From the NCBI RefSeq assembly GCF_000179555.1, contig NZ_AECZ01000007.1:1-64000 (forward strand): a stretch of DNA of 64,000 bases. The letters run 5' to 3'. The translations under genes were made by a program, and so were the position numbers. The notes beneath the pieces were generated by a model that searched no databases, was not told where the DNA came from, and saw only the letters and a program-made list of their open reading frames with translations. Positions 1 to 64,000 of this stretch are shown in pieces. Position 1 is the first letter of the stretch; every line of letters begins with the position of its first letter. This DNA comes from Solidesulfovibrio fructosivorans JJ] (GTDB taxonomy: Bacteria; Desulfobacterota; Desulfovibrionia; Desulfovibrionales; Desulfovibrionaceae).

Positions 1-504
1 GACGGGCCCGCGTCATCTTGCAGACGCGGACCCGTCCCATACGCCGACGCGGACCCGATCAGACCTTACGACGACGCTGCCCCGATCAGACCCAGACCTT
101 CGTAAGGAACCCGTTCCTGTCGGCTGGGCGGAGAAGACGATAGGAAGCGCGGAAGGCCGAAGCCTTCATCCAAATGTTTAAATGTTTACGTGTGATTCCG
201 TCTACGCACACGAGAGGCCCGTCGCCTAAGCGGTTTTGCGCATCGCCCGTTGTAGGTGCGAAGCGTATAAGCGCGGAGTACCTAAACAAGCTCTGTAGGT
301 GCGCGCGTGACGCGAGTGTATCCATTCAATCGACAACACGGCTTGCCCGGTTTCGCGGTGCAACTCAAGATACGGTCGGAGCTCGAGTAAGCAAACTCCT
401 CACCCGCCATGGCCACAGCGTTGTGACTTTTCAATGGGCCGGGGCTTGGGCGCGTCTGAAGCTTGCGCCCGATCCTCTCATTCTGCCCATCACCGCCAAA
501 ATTA
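1..504. other. No convincing gene
   Basis: I see no supported gene here. The first 110 bases hold short direct repeats (GACGCGGACCCG twice, CCCGATCAGACC twice) that may belong to a repeat or gene beginning outside the window. Open frames in both directions lack a ribosome binding site, codon bias or recognisable motifs. The region lies downstream of the minus-strand gene ending at 505. Confidence 0.5.
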
Positions 505-2475
505 TTATTGTTGTGAACTAGCCGGCGCAAAAACCAACACCTCTCCCCAGGGCGCGCGTGTGGTCATGACGGCCTTTTTCCCGGCCAGACAGGCCGCGGC
601 GGCCGGGGATTCCATGACCACCGCCACGTCGAACCGGTCCACCAGCCGGCGCAGGGAAGGGCATTGGCGCATGTCGTAGCCTTCGCCGTCAAGGACGGTT
701 GTTGGCGCGTCCTCGCCCATGACCAGCCAGTGCTGCCTGTGCCCGTAAAAAAGGATCGGGTAGACCCAGCTGTCCTTGCCGGCGATGAGCAGCCCCCGGC
801 CGCCGGGATAGAGTCCCCGGGACAGGTAGTCGAGCAAGAGCGGGCCGTGAAAATAGGCGTCGTAGACGCCGCGGCGGCCGCCTGGACGGTCGAAAAGCGA
901 CGCCTCGAAGGGCGGATCGACCTTTGGCAGATATGTGGCGTCCATAATCGGTCGGTCCTGGTTGGCCAGGGTCGCCGCGCCGAGGGTCAAAACAGCCACG
1001 GCGAGGGCCGGCAGCCGGATCCATTTTCGGTCATGCCACCAGCCTTTGCCGGTGGCCAGGGCGGGGGCGCTTGCCGCGAAAAAAAGCGTCAGAAAGCGGT
1101 TGTTGAAGGAAAACCAGGTGATCGTGGCGCAAAGGGCCAGGAAAAAGGCCCACTGGGAGGCGGCGGCCAGTCGGGCAAGCGTATCGTGTCGGCGAAAAAG
1201 GGCCAGCAGGGCGCAGGGTATGATGAGCAAGGCTCCGAGCGGGCCGAAGCCCGCCGAATCCTCGCGCAGGGCGTTACCCGGGGCGAAATAGGCGTTATAG
1301 GCCATGGTCGCGCCCGGTCCCTTGCCTGGGCCGTAAAGGGCCGTGTGGAGGTCGTGGCGGGCCGTGAACCACCATTCCCCCGGAATATCGACGAGATTGA
1401 GGGCGTATCGGGTGAGGTTCGCCGCCGCGCCCCGCAACCCGTCATGGTTTTCATGTCTGGCCACGGCCTGGCGCGGACCGAAGGCGTCGCCGTAGCGGGT
1501 CAGGTTGATCCACTGGCTGCCAAGGCTGAGGGCCAGGATAACGAGTATGCCCAGGAGGCCGAATGCCAGGCGCAGGGGAGCCCGTTGCGCCCAGTTTCGC
1601 GCCATTTTGGCCAGTTCCCGGCGCCGCGCGATGAAAAGGAGCACGGTGAGCGTGCCTCCGAAGAAGGCGAAATGGGTCTTGGTCGAAAGTCCGTAGCAGG
1701 CGCAGATGACGAAAAAGGCCAGGCTGCCGGGACCGAAACGATCGAGGAGCCGGGCCGCGCCCAGCAGGCAGGCCACGGCCATGGCCGCCGCGCCGATGTC
1801 GTTTTTGGTGGACGTGGCTTCCAGGGGCAAAAGCGTCAGCGAGGCGATGATGAGCGCCGCGCGCAGGGCGAAACGGGTGTTGCCGTGGCGTCTGGCCAGG
1901 GAAAAGCTCCCCGTGATGATGGTCAGGTAGGAGAGCAGGGAAAAAATGGCGATGGCCCGGTCCGTGTGGTAGCGCAGGAAGAACCAGTGGAGCAGGTCGA
2001 AGCCCGGGCTGAAGGACACCTGCCGGAAGGTGTTGATATGCTCTGGTGCCAGGGTGTTTTCCCGCATCATGATGCACACCCGGGCCAGATTGTAGGTCAT
2101 GGAATCCCAGTTGGCCGGCGGGGCGATCCAGACCGTCAACGCCAGCAGGGCGCAGGCGACAGTCAATATCCAGGCGCTGCCGGATGTGGCGGCGACGCGG
2201 CCGGCGGCGCGAAGATCCGGGAAAAATCGCCTCTTGCCACAGCGCAGGGCATAGGCGAAAAAGACGGCCGCGGCCGCATCCAGGAGCCAGGGGAAGCGGG
2301 CCAGGCCCAAGGCGAAAAAAAGCTGGACGACGATCCCCAACCCGGCCAACGTCAGGGCCAGCGCGCGCGTCAGCGCCTCGCCGATGCCGTACGCCGGGTC
2401 CTGCAGCCTGTACCAGGAAACAAAAACGCAGCCCAATGCGGCCAGCAAGAAAAGGGCGATGCAACTTTCGAGCAT
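505..2475 (-). CDS. GT-C-like multi-pass membrane protein (PMT/ArnT-type)
   Basis: About 656 residues, with an N-terminal membrane segment followed by many hydrophobic helices and a soluble C-terminal part of roughly 150 residues. This is the architecture of GT-C glycosyltransferases (PMT/ArnT/family 39), which move sugars from polyprenyl phosphates on the outer face of the inner membrane. An acidic residue in the first external loop (motif NWDSMTYN) fits the catalytic aspartate of that fold. I chose ATG 2475 because a G-rich ribosome-binding-like stretch precedes it and the protein then opens with a hydrophobic helix. A longer frame starting at 2628 adds an uncharacteristic Arg-rich extension. 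The gene is divergent from the oxidoreductase at 2691. Substrate unknown; the GT-C assignment is from topology and one motif. Confidence 0.6.
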   Translation of the reverse strand: MLESCIALFLLAALGCVFVSWYRLQDPAYGIGEALTRALALTLAGLGIVVQLFFALGLARFPWLLDAAAAVFFAYALRCGKRRFFPDLRAAGRVAATSGSAWILTVACALLALTVWIAPPANWDSMTYNLARVCIMMRENTLAPEHINTFRQVSFSPGFDLLHWFFLRYHTDRAIAIFSLLSYLTIITGSFSLARRHGNTRFALRAALIIASLTLLPLEATSTKNDIGAAAMAVACLLGAARLLDRFGPGSLAFFVICACYGLSTKTHFAFFGGTLTVLLFIARRRELAKMARNWAQRAPLRLAFGLLGILVILALSLGSQWINLTRYGDAFGPRQAVARHENHDGLRGAAANLTRYALNLVDIPGEWWFTARHDLHTALYGPGKGPGATMAYNAYFAPGNALREDSAGFGPLGALLIIPCALLALFRRHDTLARLAAASQWAFFLALCATITWFSFNNRFLTLFFAASAPALATGKGWWHDRKWIRLPALAVAVLTLGAATLANQDRPIMDATYLPKVDPPFEASLFDRPGGRRGVYDAYFHGPLLLDYLSRGLYPGGRGLLIAGKDSWVYPILFYGHRQHWLVMGEDAPTTVLDGEGYDMRQCPSLRRLVDRFDVAVVMESPAAAACLAGKKAVMTTRAPWGEVLVFAPASSQQ

Positions 2476-2690
2476 GGACCCCCCGCAGAACCTGCGCCGG
2501 AAAGCCAGGACGCGGCCAAGGGATGTTTCAGGAACGACGCGATCGGAAAGAAACAGGCTCACGCATGCATGGCGGAACGTTGCACGCAACAGTGCAAGCC
2601 CGGAATCGGGACAAGCGGTCCTTGCCAAACGCCGGCATCGGCATTATCTGACTCCCTCCCTCATTTCAACCCTCGCTGGAAGCGCCCAAT

Positions 2691-5600
2691 ATGTCTGAGC
2701 GAACACCGCATATATCACTTCCCCTTGAGCGGCTTGTGCCCCGCGTCCTCGACATCTCACCCGAAGAGATCGAGGCGTGGCCCGAGGACGCCAGGAATCT
2801 CGCCGTGGCCGTGGCCGCCGAACTATTTCTCGTACGCGCCAACCCTTTCATCAATCCCGACGACGTCAAGGCGTCCGTGGAGAAGCGTCTGGCCGGGGCC
2901 AACCCCAAGGCCTGGGGCGACTACCCGCGCCTGATCAAAAAGGCTTACAAGGCCTTTTGGGACGTCTACGAATCGGACAGGCGGTTCCGGGAAAACCTGG
3001 TCGAGCGCTTGCGCCGTTTTCTGCCGCCCGAAGACGTGGTCACCGCCGCCCACTCCCTGGTCGAGTGCTCCACCGACGCCACGGATTTGCGCATGGAGAT
3101 GCCGATCTGCATGCTCCTGCCCGAAACCGCCGACCATATCCGCCAGATTCTGCGTCTGGCCTACGAGCTGGAATTCGCCATCATTCCGCGCGGCGGGGGC
3201 TCGGGACTGACCGGCGGGGCCGTGCCGGCCCACAGGCGTTCTGTCATCCTCAGCCTCTCCAAGTTCAAAAAAATTCTGGCCATCGACAAGGAAGCCAAGA
3301 CCCTTTGCGCCCAGACCGGCGTCATCACCATGCAGGCCATCAAGGCGGCCGCGGCCAAGGGGTTGCTTTTCACCGTGGACCCGGCTTCCAAGGCGGCCTC
3401 GTCGCTTGGCGGCAATATCGCCGAGAACGCCGGCGGTCCGTTCGCCTTCGAGTACGGCACCACCCTCGACAACATTATCAGCTACAAGATGGTCGAGGCC
3501 ACGGGCGAGATCATCGAGGTGCGCCGGGTCAATCACCCGCGCCACAAGATCCGCCCCGAGGAAACGGCGGAATTCGAGATTCTCGATGGGGAAGGCAACG
3601 TACGCGACGTGGTGCGCCTGCCCGGGGGGGACATCCGCGCCCCCAATCTCGGCAAGGACGTGTCCAACAAGTACCTCGGCGGGCTTCCGGGCGTGCAGAA
3701 AGAGGGCGTGGACGGTATCATCACCGAGGCCTGTTTCGCCCTGTACCCCATCCCCAAGTATTCGCGCACGCTGTGCCTGGAGTTTTTCGGGCGGTCGATG
3801 AAGACCGCCATGTGCGTCATCCGCGACGTGGTGGGGCTTCGCAACCGTATCCGCGAGGAAGGCGACGCGGTCAAGATTTCGGCCTTGGAGGAGTTCAACT
3901 CCAAGTATGTCAAGGCGATCAATTACGCCAAAAAGTCCTCGCAGTATGAGGGCGACCCGATTTCGGTGCTGCTGCTCCAGCTCGACTCCGACGACGAGGA
4001 CGCGCTCATGCGCGCGGCGGCCGACATCGTGGACATCGTCGATCCGTACGACAATGTGGACGTCTTCGAGGCCAAGGACGCCAAGACGGCGGAGTTGTAC
4101 TGGGAGGACCGGCACAAACTGTCGGCCATCTCCAAGCGTACCTCGGGATTCAAGATCAACGAGGACGTGGTCATTCCGCTGTCCGTGGTGCCGGAATTCG
4201 CGGAGTTTCTGGAGGACTTGAACCTCCACTGCATCGCCCGCGCCTACCGCACGGCCCTGCAAAACGCCAGCCGGCTGCCCGGCATTTCGGCTTCGGACGA
4301 GTTCGTGGCCATGGAGCTGGAATTTTGCGACCGGGTGCTGCGCGGCAAGATTTCGGGTCGGGAGCTGTCGGATTCGGAAGTGGAGGTGCAGACCCACTAT
4401 TTCTTCACCGACCTGGCCTCGCGCTATCCCCGGCTCAAGGACCAACTCGCCGCCATCCACACCGAGATGACCGCCACCCGCATCGAGGTGGCGAGCCACA
4501 TGCATGCCGGCGACGGCAACTGCCACGTCAACATCCCGGTCAATTCCAACGATCCTGAGATGATGCGCCAGGCCTGGGAAGCGGCGGAAAAGGTCTTTGA
4601 AAAGGTGACCGGGCTTGGCGGCGCGGTTTCTGGCGAGCACGGCATCGGCATCACCAAGATCGCCTTTTTGGACGAGGCCAAGATCGAGGCGCTTCGGGCC
4701 TACAAGAAGCGGGTGGACCCGAAGAACATCATTAACCCGGGCAAGCTGACCACCCGGACGCTGCGGGTCGAGCCCTACACCTTTTCGTTCAACAGGCTCA
4801 TCCGCGACATCAAAAAGACCGCGTTGCCGGACAAGGATACGCTGATTTCGATTCTAAGCGGCATTCAGTTTTGCAACCGTTGCGGCAAATGCAAGCAGGT
4901 CTGCCCCATGTTCGCCCCGGAACATGGCATGCTCTATCACCCGCGCAACAAGAACATCGCCATCGGGGCGCTGATCGAGGCCATCTACTATTCCCAGATC
5001 AGCCACGGCGAACCCGACCCGGCGCTTTTGGACAAGCTGCGCAAGCTGGTCGACCATTGCACGGCCTGCGGCAAGTGCACGAGCGTGTGCCCGGTGAAAA
5101 TCGAGTCCGGCCAGGTGGCTCTCGGGCTGCGCAATTTCCTCGACCAGCAGGGTTGCGGCGGCCATCCCATCAAGCACAAAATTCTGTCCTACCTCGTGGA
5201 GGACGTGGAGAACCGCGCGCCCAAGGCGGCCAAGCTCGCGGCCTACGGCCAGCAGTTCCACAACAAGGTCATGCCGCTTTTGCCCCGGTTCTGGCGCAAC
5301 CGCATCGAGAACCCCGGCCTGCGCGGCCCCAACCCGAATCTCGGGCTGCGCAACCTGGAGGAGCGGCTCGATCTCGACAAGGGCTCCATCTTCATTCCCC
5401 AGGAAGGACGCGAGGCCCCGGAAACCGTGCTGTATTTCCCGGGCTGCGGCGCGGCGCTTTTTTCCAGCGCCATCGGCATGGCCGCCATCCATCTGTTGCT
5501 TCGGGCCGAAGTGGCGGTGCTCGTGCCCCATCGGCACCTGTGCTGCGGCTATCCGCTTCTGGCCGCCGGCATGGGCGAGGCCTACCGGCAGAACCGGGAG

Positions 5601-6215
5601 CACAACCGGGCCGCTTTGGCCGCGCTTTTGGCCGAGGCCGAATCGCTTGGCCTCTCCCCGGCCTATTGCCTCACCAGCTGCGGCACCTGCCGGGAAGCCC
5701 TGGAGGAGCACGATCTTGTGACCCTTCGCCCCGATCTTGCGCACATGGACGTGACCCAGTTCCTGCTCGACCGGTTGGAATTCCCGGCGGGCGAGGACAA
5801 GTCGCCCATCCTCTACCACGCCGCCTGCCACAGCGAATGGGCCGGCGTGGCGAAGAACAAGGCCGCTGGCATGTATATGGCCGCATTGCGCAAGGTCACG
5901 GGCCGGCCTGTGGAGCTTTCGCGCAACTGCTGCGGCGAGTCGGGCATGGGGGCCATGACCACGCCGGCCATCTACAACCGGCTGCGTGAACGCAAGCGCA
6001 TCACCCTGGCCGAGGATCTGGCCGAGGCGTCGGAGGCCATGCCCATCCTGGTCGGCTGTCCGTCGTGCAAGATGGGCATCAGCCGCATCCTGTCCGAGAT
6101 GCACGACAAGCATCCGGTCATGCACACGCTGGAATACCTGGCCGAGGCCCTCGACGGGCCGAAGTGGAAAAAGGTGCTGCGTAAAAACGTCAAGGCCGCC
6201 CGCGTGCGGGGGTAG
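2691..6215 (+). CDS. FAD-linked oxidase / [4Fe-4S] / CCG-domain fusion (2-hydroxyacid dehydrogenase type)
   Basis: A single 1174-residue chain. After an N-terminal alpha-helical part resembling DUF3683 comes an FAD-binding type 4 domain (PRGGGSGLTGG near residue 165) and an FAD-oxidase C-terminal domain ending around residue 700 (SGEHGIG). Two [4Fe-4S] motifs follow: CNRCGKCKQVCP near 727 and CTACGKCTSVCP near 788. Last come two CCG (heterodisulfide-reductase-type) repeats, with CCGYP near 950 and CCGESG near 1079. It corresponds to GlcD or D-lactate dehydrogenase joined to a GlcF-like electron carrier, so oxidation of a 2-hydroxyacid (D-lactate or glycolate) with electrons passed towards quinone or another acceptor is the likely role. 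Substrate is inferred. No membrane helix is evident. ruvX follows after 10 bases. Confidence 0.85.
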   Translation: MSERTPHISLPLERLVPRVLDISPEEIEAWPEDARNLAVAVAAELFLVRANPFINPDDVKASVEKRLAGANPKAWGDYPRLIKKAYKAFWDVYESDRRFRENLVERLRRFLPPEDVVTAAHSLVECSTDATDLRMEMPICMLLPETADHIRQILRLAYELEFAIIPRGGGSGLTGGAVPAHRRSVILSLSKFKKILAIDKEAKTLCAQTGVITMQAIKAAAAKGLLFTVDPASKAASSLGGNIAENAGGPFAFEYGTTLDNIISYKMVEATGEIIEVRRVNHPRHKIRPEETAEFEILDGEGNVRDVVRLPGGDIRAPNLGKDVSNKYLGGLPGVQKEGVDGIITEACFALYPIPKYSRTLCLEFFGRSMKTAMCVIRDVVGLRNRIREEGDAVKISALEEFNSKYVKAINYAKKSSQYEGDPISVLLLQLDSDDEDALMRAAADIVDIVDPYDNVDVFEAKDAKTAELYWEDRHKLSAISKRTSGFKINEDVVIPLSVVPEFAEFLEDLNLHCIARAYRTALQNASRLPGISASDEFVAMELEFCDRVLRGKISGRELSDSEVEVQTHYFFTDLASRYPRLKDQLAAIHTEMTATRIEVASHMHAGDGNCHVNIPVNSNDPEMMRQAWEAAEKVFEKVTGLGGAVSGEHGIGITKIAFLDEAKIEALRAYKKRVDPKNIINPGKLTTRTLRVEPYTFSFNRLIRDIKKTALPDKDTLISILSGIQFCNRCGKCKQVCPMFAPEHGMLYHPRNKNIAIGALIEAIYYSQISHGEPDPALLDKLRKLVDHCTACGKCTSVCPVKIESGQVALGLRNFLDQQGCGGHPIKHKILSYLVEDVENRAPKAAKLAAYGQQFHNKVMPLLPRFWRNRIENPGLRGPNPNLGLRNLEERLDLDKGSIFIPQEGREAPETVLYFPGCGAALFSSAIGMAAIHLLLRAEVAVLVPHRHLCCGYPLLAAGMGEAYRQNREHNRAALAALLAEAESLGLSPAYCLTSCGTCREALEEHDLVTLRPDLAHMDVTQFLLDRLEFPAGEDKSPILYHAACHSEWAGVAKNKAAGMYMAALRKVTGRPVELSRNCCGESGMGAMTTPAIYNRLRERKRITLAEDLAEASEAMPILVGCPSCKMGISRILSEMHDKHPVMHTLEYLAEALDGPKWKKVLRKNVKAARVRG

Positions 6216-6225
6216 ACGCCGCCGC

Positions 6226-6669
6226 ATGCCGCGACTGCTCGCCATCGACTACGGCCAGGCCCGGGTGGGACTGGCCGTTACGGACCCCGAAGCCCGGGTC
6301 GTCTTCCCACTGCGCACGCTGGCCTGGGAAACCCGGGACGCCTTGTTTCACGAACTGCTTGCGGTTATAAGCGACCAGGCCGTCACACGCATCGTGGTCG
6401 GCTACCCCATGCGGGCCGGCGGCGACGAAGGCCTCACCGGACGACAGGTGCGCAACTTCGTATCCCGGCTCACCCGGCGCACCACCGTCCCTGTGGAACT
6501 CGTCGACGAAGCCCATTCCACCGAAGAGGCCGCCGAACGACTGCGGGAAGCCGGATACGCCGGCAAGGAACTCCTCGCCCGTGTCGACGCCCAGGCGGCG
6601 GCCGTTATCCTGGAGCGCTATCTGCGCGGCGGAGCGTTATGCTGCGAACCATCCTCCTCGGAATCCTGA
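6226..6669 (+). CDS. ruvX: Putative pre-16S rRNA nuclease / RuvX (YqgF family)
   Basis: 147 residues, the normal length for the YqgF/RuvX family of RNase H-like nucleases that mature the 5' end of 16S rRNA and were formerly proposed as Holliday junction resolvases. The N-terminal LLAIDYGQARVGLA holds the first catalytic aspartate. VVGYP and the segment DEAHSTEEA supply the central acidic residue, and the last aspartate lies in ARVDAQAAAVIL. ATG 6226 begins exactly at the conserved N-terminus. The last 31 bases overlap the start of mltG in another frame, which implies translational coupling. Confidence 0.88.
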   Translation: MPRLLAIDYGQARVGLAVTDPEARVVFPLRTLAWETRDALFHELLAVISDQAVTRIVVGYPMRAGGDEGLTGRQVRNFVSRLTRRTTVPVELVDEAHSTEEAAERLREAGYAGKELLARVDAQAAAVILERYLRGGALCCEPSSSES

Positions 6670-7652
6670 TCTGTATCCTCGTCGTGGGCGGCCTCGTCGG
6701 CTACCACGCCTACAATTTCCTCACCATCCCGCCCCAATCGCCGGGCGAAACGAAAACCGTCACCATCGAACCGGGACAATCCTTCGACGCCACGGCCAAG
6801 ATGCTCGTGGCCGAAGGCGTGCTGCGCGACGCCGCAGGCTTCAAACTCCTGGCCAAAGTCACGGAAATGGGCGGCAAGATCAAAGCCGGCGAATTCGAAG
6901 TCAGCACCGGCTGGACCCCCTATAAGCTGCTCAACTACCTGACCACCGCCAAAAGCATCCAGCACAAGCTCGCCGCCCCCGAAGGCCTGACCATGCGTCA
7001 GATCGCCAAACTGGCCGAGCAGGCCGGCCTGTGCTCCAGTCAGGCTTTCCTCAAGGCCGCCCGCGACCCGCAACTCCTGGCGAAATACCATATCCCGGCC
7101 AAAACCGCCGAGGGCTTCCTCTTCCCCAACACCTACCTCTTCACCCGCAGGCAGGACGGCGACGGCGCCTATGTCGTTGAAGCCATGCTCAAGGAATTCT
7201 GGCGCCAAGCCAACTTTGTCTGGCCCACCGCCAAACCCGAAGGCAAAAATCTTCTCGACGCCGTCACCCTGGCCTCCATCGTGGAAAAGGAAACCGGCGT
7301 CGATGCCGAACGCCCTCGCGTGGCCGGCGTCTTCCTCAATCGCATGGCCAAAGGCATGCTGCTCCAAACCGACCCCACCATCATCTACGGCCTCGGCGAC
7401 AAATTCACCGGCAACCTCACCCGCGCCCACCTCGAAGACCCCACCAACCTCTACAATACCTACGTCCACCCCGGACTCCCCCCAGGCCCCATCTGTTCCC
7501 CGGGCCTCAAATCCCTCCAGGCCGTCGCCGCGCCCGAAATTCACGACTACTACTATTTCGTCGCCAACGGCCAGGGCGAACACAAATTCAGCAAGACCCT
7601 CGACGAGCACATCAACGCCGTGAACAGGTTTCAGCGCCACAGCCGGAAATAG
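6639..7652 (+). CDS. mltG: Endolytic murein transglycosylase MltG (YceG)
   Basis: 337 residues with one N-terminal membrane anchor (residues 4 to 25), a LysM-like middle part and the YceG catalytic domain. The family's catalytic glutamate is in ASIVEKET at residue 216, and the downstream LQTDPTIIYGLG, YNTY and GLPPGPICSPG segments are conserved MltG signatures. MltG cleaves nascent glycan strands at the inner membrane and so acts as a terminator of glycan polymerisation. The start lies inside ruvX and the two are probably cotranscribed. The gene ends just before a long palindromic repeat block. Confidence 0.93.
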   Translation: MLRTILLGILICILVVGGLVGYHAYNFLTIPPQSPGETKTVTIEPGQSFDATAKMLVAEGVLRDAAGFKLLAKVTEMGGKIKAGEFEVSTGWTPYKLLNYLTTAKSIQHKLAAPEGLTMRQIAKLAEQAGLCSSQAFLKAARDPQLLAKYHIPAKTAEGFLFPNTYLFTRRQDGDGAYVVEAMLKEFWRQANFVWPTAKPEGKNLLDAVTLASIVEKETGVDAERPRVAGVFLNRMAKGMLLQTDPTIIYGLGDKFTGNLTRAHLEDPTNLYNTYVHPGLPPGPICSPGLKSLQAVAAPEIHDYYYFVANGQGEHKFSKTLDEHINAVNRFQRHSRK

Positions 7653-7665
7653 TGTCTGGTGACGC

Positions 7666-8188
7666 CTCCGGCGGCCAGGGGAGGCTCTGCCTCCCCTGGA
7701 CCCCACCGCCGGGGGACTTGATGTCCCCCGGACCCCCTTTTACCGGGTTGGGCTGGTGAGGCGGGAGTGTGGTCGGGGGTGAGGGAAGTCGGTTGGTATT
7801 GTTGGACGGCGGGACGCCGTATGTTTGTTGCCGCAATCGGCCTGGCGGCACGAGGCGCGTTGCGCCTCGACGCCGGACACGATTGCGGCAACAACCGCGC
7901 CAGCGGCGAAGCGCCGCATTTAAGAAAACCAGCTTTTCTTAAAGTTCGCCCCAAAGGGGCGACGGCGTGGTGGAGGCGGAATTTATTTGGAACGAGCTTG
8001 TCGCGAAGCGACATGCACCGTCCCAAACAAATTCCGCCTCCATCTTCAACCATCCGACTCCCGCCTGCCAGCGCCATACCCGCCCGGCCAAAGCACACCG
8101 GAAGGGGGGCCCGGGGGGCCCGTGGCCTCCCGGCGGGTCCAGGGCAGCGCCCTGGCGGGGTCTGGGGCGGAGCCCCAGCCTGTCGATG
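7666..8188. repeat. Composite palindromic repeat, copy R1 (modules a-b-c-d-e)
   Basis: About 520 bases between the convergent ends of mltG and trpS with no credible gene. Five hairpin-forming modules follow one another. Module a (about 7669-7733) is built round GGGGAGGC/GCCTCCCC and GGGGGAC/GTCCCCC. Module b (about 7819-7892) pairs TTGCCGCAATC with GATTGCGGCAA. Module c (about 7897-7962) holds GCGGCGAAGCGCCGC, a TTTAAGAAAA/TTTTCTTAAA hairpin and CGCCCC/GGGGCG. Module d (about 7970-8035) pairs TGGAGGCGGAATTT with AAATTCCGCCTCCA. Module e (about 8090-8188) holds CAGGGC/GCCCTG and GGGGC/GCCCC stems. The same modules recur in reverse order near 10.8 and 20.8 kb and in part near 30.1 kb. Confidence 0.8.
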
Positions 8189-8189
8189 T

Positions 8190-9197
8190 CTAAAAGTTGA
8201 AGTTCAGCTTTTTCTTGAGGGCGTCGAGGTTGCGGCTGGCGCAGGCGCGGGCTTTGGCGTTGCCTTTTTCGAGCAGGTCCGAGACGAGGTCGGGGTCTTT
8301 GTCGAAGGCCTTGCGCCGGTCGCGGATCGGTTCGAGGAAGGCGGCCATGGATTCGACGAGCAGTTTTTTGCAGTCGCCGCAGCCCCAGGTGGCGTGGGTG
8401 CAGCCTTCGACGATTTCGGGCAGCCGGGTCTGGTCGGTGAGCAGCTCATGGTAAGGGTAGAGGTTGCATTCCTTGGGATCGCCGGGGTCGGTGAGACGGG
8501 CGCGCTTTTCGCAAGTGAGCATGCTCATGACTTTTTTCTTCATGGTGCCCGGGTCTTCGGCGAGGCCGATGGAGTTGCCGTAGCTTTTGCTCATCTTGCG
8601 GCCGTCGAGGCCGGCGAGTTTGGCGTCCGGGGTGAGCAACGCCTGGGGCTCGGGAAAAAAGTTGCCGTAGAGGTGGTTGGCCCGGCGGGCGATTTCCCGG
8701 GTGAGTTCCATATGGGGCAGCTGGTCCTGGCCGACGGGCACGAATCCGGGCCGGTAGATCAGGATATCCGAGGCCATGAGCACGGGGTAGCCGAGGAAGC
8801 CGTAGGTGGCGAGGTCCTTGGCGGCCAATTCGGTCAGCTGGTCCTTGTAGGTGGGGTTGCGTTCCAGCCAGGACACGGGGGTGACCATGGACAGGAGCAA
8901 ATGGAGTTCGGCGTGTTCCTTGATCTGGGACTGTTGGAACAGCACGCATTTTTCCGGATCGAGCCCGGCGGCGACCCAGTCTTTGACCAGTTCCGGCACG
9001 AAGCCTTTGATGCGCTTGGGGGTGGCGTATTCGGTGGTCAGGGCGTGCCAATCGGCCACGAAGAAGAAGCATTCGTGGGTATCCTGGAGGGCGACCCAGT
9101 TTTTGAGCACGCCGAAGTAGTGGCCCAGGTGCAAGGGGCCGGTGGGGCGCATGCCGGAAACGATCCGTTTGTTTTCCTTGGGTGTGTTTTCGCTCAT
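8190..9197 (-). CDS. trpS: Tryptophanyl-tRNA synthetase
   Basis: 335 residues, normal for bacterial TrpRS, a class I synthetase that charges tRNA-Trp in the cytoplasm. The HIGH signature appears as HLGH in PTGPLHLGHYFG near residue 24, and KMSKS is intact near residue 200 (GRKMSKSYGNSI). The segment PVGQDQLPHMELTREIARR is typical of TrpRS and separates it from TyrRS. The start at 9197 gives the usual short N-terminus before the Rossmann fold. It lies 54 bases after the M50 protease gene on the same strand, so the two probably share a transcript. Confidence 0.96.
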   Translation of the reverse strand: MSENTPKENKRIVSGMRPTGPLHLGHYFGVLKNWVALQDTHECFFFVADWHALTTEYATPKRIKGFVPELVKDWVAAGLDPEKCVLFQQSQIKEHAELHLLLSMVTPVSWLERNPTYKDQLTELAAKDLATYGFLGYPVLMASDILIYRPGFVPVGQDQLPHMELTREIARRANHLYGNFFPEPQALLTPDAKLAGLDGRKMSKSYGNSIGLAEDPGTMKKKVMSMLTCEKRARLTDPGDPKECNLYPYHELLTDQTRLPEIVEGCTHATWGCGDCKKLLVESMAAFLEPIRDRRKAFDKDPDLVSDLLEKGNAKARACASRNLDALKKKLNFNF

Positions 9198-9251
9198 GGG
9201 AAGTGATCCGTTCGCCGTGAAGGGGATGGGGAAGGGACCGGCCGGGCCGGT

Positions 9252-9914
9252 CTAGACCAGTAGTTGATAGAGAAAGGAGACGGGGGGGAGGATGATCTTG
9301 CCGAGCACCCCGATCACGGCCAGCAGGATGAGCAGCAAAAATCCCCAGCGGCCGAACTCCTGGTAGCGAAGAGCCATATGCGGCGGCAGAAAGCCGGCCA
9401 GGATGTTGCTGCCGTCGAGCGGCGGCACGGGGAGCAGGTTGAAGATGCCGAGCGCCAGGTTGACCGTGACCCCGGCCGCGCACATGTAGAGCAGCGGTTC
9501 CAGGATGCGGTAGGCCATAGTGCCCTGGACCACGCCCACGGCGATGTATTCGATGCCGTGCACGGACAGGGCGAAGAGTATGGCCAGCAGGAAGTTCATG
9601 GCCGGCCCGGCCAGGGCCACGAGCATCATGCCGCGCGCCGGATTGCGGAAATAACGCGGGTCGACGGGCACGGGCTTGGCCCAGCCGATCATGCGCGTGA
9701 TCAGGAAGGCCAAGGTGCCGAGCACGTCGAGGTGGCGGAGGGGGTTTAGGGTGAGCCGTCCGGCGAGTCGGGCCGTGGGATCGCCCAGCCAGTTGGCGAC
9801 GAAGCCGTGGGCCGCCTCGTGGAAGGTCACGGCCATGAGCACCGGGACGACCAGCAGGGCGATTTCCTGGATTGTTTGGGAAATATCCGGAGACATGGAG
9901 ATGGCGGCTAGCAC
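9252..9914 (-). CDS. Site-2 protease family membrane metalloprotease (M50)
   Basis: About 220 residues with five to six hydrophobic segments. The zinc site is HEAAH near residue 33 with the second motif in PPLDGSNIL near residue 172, the paired signature of the compact M50/SREBP site-2 protease family, which cuts within membranes. This short form without PDZ domain is widespread next to trpS and segregation genes; its substrate is generally unknown. The start is uncertain: GTG 9914 gives the longest frame, ATG 9896 (MSPDIS) is equally possible, and neither has a clear ribosome binding site. It shares strand and likely transcript with trpS. Confidence 0.88.
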   Translation of the reverse strand: MLAAISMSPDISQTIQEIALLVVPVLMAVTFHEAAHGFVANWLGDPTARLAGRLTLNPLRHLDVLGTLAFLITRMIGWAKPVPVDPRYFRNPARGMMLVALAGPAMNFLLAILFALSVHGIEYIAVGVVQGTMAYRILEPLLYMCAAGVTVNLALGIFNLLPVPPLDGSNILAGFLPPHMALRYQEFGRWGFLLLILLAVIGVLGKIILPPVSFLYQLLV

Positions 9915-10012
9915 GAACCGCTGGCCGGGGCAAGAGGCGTGTCCGCAGGGATTGTGGGCCGCCCCGGAGACGCTGCCCGCGCTCCGGGGCGGAAAAAGTA
10001 TCGCGCGGCGGC

Positions 10013-10378
10013 TTAACCGGCCTTTTCCATGGCCATGGCCACCTTGTTCTTCAGTTCGCCGAGGTCCACGGATTTGACCACATAATAGTCGGCGGCAATG
10101 GATTTAAGGTCGTGCTGGAAGCTGTCGTAAGCGGTGCTCAGGATGACGGGCACGCTCTGGTCCTTGCCGCGGATTTCCTGAAGCAGGTCCAGGCCCGAGC
10201 GGTTGCCACCGAGCTTGATGTCGAGCACGACCACGTCCGGCGCGACTTTGGCCATGAGCGGCAGGATGTCTTCCTCGCCGTCCGAGGTCACGACCTCGTA
10301 GCCCTCTCCCTCGAGTTCTTCCTGATAGAGCATCCGAATGTGCTTCTCGTCGTCGACGACCAATATCTTCCCGCTCAT
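10013..10378 (-). CDS. Single-domain response regulator (CheY-like receiver)
   Basis: 121 residues forming just a receiver domain: the acidic pair in VVDDEKHIR, the phosphoacceptor aspartate in VVLDIKL near residue 53, the switch serine/threonine in ILSTAYD and the conserved lysine in YYVVKSVD. There is no output domain, so it must act by protein contact in a phosphorelay or motility or stress pathway. ATG 10378 is preceded by AAGGAGCTGTACTT, a strong ribosome binding site, and is preferred over the upstream start at 10399. It lies upstream of the protease gene on the same strand with a 98-base gap. No partner kinase is adjacent. Confidence 0.9.
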   Translation of the reverse strand: MSGKILVVDDEKHIRMLYQEELEGEGYEVVTSDGEEDILPLMAKVAPDVVVLDIKLGGNRSGLDLLQEIRGKDQSVPVILSTAYDSFQHDLKSIAADYYVVKSVDLGELKNKVAMAMEKAG

Positions 10379-10524
10379 AAGTACAGCTCCTTGCAGCACG
10401 ACACGTTGTCGTCATTCTCTGCGTTTCTCGACTTGATCTTATGCGGAAAAGCCCGACCCCGGTCAACCGTTTTCCCGGATCGCTGCCTTGATTCCCAAGC
10501 CCCGCCGCGCTACACGGCCAGACC

Positions 10525-10722
10525 ATGATTACCGTTACACTGGGTTCGGAAAAACAACCAGTCACTTATCCGAAAATCAAAACCGTGTTGCAATTGCTCC
10601 ATAAACTCAACCTCCGCGTCAACGATGCCCTGATCATCCGCGACGGCGAGCTGCTCACCCCGGACAGGCATCTGCACGACGGCGACCATGTCACCGTGCG
10701 CCCCGTGACCTCGCGCGGATAG
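10525..10722 (+). CDS. Ubiquitin-like sulfur-carrier-type small protein (MoaD/ThiS/TtuB fold)
   Basis: 65 residues with the beta-grasp pattern of ThiS/MoaD/TtuB carriers: MITVTLG, a helix with LLHKLNL, then DGELLTPDRHLHDGD and a final strand VTVRPVT. Such proteins receive sulfur as a C-terminal thiocarboxylate. The TtuA-like thiolase 415 bases downstream on the same strand is a natural partner, so a role in tRNA 2-thiolation is the best inference. Unusually, the chain ends SRG rather than the canonical GG. It is separated from its presumed partner by a composite repeat and a terminator-like palindrome. Confidence 0.75.
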   Translation: MITVTLGSEKQPVTYPKIKTVLQLLHKLNLRVNDALIIRDGELLTPDRHLHDGDHVTVRPVTSRG

Positions 10723-10723
10723 G

Positions 10724-10975
10724 CGGAGGCGGGGGCTCCGCCCCCGCACCCCCGCCAGGGCGCTGCCCTGGACCCGCCGGGAGGCCATGGGCCCCCCGGT
10801 CCCCCCTCCCGGTGTGCTTTGGCCGGGCGGAGGCTGCGCAGGCTGGCGGGAGCGCGGAGTGTGGAGAAGATGGAGGCGGAATTTGTCGGGACGGTGCATG
10901 TCGCTTCGCGACAAGCTCGTCCCGACAAATTCCGCCTCCACCACGCCGTCGCCCCTACGGGGCGAAGGGGATAGA
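10724..10975. repeat. Composite palindromic repeat, copy R2 (truncated: e-d-c)
   Basis: About 250 bases after the ubiquitin-like gene. The order is the reverse of copy R1: module e on the opposite strand (GGGGGC/GCCCCC, CAGGGCG/CGCCCTG, then a stretch ending GGTGTGCTTTGGCCGGGCGG), then module d (10874-10940), a near-perfect hairpin pairing TGGAGGCGGAATTTGTCGGG with its complement around a GTCGC-TTC-GCGAC tip, then the CGCCCC/GGGGCG part of module c. Modules b and a are missing. No open frame here has coding character. Confidence 0.78.
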
Positions 10976-11060
10976 ATTATTGCTTTTGGATTATGGGGGA
11001 GGGTAATAGCCTTGTCCCCCATTGCAACCCTTTAAGAGTTTTTGGGGAGGGTGGGGGGGT

Positions 11061-11108
11061 GCGGGGGGAGGGGACCCCTTTTTGCAAAAAGGGGTCCCCT
11101 CCCCCCGC
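11061..11108. terminator. Palindrome T1, bidirectional-terminator-like
   Basis: A nearly perfect 48-base palindrome: GCGGGGGGAGGGGACCCC, then TTTTTGCAAAAA at the centre, then the complement. A stable GC stem flanking T and A runs can act as an intrinsic terminator in either direction. It shares design with the palindromes near 41.7, 41.8, 44.3, 50.5 and 50.6 kb. It sits 30 bases upstream of the TtuA-like gene, which is therefore probably transcribed separately from the carrier gene or relies on read-through. Confidence 0.55.
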
Positions 11109-11137
11109 ATCTCGCTCCTCCTCTCCCGGAAATATCC

Positions 11138-12046
11138 ATGAAGTGCAAACGATGCGGCGAGACGGCGGCGGTAAAGCTGCCGAGCCATCATGCGGGCTTT
11201 TGTCCGGAGTGTTTCGAGCGGTTCTTCAAGAAGCAGGTGGAGACGGCCATACGGCGTCACGGGATGATACTGCCGGGCGAGAAGGTGCTGGTGGCGGTTT
11301 CCGGCGGCAAGGATTCGCTGGCGCTGTTACGGGTGTTGTCCGATCTGGGCCATGACGTGGCCGGGCTGCATGTGCATTTGGGGATCCCGGACAGTTCGGA
11401 CCCGGTGTGCGAGCGCACCGAGGCGTATTGCCGGGAAAACGGCTTTGCGCTGCACGTGTTGCGCATGGCGGATGTGGGGCTGGCCATTCCGGAGGTGAAG
11501 GATGCGGTGCGCCGGCCGATCTGCTCGGTGTGCGGCAAGATCAAGCGGCATTATTTCAACCGGTTCGCCTACGAAAACGGGTATGCCGCCCTGGCCACGG
11601 GGCATAACCTGGACGACGAGGTGGCGCGGCTTTTTGCCAACGTGCTGCGCTGGGATGCGGCCTATCTGGGCGGCCAGGGGCCGATGCTGCCGGCCGAGGG
11701 ACGCTTTGTGCGTAAGATCAAGCCGCTTTATCGCCTTACGGAGTTCGAGACGGCGGCGTACTGTTTTTTCAAGGGCATCGACCACTGGAAGGCGGCCTGT
11801 CCGTATAGCGGCGGGGCGAGCTTTACCGGGCACAAGCGGCTTTTTGCCGACCTGGAGGACAGGAGCCCCGGCCAGAAAACGGCCTTTTACGAGGCGTTTC
11901 TGGCCAAGGGCAAATCGCATTTCGCCGGAGTGGGCGAGGAGAACGGGCCGGTGCTTACGCCCTGCGAACGGTGCGGCTATCCGTCATCGAGCGAGGTCTG
12001 CGGCGTGTGCCGCATCCGGGCGCTGGTGGAGAGGGCTGGGGAATAG
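11138..12046 (+). CDS. TtuA/TtcA-family tRNA 2-thiolation protein (PP-loop ATPase with zinc ribbons)
   Basis: 302 residues. The chain opens with a zinc ribbon (CKRCG, then CPEC near residue 25), followed by an ATP pyrophosphatase PP-loop SGGKDS at residues 55-60, a catalytic or cluster-binding CSVC near 129, GHNLDDE, and a C-terminal zinc ribbon (CERCG then CGVC). The two terminal ribbons distinguish TtuA-type enzymes from plain TtcA. They adenylate a tRNA uridine and insert sulfur delivered by a ubiquitin-like carrier, using a [4Fe-4S] cluster. ATG 11138 begins directly at the ribbon. The gene converges with the aminotransferase, with 8 bases between stops. Confidence 0.88.
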   Translation: MKCKRCGETAAVKLPSHHAGFCPECFERFFKKQVETAIRRHGMILPGEKVLVAVSGGKDSLALLRVLSDLGHDVAGLHVHLGIPDSSDPVCERTEAYCRENGFALHVLRMADVGLAIPEVKDAVRRPICSVCGKIKRHYFNRFAYENGYAALATGHNLDDEVARLFANVLRWDAAYLGGQGPMLPAEGRFVRKIKPLYRLTEFETAAYCFFKGIDHWKAACPYSGGASFTGHKRLFADLEDRSPGQKTAFYEAFLAKGKSHFAGVGEENGPVLTPCERCGYPSSSEVCGVCRIRALVERAGE

Positions 12047-12054
12047 GACGCGCT

Positions 12055-13191
12055 TCAGCGGCCTGCCAGCGCCTCGCCGAGGGCGTCCAGGAATCCCCGC
12101 AGCATGTCCGGACTGATGTCGCCCATGTGCCCGATGCGGAAGATGGGCCGCTTGCCGGCCGCTTCCAGGTCTTCGTTGAGCTTGGCGTAGCCGGGGTCGA
12201 ACAGGTAGCCCTTCGCGCGCATGGTCTCCTTGACGTCCTTGAGGTCGGCGAAGCTCGTGCCTTCGGGCGCGACGGCCGTGGTCACGGTGGGGGAGCGGAA
12301 GCCTTCCTGGGCGAAGGCGGCGAGGCCGGGCTCGGCGGCGACAAAGTCCAGGGCCATGTCCCGCATGGCCTCGTGGCGGGCGAAGCGGGCGGCGATGCCT
12401 TCTTCTTTCACGATGTATTCGAGCTGGACGAACATTTGGTTGCCGAGGGCGCCGTTGGGCGTGGACTGGGTCTGGAACTTCGCGGCCCGGCCGAGGTGGG
12501 AGAGGATGTCCGAGGCGTGTCCCCGGGCCGTGACGTGCTTGGCCTTGTCCACGGCTTCGGGGCTGACGAACCCGATGCCGAAGCCGGCATGGAGCCCGAG
12601 GGATTTCTGGGTGGCGGTGCAGTACATGGCGCAGCCGGATTCCCGGATGCCGGTCGGCGCGCCGCCGAAGATGCTCACCCCGTCGACGATGGGGAGGGCG
12701 CCGCGCGCTTTGACGGCCCGGCAAAGCGCGACCACGTCGTTGGCCACGCCGGTCGAGGTCTCGTTGTGGGTGATGGCCACCACGGCCGGCTTGTGTTCGT
12801 CCATGGCCGCCTCGATGGACGCGACGTCGGCGGCGCGGCCGGGCTCGAAAGCGAGCAGGGCGGCGTTTTTGCCGTTCTCCAGCGAAATCTTGTGCCACAT
12901 GTCGCCGAAAGCGCCGACCGACACGTGGAGCACTGTTTCGTCCGCGGCGACAAGGGAGCGGATGGCCGCTTCCATGGCCGTGGAGCCGGAGCCGAGAAAG
13001 AGGATGGTCTTATAGTCTTGCGGCAGGTCGGCGATGGCCGCGAGGTCTTCGAAAATGGGGCGGAAGCGTTTGGCGTTTTCCGCATCGCGGTGGCCGAATT
13101 CCGGCCAGGCGGCGGCCGCGCGCACCTCGGGCCGGATATAGGTCGGACCGGTGATGAAAAGCTTGAGTCCCGGAAAAGGCGCGTCTGGCAT
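12055..13191 (-). CDS. Class V aminotransferase (alanine-glyoxylate / phosphoserine type)
   Basis: 378 residues with the fold-type I PLP pattern: FITGPTYIRPEV at the N-terminus, GSGSTAMEAAIR, the PLP aspartate in PIVDGVSIFGG and the Schiff-base lysine in CTATQKSLGL at residue 196. The family includes serine-pyruvate and alanine-glyoxylate transaminases and the alternative phosphoserine aminotransferases of anaerobes. A serB gene lies about 1 kb away, which makes a serine-pathway role attractive but unproven. ATG 13191 sits seven bases after AGGGAG; ATG 13197 in the same frame is too close to it. The gene stands alone on its strand. Confidence 0.88.
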   Translation of the reverse strand: MPDAPFPGLKLFITGPTYIRPEVRAAAAWPEFGHRDAENAKRFRPIFEDLAAIADLPQDYKTILFLGSGSTAMEAAIRSLVAADETVLHVSVGAFGDMWHKISLENGKNAALLAFEPGRAADVASIEAAMDEHKPAVVAITHNETSTGVANDVVALCRAVKARGALPIVDGVSIFGGAPTGIRESGCAMYCTATQKSLGLHAGFGIGFVSPEAVDKAKHVTARGHASDILSHLGRAAKFQTQSTPNGALGNQMFVQLEYIVKEEGIAARFARHEAMRDMALDFVAAEPGLAAFAQEGFRSPTVTTAVAPEGTSFADLKDVKETMRAKGYLFDPGYAKLNEDLEAAGKRPIFRIGHMGDISPDMLRGFLDALGEALAGR

Positions 13192-13337
13192 GGTCATACT
13201 CCCTGGTTGCTGTGGGCGCGCACGATACGGCAAAAGCCCGGCCCGGGCAATCGGGCCGATTCGAGGATAACTGGGGCATGCATCATGCAGGGGAAGGAAG
13301 GGCGGCCGGAAAAATCGGCCGTTCAAGGAGTCCCGCC

Positions 13338-13514
13338 ATGCTGCGCTACCTCGTGCCGCTTCTGGCCCTTGCGGCCGCCGCCTGCGCCCCCATTGCCAAT
13401 GGCGAGCTGGAGCGGAAACTCGACTTCGAGACCAACAACTGCCTGACCCAGGTCCCGGAGCGGCAGGATTTTCGGACCTTTCGGCAGAAAATGCCGTCCT
13501 TTCTCTTGCCCTGA
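13338..13514 (+). CDS. Small lipoprotein
   Basis: 58 residues. A hydrophobic signal (LRYLVPLLALAAAACA) ends in a lipobox-like LAAAAC, so the mature form begins with a lipidated cysteine and is only about 40 residues long. A perfect AAGGAG lies seven bases before the ATG. No family recognised. A lone further cysteine is present (NNCLTQ). It starts 140 bases from the divergent aminotransferase gene and is followed by some 250 bases with no gene. Confidence 0.6.
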   Translation: MLRYLVPLLALAAAACAPIANGELERKLDFETNNCLTQVPERQDFRTFRQKMPSFLLP

Positions 13515-13767
13515 CCCGTGACGCCGGCGGGGCCGCGCCCCGCGTTTCGCCCCTGACCGCGGGCATGGCAGGGGCCATATTCGCGGCCACGGGGCGGCGG
13601 TTGCCCCGGCTGCTTTTCGCGGGTGTGTGGTCGAAAAACGAAACGTGTCCATGGTCCCGGGAAGGTGTCGACCGCGAGAGAAACGGACGGCGTCCTTCCG
13701 GGGCCACGGAAGCAGTATGCGGGGCGGGGCGTATTTTGCACCTACGCCAAACGGCCGCGGCAGACGG

Positions 13768-13989
13768 TTATGAAGCGGGTTTGTTCGGCTCGGAGGCCGG
13801 CGTCTCGTCGGAAGCGGGGTCGGTTGCTGTTTCGGGCTCGGGATAGACGATTTCTCCCGTGGCCTCGTCGAAGTAGGGGCCGTCCTCGACCGAGGGGCGC
13901 GCGGATTTGCGCTGGAGTTTTTCTTCCTTTTTTTTCTTCTTGGCCAGTTCCTTGGCGCGCTTGGCGAAGGTATAGGCGTTTTTTGCCAC
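13768..13989 (-). CDS. Small Lys-rich conserved hypothetical protein
   Basis: 73 residues beginning at GTG 13989, five bases after a perfect AGGAGG; this RBS decides the start against a longer frame. The N-terminal half is a charged helix (KNAYTFAKRAKELAKKKKKE) and the C-terminal half is acidic and Pro-rich, with YFDEATGEIVYP. Small proteins with this basic AKNAYTFAKR-type start recur in Proteobacteria with unknown function, possibly nucleic-acid or ribosome associated. No partner is evident: it is flanked by divergent serB and a gene-free stretch. Confidence 0.72.
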   Translation of the reverse strand: MAKNAYTFAKRAKELAKKKKKEEKLQRKSARPSVEDGPYFDEATGEIVYPEPETATDPASDETPASEPNKPAS

Positions 13990-14191
13990 TTGTCCTCCTG
14001 TGTCAGGTGTTCGGCTCTTGAGGCGGGATGCGGGATCGTGTCCCGACGCTACGGAGTGATGGAGACGGGACGATACCGTCTCTTGTTCAGGATAGCCGAA
14101 AGCAGCCAGGGGGGAAAGGGGAAATCCCGACCCCCAAAACGCATCCATGCTCCATCTTGCCCGCCGGCCCGGCTGACGCTATAGCCACCCG

Positions 14192-15412
14192 ATGCACGAG
14201 CCCGAAATCATCCTCATTCGCGTTTCCGGCGAGGACAAGCCCGGCCTGACCGCCGCCGTTGCCGCCGAACTAGCCCGGCACGGGGCGGATGTCCTCGATA
14301 TCGGCCAGTCCGTCATCCACGACACCCTGTCCCTTGGCATCCTGGTCAAGTCGCCGGCCGGGGGGGAATCCACGCCGTTTCTCAAGGATCTGCTTTTTTG
14401 CGGCCACAAGCTCGGCGTCAACCTCACCTTCAACCCGGTCGACGCCCCAAGCTACGAGTCCTGGGTCGACGCCCAGGGCAAGGAGCGGCGCATCGTGACC
14501 TTGCTGTCCCGGCATCTGACCGCCGCCCATATTGCCGCCGTCACCGGCGTCATCGCCCAAAACGGGCTCAATATAGACGTCATCACCCGCCTTTCCGGCC
14601 GGGCCTCCCTTGATCCGGCCAACAGCCCGCGCACGGCCTGCGTGGAATTTTCCGTGCGCGGCACGCCGGCCGACCTGACGGCGCTCAAAAGCGAATTTCT
14701 GGGCATCGCCGCCGAAATGGGCGTGGACATCGCCATTCAGGAAGACAACGCCTTTCGCCGTAACCGCCGGCTTGTGGCCTTCGACATGGACTCGACGCTT
14801 ATTGCCGCCGAGGTCATCGACGAACTGGCCAAGGCCGCTGGCGTGGGCCAACAGGTGGCCGCCATCACCGAATCGGCCATGCGCGGCGAGATCGATTTCA
14901 AGGAGAGCCTGCGCCGCCGGCTGCGCCTGCTGCGGGGGCTTTCGGCCAATACCCTGGAGACCGTGGCCGCCCGGATTCCGCTCAACGATGGAGCCGAGCG
15001 CCTCATCGCCAACCTCAAGCGCTTCGGCTACAAGATCGCGATCATCTCCGGCGGATTCACCTACTTCGGACAGCGTCTCCAGGAGAAGCTCGGCATCGAC
15101 TACGTGTTCGCCAACGAGCTGGAGATCGAGGACGGGGTGCTCACCGGCGAGGTGGTGGGCGACATCGTGGACGCGACCAAAAAGGCCGAGGTGCTGCGCA
15201 TGATCGCCGAACGCGAGGGGCTTTCCCTGCAACAGGTCATTGCCGTCGGCGACGGAGCCAACGACCTGCCCATGCTCGGCATGGCCGGGCTCGGTATCGC
15301 CTACCACGCCAAGCCGGTAGTCAAGAAGGGCGCCGGGCAGGCCATCTCCACCCTGGGCCTGGACAGCATTTTGTACCTTGTCGGGGTTCGCGACCGCGAC
15401 ACATTATCGTAA
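14192..15412 (+). CDS. serB: Phosphoserine phosphatase with N-terminal ACT domains
   Basis: 406 residues. Two ACT-like domains occupy about residues 1 to 180 (IILIRVSGEDKPGLTAAVAA, then RHLTAAHIAAVTGVI), followed by the HAD phosphatase core. HAD motif I is DMDST at 198-202, motif II SGG near 287, and motif IV GDGANDLP at 353-360. It catalyses the last step of serine synthesis, phosphoserine to serine. The doubled ACT region suggests amino-acid feedback. It is a single-gene unit ahead of a separate promoter for phoU. Confidence 0.94.
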   Translation: MHEPEIILIRVSGEDKPGLTAAVAAELARHGADVLDIGQSVIHDTLSLGILVKSPAGGESTPFLKDLLFCGHKLGVNLTFNPVDAPSYESWVDAQGKERRIVTLLSRHLTAAHIAAVTGVIAQNGLNIDVITRLSGRASLDPANSPRTACVEFSVRGTPADLTALKSEFLGIAAEMGVDIAIQEDNAFRRNRRLVAFDMDSTLIAAEVIDELAKAAGVGQQVAAITESAMRGEIDFKESLRRRLRLLRGLSANTLETVAARIPLNDGAERLIANLKRFGYKIAIISGGFTYFGQRLQEKLGIDYVFANELEIEDGVLTGEVVGDIVDATKKAEVLRMIAEREGLSLQQVIAVGDGANDLPMLGMAGLGIAYHAKPVVKKGAGQAISTLGLDSILYLVGVRDRDTLS

Positions 15413-15448
15413 CGTATTTTCCCAAAAAAGTTTCCTCCTTCCGGCGGG

Positions 15449-15477
15449 TTGACGGCCCTAGGCCAAATTGTCACAAT
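15449..15477 (+). promoter_or_regulatory. Sigma-70-type promoter candidate for phoU
   Basis: TTGACG and CACAAT separated by 17 bases, about 100 bases upstream of the phoU start. The -35 is near consensus and the -10 is weak. No convincing Pho box is visible. Called on pattern alone. Confidence 0.4.
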
Positions 15478-15572
15478 TCGAACATGAAGGCGTCACCGCA
15501 AACGGTTCGTGACAAGGGTTACGTCTGCAATTGCCACGCGGCGTGAAGCCGCCGCCAACCCGGGAGCCCGCT

Positions 15573-16238
15573 TTGGAAACCCCGCTCGACAATGCCATCC
15601 ACAAACTCAAGGTGGATGTGCTGCAAATGATGCATCTGGCCCAGGATGCCGTGCGCAAGGCCGTGGCCAGCTTGCTGGAGCATAACGCCGCCAAGGCCCG
15701 GGAGGTCATCGACGCGGACCGCGAGATCAACGACTTCGAGTGCCGGGTCGATTCGGAAAGTCTCAAGATTCTCGCCCTGCACCATCCGGTGGCCAAGGAT
15801 TTGCGCTTTATCGTGGGCTCCATGCGCATGCTGGTCAATATCGAACGCCTGGGCGACGAGGCGGTCAACATCGCCGAGCGGGTCTTGGTCCTGACCAGCG
15901 AGCCGCGCCAGCCCCTGCACGCCAATGTCCAGCAACTGGCCGATTTGGCCCTGGACCTGTTGCGCGCCTGCATAGCCTGCTACATGGACCTCGACGCCGA
16001 GGCCGCCCTTGGCGTCATCGAGCAAAACGCCGCCGCCTTGGACCTCAACGTGCGCATTTTCCGCGAAGTGACCAGCGAGATGATCCGCGAGGCCCGGCCC
16101 GTGGAGCGCGCCGTGCAGGAATCCTTCGTCGCCCACAGCCTCAAGCGCATCTGCGACCAGTGCGCCAATATCGCGGAGTCGACGATATTTATCCGCAAGG
16201 CTATCGACTACAAGCACAAGGGCGGTCCCCAGGGCTGA
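15573..16238 (+). CDS. phoU: Phosphate signalling regulator PhoU
   Basis: 221 residues made of two three-helix PhoU repeats. The metal-binding motifs appear as ERLGDEAVNIAE near residue 92 and KRICDQCANIAE near 193, both in the expected positions. PhoU restrains the PstSCAB-PhoR phosphate-sensing complex. I prefer TTG 15573, six bases after GGGAG, since the protein then starts as PhoU usually does. An in-frame TTG at 15531 adds 14 residues without a ribosome binding site. No pst genes are nearby, so this is a solo copy. Confidence 0.92.
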   Translation: METPLDNAIHKLKVDVLQMMHLAQDAVRKAVASLLEHNAAKAREVIDADREINDFECRVDSESLKILALHHPVAKDLRFIVGSMRMLVNIERLGDEAVNIAERVLVLTSEPRQPLHANVQQLADLALDLLRACIACYMDLDAEAALGVIEQNAAALDLNVRIFREVTSEMIREARPVERAVQESFVAHSLKRICDQCANIAESTIFIRKAIDYKHKGGPQG

Positions 16239-16300
16239 TTCGCCCGGTCCCCGGGGCCGCGTCCCGCCGACCTCCGTTTTCTCCGCCTGTTGGGGCGGTT

Positions 16301-18760
16301 TCATTGCCGCAATTGGCCGGCCGTGTCGACGCGTGGCGCGCCTTCCGGCGTGTCGAAGCGCACGGTGACGGCACCGTCGCGGTTTGTGGCGTACACGGCG
16401 CAGCCCAGGCGCTCCAGGGTGGCCGCGACTTTTCCGGCCGGGTAGCGCCCGCCGTCGCCGCAACTGGCGATGGCCACGCGCGGGGAGACGGCCGCATAAA
16501 AGCGTTTGGCCAGGCCGGTCACGGAGCCGTGGTGCGGTAGGACCAGCACGGCGGCGTCAAGCGCTTCCCCGGATGCGGCCAGCCGGCGCAACACCCCACG
16601 CTCGGCGTCGCCGGGAATGACGGCCAGTCCCCGGCCGTTCCAGGTCAGCCGCAGGATGAGCGAGCCGTTGTTGCCGTCCAGGGCGTCGTCCGGACCCGGG
16701 TGCAGCACGGCAAGGCGCAGGCCGTCACCGAGGTCGAAGGCGTCCCCGGCGGCCAGGGACGCGTGGGGGATACGCCGTTTCGCCAGGGTGCCTTCGATCG
16801 GCACGGCCAGATTCCCCTCGGGCGCGCCGCCGTTGTCGTAGTAGTTGCCGATGGAAAAGCGGTCGAGCAGCGAGATGAACCCCTTGATGTGGTCACGGTG
16901 CGGATGGCTGGCAAAGGCCGCCGCAAGCCGTGGCGGCCGGCCGTCGGTCAGAAAAGCCCCGACCACGGCCCGGCCCACGTCGAAATTGCCGAAGAGTCCC
17001 CCCGCATCCACCAGCAGTCGTCTGCCGCCGGGCAGCGCGAGGGCCACGGACTGGCCCTGGCCCACGTCGAGGACCGTGATGCGTACGACCTCCCGCATGT
17101 CGGAAAAGGAGCGCCAGACCGTGGGAAAGACCAGGAGGACGAGGCTTGCCGCCATGGCGGCCACGGGCCGCCGGCCGCCGGAGACGGCCATGGCCAGGGC
17201 GGCCAGCAGTCCCAGACAGCCCAGCGTTTCGATCCAGCCCGGGCGCAGCACGGCCGAGGATAAAAGCAGCCCGTGGGCATTGGCCGCCGCCAGCAGGCGC
17301 ATGAGCCCTTCGCAACAGGCCGCCGCCGCGCCGAGGAGTCCCGCGCCAAGTCCGGCCAGCCCTGGAAGGATCGATGCGACCAGCCCGGCGAGCGCCAGGG
17401 GCATGGCCACGCCGCCGAGGACCGGCAGCCACAGCAGGTTGATCCAGGGATTGGGCGTCAGATCGCCGTAGAGGCGGGAGATAAGCGGCATGACGGCCGC
17501 CTCGGCGCAAAGACTGACCCACAGCGTGCCCCCTACCCATAAGAAGACGGATTTGGCCGGTCCCGTAAACGGCACATGGCGCGAAAACCGGGGGAAAAGG
17601 GGCCAGAATACGCCGATGCCGGACACGGCCAGGGCCGAAAGTTGCAACCGGGGATCGTAGGCGGCTAGGGGCGAGACGAGAAGGATCGCGGCCAGGGCCA
17701 GAAACAGGCCGTCCAGAAGGGCCCTGTCGCGGCGCAAGAGCGCCATGAGCCCGAACGCGGCGAACATGAGCGCCGCCCGGGTAAGCGACGGCGTCAGCCC
17801 CCCCAGCCAGCAGTAGGCCGCGACCGGCGGAGCGGCGAAAAGCGCTATCAGGTGCGGCCGTGGGATGGAAAGGTGGATGCGTGGCCACAGCCGGCCGAGC
17901 AGCGCGGCGAGCGCCGCGCCCATGGCGGCGACGAAGCCCACGTGCATGCCGGAAAGGGCCAGCGTATGGGCCAGCGAGGCCCGTCGCACCAGATCGACGT
18001 CGGTTTCCGTCAGCCCGGAGCGGTCGCCGAAAACAAGGGCCGCCACCATGGCCCGGCCGGCCCGGCCGGCCGCGTCGGCATGCTCCGGCGGGACTAGGTT
18101 GTCCATGACCCGGCGCCGCAAGGCTTCGCGCCATACGGCCGGGAGATCGCGGCTTGGCGCGATGCGCCGCACCTGCCCGTCCTTGTCGCCCCGGGCATAG
18201 GCCCGGAAAAAGACGTCCTCCAGTCGCCTGGAAAAGGCGTAATCGGCGGTACCGGGGTTTTCGAATCCTCGGGTCGGCCGCACCCGGGCCGTGACGGCGA
18301 GGCGGTCGCCGGGGATGGGCCGGAAGGCCGGACGGTCGATGGTCAGAGACAACCGGCCGGGGAGCGGGGCGTCCTTGCAATCCGGGTCGGACAGCTGGAC
18401 GTCCTCCAGGGTTACGGACAGGCGCGCCTCGGGATTGGCCCCGACAGCCGCCACGCGTCCGGTGACGGTCAGGGGCGCATGCGACGTCAGGCAGGGCGCG
18501 AGGTCTCGGGGAACGGCCGGCAAGGCGACAAGACCGACCAGCAATCCAAGCGCCCAGGTTCCCGCTATCGCCGCAATGGGGGGGCGTCCCTTGGCCGGTC
18601 GGGGAAAGGCCAGCAACAACAGGAGCGCGCAGAAGGCGGCCGTGAGAAAGTGCGCGGCCAGAATGCCCGCGCCGTAGGCCAGCAGGCATGGCTGCCAGGG
18701 TAGAAGCGGCGGCACGCGCGACGGCCCCTTGGGTTCTTGACGTTTGGCGCTTTGCCCCAT
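16301..18760 (-). CDS. comEC: ComEC/Rec2 DNA-uptake channel protein
   Basis: About 819 residues in the full three-part layout: an N-terminal OB-like external domain (DUF4131), a central competence domain of many membrane helices (ALSGMHVGFVAA near 265) and a C-terminal metallo-beta-lactamase domain with SHPHRDHIKG near 625. ComEC carries single-stranded DNA across the inner membrane in natural transformation; the hydrolase domain may degrade the non-transported strand. ATG 18760 or GTG 18772 may be the start. Competence partners are not in the window. Confidence 0.93.
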   Translation of the reverse strand: MGQSAKRQEPKGPSRVPPLLPWQPCLLAYGAGILAAHFLTAAFCALLLLLAFPRPAKGRPPIAAIAGTWALGLLVGLVALPAVPRDLAPCLTSHAPLTVTGRVAAVGANPEARLSVTLEDVQLSDPDCKDAPLPGRLSLTIDRPAFRPIPGDRLAVTARVRPTRGFENPGTADYAFSRRLEDVFFRAYARGDKDGQVRRIAPSRDLPAVWREALRRRVMDNLVPPEHADAAGRAGRAMVAALVFGDRSGLTETDVDLVRRASLAHTLALSGMHVGFVAAMGAALAALLGRLWPRIHLSIPRPHLIALFAAPPVAAYCWLGGLTPSLTRAALMFAAFGLMALLRRDRALLDGLFLALAAILLVSPLAAYDPRLQLSALAVSGIGVFWPLFPRFSRHVPFTGPAKSVFLWVGGTLWVSLCAEAAVMPLISRLYGDLTPNPWINLLWLPVLGGVAMPLALAGLVASILPGLAGLGAGLLGAAAACCEGLMRLLAAANAHGLLLSSAVLRPGWIETLGCLGLLAALAMAVSGGRRPVAAMAASLVLLVFPTVWRSFSDMREVVRITVLDVGQGQSVALALPGGRRLLVDAGGLFGNFDVGRAVVGAFLTDGRPPRLAAAFASHPHRDHIKGFISLLDRFSIGNYYDNGGAPEGNLAVPIEGTLAKRRIPHASLAAGDAFDLGDGLRLAVLHPGPDDALDGNNGSLILRLTWNGRGLAVIPGDAERGVLRRLAASGEALDAAVLVLPHHGSVTGLAKRFYAAVSPRVAIASCGDGGRYPAGKVAATLERLGCAVYATNRDGAVTVRFDTPEGAPRVDTAGQLRQ

Positions 18761-18913
18761 GGCGAACCGCACCTTGCTTTTGTTGAGAAATCTTTACAAT
18801 CGTAGAATCGTTGCCGCGCCAGGGCAAGGCCGGCTTGTCATGGTCGTGGCTTGCGGTTAGGAATGGTTGCAAAGAGGGAAGATCCCGCCGACCATGGCCG
18901 GGGAGGAGTGTAC

Positions 18914-19258
18914 GTGCCGCGACCGATCCTGCTTGCCCTTGCCGTATGTTGCCTCGCCGCCTGCTGGGGCTGTGCCAGAGTCGAACCCATCATCACGCCC
19001 CAGGAATACGCGGCCTCCTGCCAGTCCGACCCGGCCGGGGCCGATGCGGCCTGCGCCTCCCGCGTCTGCGCCGTCTACCAGGCCGTGGTGACGGATTATT
19101 ATGAGAACAAGGACGGTTGCCGGGCCGCTTGCAAGGCCAGGGCCGAGGAGCTCTCGCAAAGCGCCCCGGCCGCGTGCGGCGCCAAGATCGAGGCCGCCAG
19201 GGACGCCTGCCTGGAATTTTGCCAGCGCAAGTTCTTTCGGTGCAACTGCACCAAATAG
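18914..19258 (+). CDS. Cys-rich lipoprotein
   Basis: 114 residues starting at GTG 18914, six bases after GGAGGA. A hydrophobic signal ends in the lipobox LAAC, giving a lipid-anchored protein. The mature chain has about a dozen further cysteines, including CRAAC, CLEFC and a terminal CNC, spread over a charged helical chain. This suggests a disulfide-stabilised or metal-binding periplasmic protein. No known domain recognised. It is divergent from comEC and 78 bases ahead of the PfpI gene, with which it may be cotranscribed. Confidence 0.7.
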   Translation: MPRPILLALAVCCLAACWGCARVEPIITPQEYAASCQSDPAGADAACASRVCAVYQAVVTDYYENKDGCRAACKARAEELSQSAPAACGAKIEAARDACLEFCQRKFFRCNCTK

Positions 19259-19336
19259 CGTTGCGACCGTTCGGTTGGAACGCATTGCGCGCCGCCGCCC
19301 CGTCGCGGCGGCCAAACCATGCCAAAGGAGCGAGGT

Positions 19337-19924
19337 ATGGCCGTGAAGAAAATCTTGATGCTTGTCGGCGACTATGTCGAGGACTACGAAGTCATGGTCC
19401 CCTTCCAGATGTTGCTCATGGTCGGCCATGACGTGCACGCCGTGTGCCCGGGCAAAAAATCCGGCGAACAGGTGCGCACCGCCATCCACGATTTCGAAGG
19501 CGACCAGACCTACAGCGAAAAGCCCGGCCACAACTTCACCTTAAACGCCAATTTCGACGATGTGGATCCGGCCGCTTACGATGCCTTGGTCGTGCCCGGC
19601 GGACGCGCTCCGGAATACATCCGCCTCAATCCCCGCGTCATCGAGATCGTCAAGCATTTCGGCGCGGCCAAAAAGCCCATCGCCGCCATCTGTCACGGGC
19701 CGCAGCTGCTGGCCGCCGCCGGCGTGGTTTCCGGCTGCTCCTTGATGGCCTACCCGGCCGTGCAGCCCGAGATCGAACTCGCCGGCGGTACCTATGTCGG
19801 CCCTAACGAAACCTTCACCAGCGCCACGGTCAGCGGCAACCTGGTGACCAGCCCGGCCTGGCCGGCCCACCCGGAATGGATTCGCAAGTTTCTGGAACTG
19901 CTCGGCACCAAGATCGAGCCCTAG
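19337..19924 (+). CDS. DJ-1/PfpI family protein
   Basis: 195 residues with the DJ-1/PfpI fold. The nucleophile elbow is [14 protein letters not shown], with the catalytic cysteine near residue 120, and the preceding [16 protein letters not shown] carries the conserved glutamate/arginine region. Members act as deglycases, stress chaperones or peptidases. The length and N-terminal segment [12 protein letters not shown] match the larger PfpI-like stress proteins. ATG 19337 has AAAGGAG upstream and is preferred over ATG 19319. Confidence 0.88.
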
Positions 19925-20073
19925 GCCCGGTTTTTTGAAGCGGCGATGGTGATTCAGGAAAAATAATTTCCCAAATACGTAATTCACGAAATGCGCCTGG
20001 ACGTGTTTCGAGGATGCGACACTGACCGAAGAATGCAGTTCGTCGGCCGCCGCCACTTGTCATATGTCGCACA

Positions 20074-20119
20074 GGGCGATCCAGGCCCACCCGGATCGCC
20101 CTTGATTCTTCTCTTTTTT
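20074..20119 (+). terminator. Intrinsic terminator
   Basis: GGGCGATCC and GGATCGCCC pair perfectly round a ten-base loop and are followed by a T-rich tail (TTGATTCTTCTCTTTTTT). It probably ends the transcript of the PfpI gene, 150 bases upstream, and insulates the gene at 20200. Confidence 0.7.
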
Positions 20120-20199
20120 CCCCTGTCCAAGGGTGGTATAGCCCTAGCCGTCACGCGGCCCGGCGGTCGATCCGACCACCGCCGGGACAACGAGGAGCT

Positions 20200-20619
20200 A
20201 TGATCGATACGTTAAAGTTGGAACGGCTGCGGCAGGCCATCGGTGATTTCGCCGTCAATAAAGGAAAGATACTGCTCGTCCTTTCCTTTCTTCTTTTTAT
20301 CGTGGCCGCCTACTATGTCGTCGATTTCGTCACCGAAGACAGCTTGGCCGTAAAATACAAAAAAACCACCGCCCTGGTGGAGGAAGTCCAGGAAACTAAA
20401 AACGTCCTGACTATCGTCACCAGCCAGGGCTTTTTCGTCGTCGACCCCGGTCTACGTTCGGATAAATTTAAAAATATCGCCGACTTCTTCCGTAAGGTGA
20501 AGGAGGACGGCTCCCCCGTGCGCATCGACTACAAGGACGTCGGCAACGACAAGGTCATCGAAAACGTTTTCTACCGGGCCGAATCCACCAAATTCGGCAA
20601 GATCGGTTCGTTGAAGTAG
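20200..20619 (+). CDS. Membrane-anchored hypothetical protein
   Basis: 139 residues; GAGGAG precedes the ATG. A single hydrophobic segment (LLVLSFLLFIVAAYYVVDFV, residues 27-46) follows a short cytoplasmic head, and the remaining 90 residues form a soluble domain of mixed helix and strand with VVDPGLRSDKF and VIENVFYRAES. No family recognised. It is flanked by a terminator upstream and composite repeat R3 downstream, so it is transcribed alone. Confidence 0.7.
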   Translation: MIDTLKLERLRQAIGDFAVNKGKILLVLSFLLFIVAAYYVVDFVTEDSLAVKYKKTTALVEEVQETKNVLTIVTSQGFFVVDPGLRSDKFKNIADFFRKVKEDGSPVRIDYKDVGNDKVIENVFYRAESTKFGKIGSLK

Positions 20620-20623
20620 CCGC

Positions 20624-21085
20624 GCGGCGGGGTGGGGCTCTGCCCCAGGCCCCGCCGGGGGGCGGGCGCGCCCCCCGGACCCCCCTTCTCGGCTTTGGCT
20701 GGGTGGGGGAGGCATTGGCTTGGCGGGAAATCGGTTGGGAGAAGATGAAGGCGGAATTTGCCGGGACGGTGCCGCCGCTTCGCGGCAGGCTCGCCCCGAC
20801 AAATTCCGCCTTCACCATGCCGGTCGCCCCAAGGGGGCGACACTTAAAAAATATCTTGTTCTTAAAATGCGGCGCTTCGCCGCTGGCGCGGTTGTGGCCG
20901 CAATCGCGTCCGGCGTCGAGGGGCGCAAGCCCCTCGTGTCGCCGGGCCGATTGCGGCCACAAACAGTCGAGGCCCGTCGCCGAAAAAACACCAACTCCAC
21001 CCCCTCCCACCATCACGACCCGGTAAAAGGGGGTCCGGGGGACATCAAGTCCCCCGGTGGGGTGCAGGGGCAAAGCCCCTGCCGC
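20624..21085. repeat. Composite palindromic repeat, copy R3 (complete, reversed)
   Basis: About 460 bases holding the modules in the reverse order to R1: an e-like GC block, module d (20748-20817), module c (about 20824-20890), module b (about 20892-20965, TGGCCGCAATC pairing with GATTGCGGCCA) and module a (about 21030-21085, GGGGGAC/GTCCCCC and CAGGGGC/GCCCCTG). In module d the outer stem reads TGAAGGCGG...CCGCCTTCA against TGGAGGCGG...CCGCCTCCA in R1/R2, and the tip reads GCCGC-TTC-GCGGC against GTCGC-TTC-GCGAC in R2. Both are paired changes that keep the stem. Confidence 0.8.
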
Positions 21086-21156
21086 CTGGACCCATCCGGC
21101 ACCCTGGCTCCTTCCGACTCCAACCTCAAAAAAACGAATAACATAACAAATACCCT

Positions 21157-22155
21157 ATGCCCCAACCCATCCCCCGCAAATCCGGTCCGGAGATTCGGGC
21201 GGCCCGCTTGTCCCTGGGGGTTGCCGTCATATTGCTGTGCGTCAAGATGGCGGCCTGGTGGCTGACCGGCTCGGCCGCCATCATGTCCGACGCGTTGGAG
21301 TCCATCATCAACGTCGTGGCCGCCGGGTTCGCGGTGGTAAGCGTGTCCGTGGCCGCCACGCCGCCGGACGAGGGCCATCCGTACGGGCATGGCAACATCG
21401 AGTATTACGCGGCCTGGCTTGAGGGCATGCTGATTTTGCTGGCTTCGGTCGGCATCTTTTACGAATCCTGGGACAAGATCTTCCATCCCGCGCCCGTGCC
21501 GCATCTGGGCGGCGGCATCGCGCTTTTGGCCGGGGCTGGCCTGGTCAATTTGTGGCTGGGACTTATGCTGTTGCGCGAGGGACGGCGGGCGGGCTCACTG
21601 ACGCTTGTGGCCGACGGCAAGCATGTGCTGACCGACGTGTACACGTCGGTCGGGGTGCTGGTGGGCTTGGGGCTGGTCTGGGCCACGGGCTGGCTGTGGC
21701 TGGACGGCGCGGTGGCTTGTCTGGTCGGGATCAACATCGCCTGGGCCGGCGTGGACCTGGTGCGCCGGTCGGTCTCGGGATTCATGATCGAATCCGATCC
21801 GGAGTTGCTCGAGGGCATTTGCGCCCTGTTGTGTGAAAACCGCCATCCGGCCTGGATCGACATCCACCGGTTGCGGGCCATCAAGACCGGGCGGCGGGTG
21901 CATGTGGACATGCATCTGATTTTGCCCCGCGAGATGCCGCTTTTCGAGGCCCATGCCCAGGTCGACGCCGTGGAGGCTCTGCTTCATTCCTACCTGGGGC
22001 CGGACGCCGACATCATGATCCACGCCGACCCGTGCAATGACGGGCGGTGTTCGGCGTGCGACGCCGACCCGTGCGATTTGCGCACCGCGCCGGCCAGCGC
22101 CACGCCGGTCTGGACGCCGCAGACCACGGGCGCCCCCGGCGCAAAGGGGCGCTGA
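21157..22155 (+). CDS. Cation diffusion facilitator (CDF) metal efflux protein
   Basis: 332 residues with the CDF layout: five to six membrane helices, then a cytoplasmic metal-binding domain from about residue 205. The transport-site motifs are SDALESIINVVAAG near 47 and DGKHVLTDVYTSVG near 157, the paired D/H-rich helices of zinc, iron and cobalt exporters. The C-terminus is odd: after HADPC it carries a Cys/Asp cluster (CNDGRCSACDADPCD) that could sense or bind metal. No regulator is adjacent, and metal specificity cannot be read from the sequence. Confidence 0.9.
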   Translation: MPQPIPRKSGPEIRAARLSLGVAVILLCVKMAAWWLTGSAAIMSDALESIINVVAAGFAVVSVSVAATPPDEGHPYGHGNIEYYAAWLEGMLILLASVGIFYESWDKIFHPAPVPHLGGGIALLAGAGLVNLWLGLMLLREGRRAGSLTLVADGKHVLTDVYTSVGVLVGLGLVWATGWLWLDGAVACLVGINIAWAGVDLVRRSVSGFMIESDPELLEGICALLCENRHPAWIDIHRLRAIKTGRRVHVDMHLILPREMPLFEAHAQVDAVEALLHSYLGPDADIMIHADPCNDGRCSACDADPCDLRTAPASATPVWTPQTTGAPGAKGR

Positions 22156-22211
22156 CGCGCCGTCGCGGCCGCCGCTTTACAGCCGCTTTCCCCGGCGCTA
22201 CCAACGAAGCC

Positions 22212-22979
22212 ATGGTTTTGCGCGCCCTGATTGTCGACGATGAAAAGCCGGCCCGTGACGAGTTGGCCTATCTGCTCGACGCCCATCCGGACATTGTGGC
22301 CACCCAGGCCGATTGCGCCGACGCCGCTCTGGCCGCCATCGAGGGCGACAAGCCCGACATCGTGCTGCTCGATATCCGCATGCCCGGCCAGGACGGGTTC
22401 GAGGTCCTGCGACAGGCCAGGGATTTCGCCCAGGTGCCGCTCTTCATCTTTGTGACCGCCTACGACGAGTATGCCATCAAGGCATTCGAGCAAAACGCCG
22501 TGGATTACCTGCTCAAACCCGTCGCCCCCGAGCGTCTGGCCGAGAGTTTGGGCCGGGCCCGGAGGAGATTGGCGGCCGGACGCGGCCCCATGGCCGCCGC
22601 GCTGACCTCGCTTTTGGAGGGGCTTGGCCGGGGGACGCGCACGGCGCGGGTGGCGGTGGAGCGCCATGGCCGCATCGCGCTTTTGCCCACGGCCGAGGTC
22701 CTGTGCCTCGATGCCGACGACAAGGGTATCGCCGCCCTGACCGACCAGGGCCGTTTCCCTTGCCATGGGCTGCCGACGCTGACCAAGGCCGAGGAGCGCC
22801 TGGCCGGGCTGCCCTTTTTCCGGGCCAATAGGGCGGTCATGGTCAATCTGGAGCGCATCGCCGAGCTTTCGCCCTGGGTCGGCGGCAAATATCTTATCGT
22901 GCTCGACGATGCGGACCGCACCGAAGTCACGGTCAGCCGCAACCGGGTGCGGGAGTTCAAGGAACGGTTGGGATTGTAG
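22212..22979 (+). CDS. LytR/AlgR-family response regulator (LytTR)
   Basis: 255 residues: receiver domain (VDDEKPARDEL; phosphoacceptor in VLLDIRMPGQDG near residue 54; FVTAYDEYAIKAFE) and a C-terminal LytTR DNA-binding domain (GRIALLPTAEVLCLDADD, FFRANRAVMVNLERIAEL). It resembles BtsR/YpdB/LytR. The sensor kinase gene follows after nine bases and cstA comes next, the arrangement of BtsSR-type pyruvate sensing that controls a CstA-family pyruvate transporter. Regulation of the downstream cstA is inferred from this context. Confidence 0.9.
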   Translation: MVLRALIVDDEKPARDELAYLLDAHPDIVATQADCADAALAAIEGDKPDIVLLDIRMPGQDGFEVLRQARDFAQVPLFIFVTAYDEYAIKAFEQNAVDYLLKPVAPERLAESLGRARRRLAAGRGPMAAALTSLLEGLGRGTRTARVAVERHGRIALLPTAEVLCLDADDKGIAALTDQGRFPCHGLPTLTKAEERLAGLPFFRANRAVMVNLERIAELSPWVGGKYLIVLDDADRTEVTVSRNRVREFKERLGL

Positions 22980-22988
22980 GGGGAAGCC

Positions 22989-24761
22989 ATGCAGATCGCC
23001 CTGTTCGCCCCGGAGGTCCCGGAACTTTTCATCACCTTGTCCCAGCGTTTCGGGCTCCTTTTGGCCGGCGGCTTCGCCATCATGACGCTTGCGCCCTTCG
23101 AGCGCATGAACATCGCTCGCGCCCGGCCGCTTTGGAGCACCCTCACCGCCATCGTGCTGTTCGGCGTCTTCGGCATCCTCGGCACCTACACCGGCAACTA
23201 TGTTTTTCATTCCTACGCCAACCTGCGGGCCATCGGCGTGATTACGGCCGGGCTGTACGGCGGGCCGGTGGTCGGCATCGGGGCCGGACTCATCGCCGGC
23301 GGCGAGCGCTACCTCATCGATATCGGCGGGTTCAGCGCCGTGCCCTGCGCCCTGGCCACCATCCTCGAAGGCACGGCGGCGGGGCTCGTTGCCCGGCGTT
23401 TCCCCGGCAGGAGCCTGGACTGGGGCGTGGCCATGGTGCTTGGCATCCTGGGCGAATCCGCGCACATGGGCCTTGTGCTGGCCTTGTCGCGGCCCTTTGC
23501 CGAGGCGGTGGAGCTGGTGCGGGTCATCGGCGTGCCGATGATCGTGGTCAACGCCGTGGGCGCGGCCATTTTCGTCAAGGCGCTCCGGTTGCAGCGGCGC
23601 CTGCGCGAGCAGCGCGATTCCAGCGAGGCCCGGCGCATCCTGTCCATCGCCAGCCAGACCGTGGCCCATCTGCGCGGCGGCCTGACTCCGGAGTCGGCCC
23701 GGGCCACGGCCGCCATCATCCTGGCCGAGACGGGCGTGGCCGCCGTGGCCATTACCGGCGAGGCCACCATCCTGGCCCATGTGGGCGTCGGCGAGGACCA
23801 TCATCAGGCCGGGAGCCACTGGCGCACCAAGGGCACCCGGCTGGCCTTCGAGACGGGCACGGCGCTGTTTCTGCGCGACCGCGACAGCATCGGCTGCGAC
23901 AAGGCCGGCTGTCCGCTGTGCGAGGCCATCATCGTGCCGCTGCGCAAGGGCGAGGCCATTCGCGGTTGCCTCAAAATCTACGGCACCAAGAACCGTCCCC
24001 TGGACCAGCCGCTCTTCGAGTTGGCCAAGGGGCTGGCCGAGCTTTTTTCCACCCAGCTCGAGCTCGAGGACATCGGCATCACCAACCAGCTTTTGGCCCA
24101 TGCCGAGATCAGGCGCTTGCAGGCCCAGATCAACCCCCATTTCCTGTTCAATTCCTTAAACACCATCGCCTCTTTTTGCCGCACCGCCCCGGGGCAGGCC
24201 CGGGATCTGCTGCTCGACCTGGCCCGCTACATGCGGCGCAATCTCGACAGCTCGCGGGGGCTTGTGCGCCTAAACGAGGAAATGGAGCAGGTGCGCTCCT
24301 ATCTGGCCATCGAGCAGGCCCGATTCGGCGAGCGCATCACGAGCGAGATCGAGCTGGAGGACGGCTGTGACGCCTGGCTCGTGCCGCCGCTGCTCATTCA
24401 GCCCCTGGTGGAAAACAGCGTGCGCCACGGCTTGCAAGGCCGCCGGCAGGGGGGGCGGGTGCGCATCAAGGCCCACCGGGAAAATGGCCATCTGTGCGTG
24501 ATGGTGGAGGACGACGGCCTTGGCATGAGCCCGGACACCATCCGGGAAATCCTCTCCCCGCGCGACCTCGAATCCATGACCGAGGGCGTGGGGGCCCGCA
24601 ACTCCAACCAGCGCCTGGTCCAGCTCTTCGGCCAGGAATACGCTCTGCATATCGAGAGCGCCCCCGGCCGGGGCAGCCGCATCTCGTTTCGCGTCCCGCC
24701 TGCGGGAACGGCCGTCGGCGCGTGTCCGCCACCCCCGCAAACCGTCACTTCAGCCCCGTAA
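22989..24761 (+). CDS. LytS/BtsS-type sensor histidine kinase
   Basis: 590 residues. A 5TMR-LytS membrane sensor (about residues 10-200) with the GLYGGPVVGIGAGLIAGGER segment is followed by a GAF-like domain (about 225-350), including a CDKAGCPLCEA cysteine cluster that may bind metal or redox signal. A His_kinase domain has RRLQAQINPHFLFNSLNTI around residue 385 with the phosphorylated histidine, and an HATPase domain (PLVENSVRHGL, DDGLGMS) completes it. The N-terminal sensor is known in BtsS to bind pyruvate. Cognate regulator upstream, probable target cstA downstream. Confidence 0.92.
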   Translation: MQIALFAPEVPELFITLSQRFGLLLAGGFAIMTLAPFERMNIARARPLWSTLTAIVLFGVFGILGTYTGNYVFHSYANLRAIGVITAGLYGGPVVGIGAGLIAGGERYLIDIGGFSAVPCALATILEGTAAGLVARRFPGRSLDWGVAMVLGILGESAHMGLVLALSRPFAEAVELVRVIGVPMIVVNAVGAAIFVKALRLQRRLREQRDSSEARRILSIASQTVAHLRGGLTPESARATAAIILAETGVAAVAITGEATILAHVGVGEDHHQAGSHWRTKGTRLAFETGTALFLRDRDSIGCDKAGCPLCEAIIVPLRKGEAIRGCLKIYGTKNRPLDQPLFELAKGLAELFSTQLELEDIGITNQLLAHAEIRRLQAQINPHFLFNSLNTIASFCRTAPGQARDLLLDLARYMRRNLDSSRGLVRLNEEMEQVRSYLAIEQARFGERITSEIELEDGCDAWLVPPLLIQPLVENSVRHGLQGRRQGGRVRIKAHRENGHLCVMVEDDGLGMSPDTIREILSPRDLESMTEGVGARNSNQRLVQLFGQEYALHIESAPGRGSRISFRVPPAGTAVGACPPPPQTVTSAP

Positions 24762-24872
24762 TTATCCCTTTCGGCCTCACGGTATTGTTGTCGTCCCCCG
24801 GCCCATGCCAGAGCAGGGCCAACATCGGAAACGGGCTAACCGCAGGGGACGTCCAAAACACGGGAGGCAGTC

Positions 24873-26684
24873 ATGAATGCGTTGACACTCGTCTTCGCCG
24901 CCCTGTGCGTATTTGCCATAGGCTACCGCTTTTATGGGATCTTTTTTGCCAAAAAGGTTCTTGGCGTCAACGACGCCCGTCTGACGCCGGCGGTGACCAT
25001 GGCCGATGGGCACGACTACGTGAAGACCAACAAGTATGTGCTGTTCGGGCACCATTTCGCGGCCATCGCCGCCGCCGGACCGCTGATCGGCCCGGTGCTG
25101 GCCGCCCAGTTCGGCTACCTGCCGGGGGCGCTGTGGATTCTCGTCGGCTGCGTCCTGGGCGGGTGCGTCCACGACACGGTGGTGCTGTTCGCCTCGGTGC
25201 GGCACAAGGGCCGCTCCCTCGCCTATATCGCCTCCCAGGAAGTGGGCAAGGCCACGGGCTCGGTGGCCGGGTTCGCGGTGCTTTTCATCCTGCTTTTGAC
25301 CCTGGCCGGTCTGTCCATCGCCGTGGTCAACGCCATGCACAACAGCCCCTGGGGCACCTTCACCGTTTTCGCCACCATCCCCATCGCCATCATCATGGGC
25401 GTGTACATGCAGCATGCCCCGGGCGGCGGCGTGGTCGGCGGCTCGGTGATCGGCGTGGTGCTTTTGGCCCTGGCCATCATCGTCGGGCCCTATATCGCCG
25501 CCAGCCCCTTCTGGTCCTCGATTTTCAACATGTCGCGCCCGACCATCGCCGTCACCATCCCGGTCTACGGTTTCGTGGCCTCGGTGCTTCCGGTCTGGCT
25601 GCTTCTGTGCCCGCGCGATTACCTCTCCACCTACCTGAAGGTGGGCACCATCGGCGCGCTGGCCATCGGCATCTTCTGGGTGCATCCGCAACTCGTCATG
25701 CCGGCCCTGACCGCCTTCGACGCCGGCGGCGGCCCCATCATCCACGGCCCCGTGTTCCCGTTCCTGTTCATCACCATCGCCTGCGGCGCGCTGTCGGGCT
25801 TCCATGCCATCATCGGCTCCGGCACCACGCCCAAGATGCTCGACAGCGAGCATAACCTGCTCTTTGTCGGTTTCGGCGCCATGCTGATGGAAGGCTTCGT
25901 GGCCATCATGGCGCTTATTGCCGCCTGCGTGCTGGTGCCGGCCGACTATTTCGCCATCAATACCCCGGTGGCCGTGTTCGCCAAGCTCGGCATGACCCCG
26001 GTCGACTTGAACAGCCTGGCCCAGGCCGTGGGCGAAAACATCCAGGGCCGTCCCGGCGGGGCGGTGTCCCTGGCCGTGGGCATGGCCCATATCTTCTCCT
26101 CGATCCCGGTCATGTCCCACCTCATGGCCTACTGGTACCACTTCGCCATCATGTTCGAGGCCGTCTTCATCCTGACCGCCGTGGACGCGGGCACCCGGGT
26201 GGGCCGGTTCTTCCTGCAGGAGATGATCGGCCAGGTGATCCCCAAGTTCCGCGAGAAGCACTGGGTGCCGGGCATCCTTTTCACCTCGGCCATCTTCACC
26301 TTCGCCTGGGGCTACTTCGTCTACACGGGCAACATCTCCACCATCTGGCCGCTTTTTGGCATGTCCAACCAGCTCTTGGCCGCGGTGAGCCTGCTCATCG
26401 GCACGACCATGATCATCCGCATGGGCCGGGCGCGCTACGCCTGGACGACGGCGATCCCGGGACTGGCCATGGTCGGCATCACCTTCTGGGCCGGCTACCT
26501 GCAGATCACCGGGACCTACCTGCCCAAGGGCCTGTACCTGCTGGCCTCCCTGGCGGTGATCATCCTGGTCCTCATGGCCATCGTCATCGTCGGCACCGTG
26601 CGTCGCTGGATGGAGCTGCTCGGCGTCGAGACGCCTGTCGTCGACACCTATGGCGAGAAGGTGCTGGAAGTGGTTCCGGAGTAA
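24873..26684 (+). CDS. cstA: CstA-family carbon starvation / pyruvate transporter
   Basis: 603 residues and about 16 membrane helices, the length of CstA/BtsT transporters. Signature segments include VLFGHHFAAIAAAGPLIGPV near residue 57, GCVHDTVVLF near 95, and AIIGSGTTPKML near 318. CstA proteins take up pyruvate or peptides when carbon is scarce. In this organism pyruvate is a central electron donor and product, and the preceding BtsSR-like pair fits pyruvate-responsive control. GGAGGCAGTC precedes ATG 24873. A strong terminator closes the unit. Confidence 0.94.
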   Translation: MNALTLVFAALCVFAIGYRFYGIFFAKKVLGVNDARLTPAVTMADGHDYVKTNKYVLFGHHFAAIAAAGPLIGPVLAAQFGYLPGALWILVGCVLGGCVHDTVVLFASVRHKGRSLAYIASQEVGKATGSVAGFAVLFILLLTLAGLSIAVVNAMHNSPWGTFTVFATIPIAIIMGVYMQHAPGGGVVGGSVIGVVLLALAIIVGPYIAASPFWSSIFNMSRPTIAVTIPVYGFVASVLPVWLLLCPRDYLSTYLKVGTIGALAIGIFWVHPQLVMPALTAFDAGGGPIIHGPVFPFLFITIACGALSGFHAIIGSGTTPKMLDSEHNLLFVGFGAMLMEGFVAIMALIAACVLVPADYFAINTPVAVFAKLGMTPVDLNSLAQAVGENIQGRPGGAVSLAVGMAHIFSSIPVMSHLMAYWYHFAIMFEAVFILTAVDAGTRVGRFFLQEMIGQVIPKFREKHWVPGILFTSAIFTFAWGYFVYTGNISTIWPLFGMSNQLLAAVSLLIGTTMIIRMGRARYAWTTAIPGLAMVGITFWAGYLQITGTYLPKGLYLLASLAVIILVLMAIVIVGTVRRWMELLGVETPVVDTYGEKVLEVVPE

Positions 26685-26722
26685 ACGGAAACAATCCCGC
26701 CTCGCGCGGCGGGATGCGAGAG

Positions 26723-26754
26723 AGCCGGGGCGGCGTGGTCGCTCCGGCTTTTTT
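26723..26754 (+). terminator. Intrinsic terminator after cstA
   Basis: AGCCGGGGCG pairs with CGCTCCGGCT (one G-U pair) and runs into TTTTTT. A smaller hairpin, CCCGCC/GGCGGG, lies just before it. The U-tract ends at the last bases of the convergent PAS-receiver gene, so the structure sits between two 3' ends. Confidence 0.8.
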
Positions 26755-27721
26755 ATGCGCCGACCGCCTGGCGCAGGACATCGATGAGCCGGCCCTTGCG
26801 AATGGGTTTGGTCATGAAGCCGTCGCAGCCGGCGGCCAGGCCTTTTTGTTCGTAATCGGCAAAGGTGTGGGCCGACAGCATGAGGATGGGGGTACGCCGG
26901 GACCCGTTGGCCGCTTCCAGACGCCGTATGGCCTCGGCGGCGGCGCAACCGTTCATCACGGGCATCTCCATGTCCATGAGGATCAGGTCGAAAGCGCCGG
27001 GCGTGAAAAGGGCCAGGGCCTCGCATCCCGTTTCGGCCATGACGATTTCATACGGTTCGTTTTCCAGGAAAAGCCGAATCAGTTCTCGGCTGGAAACGGA
27101 ATCTTCGGCGATAAGCAGGCGGAAGCGTTTTTCGCTTTCCCGCAAGGCCGCTTCGGCTTCCTTGCGGGTGAGGAATTCCCCGCCCGTGCTTTGGGTCCGG
27201 TTCCACGAACCTTCCTCGACAGACGGCGGGACCTTGCCGATGGAGGTCCCATGGTCTTGCCGGGCGCGCGCCATGAAGGCGGCTCCCGGGGTGGGCTGGT
27301 ACAGGGCGCAGAGGACATCGGCGTCGGGACAGGGGTGAGCGAAGACCGTAACGCGACAGACTTGCCGGGCACCGTCGGGCCGCAGCAGGGTGGCGGGATG
27401 CGGACGGCATGCCGCCTGGGCCTGCGACGCATTTTTGTATATTGCCAAAAAATCCAGACAGGCTGCAATGTCCTCGGGCGCATGCAGCGCGGCGATGCAG
27501 CATCCGCGCAGAGAGTCCCGGGAACGTCCGGTAAGTTCGCAGGCGGCATTGTTTGCGTCACGGATATCGCCGCTTTCGGCATTGATGAGTAATACGGCGT
27601 CCGTTAGAGCTTCAATAAAGATGGAATCGCCCAATATGCTCGAAAGAAAAGAGGAGTCGATGGTGTTGTCGTTACCTGAGGATTGGACTTGGTACGGCGC
27701 CTGCTTGGGGATAGCAATCAT
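26753..27721 (-). CDS. PAS-receiver protein without kinase domain
   Basis: 322 residues. A PAS domain (about residues 35-150: ALTDAVLLINAESGDIRDAN, ELTGRSRDSLRG) is followed by a short helical linker and a complete receiver domain (about 198-320: IAEDS, phosphoacceptor in LILMDMEMPVMNG, MLSAHT, TKPIRKG). There is no HisKA or ATPase domain. The linker RKEAEAALRESEKRFRLL is the usual opening of a second PAS domain, yet the chain passes straight into the receiver. The protein thus looks like an internally deleted hybrid kinase or a genuine sensor-receiver adaptor. Its promoter lies in the AT-rich stretch beyond 27721. Confidence 0.85.
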   Translation of the reverse strand: MIAIPKQAPYQVQSSGNDNTIDSSFLSSILGDSIFIEALTDAVLLINAESGDIRDANNAACELTGRSRDSLRGCCIAALHAPEDIAACLDFLAIYKNASQAQAACRPHPATLLRPDGARQVCRVTVFAHPCPDADVLCALYQPTPGAAFMARARQDHGTSIGKVPPSVEEGSWNRTQSTGGEFLTRKEAEAALRESEKRFRLLIAEDSVSSRELIRLFLENEPYEIVMAETGCEALALFTPGAFDLILMDMEMPVMNGCAAAEAIRRLEAANGSRRTPILMLSAHTFADYEQKGLAAGCDGFMTKPIRKGRLIDVLRQAVGA

Positions 27722-28300
27722 CTATTTTGATTTGTAATATGAATTGTTGTTCAATATTCTGATAATATCGCGTTCTTATTTTTGATTCGTTGCAAATAGT
27801 TAGGAAATACTATTGAATTTGCAATGGTTATATATACCATACTTTACATATAAGAATACCCTCATATGGGGCATTATGCAAGATGCTCCCGGCCATGCGT
27901 AGTGCCGTCTCTCGCTCCTGGATTCCCACTTTTGGGGTATAAGGGCCTTGGGTTGTGCCCGCGAGGGCAAGGCTCGGCGTTGTTGAGGGTGTGGAATCGG
28001 CCGGAGAAAACGCGCGGCATGAGATCCGCGAGAGACAAGAAAATGATGTCGGTTTGGCCGTATCGTGTTATGAATGTTTATTTCGTACTACTAGCCAAGG
28101 GTTCCAAAATAGCCTATCCATACGGTGCTGCCGCGTCGGATCCCCATGGACCGGGCGCGAAGGCGACAGACCAACTTCCGCAATCTGCTGGCAAGGGGCC
28201 GCCCCCGCGCCGAGGATGACGCCATGAATCAGGACACCTGCCAAGCCTTCCTACGCCCTCGGCGTTCGAAGGCTTTTTTTATTGCCCGGGGAGGGTGGAC
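27722..28300 (+). other. AT-rich promoter region and long leader ahead of the TM1266-like gene and hydG
   Basis: About 580 bases. 27722-27870 is strongly AT-rich (runs such as TATATATACCATACTTTACA) in contrast to everything around it and probably holds divergent promoters for the PAS-receiver gene and the hydG unit. 27871-28240 is GC-rich, with complementary short segments (GGTG...CGCC, TCGG...CCGA) that could fold, then a strong terminator 20 bases before the start codon. I could not match it to a riboswitch class I know. The two likely readings are a transcription-attenuating leader or an independent small RNA ending at the terminator. Confidence 0.45.
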
Positions 28301-28304
28301 ATGA
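28224..28304 (+). CDS. Possible 26-residue leader peptide
   Basis: A short frame starting MNQDTCQAFLRPRR, with GAGGATGACGCC before its ATG, reads through the terminator hairpin and stops at TGA 28302-28304, overlapping the ATG of the TM1266-like gene (ATGA). Translation would cross the hairpin and could both prevent its folding and couple translation to the next gene. There is no run of one amino acid as in classic attenuators, so this may be chance. Confidence 0.25.
   Translation: MNQDTCQAFLRPRRSKAFFIARGGWT
28243..28280 (+). terminator. Strong intrinsic terminator inside the hydG leader
   Basis: AAGCCTTC pairs with GAAGGCTT. An inner stem, ACGCC/GGCGT, closes a three-base loop, and seven T follow. 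It is nearly perfect and lies 20 bases before the ATG of the TM1266-like gene, so any transcript from upstream must read through it to express hydG. Confidence 0.8.
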
Positions 28305-28576
28305 ACAGACGCATCGGCGTGATCGGCATCGTCATCGAAGAGCCCAAGCATGTTTCGGAAAAGGTCAATGCCATCATCAGCGATCACGGCCACCTCGTTC
28401 TCGGCCGCATGGGCATTCCCAAGCCGGAATACCAGGTCGGGGTCATGTCGCTGATCATCGAGGGCACAACCGACGAGATCGGTTCGTTAACGGGCAGGCT
28501 CGGGAATCTCCCCGGCGTGACAGTCAAATCCGCGCTCACGACCAAGACCTTGCACAAGGAGCAAGACCATGATTGA
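28301..28576 (+). CDS. TM1266-like iron-only hydrogenase system regulator
   Basis: 91 residues, ferredoxin-like ACT-type fold (RRIGVIGIVIEEP, VGVMSLIIEGTTDEIGSLTG, GVTVKSALTT). Small proteins of the TM1266 type are repeatedly found next to the [FeFe]-hydrogenase maturases and are named regulators of that system, with unproven mechanism. GGGGAGG precedes ATG 28301. The last eight bases overlap the hydG start, which implies coupled translation. Confidence 0.82.
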   Translation: MNRRIGVIGIVIEEPKHVSEKVNAIISDHGHLVLGRMGIPKPEYQVGVMSLIIEGTTDEIGSLTGRLGNLPGVTVKSALTTKTLHKEQDHD

Positions 28577-30005
28577 CGAATCCCAGCGCACTTCCGACGC
28601 GTTCATCGACGAGGGCCGCATTGCCGCCGCGCTGGCGGCCGCCAAAACGGCTTCCAAAGACAAGGACGCCGTCTTCGGCATCATCAAGAAGGCGCTCGAA
28701 TACAAGGGGCTTACGGCCGAGGAAGTGGCCGTGCTGCTCGAAGTGGACGACTCGGACCTGCTCGATTCCATGTACAAAGCCGCCAAGACGGTCAAGGAAG
28801 CCATCTACGGCAAGCGCATCGTTCTTTTCGCGCCCCTGTACCTGTCGAGCTTTTGCGTCAACAACTGCGTCTACTGCGGCTATAAGCGCAGCAACAAGGA
28901 ACAGTTGCGCAAACGCCTGTCCATGGACGAAATCAAGCGCGAAGTGGAAATTCTCGAATCGCTCGGCCACAAGCGCCTGGCCGTGGAAGCCGGCGAGGAC
29001 CCGAAAAACAATCCCATCGAATACATCACCGACGCCATCAAGGCCATCTACAGCATCCGTGACGGCAACGGCTCCATCCGCCGCGTCAATATCAACATCG
29101 CCGCCACCACCATCGAAGACTACCAGAAGCTCAAGGCCGCCGAGATCGGCACCTACATTCTGTTTCAGGAAACCTACCACCGCGAAACCTACGCCAAGCT
29201 GCATCCCTCCGGACCCAAGCACGACTACAACTGGCACACCACCGCCATGGACCGCGCCCAGACCGCCGGCATCGACGACGTCGGCATCGGCGTGCTCTAC
29301 GGCCTCTACGACTGGAAGTACGAAACCGTGGCCATGTTTCTGCACGCCGAACACTTGGAAAAGACGTTCGGCGTCGGGCCGCACACCATCTCCGTGCCCC
29401 GTATGCGTCCGGCCGGGGCCGTCAACCTCGACACCTTCCCCTATCTCGTCGATGATCCGGCTTTCAAAAAGATCATCACCACCATCCGCCTCGCCGTGCC
29501 CTACACCGGCATGATCCTCTCCACCCGCGAGGACCCGGATTTTCGCGACGAGCTCATCGACTGCGGTATCTCCCAGATCAGCGCCGGCTCCTGCACCGGC
29601 GTCGGCGGCTACCAGAAGACCGTCGTCGAACACGAATCCACCCATAACACCAACAACGGCCAGCAGTTCGAGCCCAGCGACCAGCGCTCCCCCAACGAAA
29701 TCATCCGCATGCTCTGCCAGCGCGGCTACGTTCCCAGCTACTGCACAGCCTGCTACCGTCAAGGCCGCACCGGCGACCGGTTTATGTCCCTGGCCAAGGT
29801 CGGAGCCATCCAAAACGTCTGCCTGCCGAACGCTCTGCTTACCTTTAAGGAATACTTGATCGACTATGCCGACCCGGAAACCAAGGCCGTCGGCGAGGAA
29901 CGCATCAAGGAAGCCCTGGATACCATTCCCAAGGAAGGTATCCGCGACCTGACCATCCAACGTTTGAACGACATCGAGTGCGGGCGCCGCGATCTGTTTT
30001 TCTAA
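28569..30005 (+). CDS. hydG: [FeFe]-hydrogenase H-cluster maturase HydG (tyrosine lyase)
   Basis: 478 residues. The radical SAM motif CVNNCVYC supplies C96, C100 and C103, and the C-terminal second cluster motif is C392-C395-C418 (CX2CX22C), which is specific to HydG and absent from ThiH. HydG cleaves tyrosine to p-cresol, CO and cyanide and builds the Fe(CO)2(CN) synthon for the hydrogenase H-cluster. It is coupled to the TM1266-like gene. HydE, HydF and the hydrogenase itself are not in the window, so maturation genes must be dispersed. Confidence 0.96.
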   Translation: MIDESQRTSDAFIDEGRIAAALAAAKTASKDKDAVFGIIKKALEYKGLTAEEVAVLLEVDDSDLLDSMYKAAKTVKEAIYGKRIVLFAPLYLSSFCVNNCVYCGYKRSNKEQLRKRLSMDEIKREVEILESLGHKRLAVEAGEDPKNNPIEYITDAIKAIYSIRDGNGSIRRVNINIAATTIEDYQKLKAAEIGTYILFQETYHRETYAKLHPSGPKHDYNWHTTAMDRAQTAGIDDVGIGVLYGLYDWKYETVAMFLHAEHLEKTFGVGPHTISVPRMRPAGAVNLDTFPYLVDDPAFKKIITTIRLAVPYTGMILSTREDPDFRDELIDCGISQISAGSCTGVGGYQKTVVEHESTHNTNNGQQFEPSDQRSPNEIIRMLCQRGYVPSYCTACYRQGRTGDRFMSLAKVGAIQNVCLPNALLTFKEYLIDYADPETKAVGEERIKEALDTIPKEGIRDLTIQRLNDIECGRRDLFF

Positions 30006-30017
30006 CGGTGATTGCCG

Positions 30018-30190
30018 GGTTGCCTCCGGCGGCCAGGGGAGGCGCTGCCTCCCCTGGACCCCTCCGCCGGGGGGCTTGATGCCCCCCGGCCCCCCCCCCT
30101 TTACCGTGTTGGTTTGGCAGGGTGGGGTGTAGGGGAGGCAGCGCCTCCCCTCCCGACGGGTGGGGGCACGCGCCCCCCCCCCCACCCCTA
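30018..30190. repeat. Composite palindromic repeat, copy R4 (module a plus GC hairpins)
   Basis: Directly after hydG. Module a is present in the same orientation as in R1 (GGCGGCCAGGGGAGGC, its complement and GGGGGC/GCCCCC round TTGAT), then a second GGGGAGGC/GCCTCCCC hairpin and a run of C. Modules b, c and d are absent. It separates hydG from hemW by 227 bases without a gene. Confidence 0.7.
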
Positions 30191-30232
30191 CAGTTGCGGG
30201 GCGTGCGGAAGGGCCGTATCGTCCGGCCCGCC

Positions 30233-31360
30233 ATGTTGTTGTATATCCACGTACCGTTTTGCCGGGGCAAGTGCCGGTATTGTTCGTTCGTGTCGCGACC
30301 GTTCGATATGGGGCAGGTCGAGGCCTATGTGGCGACGTTGCTTTTGGAGATACGGCATTGGGGACGAAAGCTGTCGCGGCCGAAGCTGGAGACGATCTAT
30401 TTCGGGGGCGGCACGCCGAGCTTGTTGCCGCCGTGGGCGCTTGCGCGGATCATGCCGGAATTGCGCCGACAGTTCGATCTGGACGATGTGGTCGAGTGGA
30501 CGTTCGAGGCCAATCCGGATTCGGCCGTGGACGGTCCGTATCTCAAGTCGCTTTTGAAGTATGGCGTCAACCGGCTGAGCCTCGGCGTGCAAAGCCTGTC
30601 CGACGCGGATTTGCGGTTTCTCGGCCGGCCCCATGACGCGGGGCAGGCAATCGCCGCGTATGGGTTGGCCAGGCAGGTGGGGTTTAAAAACATCAGCCTG
30701 GATTTCATCTGGGGCCTGCCGGGGCAGCGGGAAGCGGTCTGGCTGGAGCAGTTGCGCACGGCGGTCAAGCTGCGGCCTGAGCATTTGTCGTGTTACGGGT
30801 TGACGGTGGAGGCCGGCACGCCCTTGGCCGAGGACGTGGCGGCGGGGGATGTGACGCTGCCGGGGGAGAACGAGCAGGGGCGCATGTATGTGCACGGGGC
30901 CGAGTTTCTGGAGGAAGCGGGCTACCTGCAATACGAGATCTCGAATTTCGCCCGCATGGGCTTTGTAAGCCGCCACAACAGCGGCTACTGGGAAGGCAAG
31001 GACTATCTTGGGCTTGGCCCGGCGGCGGTTTCCACGCTTGAGGGCGTGCGCCACGAGAACCCGTCCGATTTGCGGGAGTGGGGGGGGCTGGTGCGGGCCG
31101 GCAAGTGCGGTCAGGGCGGCGCGGCCCTGACCGAGGCGGAAAAGACCCGGGAAATGGTGATGCTGTCCTTGCGCACGGCCAAGGGGTTGCGCCTGGCCGC
31201 TTACCGCAAGGCCACGGGCCGGGATTTTCTCAAGGACAACGAGGGACTCGTCACGGCGCTGCGTCAAAACGGGCTTATCCGCATCAGCGCCGGCCATCTG
31301 CGGCTAACCAAAAACGGCTTTTTGGTCAGCAACGTCATCCTGGAGCGTCTTTCCTACTGA
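30233..31360 (+). CDS. hemW: Radical SAM heme chaperone HemW
   Basis: 375 residues. The radical SAM cluster ligands are C10, C14 and C17 (CRGKCRYCSF); the extra cysteine of coproporphyrinogen dehydrogenase HemN at the following position is replaced (CSF rather than CXC), the mark of HemW. GGGTPSLL, NRLSLGVQS and the C-terminal HemN-type domain complete the family pattern. HemW transfers heme to target enzymes rather than oxidising coproporphyrinogen. ATG 30233 starts at the conserved LLYIHVPFC. Its last seven bases overlap the convergent M23 peptidase gene. Confidence 0.92.
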   Translation: MLLYIHVPFCRGKCRYCSFVSRPFDMGQVEAYVATLLLEIRHWGRKLSRPKLETIYFGGGTPSLLPPWALARIMPELRRQFDLDDVVEWTFEANPDSAVDGPYLKSLLKYGVNRLSLGVQSLSDADLRFLGRPHDAGQAIAAYGLARQVGFKNISLDFIWGLPGQREAVWLEQLRTAVKLRPEHLSCYGLTVEAGTPLAEDVAAGDVTLPGENEQGRMYVHGAEFLEEAGYLQYEISNFARMGFVSRHNSGYWEGKDYLGLGPAAVSTLEGVRHENPSDLREWGGLVRAGKCGQGGAALTEAEKTREMVMLSLRTAKGLRLAAYRKATGRDFLKDNEGLVTALRQNGLIRISAGHLRLTKNGFLVSNVILERLSY

Positions 31361-32709
31361 ATACCCTTGGTATCCGGGGTGTCGCGCGCGGCCAGGTCCT
31401 TGGTCTGCGGGGCCTGGTCCAGAAGGGCTTCCAGTTTTTCGACCTGCCGCTTGAACCGGGCCAGTTTGGAGGCCGGCAGGGGATCGGCCTGCATTTTGGG
31501 GTTGGCCAGGGCGTTGACCGGCTTGCCGTTCTTATAGATGCGGAAGTCCAGGTGCGGGCCGGTGGCGAAGCCTGTCTGGCCCACGTAGCCGATGACCTGT
31601 CCCTGGGCGACCTTGGACCCTTTGCGGATTCCCTTGGCGAAACGGCTGAAGTGGTTGTAGCGCGTGACCCAGGTGCGGCTGTGGCGGACGGTGACGTAGT
31701 TGCCGGCGGCCCGGTTGCGGCCGCGCTCGACCACGACCCCGGCCCCGACGCTCCAGACCGGCGTGCCGGTGGGCGCGGCGTAGTCCACGCCGTAGTGCGG
31801 CTTGCGGACTTTGAGGATGGGGTGCAGGCGCGAGCTGGTAAAACGCGAGGTGATGCGCAGAAAGGACAGCGGCGCGCGCAAAAAGGCCTTGCGCAACGCC
31901 CTGCCGTCGGCGTCGAAGTATTCGGGCTTTCCTCCCCGGCCGAGCAGGGCGAAGCCTTCGTAGGTTTTCCCCTCGTTCACGTAACGGGCGGCCAGCACCC
32001 GGCCGATGCCGATGAGCTTGCCTTCGGCGTAGCGTTTTTCCACCACCGCGCGGAACGTGTCGCCGGGCTGCACGTCGCGGCAGAAGTCGATGTCGCTGGC
32101 AAAGACGTCGGCCAGGGCCACGGCGGTTTGGGCGTCGCCGCCGGCCTCCTCCACGGCCTTGAACAAGCTTGATGCGACCGTGCCGGCCATGACGCCGGTG
32201 CGCGTCTCGCATTGTTTGGTCTCGACGCGGGCTTGCAGGTCGCCTTTTTCGCCGTCGATGACCAGGGTCTCGGTGGGGCTGATGTCGTATTCGAAGGTCA
32301 CGAGTTCCTTGTCGCGCACGGTGAGCCGATAGGGCTGTCCGGACTGGATGCTGGCGAAGGAAAAATCGTCGGGATTGTCGAGTCCGGCCAGGGCGCCCGC
32401 GTCGACGTAATCGCCAAGGATGCCGCCGAGTGTCTGGCCGGGTTTGATTGAACCCTCGAGCACTTCCTCGGAAGGGTCTTCCTCGGTGCGGGCGAAAAGG
32501 TTCTGGCTGGGATCGCAGTACTGTTCTGCCCAGGGCGGGCAGGCTTCGATGAGCGGAGTCGACCGCTTGGGGGCGGCGTTGTGGAAGAAGGCCAGATATA
32601 CGGCGCTTCCCCCCGCGACGAGGACCAGGAACGCAAGCAGGCGGATGCGGCCGCGTTTGGGCTTGAAAAACATCCGGGAACTACCTTGGCGCATGAAAAA
32701 ATTCCGCAT
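31354..32709 (-). CDS. M23-family peptidoglycan endopeptidase, membrane anchored
   Basis: 451 residues: short basic N-terminus, one membrane helix (residues 24-42), an OapA/LysM-like region with LEGSIKPGQTLGGIL, a second beta domain, and the M23 zinc peptidase domain. The zinc ligands lie in HYGVDYAAPTGTPVW near residue 308 and in GPHLDFRIY near residue 390, with H in the intervening TRYNHFSRF. It cuts cross-links in periplasmic peptidoglycan. Starts at 32694 or MFFKPK (32673) are also possible. It overlaps hemW tail to tail. Confidence 0.92.
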   Translation of the reverse strand: MRNFFMRQGSSRMFFKPKRGRIRLLAFLVLVAGGSAVYLAFFHNAAPKRSTPLIEACPPWAEQYCDPSQNLFARTEEDPSEEVLEGSIKPGQTLGGILGDYVDAGALAGLDNPDDFSFASIQSGQPYRLTVRDKELVTFEYDISPTETLVIDGEKGDLQARVETKQCETRTGVMAGTVASSLFKAVEEAGGDAQTAVALADVFASDIDFCRDVQPGDTFRAVVEKRYAEGKLIGIGRVLAARYVNEGKTYEGFALLGRGGKPEYFDADGRALRKAFLRAPLSFLRITSRFTSSRLHPILKVRKPHYGVDYAAPTGTPVWSVGAGVVVERGRNRAAGNYVTVRHSRTWVTRYNHFSRFAKGIRKGSKVAQGQVIGYVGQTGFATGPHLDFRIYKNGKPVNALANPKMQADPLPASKLARFKRQVEKLEALLDQAPQTKDLAARDTPDTKGIQ

Positions 32710-32737
32710 GCGTCTCTCACGGGATGGCTTGGCGTTT

Positions 32738-32793
32738 CAAAAAAGGCCGGCCGCGCCGTCGTTCCGGATACTGCCCCGGAGCGACGGCGCGGC
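32738..32793 (-). terminator. Intrinsic terminator of the betaine-type ABC operon
   Basis: On the minus strand GCCGCGCCGTCG pairs with CGACGGCGCGGC, extended by TCCGG/CCGGA with one mismatch, and is followed by CGGCC and a run of seven T. It lies just after the stop at 32808 and insulates the peptidase gene. Confidence 0.82.
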
Positions 32794-32807
32794 TGCGGCG
32801 GTAATCT

Positions 32808-33665
32808 CTACAACCAGGAATCCACGAGCTTCGGGTGCTCGGCAATGAACTTCTTGGCGTTTTCGTAGGGCTTGCCGTTTTCCTTGTTGGCGGCCATGAG
32901 GGCCTGCAAGTCGGACATGGACAGCTTGTACTTGGACAGGAAGGCGTAGACCTCGGGCTTGTCTTCCTTGAGCCCCTTGCGGACGATGGCGTCGATGGTT
33001 TCGTCGCCGCCGAAGACGCCCTTGGGGTCCTTCAGATACTTGAGGTGGAAACGGCCGAACATCCAGTGCGGGGTCCAGCCGGTGATGACGATCCACTTTT
33101 TGTGCTTGACCGCGTCGGCCAGGGCGGCGGTCATGGTGGCGTCGGAGCCTTCCACCAGCTTGTAGCCTTTGAGGCCGTAGTCCTTGATGGCCGCTTCGGT
33201 CTTGCTCATGATGCCCGCGCCGGGGTCGATGCCGATGATTTTGCCGTTGAATTTGTCCTTGGCCCCTTCCAGGTCGGCGATGGAATCGATGGTCACGTAA
33301 TCCGGGACGACGAGACCGATTTTCGCGCCGCGAATGATGACGCCGAGGTTGACGATCTTGTCCTTGACCTTTTTGAGGTAATTGCCGTGGGTGACGGGCA
33401 GCCAGGCGGTGACCATGCCGTCCACATCGCCCGAGGCCACGGCCTGCCACATGGCGGCGGCGGACACGGGCAGGATCTCGACCTTCTTGTGCAGCTTTTC
33501 CTCAAGCACGGCTTTGACCAGATTGGTGGAGGCCGTGGCGCAGGCCCATTCCACATAGGCGAGTTTCACGGTGTCCTTCGAAGCGGCCGGCGCGGGCGTG
33601 CCCCACAGCACGGCGGCTACGGAAACGAGAGTGGCGGCGATGACGTACCAGGCGGTCTTTTTCAT
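32808..33665 (-). CDS. Glycine betaine/choline-type ABC transporter substrate-binding protein
   Basis: 285 residues with a Sec signal peptide (residues 1-28, cleaved after PAPAA), so a periplasmic protein. The OpuAC fold is supported by VKLAYVEWACATASTNLV, DGMVTAWLPVTHG (tryptophan of an aromatic cage) and IVITGWTPHWMFGRF. Quaternary-ammonium compatible solutes are the likely ligands. It is the last gene of a three-gene operon with permease and ATPase upstream on this strand; exact ligand is inferred. Confidence 0.9.
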   Translation of the reverse strand: MKKTAWYVIAATLVSVAAVLWGTPAPAASKDTVKLAYVEWACATASTNLVKAVLEEKLHKKVEILPVSAAAMWQAVASGDVDGMVTAWLPVTHGNYLKKVKDKIVNLGVIIRGAKIGLVVPDYVTIDSIADLEGAKDKFNGKIIGIDPGAGIMSKTEAAIKDYGLKGYKLVEGSDATMTAALADAVKHKKWIVITGWTPHWMFGRFHLKYLKDPKGVFGGDETIDAIVRKGLKEDKPEVYAFLSKYKLSMSDLQALMAANKENGKPYENAKKFIAEHPKLVDSWL

Positions 33666-33694
33666 GGGGCCTCCTTGGTTTGCGGTTTCGGGTT

Positions 33695-34531
33695 TCAGGA
33701 GTTTTTCGAACCGAGTTTCTGCGTCACCCGGTCGAGGATGACGGCGACGATGACAACGGCCAGGCCGGCTTCGAAGCCAAGTCCCGGCTCCAGGCGCTGG
33801 ATGGCCTTCCAGACCTCGCCGCCGAGGCCCCGGGCGCCGATCATGGCCGCGATGACCACCATGGAAAGCGACAGCATGATGGTCTGGTTGATGCCGGCCA
33901 TGATGGTGGGCAGGGCCAGAGGCAGCTCGACCTTGCGCAGGCGCTGCATGCGCGTCGCCCCGAAGGCGTCGGCGGCTTCGGTCAAGGACTCCGGCACCTG
34001 CCGGATGCCGAGGCAGGTGAGCCGTATGGCCGGGGGCATGGCGAAGATGACTGTGGAAAAGATGGCCGAAACCGGTCCCAGGCCGAAAAAGGGAATGGCC
34101 GGGATCAGGTAGACGAAGGCCGGCATGGTCTGCATGAAATCGAGCAGCGGCATGATGATGCGGCCCCACCCCGGGCGCATGGCGGCCAGGATGCCGAGCG
34201 GCACGCCGATGGACGTGGCGATGACCGTGGAGAAAAGGACCAGGATGATGGTGGAGATGGTGGGCTCCCAAAGCCCGAGGTCCCAGACCAGGGTCAGGCC
34301 GAACAGCGCCAGCAGGCCGATGCGCCGCGAACCGAGACGCCAGGCGAGGATGGCTATGACGATAATCAGCGCCCAGGGCGGTACGGCCATGAGCGCCGTG
34401 CCCATGGCGTCGATGGCGGTCTCGAGGATCAGGGAAATGGATTTGGTCAGCGGCGCCAGATGGTCGGACAGAAAGTCGATGCTGAACTCGATGCCCTGGC
34501 CGAGAGGAATGCGCGGAAGTTCATACGCCAT
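33695..34531 (-). CDS. Glycine betaine/proline-type ABC transporter permease
   Basis: 278 residues, about six membrane helices. The binding-protein-dependent transport signature EAADAFGATRMQRLRKVELP lies near residue 185, with the earlier PLLDFMQTMPAFVYLIP helix typical of ProW/OpuAB. It forms the membrane channel with the ATPase encoded just upstream, which it overlaps by 11 bases, and works with the binding protein 30 bases downstream. Confidence 0.92.
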   Translation of the reverse strand: MAYELPRIPLGQGIEFSIDFLSDHLAPLTKSISLILETAIDAMGTALMAVPPWALIIVIAILAWRLGSRRIGLLALFGLTLVWDLGLWEPTISTIILVLFSTVIATSIGVPLGILAAMRPGWGRIIMPLLDFMQTMPAFVYLIPAIPFFGLGPVSAIFSTVIFAMPPAIRLTCLGIRQVPESLTEAADAFGATRMQRLRKVELPLALPTIMAGINQTIMLSLSMVVIAAMIGARGLGGEVWKAIQRLEPGLGFEAGLAVVIVAVILDRVTQKLGSKNS

Positions 34532-35723
34532 TTTCGCCCCTCCCCTTGTCGGCCAGGCCGGCCAGAAGCGATCCCTGGACGATGATGCCGAGCAGTTTGT
34601 TGTTGTCGTCGACCACGGCCACGGGGTCGCGGTCCGCGGCCAGAAGCGGCATGACGTCCTGGACCGATGCGTCGGGAGAGACGCGTTTGTCGACCCGGCG
34701 CACGACGCCGTCGAGGCTGCGTTCGCCGCGCCGGGCGGCGTCCGAGGCGTCCACGGCCGTGACCATGCCCTCCAGGCGTTTGTCGCGGCCGATGACGAAA
34801 AGGCTGGAAATGCCGGCCTCGGCCATCTTGTGCAGGGCGAGCCTCGGGCCGTCGTGGCGGGCCAGGGCGGTCACGGCCGGGGACAGCATGACCGAGCGGG
34901 CGGAGAGCACCTTGGAGAAATCCACGTCTTCCACGAAACGTTCGACGTAGCGACTGGCCGGGTTGGTCAGGATGTCCTCGGCCGTGCCGGTCTGCACCAC
35001 GGCCCCGTCTTTCATGAGCACGATGTGGTCGCCGAGCTTGACGGCCTCGTCGAGGTCGTGGGTAATAAAAAGAATGGTTTTCTTGACGGTGTCCTGCAGC
35101 GAAAGCAACTCGTCCTGCATGTCGCGGCGAATCAGCGGGTCCAGGGCGGAAAAGGCCTCGTCCATGAGCAGGATGTCCGGGTTCAACGCCAGGGCCCGGG
35201 CCAGGCCCACGCGCTGCTGCATGCCGCCGGAAAGTTCGGCGGGCTTGCGGTCTTCCCATCCGGCCAGGCCCACCTGCTTGAGCGCCTCCATGGCCCGATC
35301 ATGGCGCGTCGCCTGCGCAACACCCTTGATCTCCAGGCCGAATTCCACGTTGGCGGCCACGGTGCGATGGGGGAGAAGGGCGAAATTTTGGAAGACCATG
35401 CCGAACTTGGTGCGTCGAAATTCCGTGAGTTCGCTTTCCGAGAGGGCGCCCACGTCCTGGCCGTCGATGACGACCTTGCCGCTGGTGGGCTCGATGAGGC
35501 GGTTGATCATGCGTACGAGAGTGGATTTGCCGCTTCCGGAGAGACCCATGATGACCATGATCTCGCCCTCGTCCACGCTGAACGAGACGTCGGCCACGCC
35601 CACGGCCTGCCCCGTGGCGGCCAGGATGTCCTTCTTGGACCGGCCCTGGCGTAGCAGGGAGAGGGCTTTTTCCGGTTTGTCACCGAAAATCTTTACTAAA
35701 TTTTCTATGATTATTTTTTCCAT
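34521..35723 (-). CDS. Glycine betaine/proline-type ABC transporter ATP-binding protein with CBS domains
   Basis: 400 residues. ABC domain: Walker A GLSGSGKST near residue 59, Q-loop FQNFALLPH, signature LSGGMQQR near 167, Walker B ILLMDEAFSALDP, and H-loop THDLDEA. The C-terminal 120 residues form a CBS pair, which in OpuA senses ionic strength and gates transport, so osmotic activation is likely. First gene of the operon; promoter in the AT-rich region beyond 35723. Confidence 0.94.
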   Translation of the reverse strand: MEKIIIENLVKIFGDKPEKALSLLRQGRSKKDILAATGQAVGVADVSFSVDEGEIMVIMGLSGSGKSTLVRMINRLIEPTSGKVVIDGQDVGALSESELTEFRRTKFGMVFQNFALLPHRTVAANVEFGLEIKGVAQATRHDRAMEALKQVGLAGWEDRKPAELSGGMQQRVGLARALALNPDILLMDEAFSALDPLIRRDMQDELLSLQDTVKKTILFITHDLDEAVKLGDHIVLMKDGAVVQTGTAEDILTNPASRYVERFVEDVDFSKVLSARSVMLSPAVTALARHDGPRLALHKMAEAGISSLFVIGRDKRLEGMVTAVDASDAARRGERSLDGVVRRVDKRVSPDASVQDVMPLLAADRDPVAVVDDNNKLLGIIVQGSLLAGLADKGRGENGV

Positions 35724-36109
35724 GCGTATCCTGGGTACAGGTGAAAGAAGATGAAAACATATACTGATCGTGATGAGGTTATCATCTCAAGAAATAAGGT
35801 CAAGGCGACGAATTTCTATGGAGTATCGGAAGTAATGATGTGTATTTTTTAAGTGAAAGACAGGGAAGGCGTGTGCTGTTGATTTTGTATTTTTCAAAAA
35901 AAGTGGTAGAAATGGCAATGCATAACGCAAAAATTTTTTATTGCAGTGTCACATTTCTATTGCTTGGACTGATTGTGCTGATGCAGTACGGCCGGGCTCT
36001 GTGTTGGCCGCCGCTCTCCCTTTTTTTCGTATCTGCCGCCGTTTCCGGCCCGCCAAGCCCCGGTTGGGCCGTCACGACCGGGGTCTGGGCCCGGAGGCCT
36101 CGTTGCCGC
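35724..36109. other. Divergent AT-rich regulatory region
   Basis: About 386 bases between the divergent ABC operon and a lipoprotein gene. The first 230 bases are AT-rich, with several A/T runs suited to promoters. An operator-like inverted repeat, GATGA-GGTTA-TCATC, lies at 35772-35786. The rest is GC-rich; it is open in the frame of the lipoprotein but shows no ribosome binding site or protein pattern. Confidence 0.4.
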
Positions 36110-36631
36110 ATGTCGGGATGTCCGCTCCTTCTGGCCGGACTGCTGCTCCTGGCCGCCTGTTCTTCGGCTCCCGAGCCGCCCTCGGGTGTCGCCGGTTTGC
36201 GCTTCGGCGATCCGCCGCCGCAAAACGCAACGCCCGAGCGGGTGCCGCTGCCCTCCGCCGTGGCCGGGGATTTGCGCTTTTACACCCTGCCGACGGACGA
36301 AGCCGCCTTGGACGGCGTGCGCCTGCCGCGGCCCGTGCTGGCTTTTTACCGGGGCCGTTTTTTTTCGGCCGCCGCCACACTGGGATCGTCCGGCGACGCG
36401 GTCGCGCTTCGCCAACGCCTGACCAAGGCCTACGGCGCGCCCTATTGCCGCGACGCGGCCAAGCTGGCAATTTGCCTGTGGCGCGTGGGCGCGGTGGATG
36501 CCGTTTTGGAAGTTCCGGAGGCGTCGCCGGCCCGGTTCATGCTGCGCCATCGGACGATGGCGGATCAGGTCGCCGCCGCGACCGGGCGGGCAAAGGACAT
36601 GCCCGGCGGGGAAGGCCCGCCCGGAAAATAG
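36110..36631 (+). CDS. Lipoprotein of unknown function
   Basis: 173 residues. A hydrophobic signal (LLLAGLLLLAAC) with lipobox LAAC indicates lipid anchoring after cleavage before the cysteine. The mature domain has GLRFGDPP, RFYTLP and the segment LRQRLTKAYGAPYCRD, a pattern seen in small periplasmic proteins that assess a ligand or partner; no family recognised. ATG 36110 is chosen for the signal peptide; GGAGG lies 12 bases before it, rather far. The frame stays open upstream to 35840 without coding signs. rarA starts 34 bases later. Confidence 0.65.
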   Translation: MSGCPLLLAGLLLLAACSSAPEPPSGVAGLRFGDPPPQNATPERVPLPSAVAGDLRFYTLPTDEAALDGVRLPRPVLAFYRGRFFSAAATLGSSGDAVALRQRLTKAYGAPYCRDAAKLAICLWRVGAVDAVLEVPEASPARFMLRHRTMADQVAAATGRAKDMPGGEGPPGK

Positions 36632-36665
36632 ACATCCCTTACGACGTAAAAAATAAAAGGTTTTC

Positions 36666-37892
36666 ATGGACTTGCTCGGTAATGAAAAACGGCCCCTGGC
36701 CGAACGCGTTCGTCCCGGGGCCCTCGACGGTTTCGTCGGCCAGACCCACGTCATCTCCAGGCTCACGACCATGCTGGCCGCGCCGCGTTTGCCGAGCCTG
36801 CTTTTTTTCGGCCCGCCGGGCTGCGGCAAATCCACCCTGGCCCTGATCCTGGCCCGGGCCAAGGAACGGCCTTATGTGCGGGTGAGCGCTCCGGAAGCGG
36901 GGTTGGCGGCGCTGCGTGAGCTTATCAAAGGCAAGGAGATTTTGATCCTCGACGAGCTGCACCGGTTTTCCAAGGCTCAGCAGGACTTTTTTCTGCCACT
37001 TCTCGAAACCGGGGAGATCGTGCTTCTGGCCACCACCACGGAGAACCCGTCGTTTTCCGTGACGCGGCAGCTTCTTTCCCGGCTGCACGTCTTTCGGCTG
37101 CGGCCCTTGTCCCAGGCCGAACTGCTTGTCCTGGCCGAGCGGGGGGCCAAGGAGGCCGGCATGGAGCTTGCGCCGGAGAGCCTCGAGGCCGTGGCCATGC
37201 TTTCTTCCGGCGACGGGCGCACGCTCCTGAACCTCATCGAATACACGGCCGCCTTGCCCGAGGAAAAGCGCGCCCCGGAGGAGCTCAAAAAGCAGCTGCC
37301 CGAGGCGCTCGCCCGGGGCGACCGCGACGGCGATTCCCACTATGAACTGGCTTCGGCCATGATCAAGTCCATCCGGGGCAGCGATCCGGACGCGGCGCTT
37401 TATTACCTGGCCTGCCTGCTCGAATCCGGCGAGGACCCGCGCTTTTGCTGCCGCCGACTCATGATCTCCGCCTCCGAGGATATCGGCCTGGCCGACCCCA
37501 TGGCGCTGCCTCTGGCCGTTTCCGCCGCCGAGGCCGTGGAGCGCATCGGCATGCCGGAAGGGTTCATTCCCCTGGCCCAGACCGCCGTCTATCTGGCGCT
37601 TGCGCCCAAGAGCAACAGCTCCTACGCCGCCTATCTCGCCGCCAAAAAGGAAATCATGCAGTTCGGGCTCAAACCCGTGCCCCTGCACCTGCGAAACCCA
37701 TCCACGAAGCTCCAGCGGGAATGGGGGTTCGGCAAGGGCTACAAATATCCCCACGCCTACCCCGAAGCCTGGGTCGACCAGGATTATCTGCCCGAGGCGC
37801 TTATCGGCCGGCAGTTCTACCAGGCCAAGGACCAGGGCCAGGAGCCGCGTCTGGCCGCCCGGCTGGCGCGGCTGCGCAAAAGGCAGGGATAA
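36666..37892 (+). CDS. rarA: Replication-associated recombination protein A (RarA/MgsA)
   Basis: 408 residues. AAA+ core with Walker A FGPPGCGKST near residue 50 and Walker B LILDELHRF near 92, sensor 1 TTTENPSF, then the MgsA C-terminal tetramerisation domain (GSDPDAALYYLACLLESGEDP, RRLMISASEDIGLADP). It acts at stalled replication forks with SSB. The Walker B acidic pair is DE followed by L-H-R-F as in the family. Preceded by the lipoprotein gene, followed by 229 bases before nadC. Confidence 0.94.
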   Translation: MDLLGNEKRPLAERVRPGALDGFVGQTHVISRLTTMLAAPRLPSLLFFGPPGCGKSTLALILARAKERPYVRVSAPEAGLAALRELIKGKEILILDELHRFSKAQQDFFLPLLETGEIVLLATTTENPSFSVTRQLLSRLHVFRLRPLSQAELLVLAERGAKEAGMELAPESLEAVAMLSSGDGRTLLNLIEYTAALPEEKRAPEELKKQLPEALARGDRDGDSHYELASAMIKSIRGSDPDAALYYLACLLESGEDPRFCCRRLMISASEDIGLADPMALPLAVSAAEAVERIGMPEGFIPLAQTAVYLALAPKSNSSYAAYLAAKKEIMQFGLKPVPLHLRNPSTKLQREWGFGKGYKYPHAYPEAWVDQDYLPEALIGRQFYQAKDQGQEPRLAARLARLRKRQG

Positions 37893-38121
37893 GGAAGGCG
37901 GCCGCGTCTGGGTAAACGCGCCCCAGGCCGGAGGAAAAAAGGACAAATGTCGCCAACGGCCTCCCTTGCCCCAAGGCGGTAAAAAAGCTATTTTTTCCAA
38001 GGCCACGGCCTCGGCGCCGGAGCCGTTTTCGGAAAGGCCTTCGGGCGCGCCGTCGCGTCCGGGGCTTTCCCCCACCCGGCCGGGGGCAGGCAAGCCCCGG
38101 CCCCTACCCGCGGGTGCGCCC

Positions 38122-38997
38122 ATGACCGATCCCCGTTTCGAGGCTTTCTTCGCCGGCCCGGCCCGGCAGTTCCTGGTGCGCGCCATCGACCTCGCCCTGG
38201 AGGAAGACGGCGAGGACCGCACTTCCATGGCTGTTTTCACCACTGACGACCGCCTGCGCGCCACCATCGTGGCCAAGCAGGAGACGCTGGTCGCCGGCCT
38301 GCCCATCCTGCCCCTGGTGCTAAAGCGCATGGGCGAGGCGGAGCGCTGCCAGACGGACCTCAGGGTCGCCGACGGCGACAAGGTGCCGGATCGGACCGTG
38401 GTCGCGGTCATCGACGGCCCGGCCGTAACCTTGCTCAAGGCCGAGCGCGTCATGCTCAATTTTCTGTGCCACCTCTCGGGCATCGCCAACATGGTGGCCA
38501 AGGGCGTGGCTGCCCTGGCCGGCACGAAAACGCGCCTGCTCGATACCCGCAAGACCCTGCCCGGACTGCGCTATCCCGAGAAATACGCCGTGCTGGTCGG
38601 CGGCGGGGTCAACCACCGCCTGGATCTGGCCGCCATGATCATGCTCAAGGACAACCACATCGACCGGGCCGGCGGCATCGCCCAGGCCATGGCCGCCGTG
38701 CGCCGCGCCTACAGGGACGATCCGGCCGCCATGCCGCCGGTGGAAATCGAGTGCCGCAGCCTGGACGAGGTGAAGCTGGCCGTGGCCGAGCGGCCGGCGC
38801 GGCTCATGCTCGACAACATGCCCCCGGACGTCATGCGGCAAGCCTTGAAACTCGTCCCGGAGGACATCGAAACCGAGGTCAGCGGCGGGGTGGAGCTTTC
38901 CGCCCTGGGCTCCATCGGCGCCCTTGGCGCGGATTTCGTGTCCGTGGGGCGCATCACCCATTCCGCCCCGAGCGCGGATTTCAGCATGCTGCTTTAA
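38122..38997 (+). CDS. nadC: Nicotinate-nucleotide pyrophosphorylase (carboxylating)
   Basis: 291 residues, full length for quinolinate phosphoribosyltransferase, which turns quinolinate and PRPP into nicotinate mononucleotide and CO2. Signatures are LNFLCHLSGIAN near residue 113, DTRKTLPGLR near 138, KYAVLVGGGVNHR, KDNHI and VSGGVEL. First of the nadC-nadA-nadB unit; nadA follows after nine bases with AAGGAG between. The 229 bases upstream hold a short A/T-rich stretch that may be the promoter. Confidence 0.95.
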   Translation: MTDPRFEAFFAGPARQFLVRAIDLALEEDGEDRTSMAVFTTDDRLRATIVAKQETLVAGLPILPLVLKRMGEAERCQTDLRVADGDKVPDRTVVAVIDGPAVTLLKAERVMLNFLCHLSGIANMVAKGVAALAGTKTRLLDTRKTLPGLRYPEKYAVLVGGGVNHRLDLAAMIMLKDNHIDRAGGIAQAMAAVRRAYRDDPAAMPPVEIECRSLDEVKLAVAERPARLMLDNMPPDVMRQALKLVPEDIETEVSGGVELSALGSIGALGADFVSVGRITHSAPSADFSMLL

Positions 38998-39006
38998 GGA
39001 GCCCCC

Positions 39007-40038
39007 ATGAACCCTTCCCTTGCCGAGCGGATCACGGCGATCCGCCGCAGCCGGGGCGAGTCCCTGGCCATCCTGGCCCATCATTACCAGCGCGACGCGG
39101 TGGTGGCCCATGCCGATATTCTCGGCGATTCCCTCGAGCTTTCCCGCAAGGTGGCCGGGCTCACCGCCCGGGACATCGTTTTTTGCGGCGTGTTTTTCAT
39201 GGCCGAGACCGCGGCCATGCTGGCCAAAGAGGGCCAGCGCGTGCTTATCCCGGCCCCGGACGCCGCCTGCGTCATGTCCGAGATGGCCCCGGCTTCCCTC
39301 GTCGCCACGGTGCTCGATCGCATAAGCGCCGCCGGCCGCGACGTGCTGCCGCTCACCTACGTCAACTCCTCGGCCGCGGTGAAGGCTGTCGTCGGGGCGC
39401 GCGGCGGGTCGGTGTGCACCTCGGCCAATGCCGGGAAAATGCTGCGCTGGGCGCTCGACCAGGGCCGGGGCGTGCTTTTTCTGCCGGACAAGATGCTCGG
39501 ACAAAATACCTGCGACACCCTGGGCGTGGCTCCCGAGCGCCGGCATATTCTCGATATCCGGGGCGGCGGCGCGCAACTGGATTTGCGGGCGGCCCGGGAG
39601 GCCGAGGTGCTTTTGTGGCCCGGCCAGTGCGTCATTCATTCGCGGTTCAAGGCCCGGGACATCGCCGCCGCGCGCAAGGCCCATCCCGGCGTCAAGGTGG
39701 TGGTCCATCCCGAGTGCGCCCCGGAAACCGTGCGGGCCGCCGACGCCGCCGGTTCCACCTCCTTTATCATCAAATACGTGGCCGAGGCACCCAGGGGCGC
39801 GGAGATCGTCATCGGCACGGAGATCAATCTGGTGTCCCGGCTGGCCCGGCGCTACCAGGGCGAAAAAAACATTCGCCCGCTTTGCGTCTCGAGCTGTTCG
39901 AACATGGCCAAGGGGACCGAGGAAAACCTGCTGGCCCTGCTCGAAGGGCTGGACGCGGCCGCGCCGGTGACCGTTTCGGACGCCGTGCGCGTGCCGGCCA
40001 CGGCCGCCGTGGCGCGGATGCTCGAAGTTTCGGCCTGA
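39007..40038 (+). CDS. nadA: Quinolinate synthase A
   Basis: 343 residues. NadA condenses iminoaspartate with dihydroxyacetone phosphate using a [4Fe-4S] cluster held by three cysteines. Candidates here are C88 (PDAACVMSEM), C237 (HPECAPETV) and C293 or C297 (CVSSCSNM). ILAHHYQRD at the N-terminus and TYVNSSAAVKA near 119 are conserved substrate-binding segments. It lies between nadC and nadB on the same strand. Confidence 0.96.
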   Translation: MNPSLAERITAIRRSRGESLAILAHHYQRDAVVAHADILGDSLELSRKVAGLTARDIVFCGVFFMAETAAMLAKEGQRVLIPAPDAACVMSEMAPASLVATVLDRISAAGRDVLPLTYVNSSAAVKAVVGARGGSVCTSANAGKMLRWALDQGRGVLFLPDKMLGQNTCDTLGVAPERRHILDIRGGGAQLDLRAAREAEVLLWPGQCVIHSRFKARDIAAARKAHPGVKVVVHPECAPETVRAADAAGSTSFIIKYVAEAPRGAEIVIGTEINLVSRLARRYQGEKNIRPLCVSSCSNMAKGTEENLLALLEGLDAAAPVTVSDAVRVPATAAVARMLEVSA

Positions 40039-40074
40039 CGCGTCGCCACTGTCGGCCGTAGGGGAGGATGATTT

Positions 40075-41655
40075 ATGGTCTACCGCATGCACACAGGCGC
40101 CCTGGTCGTCGGATCGGGGTTGGCCGGACTCACGGCGGCGCTGACATTGGCCGACGCCGGCCTGGAAGTGATCCTGCTGACATCGGGGGAAGACCTCGAC
40201 GACGGCAACAGCGCCCTGGCCCAGGGCGGCATCGTCTTTCGCGGGGAGGAGGATTCGCCCCAGCTCCTGGAGCGCGACATACTGACCTGCGGCTGGCGGC
40301 ACAACTACCCGCGCGCCGTCAAGTACCTGGCCAAACGCGGCCCGCAGGTGGTCCAGGAACTTCTTATCGACCGCTTGCAGTTGCCCTTCGACCGCAAGGC
40401 CGAAGGCGGGGGCTACCATCTGGGCAAGGAAGGCGGGCACAGCGTGGCCCGCATCCTCCACATGGCCGACCGCACCGGCCGGGCCATCATGGAAGGGCTC
40501 ATAGCGGCGGTGAAGGCCAATCCGGCCATCAAGGTCCTGGCCCGGCGCACGGCCGTGGACCTGCTCACTTCGCACCACCACGCCACGCTTTTGGAATTCA
40601 AGTACCAGCTGCTCAACCAGTGCCTGGGGGCCTACGTCTTAAACGAAGTCTCGGGGCAGGTGGAAACCATCCTGGCCGATTACACGGTCCTGGCCACGGG
40701 CGGCTGCGGCCGGCTGTTCCTGCACACCTCCAACACCCGCTCCTCCATCGGCTCGGCCTTGGCCATGGCCTCGCGCGCCTTCGCCAAGGTCATGAACGTG
40801 GAGTACGTGCAGTTCCACCCGACCACGCTCTTTCACCGGGCCGAACGCCGGCTGCTCGTCACCGAGGCCCTGCGCGGCGAAGGGGCGCGGCTCGTCAACG
40901 ACAAGGGCGAGCCCTTCATGCCGCGCTACGACCCCAGGGCCGACCTGGCGCCGCGTGATATCGTGACCCGGGCCATCCTGGCCGAGATGCTCAAGACCGA
41001 CCACGACTGCGTCTATCTGGACGCGGCCAGCTACGTCAAAGGCCTGGAGACGCATTTTCCCACCGTCTACAAGGGCTGCCTCCAGCTCGGCATCGACATC
41101 ACCAAGCAGTCCATCCCGGTGGTCCCGGCCGCCCACTACTTCTGCGGCGGCGTACTCACCGACACGACCGGCCGCACCACCCTGGAGCGGCTCTACGCCG
41201 CCGGCGAGTGCGCTTGCACCGGTATCCACGGGGCCAACCGCCTGGCCAGCACCTCGCTGCTCGAGTGCCTGCTGTGGGGCTACAGCGTCGGCCACGACAT
41301 CGGCAAGCGGGCCGGACACAAGGCGTCGCTCGGCCGCCGGCTGGTGGACAGCATCCCGGACTGGGTCAGCCCCGGCTCCAACCGCAATGAGGACCCGGCG
41401 CTCATTGCCCAGGACTGGGCCACCATCCGCAACACCATGTGGAACTACGTGGGCATCAACCGGTCGAGTTCGCGCCTCAAGCGGGCCTTCGAAGACCTGC
41501 GCGAACTCAACAAGCACATCCACGATTTCTACCGCGAAACGCCCCTGTCCAAGGCCATCGTGGACCTCTTCCACGGCTGCCAGGCCGCCTACACCATCAC
41601 CATCGCGGCCATGCAAAACCGCCGTTCCCTGGGCTGCCACTACCGTATCGATTAG
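40075..41655 (+). CDS. nadB: L-aspartate oxidase
   Basis: 526 residues. The N-terminal FAD Rossmann motif is VVGSGLAGLTAALT, and the active-site region includes QFHPTTL, TEALRGEGARLVN and the FAD-contacting ANRLASTSLLECL. NadB oxidises aspartate to iminoaspartate for NadA; in anaerobes fumarate can serve as the electron acceptor. Last gene of the de novo NAD unit, followed by two terminator-like palindromes. Confidence 0.95.
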   Translation: MVYRMHTGALVVGSGLAGLTAALTLADAGLEVILLTSGEDLDDGNSALAQGGIVFRGEEDSPQLLERDILTCGWRHNYPRAVKYLAKRGPQVVQELLIDRLQLPFDRKAEGGGYHLGKEGGHSVARILHMADRTGRAIMEGLIAAVKANPAIKVLARRTAVDLLTSHHHATLLEFKYQLLNQCLGAYVLNEVSGQVETILADYTVLATGGCGRLFLHTSNTRSSIGSALAMASRAFAKVMNVEYVQFHPTTLFHRAERRLLVTEALRGEGARLVNDKGEPFMPRYDPRADLAPRDIVTRAILAEMLKTDHDCVYLDAASYVKGLETHFPTVYKGCLQLGIDITKQSIPVVPAAHYFCGGVLTDTTGRTTLERLYAAGECACTGIHGANRLASTSLLECLLWGYSVGHDIGKRAGHKASLGRRLVDSIPDWVSPGSNRNEDPALIAQDWATIRNTMWNYVGINRSSSRLKRAFEDLRELNKHIHDFYRETPLSKAIVDLFHGCQAAYTITIAAMQNRRSLGCHYRID

Positions 41656-41681
41656 AGGAAAGAAGATTGGGAAAAGAAAGT

Positions 41682-41723
41682 GCGAGAGGGGAAACCCTTT
41701 AAAAAAGGGTTCTCCCCTCTCGC
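41682..41723. terminator. Palindrome T2, bidirectional-terminator-like
   Basis: GCGAGAGGGGAAACCCTTT and its near-complement round AAAAAA, just after nadB and facing a convergent gene. It belongs to the same subfamily as the palindrome at 50617. The outer flanks (GAAAG-type before, CTTTCC-type after) extend the similarity. Confidence 0.6.
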
Positions 41724-41805
41724 GCTCTCTCTTTCCTAAATTTTTCAACGGGGAGGGATGTCCTCGTATCAGGGCAATTTTTTGAGAAGTTTTTGGAGAG
41801 GGGGT

Positions 41806-41843
41806 CCGGGGGAGAACCTTTTTTCAAAAAGGTTCTCCCCCGG
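41806..41843. terminator. Palindrome T3, bidirectional-terminator-like
   Basis: CCGGGGGAGAACC, a run of seven T, C, five A and then the complement. It lies 16 bases after the stop of the minus-strand Cys-rich gene and probably terminates it, while T2 serves nadB. Confidence 0.65.
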
Positions 41844-41858
41844 CTTCATTTCACGAAA

Positions 41859-42176
41859 TCACTTCCCCGGTCTCGGGCCGCCGCCCTGGCCGCCGGGACG
41901 TCCGCCGCCACCCTGCTGGGTGCAGGCGGCATAGCCAACGTTGCAGTTGTTGATGCAGTTGGCCACGCCGGCGCAGATCATGACGCAGCGCTGGTAGCTT
42001 TGCATGCAGCTGTTGTTGCCGCCGCCTCCGCCGCCGCCCATCGGGCGACCCTGCCCTTGCATGGGCGGTCCTTGCGCCAGAAGGAGGTCACCGGCAGCCG
42101 CCGGCGTGGCCGTGGCGAAGGCGAACAGGAAAAGGAACAACACGCCTGCCAGGAGTGTGGTGGTTCGAAAGCCCAT
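41859..42176 (-). CDS. Secreted Gly-rich protein with a six-cysteine motif
   Basis: 105 residues. A Sec signal peptide (about residues 1-28, ending ATATPAAAG) is followed by a Gln/Gly-rich stretch, a six-cysteine core and a Gly/Pro-rich tail. The cysteines are spaced C-x6-C-x3-C-x5-C-x3-C-x6-C, a mirror-symmetric pattern with two CX3C pairs that would suit a disulfide-clasped helical hairpin. No family recognised. AGAGGT precedes the ATG. It converges with nadB, with T2 and T3 between. Confidence 0.72.
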   Translation of the reverse strand: MGFRTTTLLAGVLFLFLFAFATATPAAAGDLLLAQGPPMQGQGRPMGGGGGGGNNSCMQSYQRCVMICAGVANCINNCNVGYAACTQQGGGGRPGGQGGGPRPGK

Positions 42177-42313
42177 GGGTGTACCTCTTGTTGGGGGTTA
42201 TATCACACCATGGGCATGAAACCACGGAGCCATTCATGCGTCAAGGCCGTGGGCGGAAGCCGCAAGAAAAGCGCTCCGGCCGGTGGCTGGTTCCGGGCGG
42301 GCGGCTTGTGAAC

Positions 42314-42934
42314 TCAGTCGAGGGGCGTTTTGGCCGAGGGATCGATTTTTTTGACCTGGAGAAAGTCCTCGCGGGCTTTTTCCGGTTCCCCCATGGCCTC
42401 GTAGACCTTGCCCCGGTTGAGGTAGATGTCCGGATCGTCGCCGTTGATGGCGATGGCCAGGGTGTAGTTGGCCAGGGCGCTTTGCAGGTTGCCCTTTTTG
42501 AACCAGGCCGCGCCCCGGTTGTTGAGGGCCTTGGCGTTGGCCACGTCGATGTCCAGGGCCAGGGAATAATCCGCGATGGCCTTGTCGTAATGGCGCAGGG
42601 CGAACTGGGCGTTGCCGCGGTTGAAGGCGGCCGGCGCGTAGTGGGGATTTTTTTGGAGCGCGGCGGAATAGTCGTCTATGGCCGCGAGCATGTCGCCGTC
42701 GGCCTTGCGGGCGTTTCCCCGGGCCACATAGAAGAGGTAGGCTTTTTCCTCGGGCAGCTCGTTGGAATCAATGGCTTCGGTCAGGTCGGTGATGGCCTTG
42801 GCGTAGTTGCCCTTGGCCAGGGCGTTAAGCCCCGTCTTGGCCTGGTCCAGGCCGCCGGCCGGGACTTTTCGCGGCGTGGCCGCGACCAGGAAGCAGACGC
42901 TTAGGGCGGCGGCGAACAGATGGGTCGGGCGCAT
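42314..42934 (-). CDS. Exported TPR protein
   Basis: 206 residues. An N-terminal signal (AAALSVCFLVAATP) suggests export, followed by about five tetratricopeptide repeats (AKGNYAKAITDLTEAI, ADGDMLAAIDDYSAAL, ALRHYDKAIADYSLAL, KKGNLQSALANYTLAI, AMGEPEKAREDFLQV). TPR arrays mediate protein-protein contacts, here probably in the periplasm. Its ATG overlaps the stop of the PilZ gene by one base (TGATG), so the two are translationally coupled and may work together. Confidence 0.88.
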   Translation of the reverse strand: MRPTHLFAAALSVCFLVAATPRKVPAGGLDQAKTGLNALAKGNYAKAITDLTEAIDSNELPEEKAYLFYVARGNARKADGDMLAAIDDYSAALQKNPHYAPAAFNRGNAQFALRHYDKAIADYSLALDIDVANAKALNNRGAAWFKKGNLQSALANYTLAIAINGDDPDIYLNRGKVYEAMGEPEKAREDFLQVKKIDPSAKTPLD

Positions 42935-43311
42935 CAGCTGTCTTCTCCGTCGTGGCCCGGCTCGAAGGCCGGAACCTGCAATTCCCGGTCGATTTGGTCC
43001 GCGTCGTCGGCCGAGTAGCGCACCATGTTGCGCAGGTGGAAAAAGGCGTTTTCGTCCATGCTCTCGAAATCGATGGCAACGCCTTCCTCGTTGGCGCGCA
43101 CGATCTGGCCCTTGAGCCTGACGGTGATGTCCTTGGCCAGACTGAAGACGAGGGTGCACTCGCGCCCCTCGGCCAGCCGGGATTCCGGACAAAAAAGCGC
43201 GCCCTTCATGCTGATGTTCTGGGTGCTGACCGGTATTTTTTCGCCGTCGATGTAGACGTAGGCGTCGAAGTGGGCGCTGACCCGGCTGCGCCGGCGTTTG
43301 TCCTCTCCCAT
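42934..43311 (-). CDS. PilZ-domain protein
   Basis: 125 residues. The c-di-GMP-binding signatures are RRRSRVSAHF at the N-terminus (RxxxR) and NISMKGALF (the D/NxSxxG motif), followed by the beta-barrel segments GRECTLVFSLA and LKGQIVRANEEGVAIDF. It is a single-domain receptor of c-di-GMP or a related effector, probably acting on motility, polysaccharide or the coupled TPR protein. ATG 43311 is preferred to the longer frame from 43362 as it begins at the basic motif. Confidence 0.88.
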   Translation of the reverse strand: MGEDKRRRSRVSAHFDAYVYIDGEKIPVSTQNISMKGALFCPESRLAEGRECTLVFSLAKDITVRLKGQIVRANEEGVAIDFESMDENAFFHLRNMVRYSADDADQIDRELQVPAFEPGHDGEDS

Positions 43312-43517
43312 GCTTCTCCTCGGTGCCGGGCAAGGCTTCCCGGCTGTTTGGCGCGTGGCCAAGCATGCGCGCCTTCCCCCTCATAGCGGGTTTGGGCGGT
43401 TTGATAAAGCCGGAATCATGCCCGCGACAGGGCGCACAGGGGCGGGGCGAGCCATGCCGTGACGTATAGAGTAAAATTATTCAAGCAGGTTGCGCATGCA
43501 ATGGGGAAATGGCTGTT

Positions 43518-44243
43518 TCAGGGATTCGCCACGAGGCCCAGGGCCAGGACAGCCAGGCCCGCCGTTTCGAAGCGCAGCACCCGCTCGCCGAGGCTTAGGG
43601 GCGCATAGCCCGCGTCCTGGAAGATGGCCGCTTCGGCGTCCGTAAGCCCGCCTTCGGGCCCGAGCACGAAGAGCGCCTCGCCCGGCGCGCCGACGTCGTC
43701 CAGGCGGATACGGCGATCGAGTCCCGGCGCTTCCCACAGGAGATAGCGGCGGTCGAAGTGGTGGGAACAGGCGGCGACAAGCCCGGCCGCCCCGCCTGAA
43801 ACCGTGTCCAGTTCCGGCAGGTTGGCCGCGCCGCACTGCTTGGCCGCGGCAACAAGCGTCGCCTGCCAGGATTCCTTGGGCGCCTCCGGCATGCGGCCCT
43901 GGCTGCGGGCGGCCTGCCAGAAGAAGATGCCGGCCGCGCCCAGTTCCACGGCTTTTTCCAGAAAGAAATCGCGCCGGGTGGATCGGGAAAAGCCGGCGGC
44001 GAGATACAGGCGCGTCGCCGGAAGCGGGGCCTCGGCCAGGGACCGCGCCTCCAACTCCACCCGGTCCCGGGACACGGCGGTGATGCGGAAAAGCCCCTCC
44101 CGTCCCAGGCCGTCAAAGGCCCGGATGATTTCCCCGGCCTTTTTGCGCAACACCTTGGCGCAATGCGCCGCCTCCCCGCCGGTCAGGGCGTAGGGCTCCC
44201 CGAAGGCCCCGGGGGGAATGTAAAATGCGTCGGGTCTGCCCAT
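43518..44243 (-). CDS. rsmE: 16S rRNA m3U1498 methyltransferase RsmE
   Basis: 241 residues, normal RsmE length. N-terminal PUA-like domain (EAAHCAKVLRKKAGE) and a C-terminal SPOUT knot with FVLGPEGGLTDAEA near residue 195 and PLSLGERVLRFETAGLAVLA, the SAM-binding trefoil signature. It methylates U1498 of 16S rRNA in the assembled 30S subunit. Starts at ATG 44243 and lies downstream of gcvT, separated by palindrome T4. Confidence 0.93.
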   Translation of the reverse strand: MGRPDAFYIPPGAFGEPYALTGGEAAHCAKVLRKKAGEIIRAFDGLGREGLFRITAVSRDRVELEARSLAEAPLPATRLYLAAGFSRSTRRDFFLEKAVELGAAGIFFWQAARSQGRMPEAPKESWQATLVAAAKQCGAANLPELDTVSGGAAGLVAACSHHFDRRYLLWEAPGLDRRIRLDDVGAPGEALFVLGPEGGLTDAEAAIFQDAGYAPLSLGERVLRFETAGLAVLALGLVANP

Positions 44244-44283
44244 GCCAGGCTTCAAAACCCCCGTAGAAGTTTTTGAAAGGGGT

Positions 44284-44319
44284 CCAGGGGGAAACTTTTT
44301 GAAAAAAGTTTCCCCCTGG
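44284..44319. terminator. Palindrome T4, bidirectional-terminator-like
   Basis: CCAGGGGGAAACTTTTT and AAAAAAGTTTCCCCCTGG pair almost completely round a G. On the minus strand it follows the gcvT stop (44338) and precedes rsmE, so it probably ends the gcvT transcript. Confidence 0.65.
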
Positions 44320-44337
44320 CCGCCGGAGGCATTTTTT

Positions 44338-45426
44338 TTACCCCGCCACGCTTTTGCGGGCGGTGCCGGACTTGTAGAAGGGCAGGGCGCGGCGAATGGC
44401 CGGCAGTTCGGCCCGGGCGGCCGTGACGATGAAGTTCTTGGCTTCGGCCGCGTCGGCGGCGACGTAGGCCAGGGCGATGGCATGACCGAGGCTCGGGGCG
44501 AAGGAGGCGCTTGTCACCACGCCCACGGTCTTGCCGGCCTTGTCCTTGACCGCGTCGCCGTGGCGGGCGCTGCGACGCCCCGGGATCTCCAGGGCGATGA
44601 GTTTTTGACGGACGGCCCCCGCCCCCTTTTTGCCCGCGTACTCGGCCGGGGACGTGAGCAACCAGCCGTAACCGGCCTCGGCCGGGGTGTGTTCCTCGTC
44701 GAGGTCCTGGCCGTAGAGGGGGTAGCCCATTTCCAGGCGCAGGGTGTCACGCGCGCCGAGTCCGGCCGGTGCCACCCGGGGATCGGCCAGAAGGGCCTCC
44801 CACAGGGCCACGGCCTTGTCGGCCGGCAGGAAGAGTTCGTAGCCGAGTTCGCCCGTGTAGCCGGTGCGGCTGACCATGAGTTTTTGGCCGTCGAAGTCCG
44901 TCCAGGCGAAGTTGAAGTATTTGAGTCCCGAAAAATCGCCCGGCACGCGGTCCCGCAGCACGTCGAAGGCCAGCGGCCCCTGCAAGTCGATCTTGGCCGT
45001 CTCGGCCGAGGCGTCGGTGAAGGTGAGCCCGGCCGGCAGCCGCGATTTGACGGTCTCGAAATCCACGGCGATGCGCGCGCCGTTGACCACGAGCATGTAG
45101 CTGTCGACATCCAGGCAATAGATGATGAGGTCGTCGACCACACCGCCGGCGTCGTTGAGCAGGAAGCCGTAGCGGCATTTGCCCGGGGCCAGGGTCTCCA
45201 GGTCGTGGGTGACGGCCAGACCCAGGGCCGACGCCGCGCCTTCGCCCGAGAGGTGGAATTCGCCCATGTGGCAGATGTCGAACACGGCGGCCTTGTTGCG
45301 GGTCTGCTCGTGCTCGGCCAGGATGGAGGCGTACTGCACGGGCATGTCGAAGCCGGCAAAAGGGACCATCTTGCCCCCATGTTCGCGGTTCCAGTCAGAA
45401 AGAGGCGTTTTTTCAAGGTGTTGCAC
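44338..45426 (-). CDS. gcvT: Aminomethyltransferase (glycine cleavage T protein)
   Basis: 362 residues with the GcvT fold: VPFAGFDMPVQYASI near residue 21, DICHMGEFHLSG, NDAGGVVDDLI with the catalytic aspartate near 98, YTGELGYELF near 192 and GARDTLRLEMGYPLYG. It moves the aminomethyl carbon from lipoylated H protein to tetrahydrofolate. The partner genes gcvH and gcvP are not adjacent. The upstream neighbour on this strand is the 585-residue protein of unknown function, 39 bases away. Confidence 0.94.
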   Translation of the reverse strand: MQHLEKTPLSDWNREHGGKMVPFAGFDMPVQYASILAEHEQTRNKAAVFDICHMGEFHLSGEGAASALGLAVTHDLETLAPGKCRYGFLLNDAGGVVDDLIIYCLDVDSYMLVVNGARIAVDFETVKSRLPAGLTFTDASAETAKIDLQGPLAFDVLRDRVPGDFSGLKYFNFAWTDFDGQKLMVSRTGYTGELGYELFLPADKAVALWEALLADPRVAPAGLGARDTLRLEMGYPLYGQDLDEEHTPAEAGYGWLLTSPAEYAGKKGAGAVRQKLIALEIPGRRSARHGDAVKDKAGKTVGVVTSASFAPSLGHAIALAYVAADAAEAKNFIVTAARAELPAIRRALPFYKSGTARKSVAG

Positions 45427-45465
45427 GTAAATGCTCCGCTTGTGGGTTGCGGTATGCGCGAGACG

Positions 45466-47223
45466 TCAGTTTTGCGCCACCAGGGGAACGACGAGGCCCT
45501 GTTCCTTTTTGGTCTTGCGGATGGCCCGGAACTCGTCGAGCAGGGCCACCAGACGGCCGTAGGTCTTTTTCACGGATTGGCCGTAGGCGGTCAACTCCGT
45601 GTCCTTCTTGCGGATGTAATGGCGCAGCAGGTAGCGATCGTTGAGGATCATGTCGCCAAGGGAAAGCACGCGCTCCACAAGGGGATCGAAGTAGTTGACG
45701 ATCTCGAATTTGAGGTCGTTCAATATCTCTGTAAAGAGCGTGAGCATGCGTTGGTAAGTGAGATACTCTCCCTTGTAGTTTCGGTCCTGAAGATCCTCAA
45801 GCATCTTTACCTTGCGGGCTTGCTGGATGTAGCTGTATTTCGACCAGACTTCCTGGTAGAGTTCTCGCACGGCGTTAAAATCATCATAATGGTCGGCGCT
45901 TAACAGATAATTGTCGAGCACCTTGACGACATTGGAGTAGAATTCGTCGGAATAGCCGATGATGCGGCGTTGGTGCTTGGACAGCCAGGAATATAGAAAT
46001 TTGAGTTTCTTTTCGTGGGTGTCGGTGTTTTCCACGATCTCGTTGCGCTTGTAGACGATGCGGCCGTTATACTCGCCGCGCACGATGTCGTTCAAGCGGA
46101 GAAAGAGGCTGTAGGTGTCCTTGACGAGATTGAGCTTGGAAAACGCCTTTCCGGTGATGGGGTGGATGATTTCCTGCGCGGCCACGGACAGAGCCCGGTC
46201 CTGGCGGACGTTGTTGGGGTCGTATTTGTGCTGGCGGTAGACTACCCGCACGATGACCACCCGCCGGTCGGGGTCGATGAAATAGCCGCCGTCGCCGAGG
46301 ACCTTGATGGCCTCGGTCTGGGTCTTGTCCACGCCGACCAGGGCGATTTTTTCCACGCGCGGGTAGAACCGGGCCTCGGGATGGGAGTAGAGCGAGGTGA
46401 TGGTCCGGTCGGTCTGGCCGAGCACCCGCACCATGAATTTCTCGCCCATGCGGAAAAGGCGCCGGGCGAAAAGGGCCGAGGACGTGCGGCGCTCGGACAC
46501 GATGGGAAAGCCGTAAAGTTCCATCAAAAACTGGTAGACGAAATTGCGGTGCCGCTCGTAGCGCCGGTCGTCGCCGACCAGAAATTTCTTGATGTTGAGT
46601 CCGAAGCGCTTGAGCTCGGTGTCCAGGTAGGACGGAAAGGAGCAATAGACGCCGGACAGGTAGAAGTCGTTCTGGCTGTCGAGGGACATGACGTGGGCCC
46701 GGTCCATCTGAAGGATGGTGGGCAACAGCGCGGCATAGTTCTCGAGGCTCGTGACGTCCACATCCGTGAAGCCCTTGCGAAACTGGTCCTGGGCCGACTT
46801 GGGCAGGTGGGCGCAAAACGCCCGGGTGTTTTGGCCGAAGATGGAGGTTTCGAGCGGACACTGGTCCCGGTAGGCCTCGTTGGCGTAGTCGAGCAGGCAG
46901 TGCAAAATGTCGTATTGGAAGATTTCCTGGAAATACTTGAGCGGCCGGCCGAGGGCCACCATGGAAAAGCCGGGCAGTTCCTTGTATTCGAAAGCGTCGG
47001 CTTCGAAGGACGGCAAAAGCTCGCGGAAATCCACCACCGGGTAGTTGCTGTGCTCGAAGTAGGGCTTGATCAGGCACAGCTTGATATGGACCCAGTCGAG
47101 AAACCGCTTGAGGCCGGACAGGGATTGGACGCGCAAAATCTCGCCTTCCTTCGGGCGTGGGGCGTCCTGAAAGAAGGAGGTTTCGGCCACCTGGCTGAAT
47201 GCCTTGGTCCAATCGAAACTCAT
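45466..47223 (-). CDS. Large soluble protein of unknown function (585 aa)
   Basis: 585 residues; I recognise no domain. It has no signal peptide or membrane helix and is rich in charged, aromatic and helical segments (for example WSKYSYIQQARKVKMLEDLQ and RYLLRHYIRKKDTELTAYG), with a mixed strand region near residues 270-340 (VEKIALVGVDKTQTEAIKVL, RRVVIVRVVYR). Composition and codon use match the chromosome, so it is a settled gene. It starts the gcvT unit and is divergent from the double-GAF gene. Enzymatic motifs such as a P-loop, zinc cluster or catalytic triad are not apparent. Confidence 0.85.
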   Translation of the reverse strand: MSFDWTKAFSQVAETSFFQDAPRPKEGEILRVQSLSGLKRFLDWVHIKLCLIKPYFEHSNYPVVDFRELLPSFEADAFEYKELPGFSMVALGRPLKYFQEIFQYDILHCLLDYANEAYRDQCPLETSIFGQNTRAFCAHLPKSAQDQFRKGFTDVDVTSLENYAALLPTILQMDRAHVMSLDSQNDFYLSGVYCSFPSYLDTELKRFGLNIKKFLVGDDRRYERHRNFVYQFLMELYGFPIVSERRTSSALFARRLFRMGEKFMVRVLGQTDRTITSLYSHPEARFYPRVEKIALVGVDKTQTEAIKVLGDGGYFIDPDRRVVIVRVVYRQHKYDPNNVRQDRALSVAAQEIIHPITGKAFSKLNLVKDTYSLFLRLNDIVRGEYNGRIVYKRNEIVENTDTHEKKLKFLYSWLSKHQRRIIGYSDEFYSNVVKVLDNYLLSADHYDDFNAVRELYQEVWSKYSYIQQARKVKMLEDLQDRNYKGEYLTYQRMLTLFTEILNDLKFEIVNYFDPLVERVLSLGDMILNDRYLLRHYIRKKDTELTAYGQSVKKTYGRLVALLDEFRAIRKTKKEQGLVVPLVAQN

Positions 47224-47585
47224 GTTTGTCCCGCGTGTTCGTGGGGGTACTCGTGCGCCCCGGTCAGCCATCCCCTGGCCGGGCGCGTTAAGCCGGAATA
47301 AAATATTTAGATAACCTACTTTGTATTTTTTATAAAGAGGTCCCGTCGAGGTGTGTGCGCCCGATGCGGCGAAAGTTTGACGCGACAGGGCACGCCTCGT
47401 ATGGTGGCGGGAAATGGCGCGGTCGGGCATGGGTCCGGCCGGGAAACAAAAAAAGCCTGATTGGCGACCGGTCGCGACGCTGTATGGCGGGCCCGCGCCA
47501 AGAGCCGCTTTTCGCCATACGGAAAGAAAACGCCCCGTTTGCCGCGGCCTGCCTTGCCCCGGCGGGAACGCCCGAAGCGACAGAA
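47224..47585. other. Divergent intergenic region
   Basis: About 360 bases between the 585-residue gene and the GAF gene. An AT-rich stretch (47300-47340, AAATATTTAGATAACC and a TATTTTTTATAAA run) is the likely promoter area for the minus-strand gene. A sigma-70-type pair for the plus strand lies at 47377-47405. The remaining bases to 47585 are open in the GAF frame but lack a start with ribosome binding site. Confidence 0.5.
47377..47405 (+). promoter_or_regulatory. Sigma-70-type promoter candidate
   Basis: TTGACG, 17 bases, TATGGT; both hexamers are close to consensus with ideal spacing. It would give a leader of about 170 bases for the double-GAF gene and perhaps mreB. Confidence 0.45.
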
Positions 47586-48557
47586 ATGGACGCACCGTTT
47601 TACGACCAGCTCCTGGCCATTGTCGGCAACGTCTTCGACGCCTATTCGGCCGTGCTTTTTCTGCCCGGTCCGGGTGGGGAGGAGTGCCGCATCCAGGCTT
47701 GCTTCAGCCTCAGCGACAACCTGAACCGCGAGGCGGCGGTCGCGCCGGGCATGGGACTTGTGGGCTGGATACTGCGCGAGGGCAAGCCGCTTCTCATCAG
47801 CAATTTCGACCAGCGCCGCGGGGTGCTCGGCTATTACCGGAACGGGGAGGAGGAGCGCATCCGGGCCTTCATGGGCTATCCCGTGGCCACGACCGGCGGG
47901 GCGCTTTGCCTGGATAGCCGCAAGACCTACACCTTCGGCGACAAGGACCTCAAAATCCTCTCCCAGTTCGCCGATCTGGCCGGCTACCATCTGGCCAAAT
48001 CCCGCGAGGTGGAAACGAGCCTTTACGAGCATCGTTTCTACCAGTGCCTGCGCCTTATCGCCACGTTGCACAAGACCCACCCCAAGTGGACGGCCTTTCG
48101 TTCCGGGCTGCTGGAGCTTCTGGCCAGCACCACGGGCTACCGCTATTGCATCCTGACCGTGCGCGACGAATCCGGTCGCTCGTATTTTCTGGAAGGGGCC
48201 AATGAAAGCCCGTTTCCCGGCGGACGCGACGCGGCCCGGCGTTTCCCGGTGGGCCAGGGGCTGGTGGGCTGGGTTTTCAAGAACCATACCCCGGTTTTTT
48301 CCGGCGACGGCGACGAGGCCGGCGCGGCCCGGCTGCCGCTTTTCGGCCTGGACGCTCCCGGCGGGGATTACAAAAGCGTGCTGTGCCTGCCCATCCGCTT
48401 CTCCAAGAAAACGCGGGGCGTCCTCACCCTGGCCGACCCGCGTCCGCTGCCCGTCACCGAGGAGCTCAAGGCCTTCGTGGGCATGGTGGCGGAAAATCTC
48501 GCCCTTTTTCTGGAAAACCTGCATCTGCGCACCCGTGTCGATCCGCCTTCGGCATAG
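47586..48557 (+). CDS. Double GAF-domain protein
   Basis: 323 residues with two GAF domains and no output domain: GAF1 about 1-140 (AVAPGMGLVGWILREGKPLLIS, CLDSRKTYTFGDKDLKILSQFADLAG) and GAF2 about 160-310 (FPVGQGLVGWVFKNHTPVFS, LCLPIRFSKKTRGVLTLADP). Each ends in the helix usual for dimerisation. It probably senses a small molecule and signals by contact. ATG 47586 has no good ribosome binding site; an in-frame extension upstream is possible. mreB starts 89 bases later. Confidence 0.82.
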   Translation: MDAPFYDQLLAIVGNVFDAYSAVLFLPGPGGEECRIQACFSLSDNLNREAAVAPGMGLVGWILREGKPLLISNFDQRRGVLGYYRNGEEERIRAFMGYPVATTGGALCLDSRKTYTFGDKDLKILSQFADLAGYHLAKSREVETSLYEHRFYQCLRLIATLHKTHPKWTAFRSGLLELLASTTGYRYCILTVRDESGRSYFLEGANESPFPGGRDAARRFPVGQGLVGWVFKNHTPVFSGDGDEAGAARLPLFGLDAPGGDYKSVLCLPIRFSKKTRGVLTLADPRPLPVTEELKAFVGMVAENLALFLENLHLRTRVDPPSA

Positions 48558-48646
48558 ACTTTTCGGGTCCCGCCATCTACTATGCCGCAATTGTGGCAAC
48601 GTGGGGCCCAGGCCCCGGGAACCCGAACTCCAACTCGAGCGTGGGC

Positions 48647-49672
48647 ATGTTTTTTAGCAAATTCTTCAATTTTCTCGGGAAAGACCTGGCCATGGACCTG
48701 GGAACGGCCAATACCCTCCTCTATACGGCCACGGAAGGCATTGTCTTAAACGAACCCTCCGTGGTGGCCATCGACATCCGAAGCGGCGAACTGTTGGCCG
48801 TCGGCGCCGAAGCCAAGGAGTACCTGGGGCGCACCCCGGATCGCATCCGGACCATCCGCCCCATGAAGGACGGCGTCATCGCCGACTTCGAAGTGACCCG
48901 GGCCATGATCGCCTATTTCGTCCGCAAGGTGATCAAGGGCATGCGCTTCGCCAAGCCCAAGATCGTCATCTGCGTGCCCACGGGCATCACCCAGGTGGAA
49001 AAGCGCGCGGTCATCGAGTCGGCCCAGATGGCCGGGGCCCGCGAGGTCAAGTTGGTGGAGGAGCCCATGGCCGCCGCCATCGGGGCCGGGCTGCCCATCG
49101 AAAAACCCACGGGCAACATGGTCGTGGACATCGGCGGCGGCACCACCGAAGTGGCTGTGGTGTCCCTTTCCGCCATCGCCTACGCCGAATCCGTGCGCGT
49201 GGCCGGCGACGAGCTTAACGAGACCATCCAGCGCTTCGTACAGGACGAGTTCCAGATTCTCATCGGCGAGAACCTGGCCGAGGAGATCAAGATCACCATC
49301 GGCTCCGCCATGCCCCAGCCCGAGACGTTGTCCATGGAAGTGGCCGGCAAGTCGCTCATCGACGGCACGCCCGCCTCGGTCACCATCACCGACGAACAGG
49401 TGCGCGAGGCCATCCGCGAGCCGGTCAACATCATCGTGGGCGCGGTGATGAAGGCCCTGGAGAAGACCCCGCCCGAGCTGGTCACGGACATTTCCCGAAA
49501 CGGCCTGCTCCTGGCCGGCGGCGGGGCGCTTTTGAAGGGCCTCGACGCCCGCATCAGCCAAGTCAGCAACCTGTCGGTCATGCTCGACGACGCGCCCCTG
49601 ACCACGGTCGTGCGCGGCACGGGCCGGGCCATGGAAGACCGGCTGCGCTACCGGGACGTGTTCATCAACTAA
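48647..49672 (+). CDS. mreB: Rod shape-determining protein MreB
   Basis: 341 residues, actin fold. Phosphate 1 motif MDLGTANTL near residue 15, VCVPTGITQVEKRAV, EEPMAAAIGAGLP, phosphate 2 motif VVDIGGGTTEVAVVSL near 160, and adenosine motif LLLAGGGALLKGLD near 285. MreB filaments guide elongasome wall synthesis under the inner membrane. The amphipathic N-terminus (FFSKFFNFLGKD) fits membrane binding. mreC and mreD do not follow; suhB does, 19 bases later. Confidence 0.95.
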   Translation: MFFSKFFNFLGKDLAMDLGTANTLLYTATEGIVLNEPSVVAIDIRSGELLAVGAEAKEYLGRTPDRIRTIRPMKDGVIADFEVTRAMIAYFVRKVIKGMRFAKPKIVICVPTGITQVEKRAVIESAQMAGAREVKLVEEPMAAAIGAGLPIEKPTGNMVVDIGGGTTEVAVVSLSAIAYAESVRVAGDELNETIQRFVQDEFQILIGENLAEEIKITIGSAMPQPETLSMEVAGKSLIDGTPASVTITDEQVREAIREPVNIIVGAVMKALEKTPPELVTDISRNGLLLAGGGALLKGLDARISQVSNLSVMLDDAPLTTVVRGTGRAMEDRLRYRDVFIN

Positions 49673-49691
49673 AAGGAGCGCGGCGGACGGG

Positions 49692-50477
49692 ATGGCCTTG
49701 GACATCACGGAAATTCTCTTCCCCATGCGCGCGGCCGTGGCCGCGGCCGGGGAGCGCATCCGGGACGATTTCGCCAATCCGGCCGATGTGCGCCACAAGG
49801 GCCGCATCGACCTGGTCACGGCCACGGATCTGGCCGTGGAGGCCCTGCTCAAGGAGCAACTGGCGGACATCCTGCCGGAGGCGACTTTTTTGGCCGAGGA
49901 GACGGCGTCCGTGGCCGACATGTCGGGGCTGACCTGGATCATCGACCCCGTGGACGGCACCACCAACTTCGCCCACGGCTTTCCCTTTGTCTGCACCTCC
50001 GTGGCGCTCTATGACGGCCCGACCGCCCTGGCTGGCTGCGTCTACGCCCCCATCCTGGGCCAGTTTTTCTGGGCCGGGCGGGGCCTTGGCGCCTACTGCC
50101 ACGACGAGCGCATCCATGTTTCCGGTACGGCCGAGCCCATCGCCGCCCTGGTCGCCACCGGCTTTCCCTACGCCATCCGCGAAAATCTCGACGAAATCAC
50201 GGCCGACCTGCGCACCATGCTGGCCGAGACCCAGGGTATCCGCCGGCCTGGTTCGGCCGCCTTGGACCTCGCCTACGTGGCCTGCGGCCGGGTCGACGCC
50301 TTTTACGAGATGGCGCTCAACCCCTGGGATGTGGCCGCCGGGGCGCTGCTCGTGACCGAGGCCGGGGGTACGATCAGTTCCTACCGGCCCTCGCGCCCCT
50401 ACGCCCTGGGCGATTTCCGCATCCTGGCCAGTAACACCCGCCTGCACGACGCCATGCTCACACTGTTGGGTGAGTAG
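49692..50477 (+). CDS. suhB: Inositol monophosphatase family protein (SuhB-like)
   Basis: 261 residues. Metal sites are FLAEET near residue 67 and WIIDPVDGTTNFAHGFP near 83, with the third in NPWDVAAGALLVTEAGG near 212, the complete IMPase signature. SuhB also associates with transcription antitermination of rRNA in some bacteria. AAAGGAG precedes the ATG. It is close behind mreB and probably cotranscribed; palindromes T5 and T6 end the unit. Confidence 0.88.
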   Translation: MALDITEILFPMRAAVAAAGERIRDDFANPADVRHKGRIDLVTATDLAVEALLKEQLADILPEATFLAEETASVADMSGLTWIIDPVDGTTNFAHGFPFVCTSVALYDGPTALAGCVYAPILGQFFWAGRGLGAYCHDERIHVSGTAEPIAALVATGFPYAIRENLDEITADLRTMLAETQGIRRPGSAALDLAYVACGRVDAFYEMALNPWDVAAGALLVTEAGGTISSYRPSRPYALGDFRILASNTRLHDAMLTLLGE

Positions 50478-50492
50478 GGAGTAGGGAATGCA

Positions 50493-50531
50493 CCGGGGGG
50501 AACCCTTTCTGCAGAAAGGGTTCCCCCCCGG
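50493..50531. terminator. Palindrome T5, bidirectional-terminator-like
   Basis: CCGGGGGGAACCCTTTCTGC and its complement, centred on CTGCAG, 15 bases after the suhB stop. With T6 it fills the 198 bases between convergent suhB and the NUDIX gene. Confidence 0.6.
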
Positions 50532-50616
50532 GCCCTCTTCCCAAAGACTTCTAGTGATGACAACTGGTTGTCGATATTCCATCCATAACCGGTAAAAGGT
50601 TTGGGAAGGGGAGAGC

Positions 50617-50658
50617 GCGAGAGGAGAGAACCCTTTGCAAAAGGGTTTCCCCTCTCGC
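50617..50658. terminator. Palindrome T6, bidirectional-terminator-like
   Basis: GCGAGAGG, AGAGAACCCTTTG and its near-complement ending CCTCTCGC, almost identical to T2 near 41.7 kb including flanking GGGAAGGGGAGAG-type arms. It follows the NUDIX stop on the minus strand by 18 bases. Confidence 0.6.
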
Positions 50659-50675
50659 ATCCTCCTCTCCCTTTC

Positions 50676-51212
50676 CTACTCTGTTGGACTGAACAGGGCT
50701 TTTTCCTCGAAAAAGCGCACCACGGCCGGGGTGAGCATATCGCGGTAGCTTCGGGTGAGGGCGGCCAGTTCTCCGGCGTCCACGAACATGCCGCCCGCGA
50801 CTTCCTCGGGATTGGGGCGGGGTGTTTCCGGGATGCGGCCGGCGGAAAAAAGCGTCACGAATTCGTAAGCCGTTTCCTGGGATGCCGGGATGGCGTCGAT
50901 GAAGGTGAGCGTCTTGGCCCGCAGGCCGAGTTCCTCGTGCAGTTCCCTGGCGGCGGCGTCGCGGCGGGCTTCCCCGGCCCGGACATGGCCCGTGGCCGAC
51001 AAGTCGAACCGGCCGGGGTAGAGGTCCTTGTTGGCCCCGCGTTTTTGCAGGTAGAGCTTGCCTTGGGCGTTATAGACGAGCACCATTACCGAACGGTGAA
51101 AGAGTGATTGGCGGTGCGCCTCGGCCTTGGACATGACGAGCAGCGGACGGTCGCTTGCGTCGACGATGTCCACGAGTTCCGGTTCCGGGGTGGGGGATTT
51201 TTTTTTCGCCAT
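50676..51212 (-). CDS. NUDIX hydrolase
   Basis: 178 residues. The NUDIX box is GHVRAGEARRDAAARELHEELG (residues about 82-103), exact at all consensus positions. The preceding HRSVMVLVYNAQGKLYLQKR and PGRFDLSATGHV match the isopentenyl-diphosphate-isomerase-like YfcD subgroup, whose substrates are uncertain. ATG 51212 is chosen over a longer frame because homologous NUDIX proteins begin with a short leader. Divergent from rimI. Confidence 0.85.
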   Translation of the reverse strand: MAKKKSPTPEPELVDIVDASDRPLLVMSKAEAHRQSLFHRSVMVLVYNAQGKLYLQKRGANKDLYPGRFDLSATGHVRAGEARRDAAARELHEELGLRAKTLTFIDAIPASQETAYEFVTLFSAGRIPETPRPNPEEVAGGMFVDAGELAALTRSYRDMLTPAVVRFFEEKALFSPTE

Positions 51213-51261
51213 ACGTGTGTTGGCCGTAAAGCCGCAACGAACATGCCACAGGACCCGTGAA

Positions 51262-51738
51262 ATGAAAACGCCGGATGCCGCCGAACCCATGCGCCTGGGG
51301 CCCGAACATGCCCGGGATCTGGCCGGTCTGGAGGGCCGCACGTTTCCCGATCCCTGGGACGAGGCCGCTTTCACGGCCGCCTTTGCCCGTCCGGCCTTCG
51401 CCGCCTTCGGCATCCCGGGCGGGGAGGGGCTAGTCGCCTACGCCACGTTCCATTTCCTCGGGGACGAGTTCGAGGTCATCAACATCGCCGTGGACCCGGC
51501 CTTGCGCGGCCGAGGGCTGGCTTCCCTGCTTTTCGCCCACGTCTTGCAACAGACCGATAAAATGGGCATGAACCGAGGGTACTTGGAAGTTCGCGCGGGC
51601 AATGTCCCGGCCAAACGGCTTTATGCCCGGCACGGATTTACCGTGGCCGGCGCGCGCAAACGGTATTATCCCGACAACGGGGAGGACGCCCTGGTCATGG
51701 TCCGTGACGCCGGGCGGGCCGGGAACGCCTCCGCATAA
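51262..51738 (+). CDS. rimI: Ribosomal-protein-alanine acetyltransferase RimI-like (GNAT)
   Basis: 158 residues, GNAT fold. The acetyl-CoA-binding P-loop reads AVDPALRGRGLASLLF near residue 80, followed by YLEVRAGNVPAKRLYARHGF, the RimI signature, and RKRYYPDNGEDALVM. RimI acetylates the N-terminus of ribosomal protein S18. It lies 27 bases upstream of pgk, so a shared transcript is possible. Confidence 0.85.
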   Translation: MKTPDAAEPMRLGPEHARDLAGLEGRTFPDPWDEAAFTAAFARPAFAAFGIPGGEGLVAYATFHFLGDEFEVINIAVDPALRGRGLASLLFAHVLQQTDKMGMNRGYLEVRAGNVPAKRLYARHGFTVAGARKRYYPDNGEDALVMVRDAGRAGNASA

Positions 51739-51765
51739 GAAACGCTTAAGCGCCAAGGAGCACGC

Positions 51766-52968
51766 ATGGCCCTTCTTCGCATTGACCAAGTCGACGTCGC
51801 CGGCAAGAAGCTTCTTATTCGCGTGGATTACAACGTGCCGCTGCAGGGCGGCGTCATCACGGACGATCTGCGTATCCGGGCAAGCCTGCCCACGTTGGAG
51901 TACGCCCTGTCCCAGAAGTGCTCGCTGATTTTGTGCTCGCACCTGGGCAAGCCCAAGGGCGCGCCTGACCCCAAACTGTCGCTGGCCCCGGCCGCCAAGC
52001 GCCTGTCCGAACTGCTCGGCCGCGAGGTGCGCATGGCCCCGGACTGCCTGGGCGATGCCACCAAGGCCATGGCCGAGGCCCTGGCCCCCGGCGACATCCT
52101 CATGCTGGAAAACCTGCGCTTTCATCCCGGCGAGACGGCCGGCGACATGGACTTCGCCAAGGAAGTCATGGCCATGGCCGAGGTCTACGTCAACGACGCC
52201 TTTGGCACGGCTCACCGGCCCCATGCCTCCATGGTCGGCTTCCCGGCTGTGGCGAAAAAATGCTGCGCCGGCTTCCTGCTCATGAAGGAATGGCAGTTCT
52301 TGGGCGAGGCGGTGCAGAATCCGACCCGGCCGTTCGTGGCCGTTTCCGGCGGGGCCAAGGTGTCCTCCAAGCTCGGGGTGCTCAAGAACCTGCTGACCAA
52401 GGTCGATGCCATGGTCATCGGCGGGGCCATGGCCAACACCTTCCTGGCCGCCCAGGGCTACAAGGTGGGCAAGTCGCTGGTGGAGCCCGATCTTTTCGAC
52501 GCGGCCCGCGACATCCTCAAGGAGGCCAAGGAGCGCAACGTGGGCTTCTACCTGCCGGTCGACTGCATCATCTCCCGCGACGCGGGCAAGCCCATCGCCG
52601 AGATGCGTCCGGCCGGGCAGGTGCCTTTCGCCGCCATCCCGGACGACGCGGTGGTGCTCGACATCGGACCGGTGACGGCGGGGCTCTACGCCCTGGCCAT
52701 CGAACCGGCCAAGACCATCGTCTGGAACGGCCCCATGGGCGCGTTCGAGAACCAGGCCTTTGCCCAGGGGTCGTTTACCCTGGCCCACATCATTGCCGGC
52801 GCGCCGGCGGTGAGTATCGTCGGCGGCGGCGACACCGACGTGGTGGTGCATCAGGCCGGGCTGGCCGAGAAGATGACGTTTATTTCCACGGGCGGCGGGG
52901 CGTCCCTGGAATTCCTCGAAGGCAAGGAACTGCCGGCCTTTGCGGCGCTTATGGAGTGTCAGTCATGA
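51766..52968 (+). CDS. pgk: Phosphoglycerate kinase
   Basis: 400 residues with the two-lobe PGK pattern: [12 protein letters not shown] near residue 16, CSHLGKPKG near 63, [10 protein letters not shown] near 111, the hinge GGAKVSSKL near 203, and the ATP-lobe [13 protein letters not shown] near 350. Converts 1,3-bisphosphoglycerate and ADP to 3-phosphoglycerate and ATP. CAAGGAG precedes the ATG. The stop overlaps the tpiA start (ATGA). Confidence 0.96.
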
Positions 52969-53723
52969 AAAAGCTCATGGCCGCCAACTGGAAGATGTAC
53001 AAGGTGCGGGCCGAGGCTTCGGCCACGGCTGCGGATCTGGCCGCGCGCCTGGACGGCAAGCTGCCGGAGGACCGCGAGGTGCTGGTGATCCCGCCGTTCA
53101 CCGCCCTTTGGGCCGTGGGCGAGGCTTTTGCCGGCAAGCCCGGACTGTCGCTTGGCGGGCAGGATTTCTATCCGGCCAAGGAGGGGGCCTTTACCGGCGA
53201 GATCGCGCCGGCCATGCTTCTCGACGCCGGCTGTCGCTACGTGTTGACCGGCCATTCCGAGCGTCGGCACGTCCTGGGCGAGGACGACGCCTTTGTCGGC
53301 CAAAAGACGGCCTTTGGCCTGGCCGCCGGGCTGTCCGTCATCTTGTGCGTGGGCGAGAAGGTGGAAGAGCGCAAGGCCGGGCAGGTCGAGGCTGTCGTCA
53401 CACGCCAGCTGGCCGCCGGTTTGTCCGAGATCCCGACCGATGTGTTACCCGAGAAGCTGGCTATCGCCTACGAGCCGGTGTGGGCCATCGGCACGGGGCT
53501 TACCGCCGGGCCCAAGGAAGTCGAAGAAGCGCATGCCATGATTCGCGCCTGGCTGATCGGGCGTTTTGGGCCGCAAAACGGGGCCCTCGTGCGCATTCTC
53601 TATGGCGGCAGCGTGAAGCCGGGCAACGCCGGGACGCTTTTGGGGATTGACAATGTGGACGGAGTGCTGGTAGGTGGCGCGAGCCTTGAGGCTGAAAGCT
53701 TCTCGGCCATTGTGACGGCTTGA
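52965..53723 (+). CDS. tpiA: Triosephosphate isomerase
   Basis: 252 residues, complete TIM barrel. Substrate lysine in AANWKMY, catalytic histidine in TGHSERR near residue 95, catalytic glutamate in YEPVWAIGTG near 168, and phosphate-binding YGGSVKPGNA near 210. Interconverts dihydroxyacetone phosphate and glyceraldehyde 3-phosphate. Coupled to pgk by a four-base overlap. Confidence 0.96.
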   Translation: MKKLMAANWKMYKVRAEASATAADLAARLDGKLPEDREVLVIPPFTALWAVGEAFAGKPGLSLGGQDFYPAKEGAFTGEIAPAMLLDAGCRYVLTGHSERRHVLGEDDAFVGQKTAFGLAAGLSVILCVGEKVEERKAGQVEAVVTRQLAAGLSEIPTDVLPEKLAIAYEPVWAIGTGLTAGPKEVEEAHAMIRAWLIGRFGPQNGALVRILYGGSVKPGNAGTLLGIDNVDGVLVGGASLEAESFSAIVTA

Positions 53724-53765
53724 TGAACGCGGAGGCATCTCCGCGAAAATAACGGGAAAATTCAG

Positions 53766-54158
53766 TTGACAACGCTCATAATTACGGTACATGTACTCGC
53801 CTGCGTCGCGGTGATCGTCCTGGTTCTGCTCCAGTCGGGCAAGGAAGGGATGGGGGTCATCTTCGGCGGCGGCAGCCAGTCGGTGTTCGGTAGCACGGGT
53901 GCCGGTGGATTGCTGGTCAAGCTGACGGCGCTTTTTGGAGCGATCTTTCTCATTACTTCGCTTGCCTACAACGTCTATACGGGGTCGCACGAACGCAACG
54001 CCAAGTCGGTCATGATCGACGCCAGCGGCGCGCCCATCGCTCCCCCGGCGGGCGTGGCTCCCGAGGCGACCAAGGACGCGCAGCCGAAAAAGGGCGTGAC
54101 CTTCGAGGACGTCCCGGCCAAGCAGGCGCCGCAAAAGCCGGACGCCGGCGCGAAGTAG
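53766..54158 (+). CDS. secG: Preprotein translocase subunit SecG
   Basis: 130 residues, starting at TTG 53766. Two membrane helices (about residues 4-22 and 52-70) flank the conserved cytoplasmic loop VLLQSGKEGMGVIFGGGSQ and FGSTGAGGLLVKLT, the SecG signature. The C-terminal tail of about 55 residues, rich in Ala, Pro and Lys, is longer than in E. coli. It supports SecYEG export. It is downstream of tpiA, as in many bacteria, and just before a tRNA-Leu gene. Confidence 0.93.
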   Translation: MTTLIITVHVLACVAVIVLVLLQSGKEGMGVIFGGGSQSVFGSTGAGGLLVKLTALFGAIFLITSLAYNVYTGSHERNAKSVMIDASGAPIAPPAGVAPEATKDAQPKKGVTFEDVPAKQAPQKPDAGAK

Positions 54159-54172
54159 TCGAGTCGATATTT

Positions 54173-54258
54173 GCCGAAGTGGTGGAACTGGTAGACACGC
54201 CATCTTGAGGGGGTGGTGGGCCATGCCCGTGGGGGTTCGAGTCCCCCCTTCGGCACCA
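54173..54258 (+). tRNA. tRNA-Leu (anticodon GAG)
   Basis: 86 bases with an encoded CCA. Acceptor stem GCCGAAG/CTTCGGC, discriminator A, D arm with GGTGGAACTGGTAGACACG, anticodon stem CCATC/GGTGG round loop TTGAGGG (anticodon GAG), a long variable arm (GGGC/GCCC) as expected of a class II tRNA, and T arm GGGGG-TTCGAGT-CCCCC. The integrase gene 210 bases downstream indicates that the 3' end serves as the attachment site of an integrated element. Confidence 0.95.
54225..54258 (+). other. Probable attachment site (attL) in the 3' end of tRNA-Leu
   Basis: Tyrosine integrases of this P4-like type usually recombine in the T-arm to acceptor end of tRNA genes, restoring the gene. The integrase gene begins shortly after the tRNA, so the left junction should be here. 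The matching copy (attR) must lie beyond the window and is not seen. Confidence 0.55.
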
Positions 54259-54310
54259 TATTAGAGTCCAGGACGGTCCGATAAAGACCGCAACAACCTG
54301 GGAACATTAA

Positions 54311-54347
54311 CTAAGCCGGGCTAGAGATAGTCCGGCTTAGTCTTTTT
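54311..54347 (+). terminator. Intrinsic terminator after tRNA-Leu
   Basis: CTAAGCCGG pairs perfectly with CCGGCTTAG round a 12-base loop and is followed by TCTTTTT. It probably ends the transcript through secG and tRNA-Leu. Since it lies on the element side of the presumed junction, it may have been brought by the element. Confidence 0.8.
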
Positions 54348-54371
54348 ACGTCCTTTGACATCCGCCATTTG

Positions 54372-54428
54372 ACCGGATAGCAAACCGGATAGGCAAGAGC
54401 GTGGTGGTCTGGAAGACCGGATATCCGG
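54372..54428 (+). repeat. ACCGGATA repeats upstream of the integrase gene
   Basis: Three direct copies of ACCGGATA at 54372, 54384 and 54416, the last extended to the palindrome CCGGATATCCGG. Inverted copies occur within the start of the integrase gene (TATCCGGT near 54598, TATCCGGATA near 54635). Their place between attL and int suits arm-type sites for the integrase or an operator. Confidence 0.45.
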
Positions 54429-54468
54429 CCGCAAAAGCTCGCCACGCCTGCATCCGGAGGTTATCCGC

Positions 54469-55707
54469 ATGGCCTTGACCGATGTCGCCGTAAGGAACGC
54501 CAAGCCAGGTCCTAAAACTATCCGCCTCAAGGATGAGCGCGGGCTTCATCTGGAAATCAGCCCCAAAGGCGGAAAGTGGTGGCGGCTTCGCTACTGGATA
54601 TCCGGTAAGGAGCGGCTCATTTCCCTGGGCATCTATCCGGATATCTCCCTCAAGGACGCCCGCGAACGTCGCGACGAAGCCCGAAAGCTCATCGCCAACG
54701 GCATAGATCCGGGCAGGGCGCGGCAGGACGAGAAGTCTGCTGCCGAGGCCCGGGCAGCAGAAGATGCGAATACTTTCGAGGTCGTGGCCCGAGATTGGCA
54801 TGCCAAGCAGGTCAAGGCCTGGAGTGAGGGGCATGCCGCCAAGGTCCTGGCCCGGATGGAACAGCACCTTTTTCCCGCCTTTGGTCATTTCCCTATCACG
54901 ACTCTTCGCGCCCCGGCGATCCTCCCCACACTTCGAGAGATCGAAGCGAAGGGGCATAATGAGACGGCCAAGCGCCTGCGCCAGTACTGCGAGGCCGTTT
55001 TTGCCTTCGCCATCTCCACGGGCATTGCCGAAAGAAACGTCGGGGCGGACCTCCGCGGTGCATTGGCCCCGGGGCGTGTCACGAACCGGCCGGCCATCAT
55101 TGATCCCAAAGGCGTGGCACAACTGCTGCGGGCCATAGATGGCTACCAGGGAAGTCCTGTGACCCTGGCAGCTCTACGACTGGCTCCTCTCGTCTTCGTC
55201 CGTCCTGGAGAACTGCGCCAAGCCGAGTGGTCGGAAATCGACCTGGACGCCGCCGACGGTCCCCGCTGGTCAATCCCTGCCGAGAAGATGAAAATGCGCC
55301 GAAATCATGTTGTACCGCTCTCAAGGCAGGCTGTGGAGATCATCGAGGACCTTCGTTCTCTGACCGGCCATGACCGCTTCCTTTTCCCCTGCAACCGGAC
55401 CAAGGACCGCTGCATGTCGAACATGACCCTCAATGCGGCTTTGCGACGCCTCGGGTATGAACAAGGCGAGATGTGCGCACATGGATTTCGGGCCATGGCG
55501 TCCACGCTCTTGAACGAACAGGGCTGGAACAGTGACCTAATCGAGCGCCAGCTTGCCCATGCCGAGCGTAATTCCATCCGGGCCGCGTACAACCGCGCCG
55601 AATATTTGCCTGAGCGGCGAAAAATGATGCAAGCCTATGCCGACCACCTGGACAAGCTCAAGGCCGGGGCGAAGGTGACGCCGATCCATGCCACGGCAGG
55701 CGACTAG
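54469..55707 (+). CDS. P4-type tyrosine integrase
   Basis: 412 residues. An N-terminal DUF4102 arm-binding domain (MALTDVAVRNAKPGPKTIRL, GLHLEISPKGGKWWRLRYW) is followed by a SAM-like core-binding domain and the catalytic domain with R (VFVRPGELRQAEW), H-x-x-R (HGFRAMAST), H (QLAHAERNS) and the tyrosine nucleophile in AAYNRAEY. GGAGG lies eight bases upstream. It catalyses site-specific insertion in the neighbouring tRNA-Leu. Confidence 0.94.
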   Translation: MALTDVAVRNAKPGPKTIRLKDERGLHLEISPKGGKWWRLRYWISGKERLISLGIYPDISLKDARERRDEARKLIANGIDPGRARQDEKSAAEARAAEDANTFEVVARDWHAKQVKAWSEGHAAKVLARMEQHLFPAFGHFPITTLRAPAILPTLREIEAKGHNETAKRLRQYCEAVFAFAISTGIAERNVGADLRGALAPGRVTNRPAIIDPKGVAQLLRAIDGYQGSPVTLAALRLAPLVFVRPGELRQAEWSEIDLDAADGPRWSIPAEKMKMRRNHVVPLSRQAVEIIEDLRSLTGHDRFLFPCNRTKDRCMSNMTLNAALRRLGYEQGEMCAHGFRAMASTLLNEQGWNSDLIERQLAHAERNSIRAAYNRAEYLPERRKMMQAYADHLDKLKAGAKVTPIHATAGD

Positions 55708-55717
55708 GGGAGATGCC

Positions 55718-55927
55718 ATGGCCTACACGGAATCCGACCATAAGCGGCAAGGGACGCGCCGGGCGCGCTGCGCCTCATGCAAATGGTGGTTTGACGGCAC
55801 ATGCCGCAAGCGGTCCCCGTGGATCGTTGCCGGGCAAGTGGCCGGCGGCCAGGGCTTTGACGGCGTATGGCCCCGCACACCATCCGATTCCTGGTGTGGC
55901 GACTTCGCTTTCGGCCAGGAGATTTAA
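55718..55927 (+). CDS. Small Cys/Trp-rich phage protein
   Basis: 69 residues. A zinc-ribbon-like arrangement CASCKWWFDGTC near residue 18 and a later cysteine in DSWCGDF, with the Pro-Trp segment RKRSPWIVAG, resemble small zinc-binding proteins common in phage early regions; function unknown. GGGGAGATGCC precedes the ATG. It starts ten bases after the integrase stop. Confidence 0.65.
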   Translation: MAYTESDHKRQGTRRARCASCKWWFDGTCRKRSPWIVAGQVAGGQGFDGVWPRTPSDSWCGDFAFGQEI

Positions 55928-56080
55928 CCCCTTGCCCTGGTGACGGGTACAGAGCCAAACGAGCAATTGCGTGCATAGCTGACATTTCCAGGGCCTGGCC
56001 GGGGCCTCATGACCCTGGCGAAAAGCCGCGTCCCTGGCGGTTGGGCCTGGTTCAATACAGGGAAGTCGAGGGAGCTTGTG

Positions 56081-56878
56081 ATGCAGGGATTAGATGTAGG
56101 TATATTCGCACAAAAATATAAATTCTGGCAATATGAATATGCATCGAGAAACAAAGAGGTTGTTGAATTTAGAACACAAGCAAACAATAGAAGAAAAGAA
56201 CTAACACAAGGGCACGGGATAACTAGCCTTGAAGTTTGCCTGTTCATGAATGACAGTATTTCTACATTGGTTAATAAATACGGATATGGCAGAGAATCTA
56301 CTGATTCGACCACGCTCATAGAAAAGATTGCAAAAGGTGATGCTATTATAGATGCAAATGCTGTATTATCTACTGGCTCAATCGAAGTGGGGCTTACTAG
56401 TCCAGCGATTAGACAACCATATGGATATGGAGAATTGTTTGTTGACATTACAATTGATATAGCAGCAAATTTAGATTTAATCGTTGAAGATGTTAAAAAT
56501 TTTGTCCTGTCGATGCGTGCCGTTGCTGCCGGTGAAATATCAACAGACAGTGGATTCATAAATCGACATCGTAGTCTTGCTATTCAAAAGATCATTGCCG
56601 ACAAGAAATCCTCAACTAGCGGAGGATATACCCCAGCAAGCGACCGAGTCCGAGCGGTTGGTTTGTGGCTTTGGGATCGCAGTGAAGCGCTTGGTGGTGA
56701 GCGAGGTGCGATTAAACAGGCGATCGCCGATTTGCACAAAACCGACTTCCTGCCCCAGTTAGGGCTTGAAGACACAGAAGCCGCAGACCTTCGTTTCTTT
56801 CGCCGCCGGACGGATGAGTGCATTGAAGCGAGAAAGGTCTTACCTTTCAGCAAGCCCAAAAAGGGAACTTCAAAATAA
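56081..56878 (+). CDS. AT-rich cargo protein of unknown function
   Basis: 265 residues from ATG 56081, preceded by GGGAGCTTGTG; the frame is open back to 56009 but the earlier codons have host-like GC content. From 56083 to about 56600 the gene is markedly AT-rich (many ATA, AAA, TTA codons) in a GC-rich setting, then returns to GC-rich code for its last 80 residues. The predicted chain is soluble with tyrosine-rich segments (KFWQYEYASRNKE, YGYGELFVDITIDIA) and a basic end. No family recognised. Composition and place beside int mark it as a late-acquired or chimeric accessory gene. Confidence 0.72.
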   Translation: MQGLDVGIFAQKYKFWQYEYASRNKEVVEFRTQANNRRKELTQGHGITSLEVCLFMNDSISTLVNKYGYGRESTDSTTLIEKIAKGDAIIDANAVLSTGSIEVGLTSPAIRQPYGYGELFVDITIDIAANLDLIVEDVKNFVLSMRAVAAGEISTDSGFINRHRSLAIQKIIADKKSSTSGGYTPASDRVRAVGLWLWDRSEALGGERGAIKQAIADLHKTDFLPQLGLEDTEAADLRFFRRRTDECIEARKVLPFSKPKKGTSK

Positions 56879-56945
56879 GTTCAGGTTCCCGGAACTCAAA
56901 CTTTTTTTGAGGTTCTTTTCCATTCCCGGCCTTTTTTGGTCTTAG

Positions 56946-56994
56946 CTGGACATTCGCCCCACAGAGGGCGTCCCCGAAACGGGAGAATGTCCAG
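56946..56994 (+). promoter_or_regulatory. Inverted repeat abutting the AlpA-like start codon
   Basis: CTGGACATTC (56946-56955) is perfectly complementary to GAATGTCCAG (56985-56994), which ends at the base before ATG 56995 and directly follows the ribosome binding site CGGGAG. A smaller CGCCCC/GGGCG-type stem lies inside. As RNA it could mask the ribosome binding site; as DNA it could be an operator. Confidence 0.5.
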
Positions 56995-57222
56995 ATGCAA
57001 CCCGGTCCCCCTGTCTCAAAGCCTGAGCGCTTCGTTCGTTTCCCTGAGTTTAAAGCCCGAATTGGCTACGGTAAATCCCGAATCTACGACCTGATCAAAG
57101 ATGGGAAGCTGCCTGCGCCTGTCCGTCTGCCTGGTGGGCGGGCCGTAGCGTGGCCGGAATCCGTAGTTGATGAACTGGTGGCCAGGGTGGCCGCTGGCGA
57201 GGGGGTGGGCCATGCCCGGTAA
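56995..57222 (+). CDS. AlpA-like helix-turn-helix regulator / excisionase
   Basis: 75 residues of the AlpA/MerR-like winged-helix type: RFVRFPEFKARIGYGKSRIYDLIKDGKLP, then PVRLPGGRAVAWPESVVDELV. In P4-like elements AlpA-type proteins activate integrase or act as excision factors. The inverted repeat over its start region suggests self-regulation. It overlaps the next gene by 11 bases. Confidence 0.85.
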   Translation: MQPGPPVSKPERFVRFPEFKARIGYGKSRIYDLIKDGKLPAPVRLPGGRAVAWPESVVDELVARVAAGEGVGHAR

Positions 57223-57457
57223 TCCCCTCGTTGAAAAGCAAAGACCCGCCGGCCAGGGCGGGTCCTGCAAGAAAAGCATGGAAAGTGGTGACACCCATTC
57301 CCTGCCAGCCATCGTCCCTTCCGTCAACTTAGAATCGTCCCGGCTTTGGTCGGTCTTTCGCCGCTACGCCCGGGATCACCGGCGTATTGCCCGGCTTGTC
57401 GCTGACAACGAAATTTTGCTGGAACGCATGAAGCAAATCCAGGGGGTGGCATTATGA
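57212..57457 (+). CDS. Small phage protein, unknown
   Basis: 81 residues; GAGGGGGTGGGCC precedes ATG 57212 inside the end of the AlpA-like gene. The C-terminal half is a charged helix (RLWSVFRRYARDHRRIARLVAD). No family recognised. It overlaps the next gene by four bases (ATGA), so it belongs to the coupled early operon. Confidence 0.55.
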   Translation: MPGNPLVEKQRPAGQGGSCKKSMESGDTHSLPAIVPSVNLESSRLWSVFRRYARDHRRIARLVADNEILLERMKQIQGVAL

Positions 57458-57627
57458 CCGCCCTTAAGTTGGCCCTGGGCTTGTGGGTGCGTGACGGCAT
57501 CATTTCCCTGGTCGCCGTTACCGGGTGGCCCCGCTGGGGGTGGGCGCATCGGGCCGTGGACCGGTGTGAGGTTGCGGCCGAGGCCCTGCGTGGTCAGGAG
57601 GAACGGGAGGGCCATGAACGTGCCTGA
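57454..57627 (+). CDS. Small phage protein, 57 residues
   Basis: Starts at ATG 57454 in an ATGA overlap with the preceding stop, preceded by GGGGGTGGC, and ends at TGA 57627 inside the RepA-like gene. The chain MTALKLALGLWVRDG continues with a Trp-rich middle (TGWPRWGWAHRAVDR) and a charged end. No family recognised; the coupling on both sides supports it as real. Confidence 0.5.
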   Translation: MTALKLALGLWVRDGIISLVAVTGWPRWGWAHRAVDRCEVAAEALRGQEEREGHERA

Positions 57628-59167
57628 CCCTCAATCCGGGATTGCCCTCGACCGGGAAAGTATCCTTACTGCGGTCCACGCCCGGGTTTCCCAGGAAGAG
57701 GCCATTCATGGGGCCGGCGGGCACGGCAAGGGTGAGACGTCCGTCTTCGCCCGGCTGAACCTCGCCGACTTTGAGGCCCGCCAGTTGCTGGCCGACGATC
57801 TTCCGCCCTTAGCCTGGACCTTCACCGATTTCATGCTGACACAGAACGTCGGCCTCCTGGTTGGCCCTCCAGGGACAGGGAAGAGCTTTTTTGCCCTCCT
57901 TCTGGCTTCTGCCGTGGCCTGCGGTAGGGGCTGCGAAGGGATCCTTGAAGCCGGCGTTCGGGGCCGTGTGCTGGTCCTGGCTGGTGAGGAAGACGCCCGG
58001 ATCATTCCCCGCCGCCTGCGTCGTCTGCGTGATCACCTCCTTCCTGATGGATATGGACGGGACTCCAACGCCGATTCCGATGAAGCAGATTTCCTTGAAA
58101 ATCTGATCGTGGTTCCTCTGGCTGGGCAAAGACTGCGGCTGCTCGACAAAGATGGCCCTGGCGCGCCGGCAACAACGAACGTCTTTGACGATCTGGTTTC
58201 ACTCTGCCGGGGGAAGAATCTTCAGCTTGTTGTCATCGACCCGCAGAGTCGGTTCTATGGGCTCGACGAAAACGACAATAGTGCCAGCACCGTCTATATT
58301 GAAATTCTCGAAAGGCTGGCCGCTGAAACTGGCGCGTCCATCCTCTGTCTGCACCATGTCAACAAGACTGCCATGGTCAAGAAGGATGGTTTCCGCGTTG
58401 CTCTGGGACAAGGGGCGGCGCGTGGAGCCTCAGGATTCACCGGGGCTGTCCGGGCACAAATGAACCTCGTGACCCTGACCGCAGAAGAAGCCCGGCGGGA
58501 ACTAGATCTGACTGGTCCAATTGAAGAGGGGGAATATCTAGCCCTGGCCTTCCCGAAGTGCAGTTATGGCCCGCCCCGGCCTGTTGTTTTCCTGAAGCGT
58601 CTTCCCGGCGGCGTGCTGGTCGCCGTCGAAGCGCCCGAGCGGGTGGAACAAAAAGAAGCTGAAGCCGCAATCCTCGAATGGATCGTCACCAAGGTTCGGG
58701 AGCACGCCGAGCAAGGCAAGGAAGCCCTGACCATTCGAGACCTTGGGCGGTTTTCCTCGGAATGGAAGGACATCCCCGGTACCAGCCGGCAACGAGTTGA
58801 AGACGCGGCCCGGGTGGCGGTCCTTGATGGGAGCCTCTTTACCGTCACGCGGGCAAACAAATCTGGCCGAAAGACCGAATACCTGTCCCTCTCCCCAGAT
58901 GTGCCAGAAGCGCCCAGAGAAGCGCCCAGCTTTGAAGCGCCAGAAGCGCCCAGAAGCGCCCAAAATGCTCGGGCGGTTCTAATCCCTAACGATTCAGGCA
59001 TATTGAGAAGCGCCCAGGAAAAGAAGCGCCCAGACGAATTCCAACCCTCGAAAACCCGCATAAACAGGGATGTGCCAGAAGCGCCAGAAGCGCCCCTTCT
59101 AAAGAAGGAGAGAGCAGGCGCTTTGGGCGCTGCTTCTCCTCTTCTTTCGGGAGGGCTGCCGCAATGA
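57614..59167 (+). CDS. RepA-like hexameric replicative ATPase
   Basis: 517 residues. The RecA-type core (about 65-300) has Walker A VGPPGTGKSF near residue 82, Walker B LVVIDPQSRFYG near 205, and LCLHHVNKTA, the pattern of RSF1010 RepA/DnaB-type helicases carried by phages and plasmids. A winged-helix region follows (AILEWIVTKV, TSRQRVEDAA). The C-terminal 90 residues are low-complexity (EAP, RSAQ) because they overlie a DNA repeat array. The start is coupled to the 57-residue gene and the stop to the primase gene (ATGA). Confidence 0.85.
   Translation: MNVPDPQSGIALDRESILTAVHARVSQEEAIHGAGGHGKGETSVFARLNLADFEARQLLADDLPPLAWTFTDFMLTQNVGLLVGPPGTGKSFFALLLASAVACGRGCEGILEAGVRGRVLVLAGEEDARIIPRRLRRLRDHLLPDGYGRDSNADSDEADFLENLIVVPLAGQRLRLLDKDGPGAPATTNVFDDLVSLCRGKNLQLVVIDPQSRFYGLDENDNSASTVYIEILERLAAETGASILCLHHVNKTAMVKKDGFRVALGQGAARGASGFTGAVRAQMNLVTLTAEEARRELDLTGPIEEGEYLALAFPKCSYGPPRPVVFLKRLPGGVLVAVEAPERVEQKEAEAAILEWIVTKVREHAEQGKEALTIRDLGRFSSEWKDIPGTSRQRVEDAARVAVLDGSLFTVTRANKSGRKTEYLSLSPDVPEAPREAPSFEAPEAPRSAQNARAVLIPNDSGILRSAQEKKRPDEFQPSKTRINRDVPEAPEAPLLKKERAGALGAASPLLSGGLPQ
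58907..59094 (+). repeat. Iteron-like array of nine GAAGCGCC repeats
   Basis: Direct copies start at 58907, 58919, 58934, 58943, 58953, 59007, 59023, 59078 and 59087, most extended to AGAAGCGCCCAG. An AT-richer gap (AATCCCTAACGATTCAGGCA and TATTGA) lies between copies five and six, and GGCGCTTT, an inverted near-copy, lies at 59117. The copies fall in all three codon phases of the host gene (read as EAP, RSAQ and KKRP), so the repeat is conserved as DNA and not as peptide. Confidence 0.75.
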
Positions 59168-60420
59168 CAATCCTCGAACATCCTGTTCTTGCCGGGGCCA
59201 TGAAATACGTCTCCGCGACAAGCGGCGGCGAGTACGCCGGCCCCTGTCCTTGGTGCTCCGGCACTGATCGTTTCCGGCTTTGGCCAGCCGAAGGCGCAAC
59301 CGGCCGCTGGATGTGTCGCGGCTGTGGCCGCCAGGGCGACGGCATCCAATTCCTTCGGGACATGGAGGGCCTGAGCTACCCAGACGCCTGCAAGCGCCTG
59401 GGGACAACGCCCAAAGCGGCTGGAACCACGCACACCCTCAAGCCTGCCCCTTGGGAGCCCAAGCCCGCCGTACTGCCTGGGGAAGCCTGGATTGCCCGCG
59501 CTGGCCAGTTCATTGACCGCTGCGCCGCCGCTTTGGCCGCTGGTGGTCCAGGCATGGAGTACGCCCGGGGTCGGGGCCTGACCGCCCGGACGTGCGCCGC
59601 CCTGCGGATCGGCTGGAATCCTTCGGACCTCTACGAGGACCGTGCCGCCTGGGGCCTGCCCGAAGAGATCAACCCCAGAACGGGGAAGCCCAGACGTGTC
59701 TGGCTTCCGTCTGGTCTGGTCATCCCGACCCTGCGTGAAGGGCAAGTGGTGGCCATCAAAATCCGTCGCTCCAAATGGACGCCCGAGGACCAGCTTCCGA
59801 AGTACGCGGCCGCCAGTGGCGGCGGGAAGTTGCCCATGGTCCTGGCCCCGGGCGAGGGCAAACCCTGTGTTGTCGTAGAGTCCGAGCTTGATGCCATCCT
59901 GGCCGCTCAGGAGGCCCGTGACGCCGTTTCCTGTGTCGCCCTCGGCACGGCAAAGGGAAAACCCGATGCTGCGGCCAACGCGCTTTTTATGGCCGCCCCC
60001 GTGGTCCTGGTAGCTCTGGACTTCGACGAGGCCGGGGCGACGGCATGGCCCTGGTGGCGTTCAACCTACCCGAAGGCGAAAAGGTGGCCGGTCCCAGCAG
60101 GGAAAGACGTGGGCGACCTAGCCGCCCAGCCGGGCATGATCCGGGCATGGATCGAAGCCGGGCTGCCCGATCCCGAGCGGAACGTGGAGCCAGAGCCGGT
60201 CCCTGAATCATCCCATGTTGTCGGGCCTATCCTGCGCCGTGCTGCCGATCTGGCCCATGGTGCGCCCTGCACCACATCCGAAGCCGAGCTTGCCAAACTT
60301 CGGGAGACGTTCCCGCATCTGTATGTGTGCCCGGCTACAACGCCGCCATGGAACTTTCGCTACGTCTCGGACTGCGCGACCCGGTGCGCGACACCGTGCG
60401 AACTGCAAGCAACAAACTAA
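59164..60420 (+). CDS. Phage primase (CHC2 zinc finger plus TOPRIM)
   Basis: 418 residues. A CHC2-type zinc finger, CPWCSGTDRFRLWP and MCRGCGRQGD (residues 27-55), is followed by a TOPRIM fold with the glutamate in CVVVESELDAIL near 240 and the aspartate pair in LVALDFDEAG near 282. It makes primers for element replication and partners the RepA-like ATPase encoded just upstream. The C-terminal 70 residues contain several cysteines (CPATT, CATRCATPC) and may bind another zinc. Confidence 0.88.
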   Translation: MTILEHPVLAGAMKYVSATSGGEYAGPCPWCSGTDRFRLWPAEGATGRWMCRGCGRQGDGIQFLRDMEGLSYPDACKRLGTTPKAAGTTHTLKPAPWEPKPAVLPGEAWIARAGQFIDRCAAALAAGGPGMEYARGRGLTARTCAALRIGWNPSDLYEDRAAWGLPEEINPRTGKPRRVWLPSGLVIPTLREGQVVAIKIRRSKWTPEDQLPKYAAASGGGKLPMVLAPGEGKPCVVVESELDAILAAQEARDAVSCVALGTAKGKPDAAANALFMAAPVVLVALDFDEAGATAWPWWRSTYPKAKRWPVPAGKDVGDLAAQPGMIRAWIEAGLPDPERNVEPEPVPESSHVVGPILRRAADLAHGAPCTTSEAELAKLRETFPHLYVCPATTPPWNFRYVSDCATRCATPCELQATN

Positions 60421-60437
60421 ATTTCGAGGGATATAGC

Positions 60438-61046
60438 ATGGAAACTTTGACCTACAACGAAATCTTGGCCTTGGAGCCGCGCATCCTGGAAGCCGAGGCC
60501 CTTGCCCGGGAACTCGCCGGCAGTCCAACCTATGACCTCTGGTACAGCGCCGTGAAGCCGGCCTTCAAGTTCTTGGTCGGCATCATGTCCAAGCACGCCG
60601 ACCCGCGCCTTCGGACCAGCGAAGCCTATGACGTTGTGTACCGCCACCTCCTGGCCATCTACGAAACCCGGCCCACGGACGGCGCTATGCCGCCCCCGGT
60701 CGCTGCGCCCGCCTCCCCATCCTCCGACCCGGGCCAACGCATTTGCCCCGCCTGCGGCCAGGATATGCGCGATGCCGAGTCCTGCGGCGGTCCCCTGATT
60801 CAGGTTGCCGGGCGCGTCTACGAGCGCGTGCGCTTCGGCCAGGAGAGCGGGAACCGCTGGGAGGAGTTCGACTTTTGCCCGGAGTGCGGCGTTTCCCATG
60901 GCGGCCTGCATCACCCTGGCTGCGACATCGAAGAGTGTCCCAGGTGTAGGCGGCAATATTTGTCCTGCGACTGCGGAGAAGAAGAAGACGGCCCCGGTGG
61001 TCCTGAAGCAATCCCGGCTATGATGCCATGCGAGGTGCTGCAATGA
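60438..61046 (+). CDS. Zinc-ribbon protein of the replication operon
   Basis: 202 residues. A helical N-terminal part (residues 1-95) is followed by cysteine pairs RICPACGQDM, FDFCPECG, and ECPRCRRQYLSCDCG, enough for two zinc sites. The pattern suggests nucleic-acid or protein binding. ATG 60438 with CGAGGG upstream is preferred over ATG 60327, which lies inside the primase gene. Four-base overlap with the next gene. Confidence 0.65.
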   Translation: METLTYNEILALEPRILEAEALARELAGSPTYDLWYSAVKPAFKFLVGIMSKHADPRLRTSEAYDVVYRHLLAIYETRPTDGAMPPPVAAPASPSSDPGQRICPACGQDMRDAESCGGPLIQVAGRVYERVRFGQESGNRWEEFDFCPECGVSHGGLHHPGCDIEECPRCRRQYLSCDCGEEEDGPGGPEAIPAMMPCEVLQ

Positions 61047-61198
61047 ACGTGAATACTTCCAAGAACGCCAAGGCGAAGTCCGACGCCGAACTTGAGGCCG
61101 AGGCTATCCGGGAGCTCGAGCGCATGGAGCGCGCCTTGAACGCCAAAAAGAGCGGCTACCGGCCGAAGCGCAGGAGGGCATATGCGGATCATCGCTGA
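61043..61198 (+). CDS. Small basic phage protein, 51 residues
   Basis: Starts at ATG 61043 in an ATGA overlap with the previous stop and ends at 61198 within the nuclease gene. The chain is a charged helix (DAELEAEAIRELERMERALN) with a basic tail (RPKRRRAYADHR). Unknown function; the tight packing on both sides supports it. Confidence 0.5.
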   Translation: MNVNTSKNAKAKSDAELEAEAIRELERMERALNAKKSGYRPKRRRAYADHR

Positions 61199-61661
61199 CA
61201 CCAGGGAGCAACGCGTTTTCTCCTTCGCCAAGTATGAGGCCGAGGTGGAACGCGCCGCCCTGCCGACCGCTGATTACTCGCTGCCGGGCTTCGAGGACCG
61301 TGTGGGCATTGAGCGCAAGGAGCTTGGCGACCTCATTTCCTGCCTCATGGGGGCAAACCGGGAACGGTTCGTGAAAGAGCTTCGCCGCCTGTCCTCATAC
61401 GAGCTCAAGGCCGTGGTGGTCGAGGCATCCATGCGTGACGTGGCGGACGGCCAGTATCGATCGGAAATGCGGCCACACGCCGTGCTTCAGTCGGTCTTCG
61501 CCTTCCAGGTGCGCTACGCTGTCCCGTTCCTCTTCTGCGGGGACCGGGCCGGCGCGGAATATACAACCTTCTGGCTCCTGGCGAAGTACGCCCGCGAGAT
61601 CGAGGAGCGCATGAAGGCCCTGACCAAATCCCAAGCCCCGGCAAAGGGCGAAGCGGCATGA
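61182..61661 (+). CDS. ERCC4-type (XPF-like) nuclease
   Basis: 159 residues. The ERCC4 nuclease core is visible: MRIIADTREQ at the N-terminus and the catalytic GIERKELGDLISCL (ERK-x3-D) near residue 47, with LKAVVVEAS following. Lone ERCC4 domains occur in phages and plasmids and cut branched or flap DNA during replication or recombination. No helix-hairpin-helix partner domain is present. AGGAGGGC precedes the ATG. Confidence 0.85.
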   Translation: MRIIADTREQRVFSFAKYEAEVERAALPTADYSLPGFEDRVGIERKELGDLISCLMGANRERFVKELRRLSSYELKAVVVEASMRDVADGQYRSEMRPHAVLQSVFAFQVRYAVPFLFCGDRAGAEYTTFWLLAKYAREIEERMKALTKSQAPAKGEAA

Positions 61662-62125
61662 GGGATAATATGGCTGAAAGTCCCCTGAAAAAGCAGCCAA
61701 AGCAGCGAGGAGCAGGGAAACGCTTCGAGCCAGGCCAGTCGGGAAACCCGGCAGGTAAGCCCAAGGGGTGCCGCTCCCGTGCCACCATGGCCGCACAAGC
61801 CTTGATCGACGGCAAGGGCAAGGAGGTCGTGGAGAAGGCCCTTGATTTGGCCCTGGCCGGTGATGGTCCGGTGCTGCGCGCCATCCTCGACCGGCTTTGT
61901 CCCGTCAAGCGCGATGCCCCCGTGTCCATTTCCCTGCCGAGCATGGAGACCCCGGCGGATTTGCCCAAGATCACCGGTGCCATCATGCAGGCCGCCGCCG
62001 AAGGAAAGATCACCCCGAGCGAAGCCGCCGCCCTAGCCGGATTGGTGGAAGCGCACCGCAAAGCGATTGAGACGGCCGAACTATCAGACCGCATCGCAAA
62101 ACTTGAAGAAAGGAGCGGGTTATGA
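61658..62125 (+). CDS. DUF5681-domain phage protein
   Basis: 155 residues. The N-terminal signature FEPGQSGNPAGKPKGCRSR near residue 23 defines DUF5681, small DNA-packaging-region proteins often found near terminase genes; a small-terminase-like role is possible but not shown. The rest is helical. It has ATGA overlaps on both sides (nuclease stop, next start). Confidence 0.8.
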   Translation: MRDNMAESPLKKQPKQRGAGKRFEPGQSGNPAGKPKGCRSRATMAAQALIDGKGKEVVEKALDLALAGDGPVLRAILDRLCPVKRDAPVSISLPSMETPADLPKITGAIMQAAAEGKITPSEAAALAGLVEAHRKAIETAELSDRIAKLEERSGL

Positions 62126-62301
62126 ACTCAAGAACTCTTACCTCACGCGTCCAGCGCCTGGAAGACGACGCGCCCCGCACATATTGCCTGTGCCTTGAAC
62201 CCAAACAAGGGCAGACAGACGAGGAGTGCATTGAAGAGTTTTATGCCAAACATCCAGAAGCGCGGAATGATAAGAGCGGTCTTCCGTTCCTGTTCCCATA
62301 G
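62122..62301 (+). CDS. Small phage protein, first of three tandem paralogues
   Basis: 59 residues starting MNSRTLTSRVQRLEDD with AAGGAG ten bases upstream of ATG 62122 and ending at TAG 62301. It shares with the next two genes an opening R-x2-RLE helix and a Y-x3-HPEA segment (FYAKHPEARND), then a Pro-Phe end. Function unknown. Confidence 0.65.
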   Translation: MNSRTLTSRVQRLEDDAPRTYCLCLEPKQGQTDEECIEEFYAKHPEARNDKSGLPFLFP

Positions 62302-62309
62302 GTGACACC

Positions 62310-62510
62310 ATGCGAAACATTGAATCCAGATTGAAGCGGCTTGAGGAAGACGGACTGAAAGAAACTTGTATGGTTATAAAACATTACAATGGCGAAACGA
62401 AGAAACAAGCCATGGAGCGTTATTACGAGGAACATCCTCACATGCGGGCATACGACGGCCATTGTCCGTTCATCCTCTTGGAAACTTTTCGGGATGAAAG
62501 ACATGCGTGA
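62310..62510 (+). CDS. Small phage protein, second of three tandem paralogues
   Basis: 66 residues starting MRNIESRLKRLEED, with TMVIKHYNGET-type strand and RYYEEHPHMRAYDG, matching its neighbours in the RLE and HP positions. The code is AT-richer than the genes beside it. It overlaps the third paralogue by eight bases. Confidence 0.65.
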   Translation: MRNIESRLKRLEEDGLKETCMVIKHYNGETKKQAMERYYEEHPHMRAYDGHCPFILLETFRDERHA

Positions 62511-62709
62511 TCTTCAAAAGCGTATTGCCAGACTGGAACATGCCGGCCCGGGCGGGAAAACGCATGTCGTTGTTGTCCGTGCCGGGCAGGACCGTGAAGC
62601 GGTGAAGCAGAGCTATTTGCGTGACCATCCCGAAGCGGCCCAGGGAAGGATAGCCTTCTTTCATACGAATATCCCTGAGCGCCAGCCACTGCCGGCGGAA
62701 TTTGCATAA
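62503..62709 (+). CDS. Small phage protein, third of three tandem paralogues
   Basis: 68 residues from ATG 62503 (MRDLQKRIARLEHAG); ATG 62494 in the same frame is an alternative. It carries HVVVVRAGQDREAV, SYLRDHPEAAQGR and an AFF motif in register with the other two copies. Likely product of tandem duplication. Confidence 0.65.
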   Translation: MRDLQKRIARLEHAGPGGKTHVVVVRAGQDREAVKQSYLRDHPEAAQGRIAFFHTNIPERQPLPAEFA

Positions 62710-62745
62710 CCATCAACCGCCGGCACCCCGGCAAAGGATCTGCTC

Positions 62746-62937
62746 ATGACCGAACACACCACCGTTGAGATGGCCCCCCAGCCTCAAGCATCCCCCAGGA
62801 CCTCAACCGACATACCCAGGCAAGAAGGCAAAGGGGGCAACGTGAAGGCGCTCACTGCCCGTGGCGAAGACGAGCACGGCCCCTACACTGACACCTTCAG
62901 CTATCCCGCCCCGGGAACCCCGTCAGCCGAGGCGTAG
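62746..62937 (+). CDS. Small hydrophilic phage protein
   Basis: 63 residues rich in Pro, Thr and Glu, with no hydrophobic core (EGKGGNVKALTARGEDEHG). AAGGAT lies before the ATG. It may be disordered. Support is only position, RBS and codon use. Confidence 0.45.
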   Translation: MTEHTTVEMAPQPQASPRTSTDIPRQEGKGGNVKALTARGEDEHGPYTDTFSYPAPGTPSAEA

Positions 62938-62991
62938 ACATAAACCGGAGGGGCGGCGCTCTGGCGTGGCTCCTCTCTGCTGGGAATCACT

Positions 62992-64000
62992 ATGAATGTC
63001 CAAGAATGGGCCGAATACAAGCGCACAGGGATCATCCCCTTTGCCGATCAGGTCTTCTGGAGTCTCCAGGGGGACCGGCAGCGCGCGGACGGCCTGCGGG
63101 GTTTGGCCATGCAGGTGGTCAACCGCCTGAAGGCGGCCAACGCGACCAATCAAATCGCCTCGGATTCCCTGCGGCTGGACGACGGCTCCATTATCCAGGT
63201 CAACAAGGCGTACAATTTTATCTACGTGACCGTGTTCTGTCCTGAGAAGAAGCCGCTTCAACCCGGGCAGGAGCCTGTGAATATCCCGGTGTTGCAGCCG
63301 GGGCAGTTCTACTATGTGCCGGGTTGCATCGGACGATACTTCTTCGGCAATGATGATTTGCGCAATGAAATATACCTCCCGCCCTCATATTTTGCAGAAG
63401 GGGCAGACACGATGAATACCGGCCGAGGGATGTCGTTTTTGACACTCAAAGAGGTTGGCCTCCCTTATCCGTCTGCCTCGCCTGACGGCTCCATCTCGCG
63501 CTACGCCAAGGCCTGCTATCTCCCTGGTGCCAATCCAGACTTGGGTTACAGTGGGTCGCGCCTGGAAATGGCCCCTCCACACATTCCGACCAGTGGCCCA
63601 TTTTCCATCTCTTGCGTCGTCAGGCTGCGCAAAGAAATTGCCATCGACTACACGTCCACGAGTAAGACAAAGGAATTAGACTGCGGTTATCAGGTCTATA
63701 ACCCGGTGAAGCCGCGTTTTCTCTTTTCCGATGATGGCGAGGTGTGGACGGCTACTTGCCCTGGAAGCATGGCCCCGTTGGTGGGCTACAAAATACCTTC
63801 GCGCTTCTCTACGCATTGGGTCAAGTTCACCTACCCGTGGCCAGACTACAACACGAATTTTGTCACCAAAGAGGAAAAGCAGATTGGTTACCGCGAGATA
63901 GCGACTGTCTGCACGGACGAACCGCTCATGGAATCGGATTACGACACCGCGTCTCCGTATTGGGACAAGGTGGAAACTGGCGAACAGGAAACGCTATCCG
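62992..64000 (+). CDS. Large phage protein, possibly structural, 3' end beyond window
   Basis: An open frame of 336 codons from ATG 62992 runs off the end of the window. It opens MNVQEWAEYKRTGIIPFADQ; it is rich in Tyr, Pro and Gly with beta-strand character (IIQVNKAYNFIYVTVFCP, QFYYVPGCIGRYFFG). The segment GPFSISCVVRLRKEI resembles a LamG/jelly-roll strand. No signal peptide. A tail or other structural role is inferred from style and position only. Confidence 0.7.
   Translation, partial: MNVQEWAEYKRTGIIPFADQVFWSLQGDRQRADGLRGLAMQVVNRLKAANATNQIASDSLRLDDGSIIQVNKAYNFIYVTVFCPEKKPLQPGQEPVNIPVLQPGQFYYVPGCIGRYFFGNDDLRNEIYLPPSYFAEGADTMNTGRGMSFLTLKEVGLPYPSASPDGSISRYAKACYLPGANPDLGYSGSRLEMAPPHIPTSGPFSISCVVRLRKEIAIDYTSTSKTKELDCGYQVYNPVKPRFLFSDDGEVWTATCPGSMAPLVGYKIPSRFSTHWVKFTYPWPDYNTNFVTKEEKQIGYREIATVCTDEPLMESDYDTASPYWDKVETGEQETLS

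Follow-up and report, generated by a model that had tools for sequence, protein, structure and literature searches.

A clustered array of short direct repeats inside the 3' end of a RepA-like helicase gene in Solidesulfovibrio fructosivorans is very likely the iteron replication origin of the integrated island that carries it, bound by a winged-helix domain of the helicase itself. The window analysed is a stretch of 64,000 nucleotides at the start of contig NZ_AECZ01000007.1. Within it, the array, the conservation of its position and spacing in relatives, and its exchange together with the winged-helix domain are direct observations.

Nine copies of GAAGCGCC lie within 188 bp (58907-59094), all on the forward strand, and an exact match search returns the same count as a preliminary description of this DNA. 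Five direct copies (58907, 58919, 58934, 58943 and 58953) form iteron group 1 (58907-58960). A 46 bp spacer (58961-59006) separates them from group 2 (59007-59030), the copies of which start at 59007 and 59023, a spacing of 16 bp that recurs in relatives as two direct copies 15 or 16 bp apart. In group 3 (59078-59094), the first copy starts at 59078 and the second 9 bp later, at 59087. The copies had been said to be mostly of one longer form; the 12-mer AGAAGCGCCCAG is exact in five of the nine, a bare majority. Three inverted copies with one mismatch, at 58972, 59117 and 59126, had been missed. The first (58972-58979) is inside the spacer, while the other two form a pair on the reverse strand (59117-59124 and 59126-59133), approximately 30 and 39 bp beyond the final direct copy, a placement also seen in relatives. 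The spacer is the candidate melting region and the AT-richer gap described there is real, although mild, at 54% AT against 41% at the locus. No strong AT-rich tract was found in the array locus, and the GC-skew switch suggested as a check was not clearly seen around the array. In the whole 4.67-Mb genome there are nine pairs of GAAGCGCC 1-30 bp apart, six of them in the array. A further GAAGCGCC at 58628, upstream of the array, is most simply due to chance, approximately seven being expected per window.

The helicase gene (57614-59167, forward strand) encodes a 517 aa RepA-like, hexameric-type protein with a Pfam AAA_25 match (E=2.7e-37). The ATG at 57614 was chosen as its start, the reading frame being open from a GTG at 57491. 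Its stop codon overlaps the ATG of the next gene (ATGA), a zinc-ribbon, DnaG/TOPRIM-like primase (59164-60420, forward strand; Pfam Zn_Ribbon_Prim and Zn_ribbon_DnaG, PHROG DNA primase), and the gene order originally proposed is confirmed. Several short direct repeats clustered in one place, inside the 3' end of a helicase gene and ahead of a primase gene, have both the form of an iteron-type origin and its usual adjacency to an initiator.

These genes belong to a 19.2 kb island integrated at a tRNA-Leu gene (anticodon GAG; 54173-54258, forward strand, identified by ARAGORN), its right end being beyond the window. The attL core (54253-54284) is a 32-bp identical direct repeat, the second copy of which is 19,220 bp away at contig positions 73473-73504; both sit within a longer imperfect repeat. 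A tyrosine integrase (54469-55707, forward strand; Pfam Phage_integrase, Arm-DNA-bind_3 and Phage_int_M) is accompanied by the helicase, the primase, an ERCC4-type nuclease and a DUF5681 protein. The ORFs scanned in the right part include one for an excisionase-like protein. None of the island ORFs scanned matched a capsid, tail or terminase family, which indicates an island- or satellite-like nature. The nuclease gene (61182-61661), shortly past the primase, is possibly part of a replication or recombination module. At 62992-64839 there is a 615-aa protein (weak Laminin_G_3 match) that, like its neighbours, belongs to no known family.

The helicase core is confidently modelled by AlphaFold (pLDDT 85-95) and matches RSF1010 RepA in Foldseek (1olo/1nlf, TM 0.86 by target length). 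It is followed by the proposed iteron-binding domain, a predicted winged-helix domain at residues 341-425 (58634-58888, forward strand), with a helix-helix-helix-strand-strand order and a pLDDT of 84-92 in the full model, or a mean of 85.6 when modelled alone. The isolated domain has weak Foldseek matches only (E > 0.004), which include many winged-helix proteins (DnaD N-domain, BLM RQC, KAT6A WH, RTP and PadR) as well as unrelated methyltransferases. The first iteron begins four codons past this domain, and the array codes only for the residues directly after it, approximately 431-517 (58904-59164, forward strand), a tail predicted to be disordered (pLDDT about 31-39).

The repeats could in principle be a low-complexity, slippage-prone peptide repeat in this disordered tail, having no function as DNA. 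Relative to the ATG at 57614, six copies are in phase 0 and read EAP, two are in phase 1 (SAQ) and one is in phase 2 (KKRP). The occupation of all three phases had been put forward as evidence against selection on the protein; it stands, but the distribution is skewed and the argument by itself is therefore weaker than was claimed. More decisive is synonymous recoding of the 89-residue tail using the codon usage of the gene itself, which in 20,000 trials gave a mean of 0.86 copies of GAAGCGCC and a maximum of 6, never nine, as expected from the original contention that peptide selection cannot explain the repeats. The spacing of the copies is uneven but conserved, and arrays of the same layout occur in non-coding DNA in relatives. 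A peptide repeat is thus already contradicted on three counts and is a most improbable explanation. Four distant relatives (L005, L030, L104 and L110) have helicases that end within a few residues of the same winged-helix domain, and in several relatives with helicases ending there the repeats are downstream of the gene. The tail of the window's helicase is therefore best read as a translated origin, extra sequence gained by reading through the array. Loss of the DNA repeat with retention of the peptide had been named as the outcome that would count against an origin. The comparison gives the opposite: the peptide is not kept, whereas the cluster of direct repeats and its spacing are, though the repeat sequence differs for each replicon.

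Relatives of the helicase were compared as a set of 97, distinct at 60%. Strong clusters, defined as at least 5 exact 8-mers within 300 bp, were found at most 400 bp from the helicase stop codon in 20 of the 97; other parts of the same loci had such clusters in 2, although these parts made up five times more DNA (382 kb versus 77 kb). In a first set of 63 helicases there were 16 clusters near the stop and 0 elsewhere, and dinucleotide shuffles gave none. The repeats of the relatives are 8-9 bp and at the same place, with sequences that differ between replicons: CCGGACAG in L002 and L003, ACTCTGTCA in L004/L100, CAGCGCCA in L005/L144, AGGTGCCA in L037, TTTCCGCCA in L026 and L097, TTTGTGCC in L042, L087 and L098, and AACTGAAG in L103, from an Erysipelotrichia MAG. 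Exact conservation of the window's own GAAGCGCC was not found in the relatives. Because the repeat is particular to each replicon, relatives could not have been found by searching with it; single-protein pattern scans of genome and viral contigs likewise returned no relatives, and alignments were needed to find them. The spacers of L002, L100, L026, L037 and L087 are 52-68% AT. Many of the relatives have the helicase and no detectable array at this place. The feature is not universal, since the lytic phages BUCT618, Vibrio phage 1.123.O and vB_Yen_X1 have a related helicase and no array at its 3' end.

Many of the unlike repeats share an ending such as G(A/C)CA, seen as GGACA, CGCCA, TGCCA and AGACA. 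This shared half hints at one conserved contact that may be made by the winged-helix domain.

Although the repeat sequences differ, the geometry of the copies is retained. With D for a direct copy, i for an inverted copy and positions counted from the helicase stop codon, the window reads D-258 D-246 D-231 D-222 D-212 i-193 D-158 D-142 D-87 D-78 i-48 i-39. The layout in L037 is D-45 D-37 D-27 i-11 D29 D44 i60 D91 D99 D108 i138. With a shift of 185 bp, 8 sites agree within 2 bp between these two, against a permuted maximum of 6, even though the L037 repeat is AGGTGCCA and the helicases are 27% identical. Nine sites match between the window and L100 (ACTCTGTC, helicase 37% identical; null maximum 8), and 7 match in L144 (CAGCGCCA, helicase 27% identical), above all permutations. 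L002, L026, L087, L141 and L149 also match the window beyond their permutations. The null was 500 interval-and-strand permutations, giving a per-pair p floor of 0.002, which is reached by 23 of the 820 possible pairs, permutation having been confined to pairs in which 60% or more of the sites matched.

In close relatives, the repeat changes with the C-terminal domain of the helicase rather than with its core. In close pairs with cores at least 80% identical (n=40), the similarity of the motifs has a Spearman correlation of 0.74 with the C-terminus and 0.03 with the core; as these 40 pairs are not independent, the p-value of the correlation is not taken at face value. Motif similarity is 0.70-1.00 in the 14 of these pairs with a C-terminal identity of at least 56%, and 0.30-0.69 in the 26 below this. 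Across all pairs of relatives there is no correlation with C-terminal identity (0.09), and a relation confined to close relatives is what would be expected if specificity turns over fast. The helicases of L026 and L037 agree at 85-100% until the C-terminal domain, where identity drops to approximately 50-60%, and the two loci have unlike repeats. A repeat is shared by L026 and L097, which resemble each other less in the core but more in that domain.

Two pairs show how such differences can arise. L146 and L173, from the same genome, have helicase cores that are 98.7% identical and C-termini that are 52% identical. Their DNA is 97-100% identical to about -260, approximately 62% identical to about +220, and mostly 90-100% identical beyond. 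L037 and L042 have the same mosaic pattern, with the divergent stretch running to about +160. In both pairs the direct and inverted layout is kept in the two members and the repeats are different. According to the breakpoints, the exchanged stretch comprises the array and the recognition half of the winged-helix domain, so that, as judged from the alignments, domain and repeats appear in these two pairs as a single cassette exchanged between near-identical flanks. The adjacency of the winged helix and the repeats weakens the covariation argument, without removing it, as linkage alone would give some co-exchange. The exact right-hand breakpoints, though from few pairs, argue against linkage alone.

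L146 and L173 are also of interest as residents of one genome. In genome G511, contig C1, they mark two elements at approximately 280.7 kb and 2113.2 kb (L146/L193 and L173/L194) that are largely 96-99% identical and differ chiefly in the winged-helix and iteron cassette and in one neighbouring stretch. The arrangement looks like an escape from incompatibility.

These exchanges bear on the alternatives to an origin bound by its own helicase. A separate small initiator could bind the repeats, leaving the RepA-like protein as a helicase only. The core is of the RepA hexameric helicase type and its closest solved structure is that of RSF1010 (IncQ) RepA, in the replicon of which a separate protein, RepC, binds oriV (PMC2200642); several ORFs of the island have no known family, while no recognised initiator family was found among the island proteins scanned. 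However, RSF1010 RepA lacks the additional winged-helix domain of the island helicase, its structures stopping short of that point, it is with this domain and not with the core that the repeats change, and the exchanged stretches of L146/L173 and L037/L042 end just past the array. Relatives with a C-terminal extension of <50 aa, which lack the domain, had an array in 0 of 5 cases, an association that is only suggestive (p = 0.056). A separate initiator is accordingly unlikely, and the natural cassette exchanges support the RepA-like product as the putative binder of the array, as was first suggested.

The array could also be a bound control or segregation site (for incompatibility or copy-number handcuffing, a parS-like centromere, or an operator) rather than a start of replication. 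Iteron arrays in plasmids do act in incompatibility and autoregulation, and this one is within a transcribed gene. Yet a conserved arrangement of copies in both orientations, sited between the helicase and primase genes and exchanged along with the DNA-binding domain of the helicase, is what an origin requires, and among the island genes none was recognised as a partition gene. Such a site in place of an origin is improbable, although the repeats of an origin can have other uses as well, such as copy-number control. Lastly, the repeats might be recombination, packaging or antitermination sites (chi-like, pac or nut-like) that are near the helicase gene by chance, given the mobility of the island and its possible packaging. 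Sites of this kind, being read by host or helper proteins, should be common to the replicons of one host, whereas the near-identical co-resident elements have unlike repeats that track the C-terminal domain of their own helicase. There is very little to recommend this explanation over an origin.

Other arrays were noted near related helicases. The AAA_25 helicases of L016, L018, L019 and L161 carry at the C-terminus an HTH of another, resolvase-like kind, and directly downstream are GTGGGACA or TGACGCAA arrays that have a conserved spacing of their own, making a second class with another DNA-binding domain. L138 (MW202557.1; 748-1045 and 4485-4799) has 17 copies of GGACAGAT within 300 bp in the region of a pentapeptide-repeat gene, and several TGTGAGTACTCACA palindromes downstream of repA.

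Parts of this arrangement are known from other systems. In SaPI, PICI and SCCmec, the origin is directly 3' of the gene for a helicase-initiator, the C-terminus of which is the iteron-binding part (PMC6092414, PMC7581432). PICI and SaPI, from Gram-positive and Gram-negative hosts, are, like the element described here, integrated islands with an integrase, a primase and a helicase-type initiator, their short iterons being in sets around a spacer (PMC6092414, PMC7581432). They are phage-inducible and have no structural genes of their own. They have two iteron sets flanking one AT-rich region, whereas this island has three direct groups plus inverted copies and a mildly AT-rich spacer, and its array is inside coding sequence, overlapping the 3' end of the gene. 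Its helicase core, with the RSF1010-RepA/DnaB-type fold, would be a further difference from SaPI Rep. SCCmec Cch2 is a helicase with a C-terminal DNA-binding domain, with iterons just downstream of the operon and an adjacent primase (PMC7581432), but it belongs to the MCM-like AAA+ helicases, has 3'-to-5' polarity and acts on 5-nt iterons, in contrast to the RepA-type core and 8-12 nt iterons of the island. Iterons and an AT tract within the gene of the initiator itself, as a translated origin, are found in the lambdoid O/ori system, and in Stx phages extra iterons in ori simply lengthen the O protein (PMC7466680). The island array is likewise within initiator coding sequence. O, however, brings in host DnaB by way of P instead of being a helicase itself, and it is unrelated to the island protein in both DNA-binding domain and sequence family. 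A literature search, mainly of openly available papers, returned no account of this class of origin.

From these features it can be proposed that the island excises and that its RepA-like helicase acts as its own initiator, binding the iterons via the C-terminal winged-helix domain encoded just upstream of them. The helicase subunits would take up a set arrangement dictated by the direct and inverted copies, opening would occur in the spacer between iteron groups 1 and 2, the helicase ring would be loaded there, and the primase encoded by the next gene would prime synthesis. Binding, melting, loading and origin firing at the array are thus what we infer from its structure. Here and in L002, L003 and L004, the frame of the helicase gene extends across the proposed origin as far as the start of the primase gene, with the result that the origin is also translated, in this island into the disordered tail.

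DnaB/RepA-fold replicative helicases are usually brought to an origin by a separate initiator, in many cases with a loader as well. In this island, a RepA-type helicase and origin recognition seem to be combined in one protein, and the oddly repetitive tail of that protein would be explained as a translated origin. It is fairly probable that this represents a widespread class of mobile-element replicon, the replicative helicase of which, of the RepA/DnaB type (RecA fold), itself recognises the origin, and that specificity resides in an exchangeable cassette of approximately 450 bp, made up of the winged-helix domain and the iterons, with the direct and inverted geometry fixed, enabling near-identical elements to change origin type and coexist in one cell. 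The iterons would then have a readable spatial code, conserved across distant hosts, and a specificity cassette that is naturally shuffled. As the domain and repeats are exchanged together, origin recognition is directly testable. If this is true, the origins of many unannotated prophages and islands would be predictable from the 3' end of the helicase gene, recognition could be decoded from pairs of winged-helix domains and repeats, and the incompatibility of co-resident elements could be tested with natural domain swaps.
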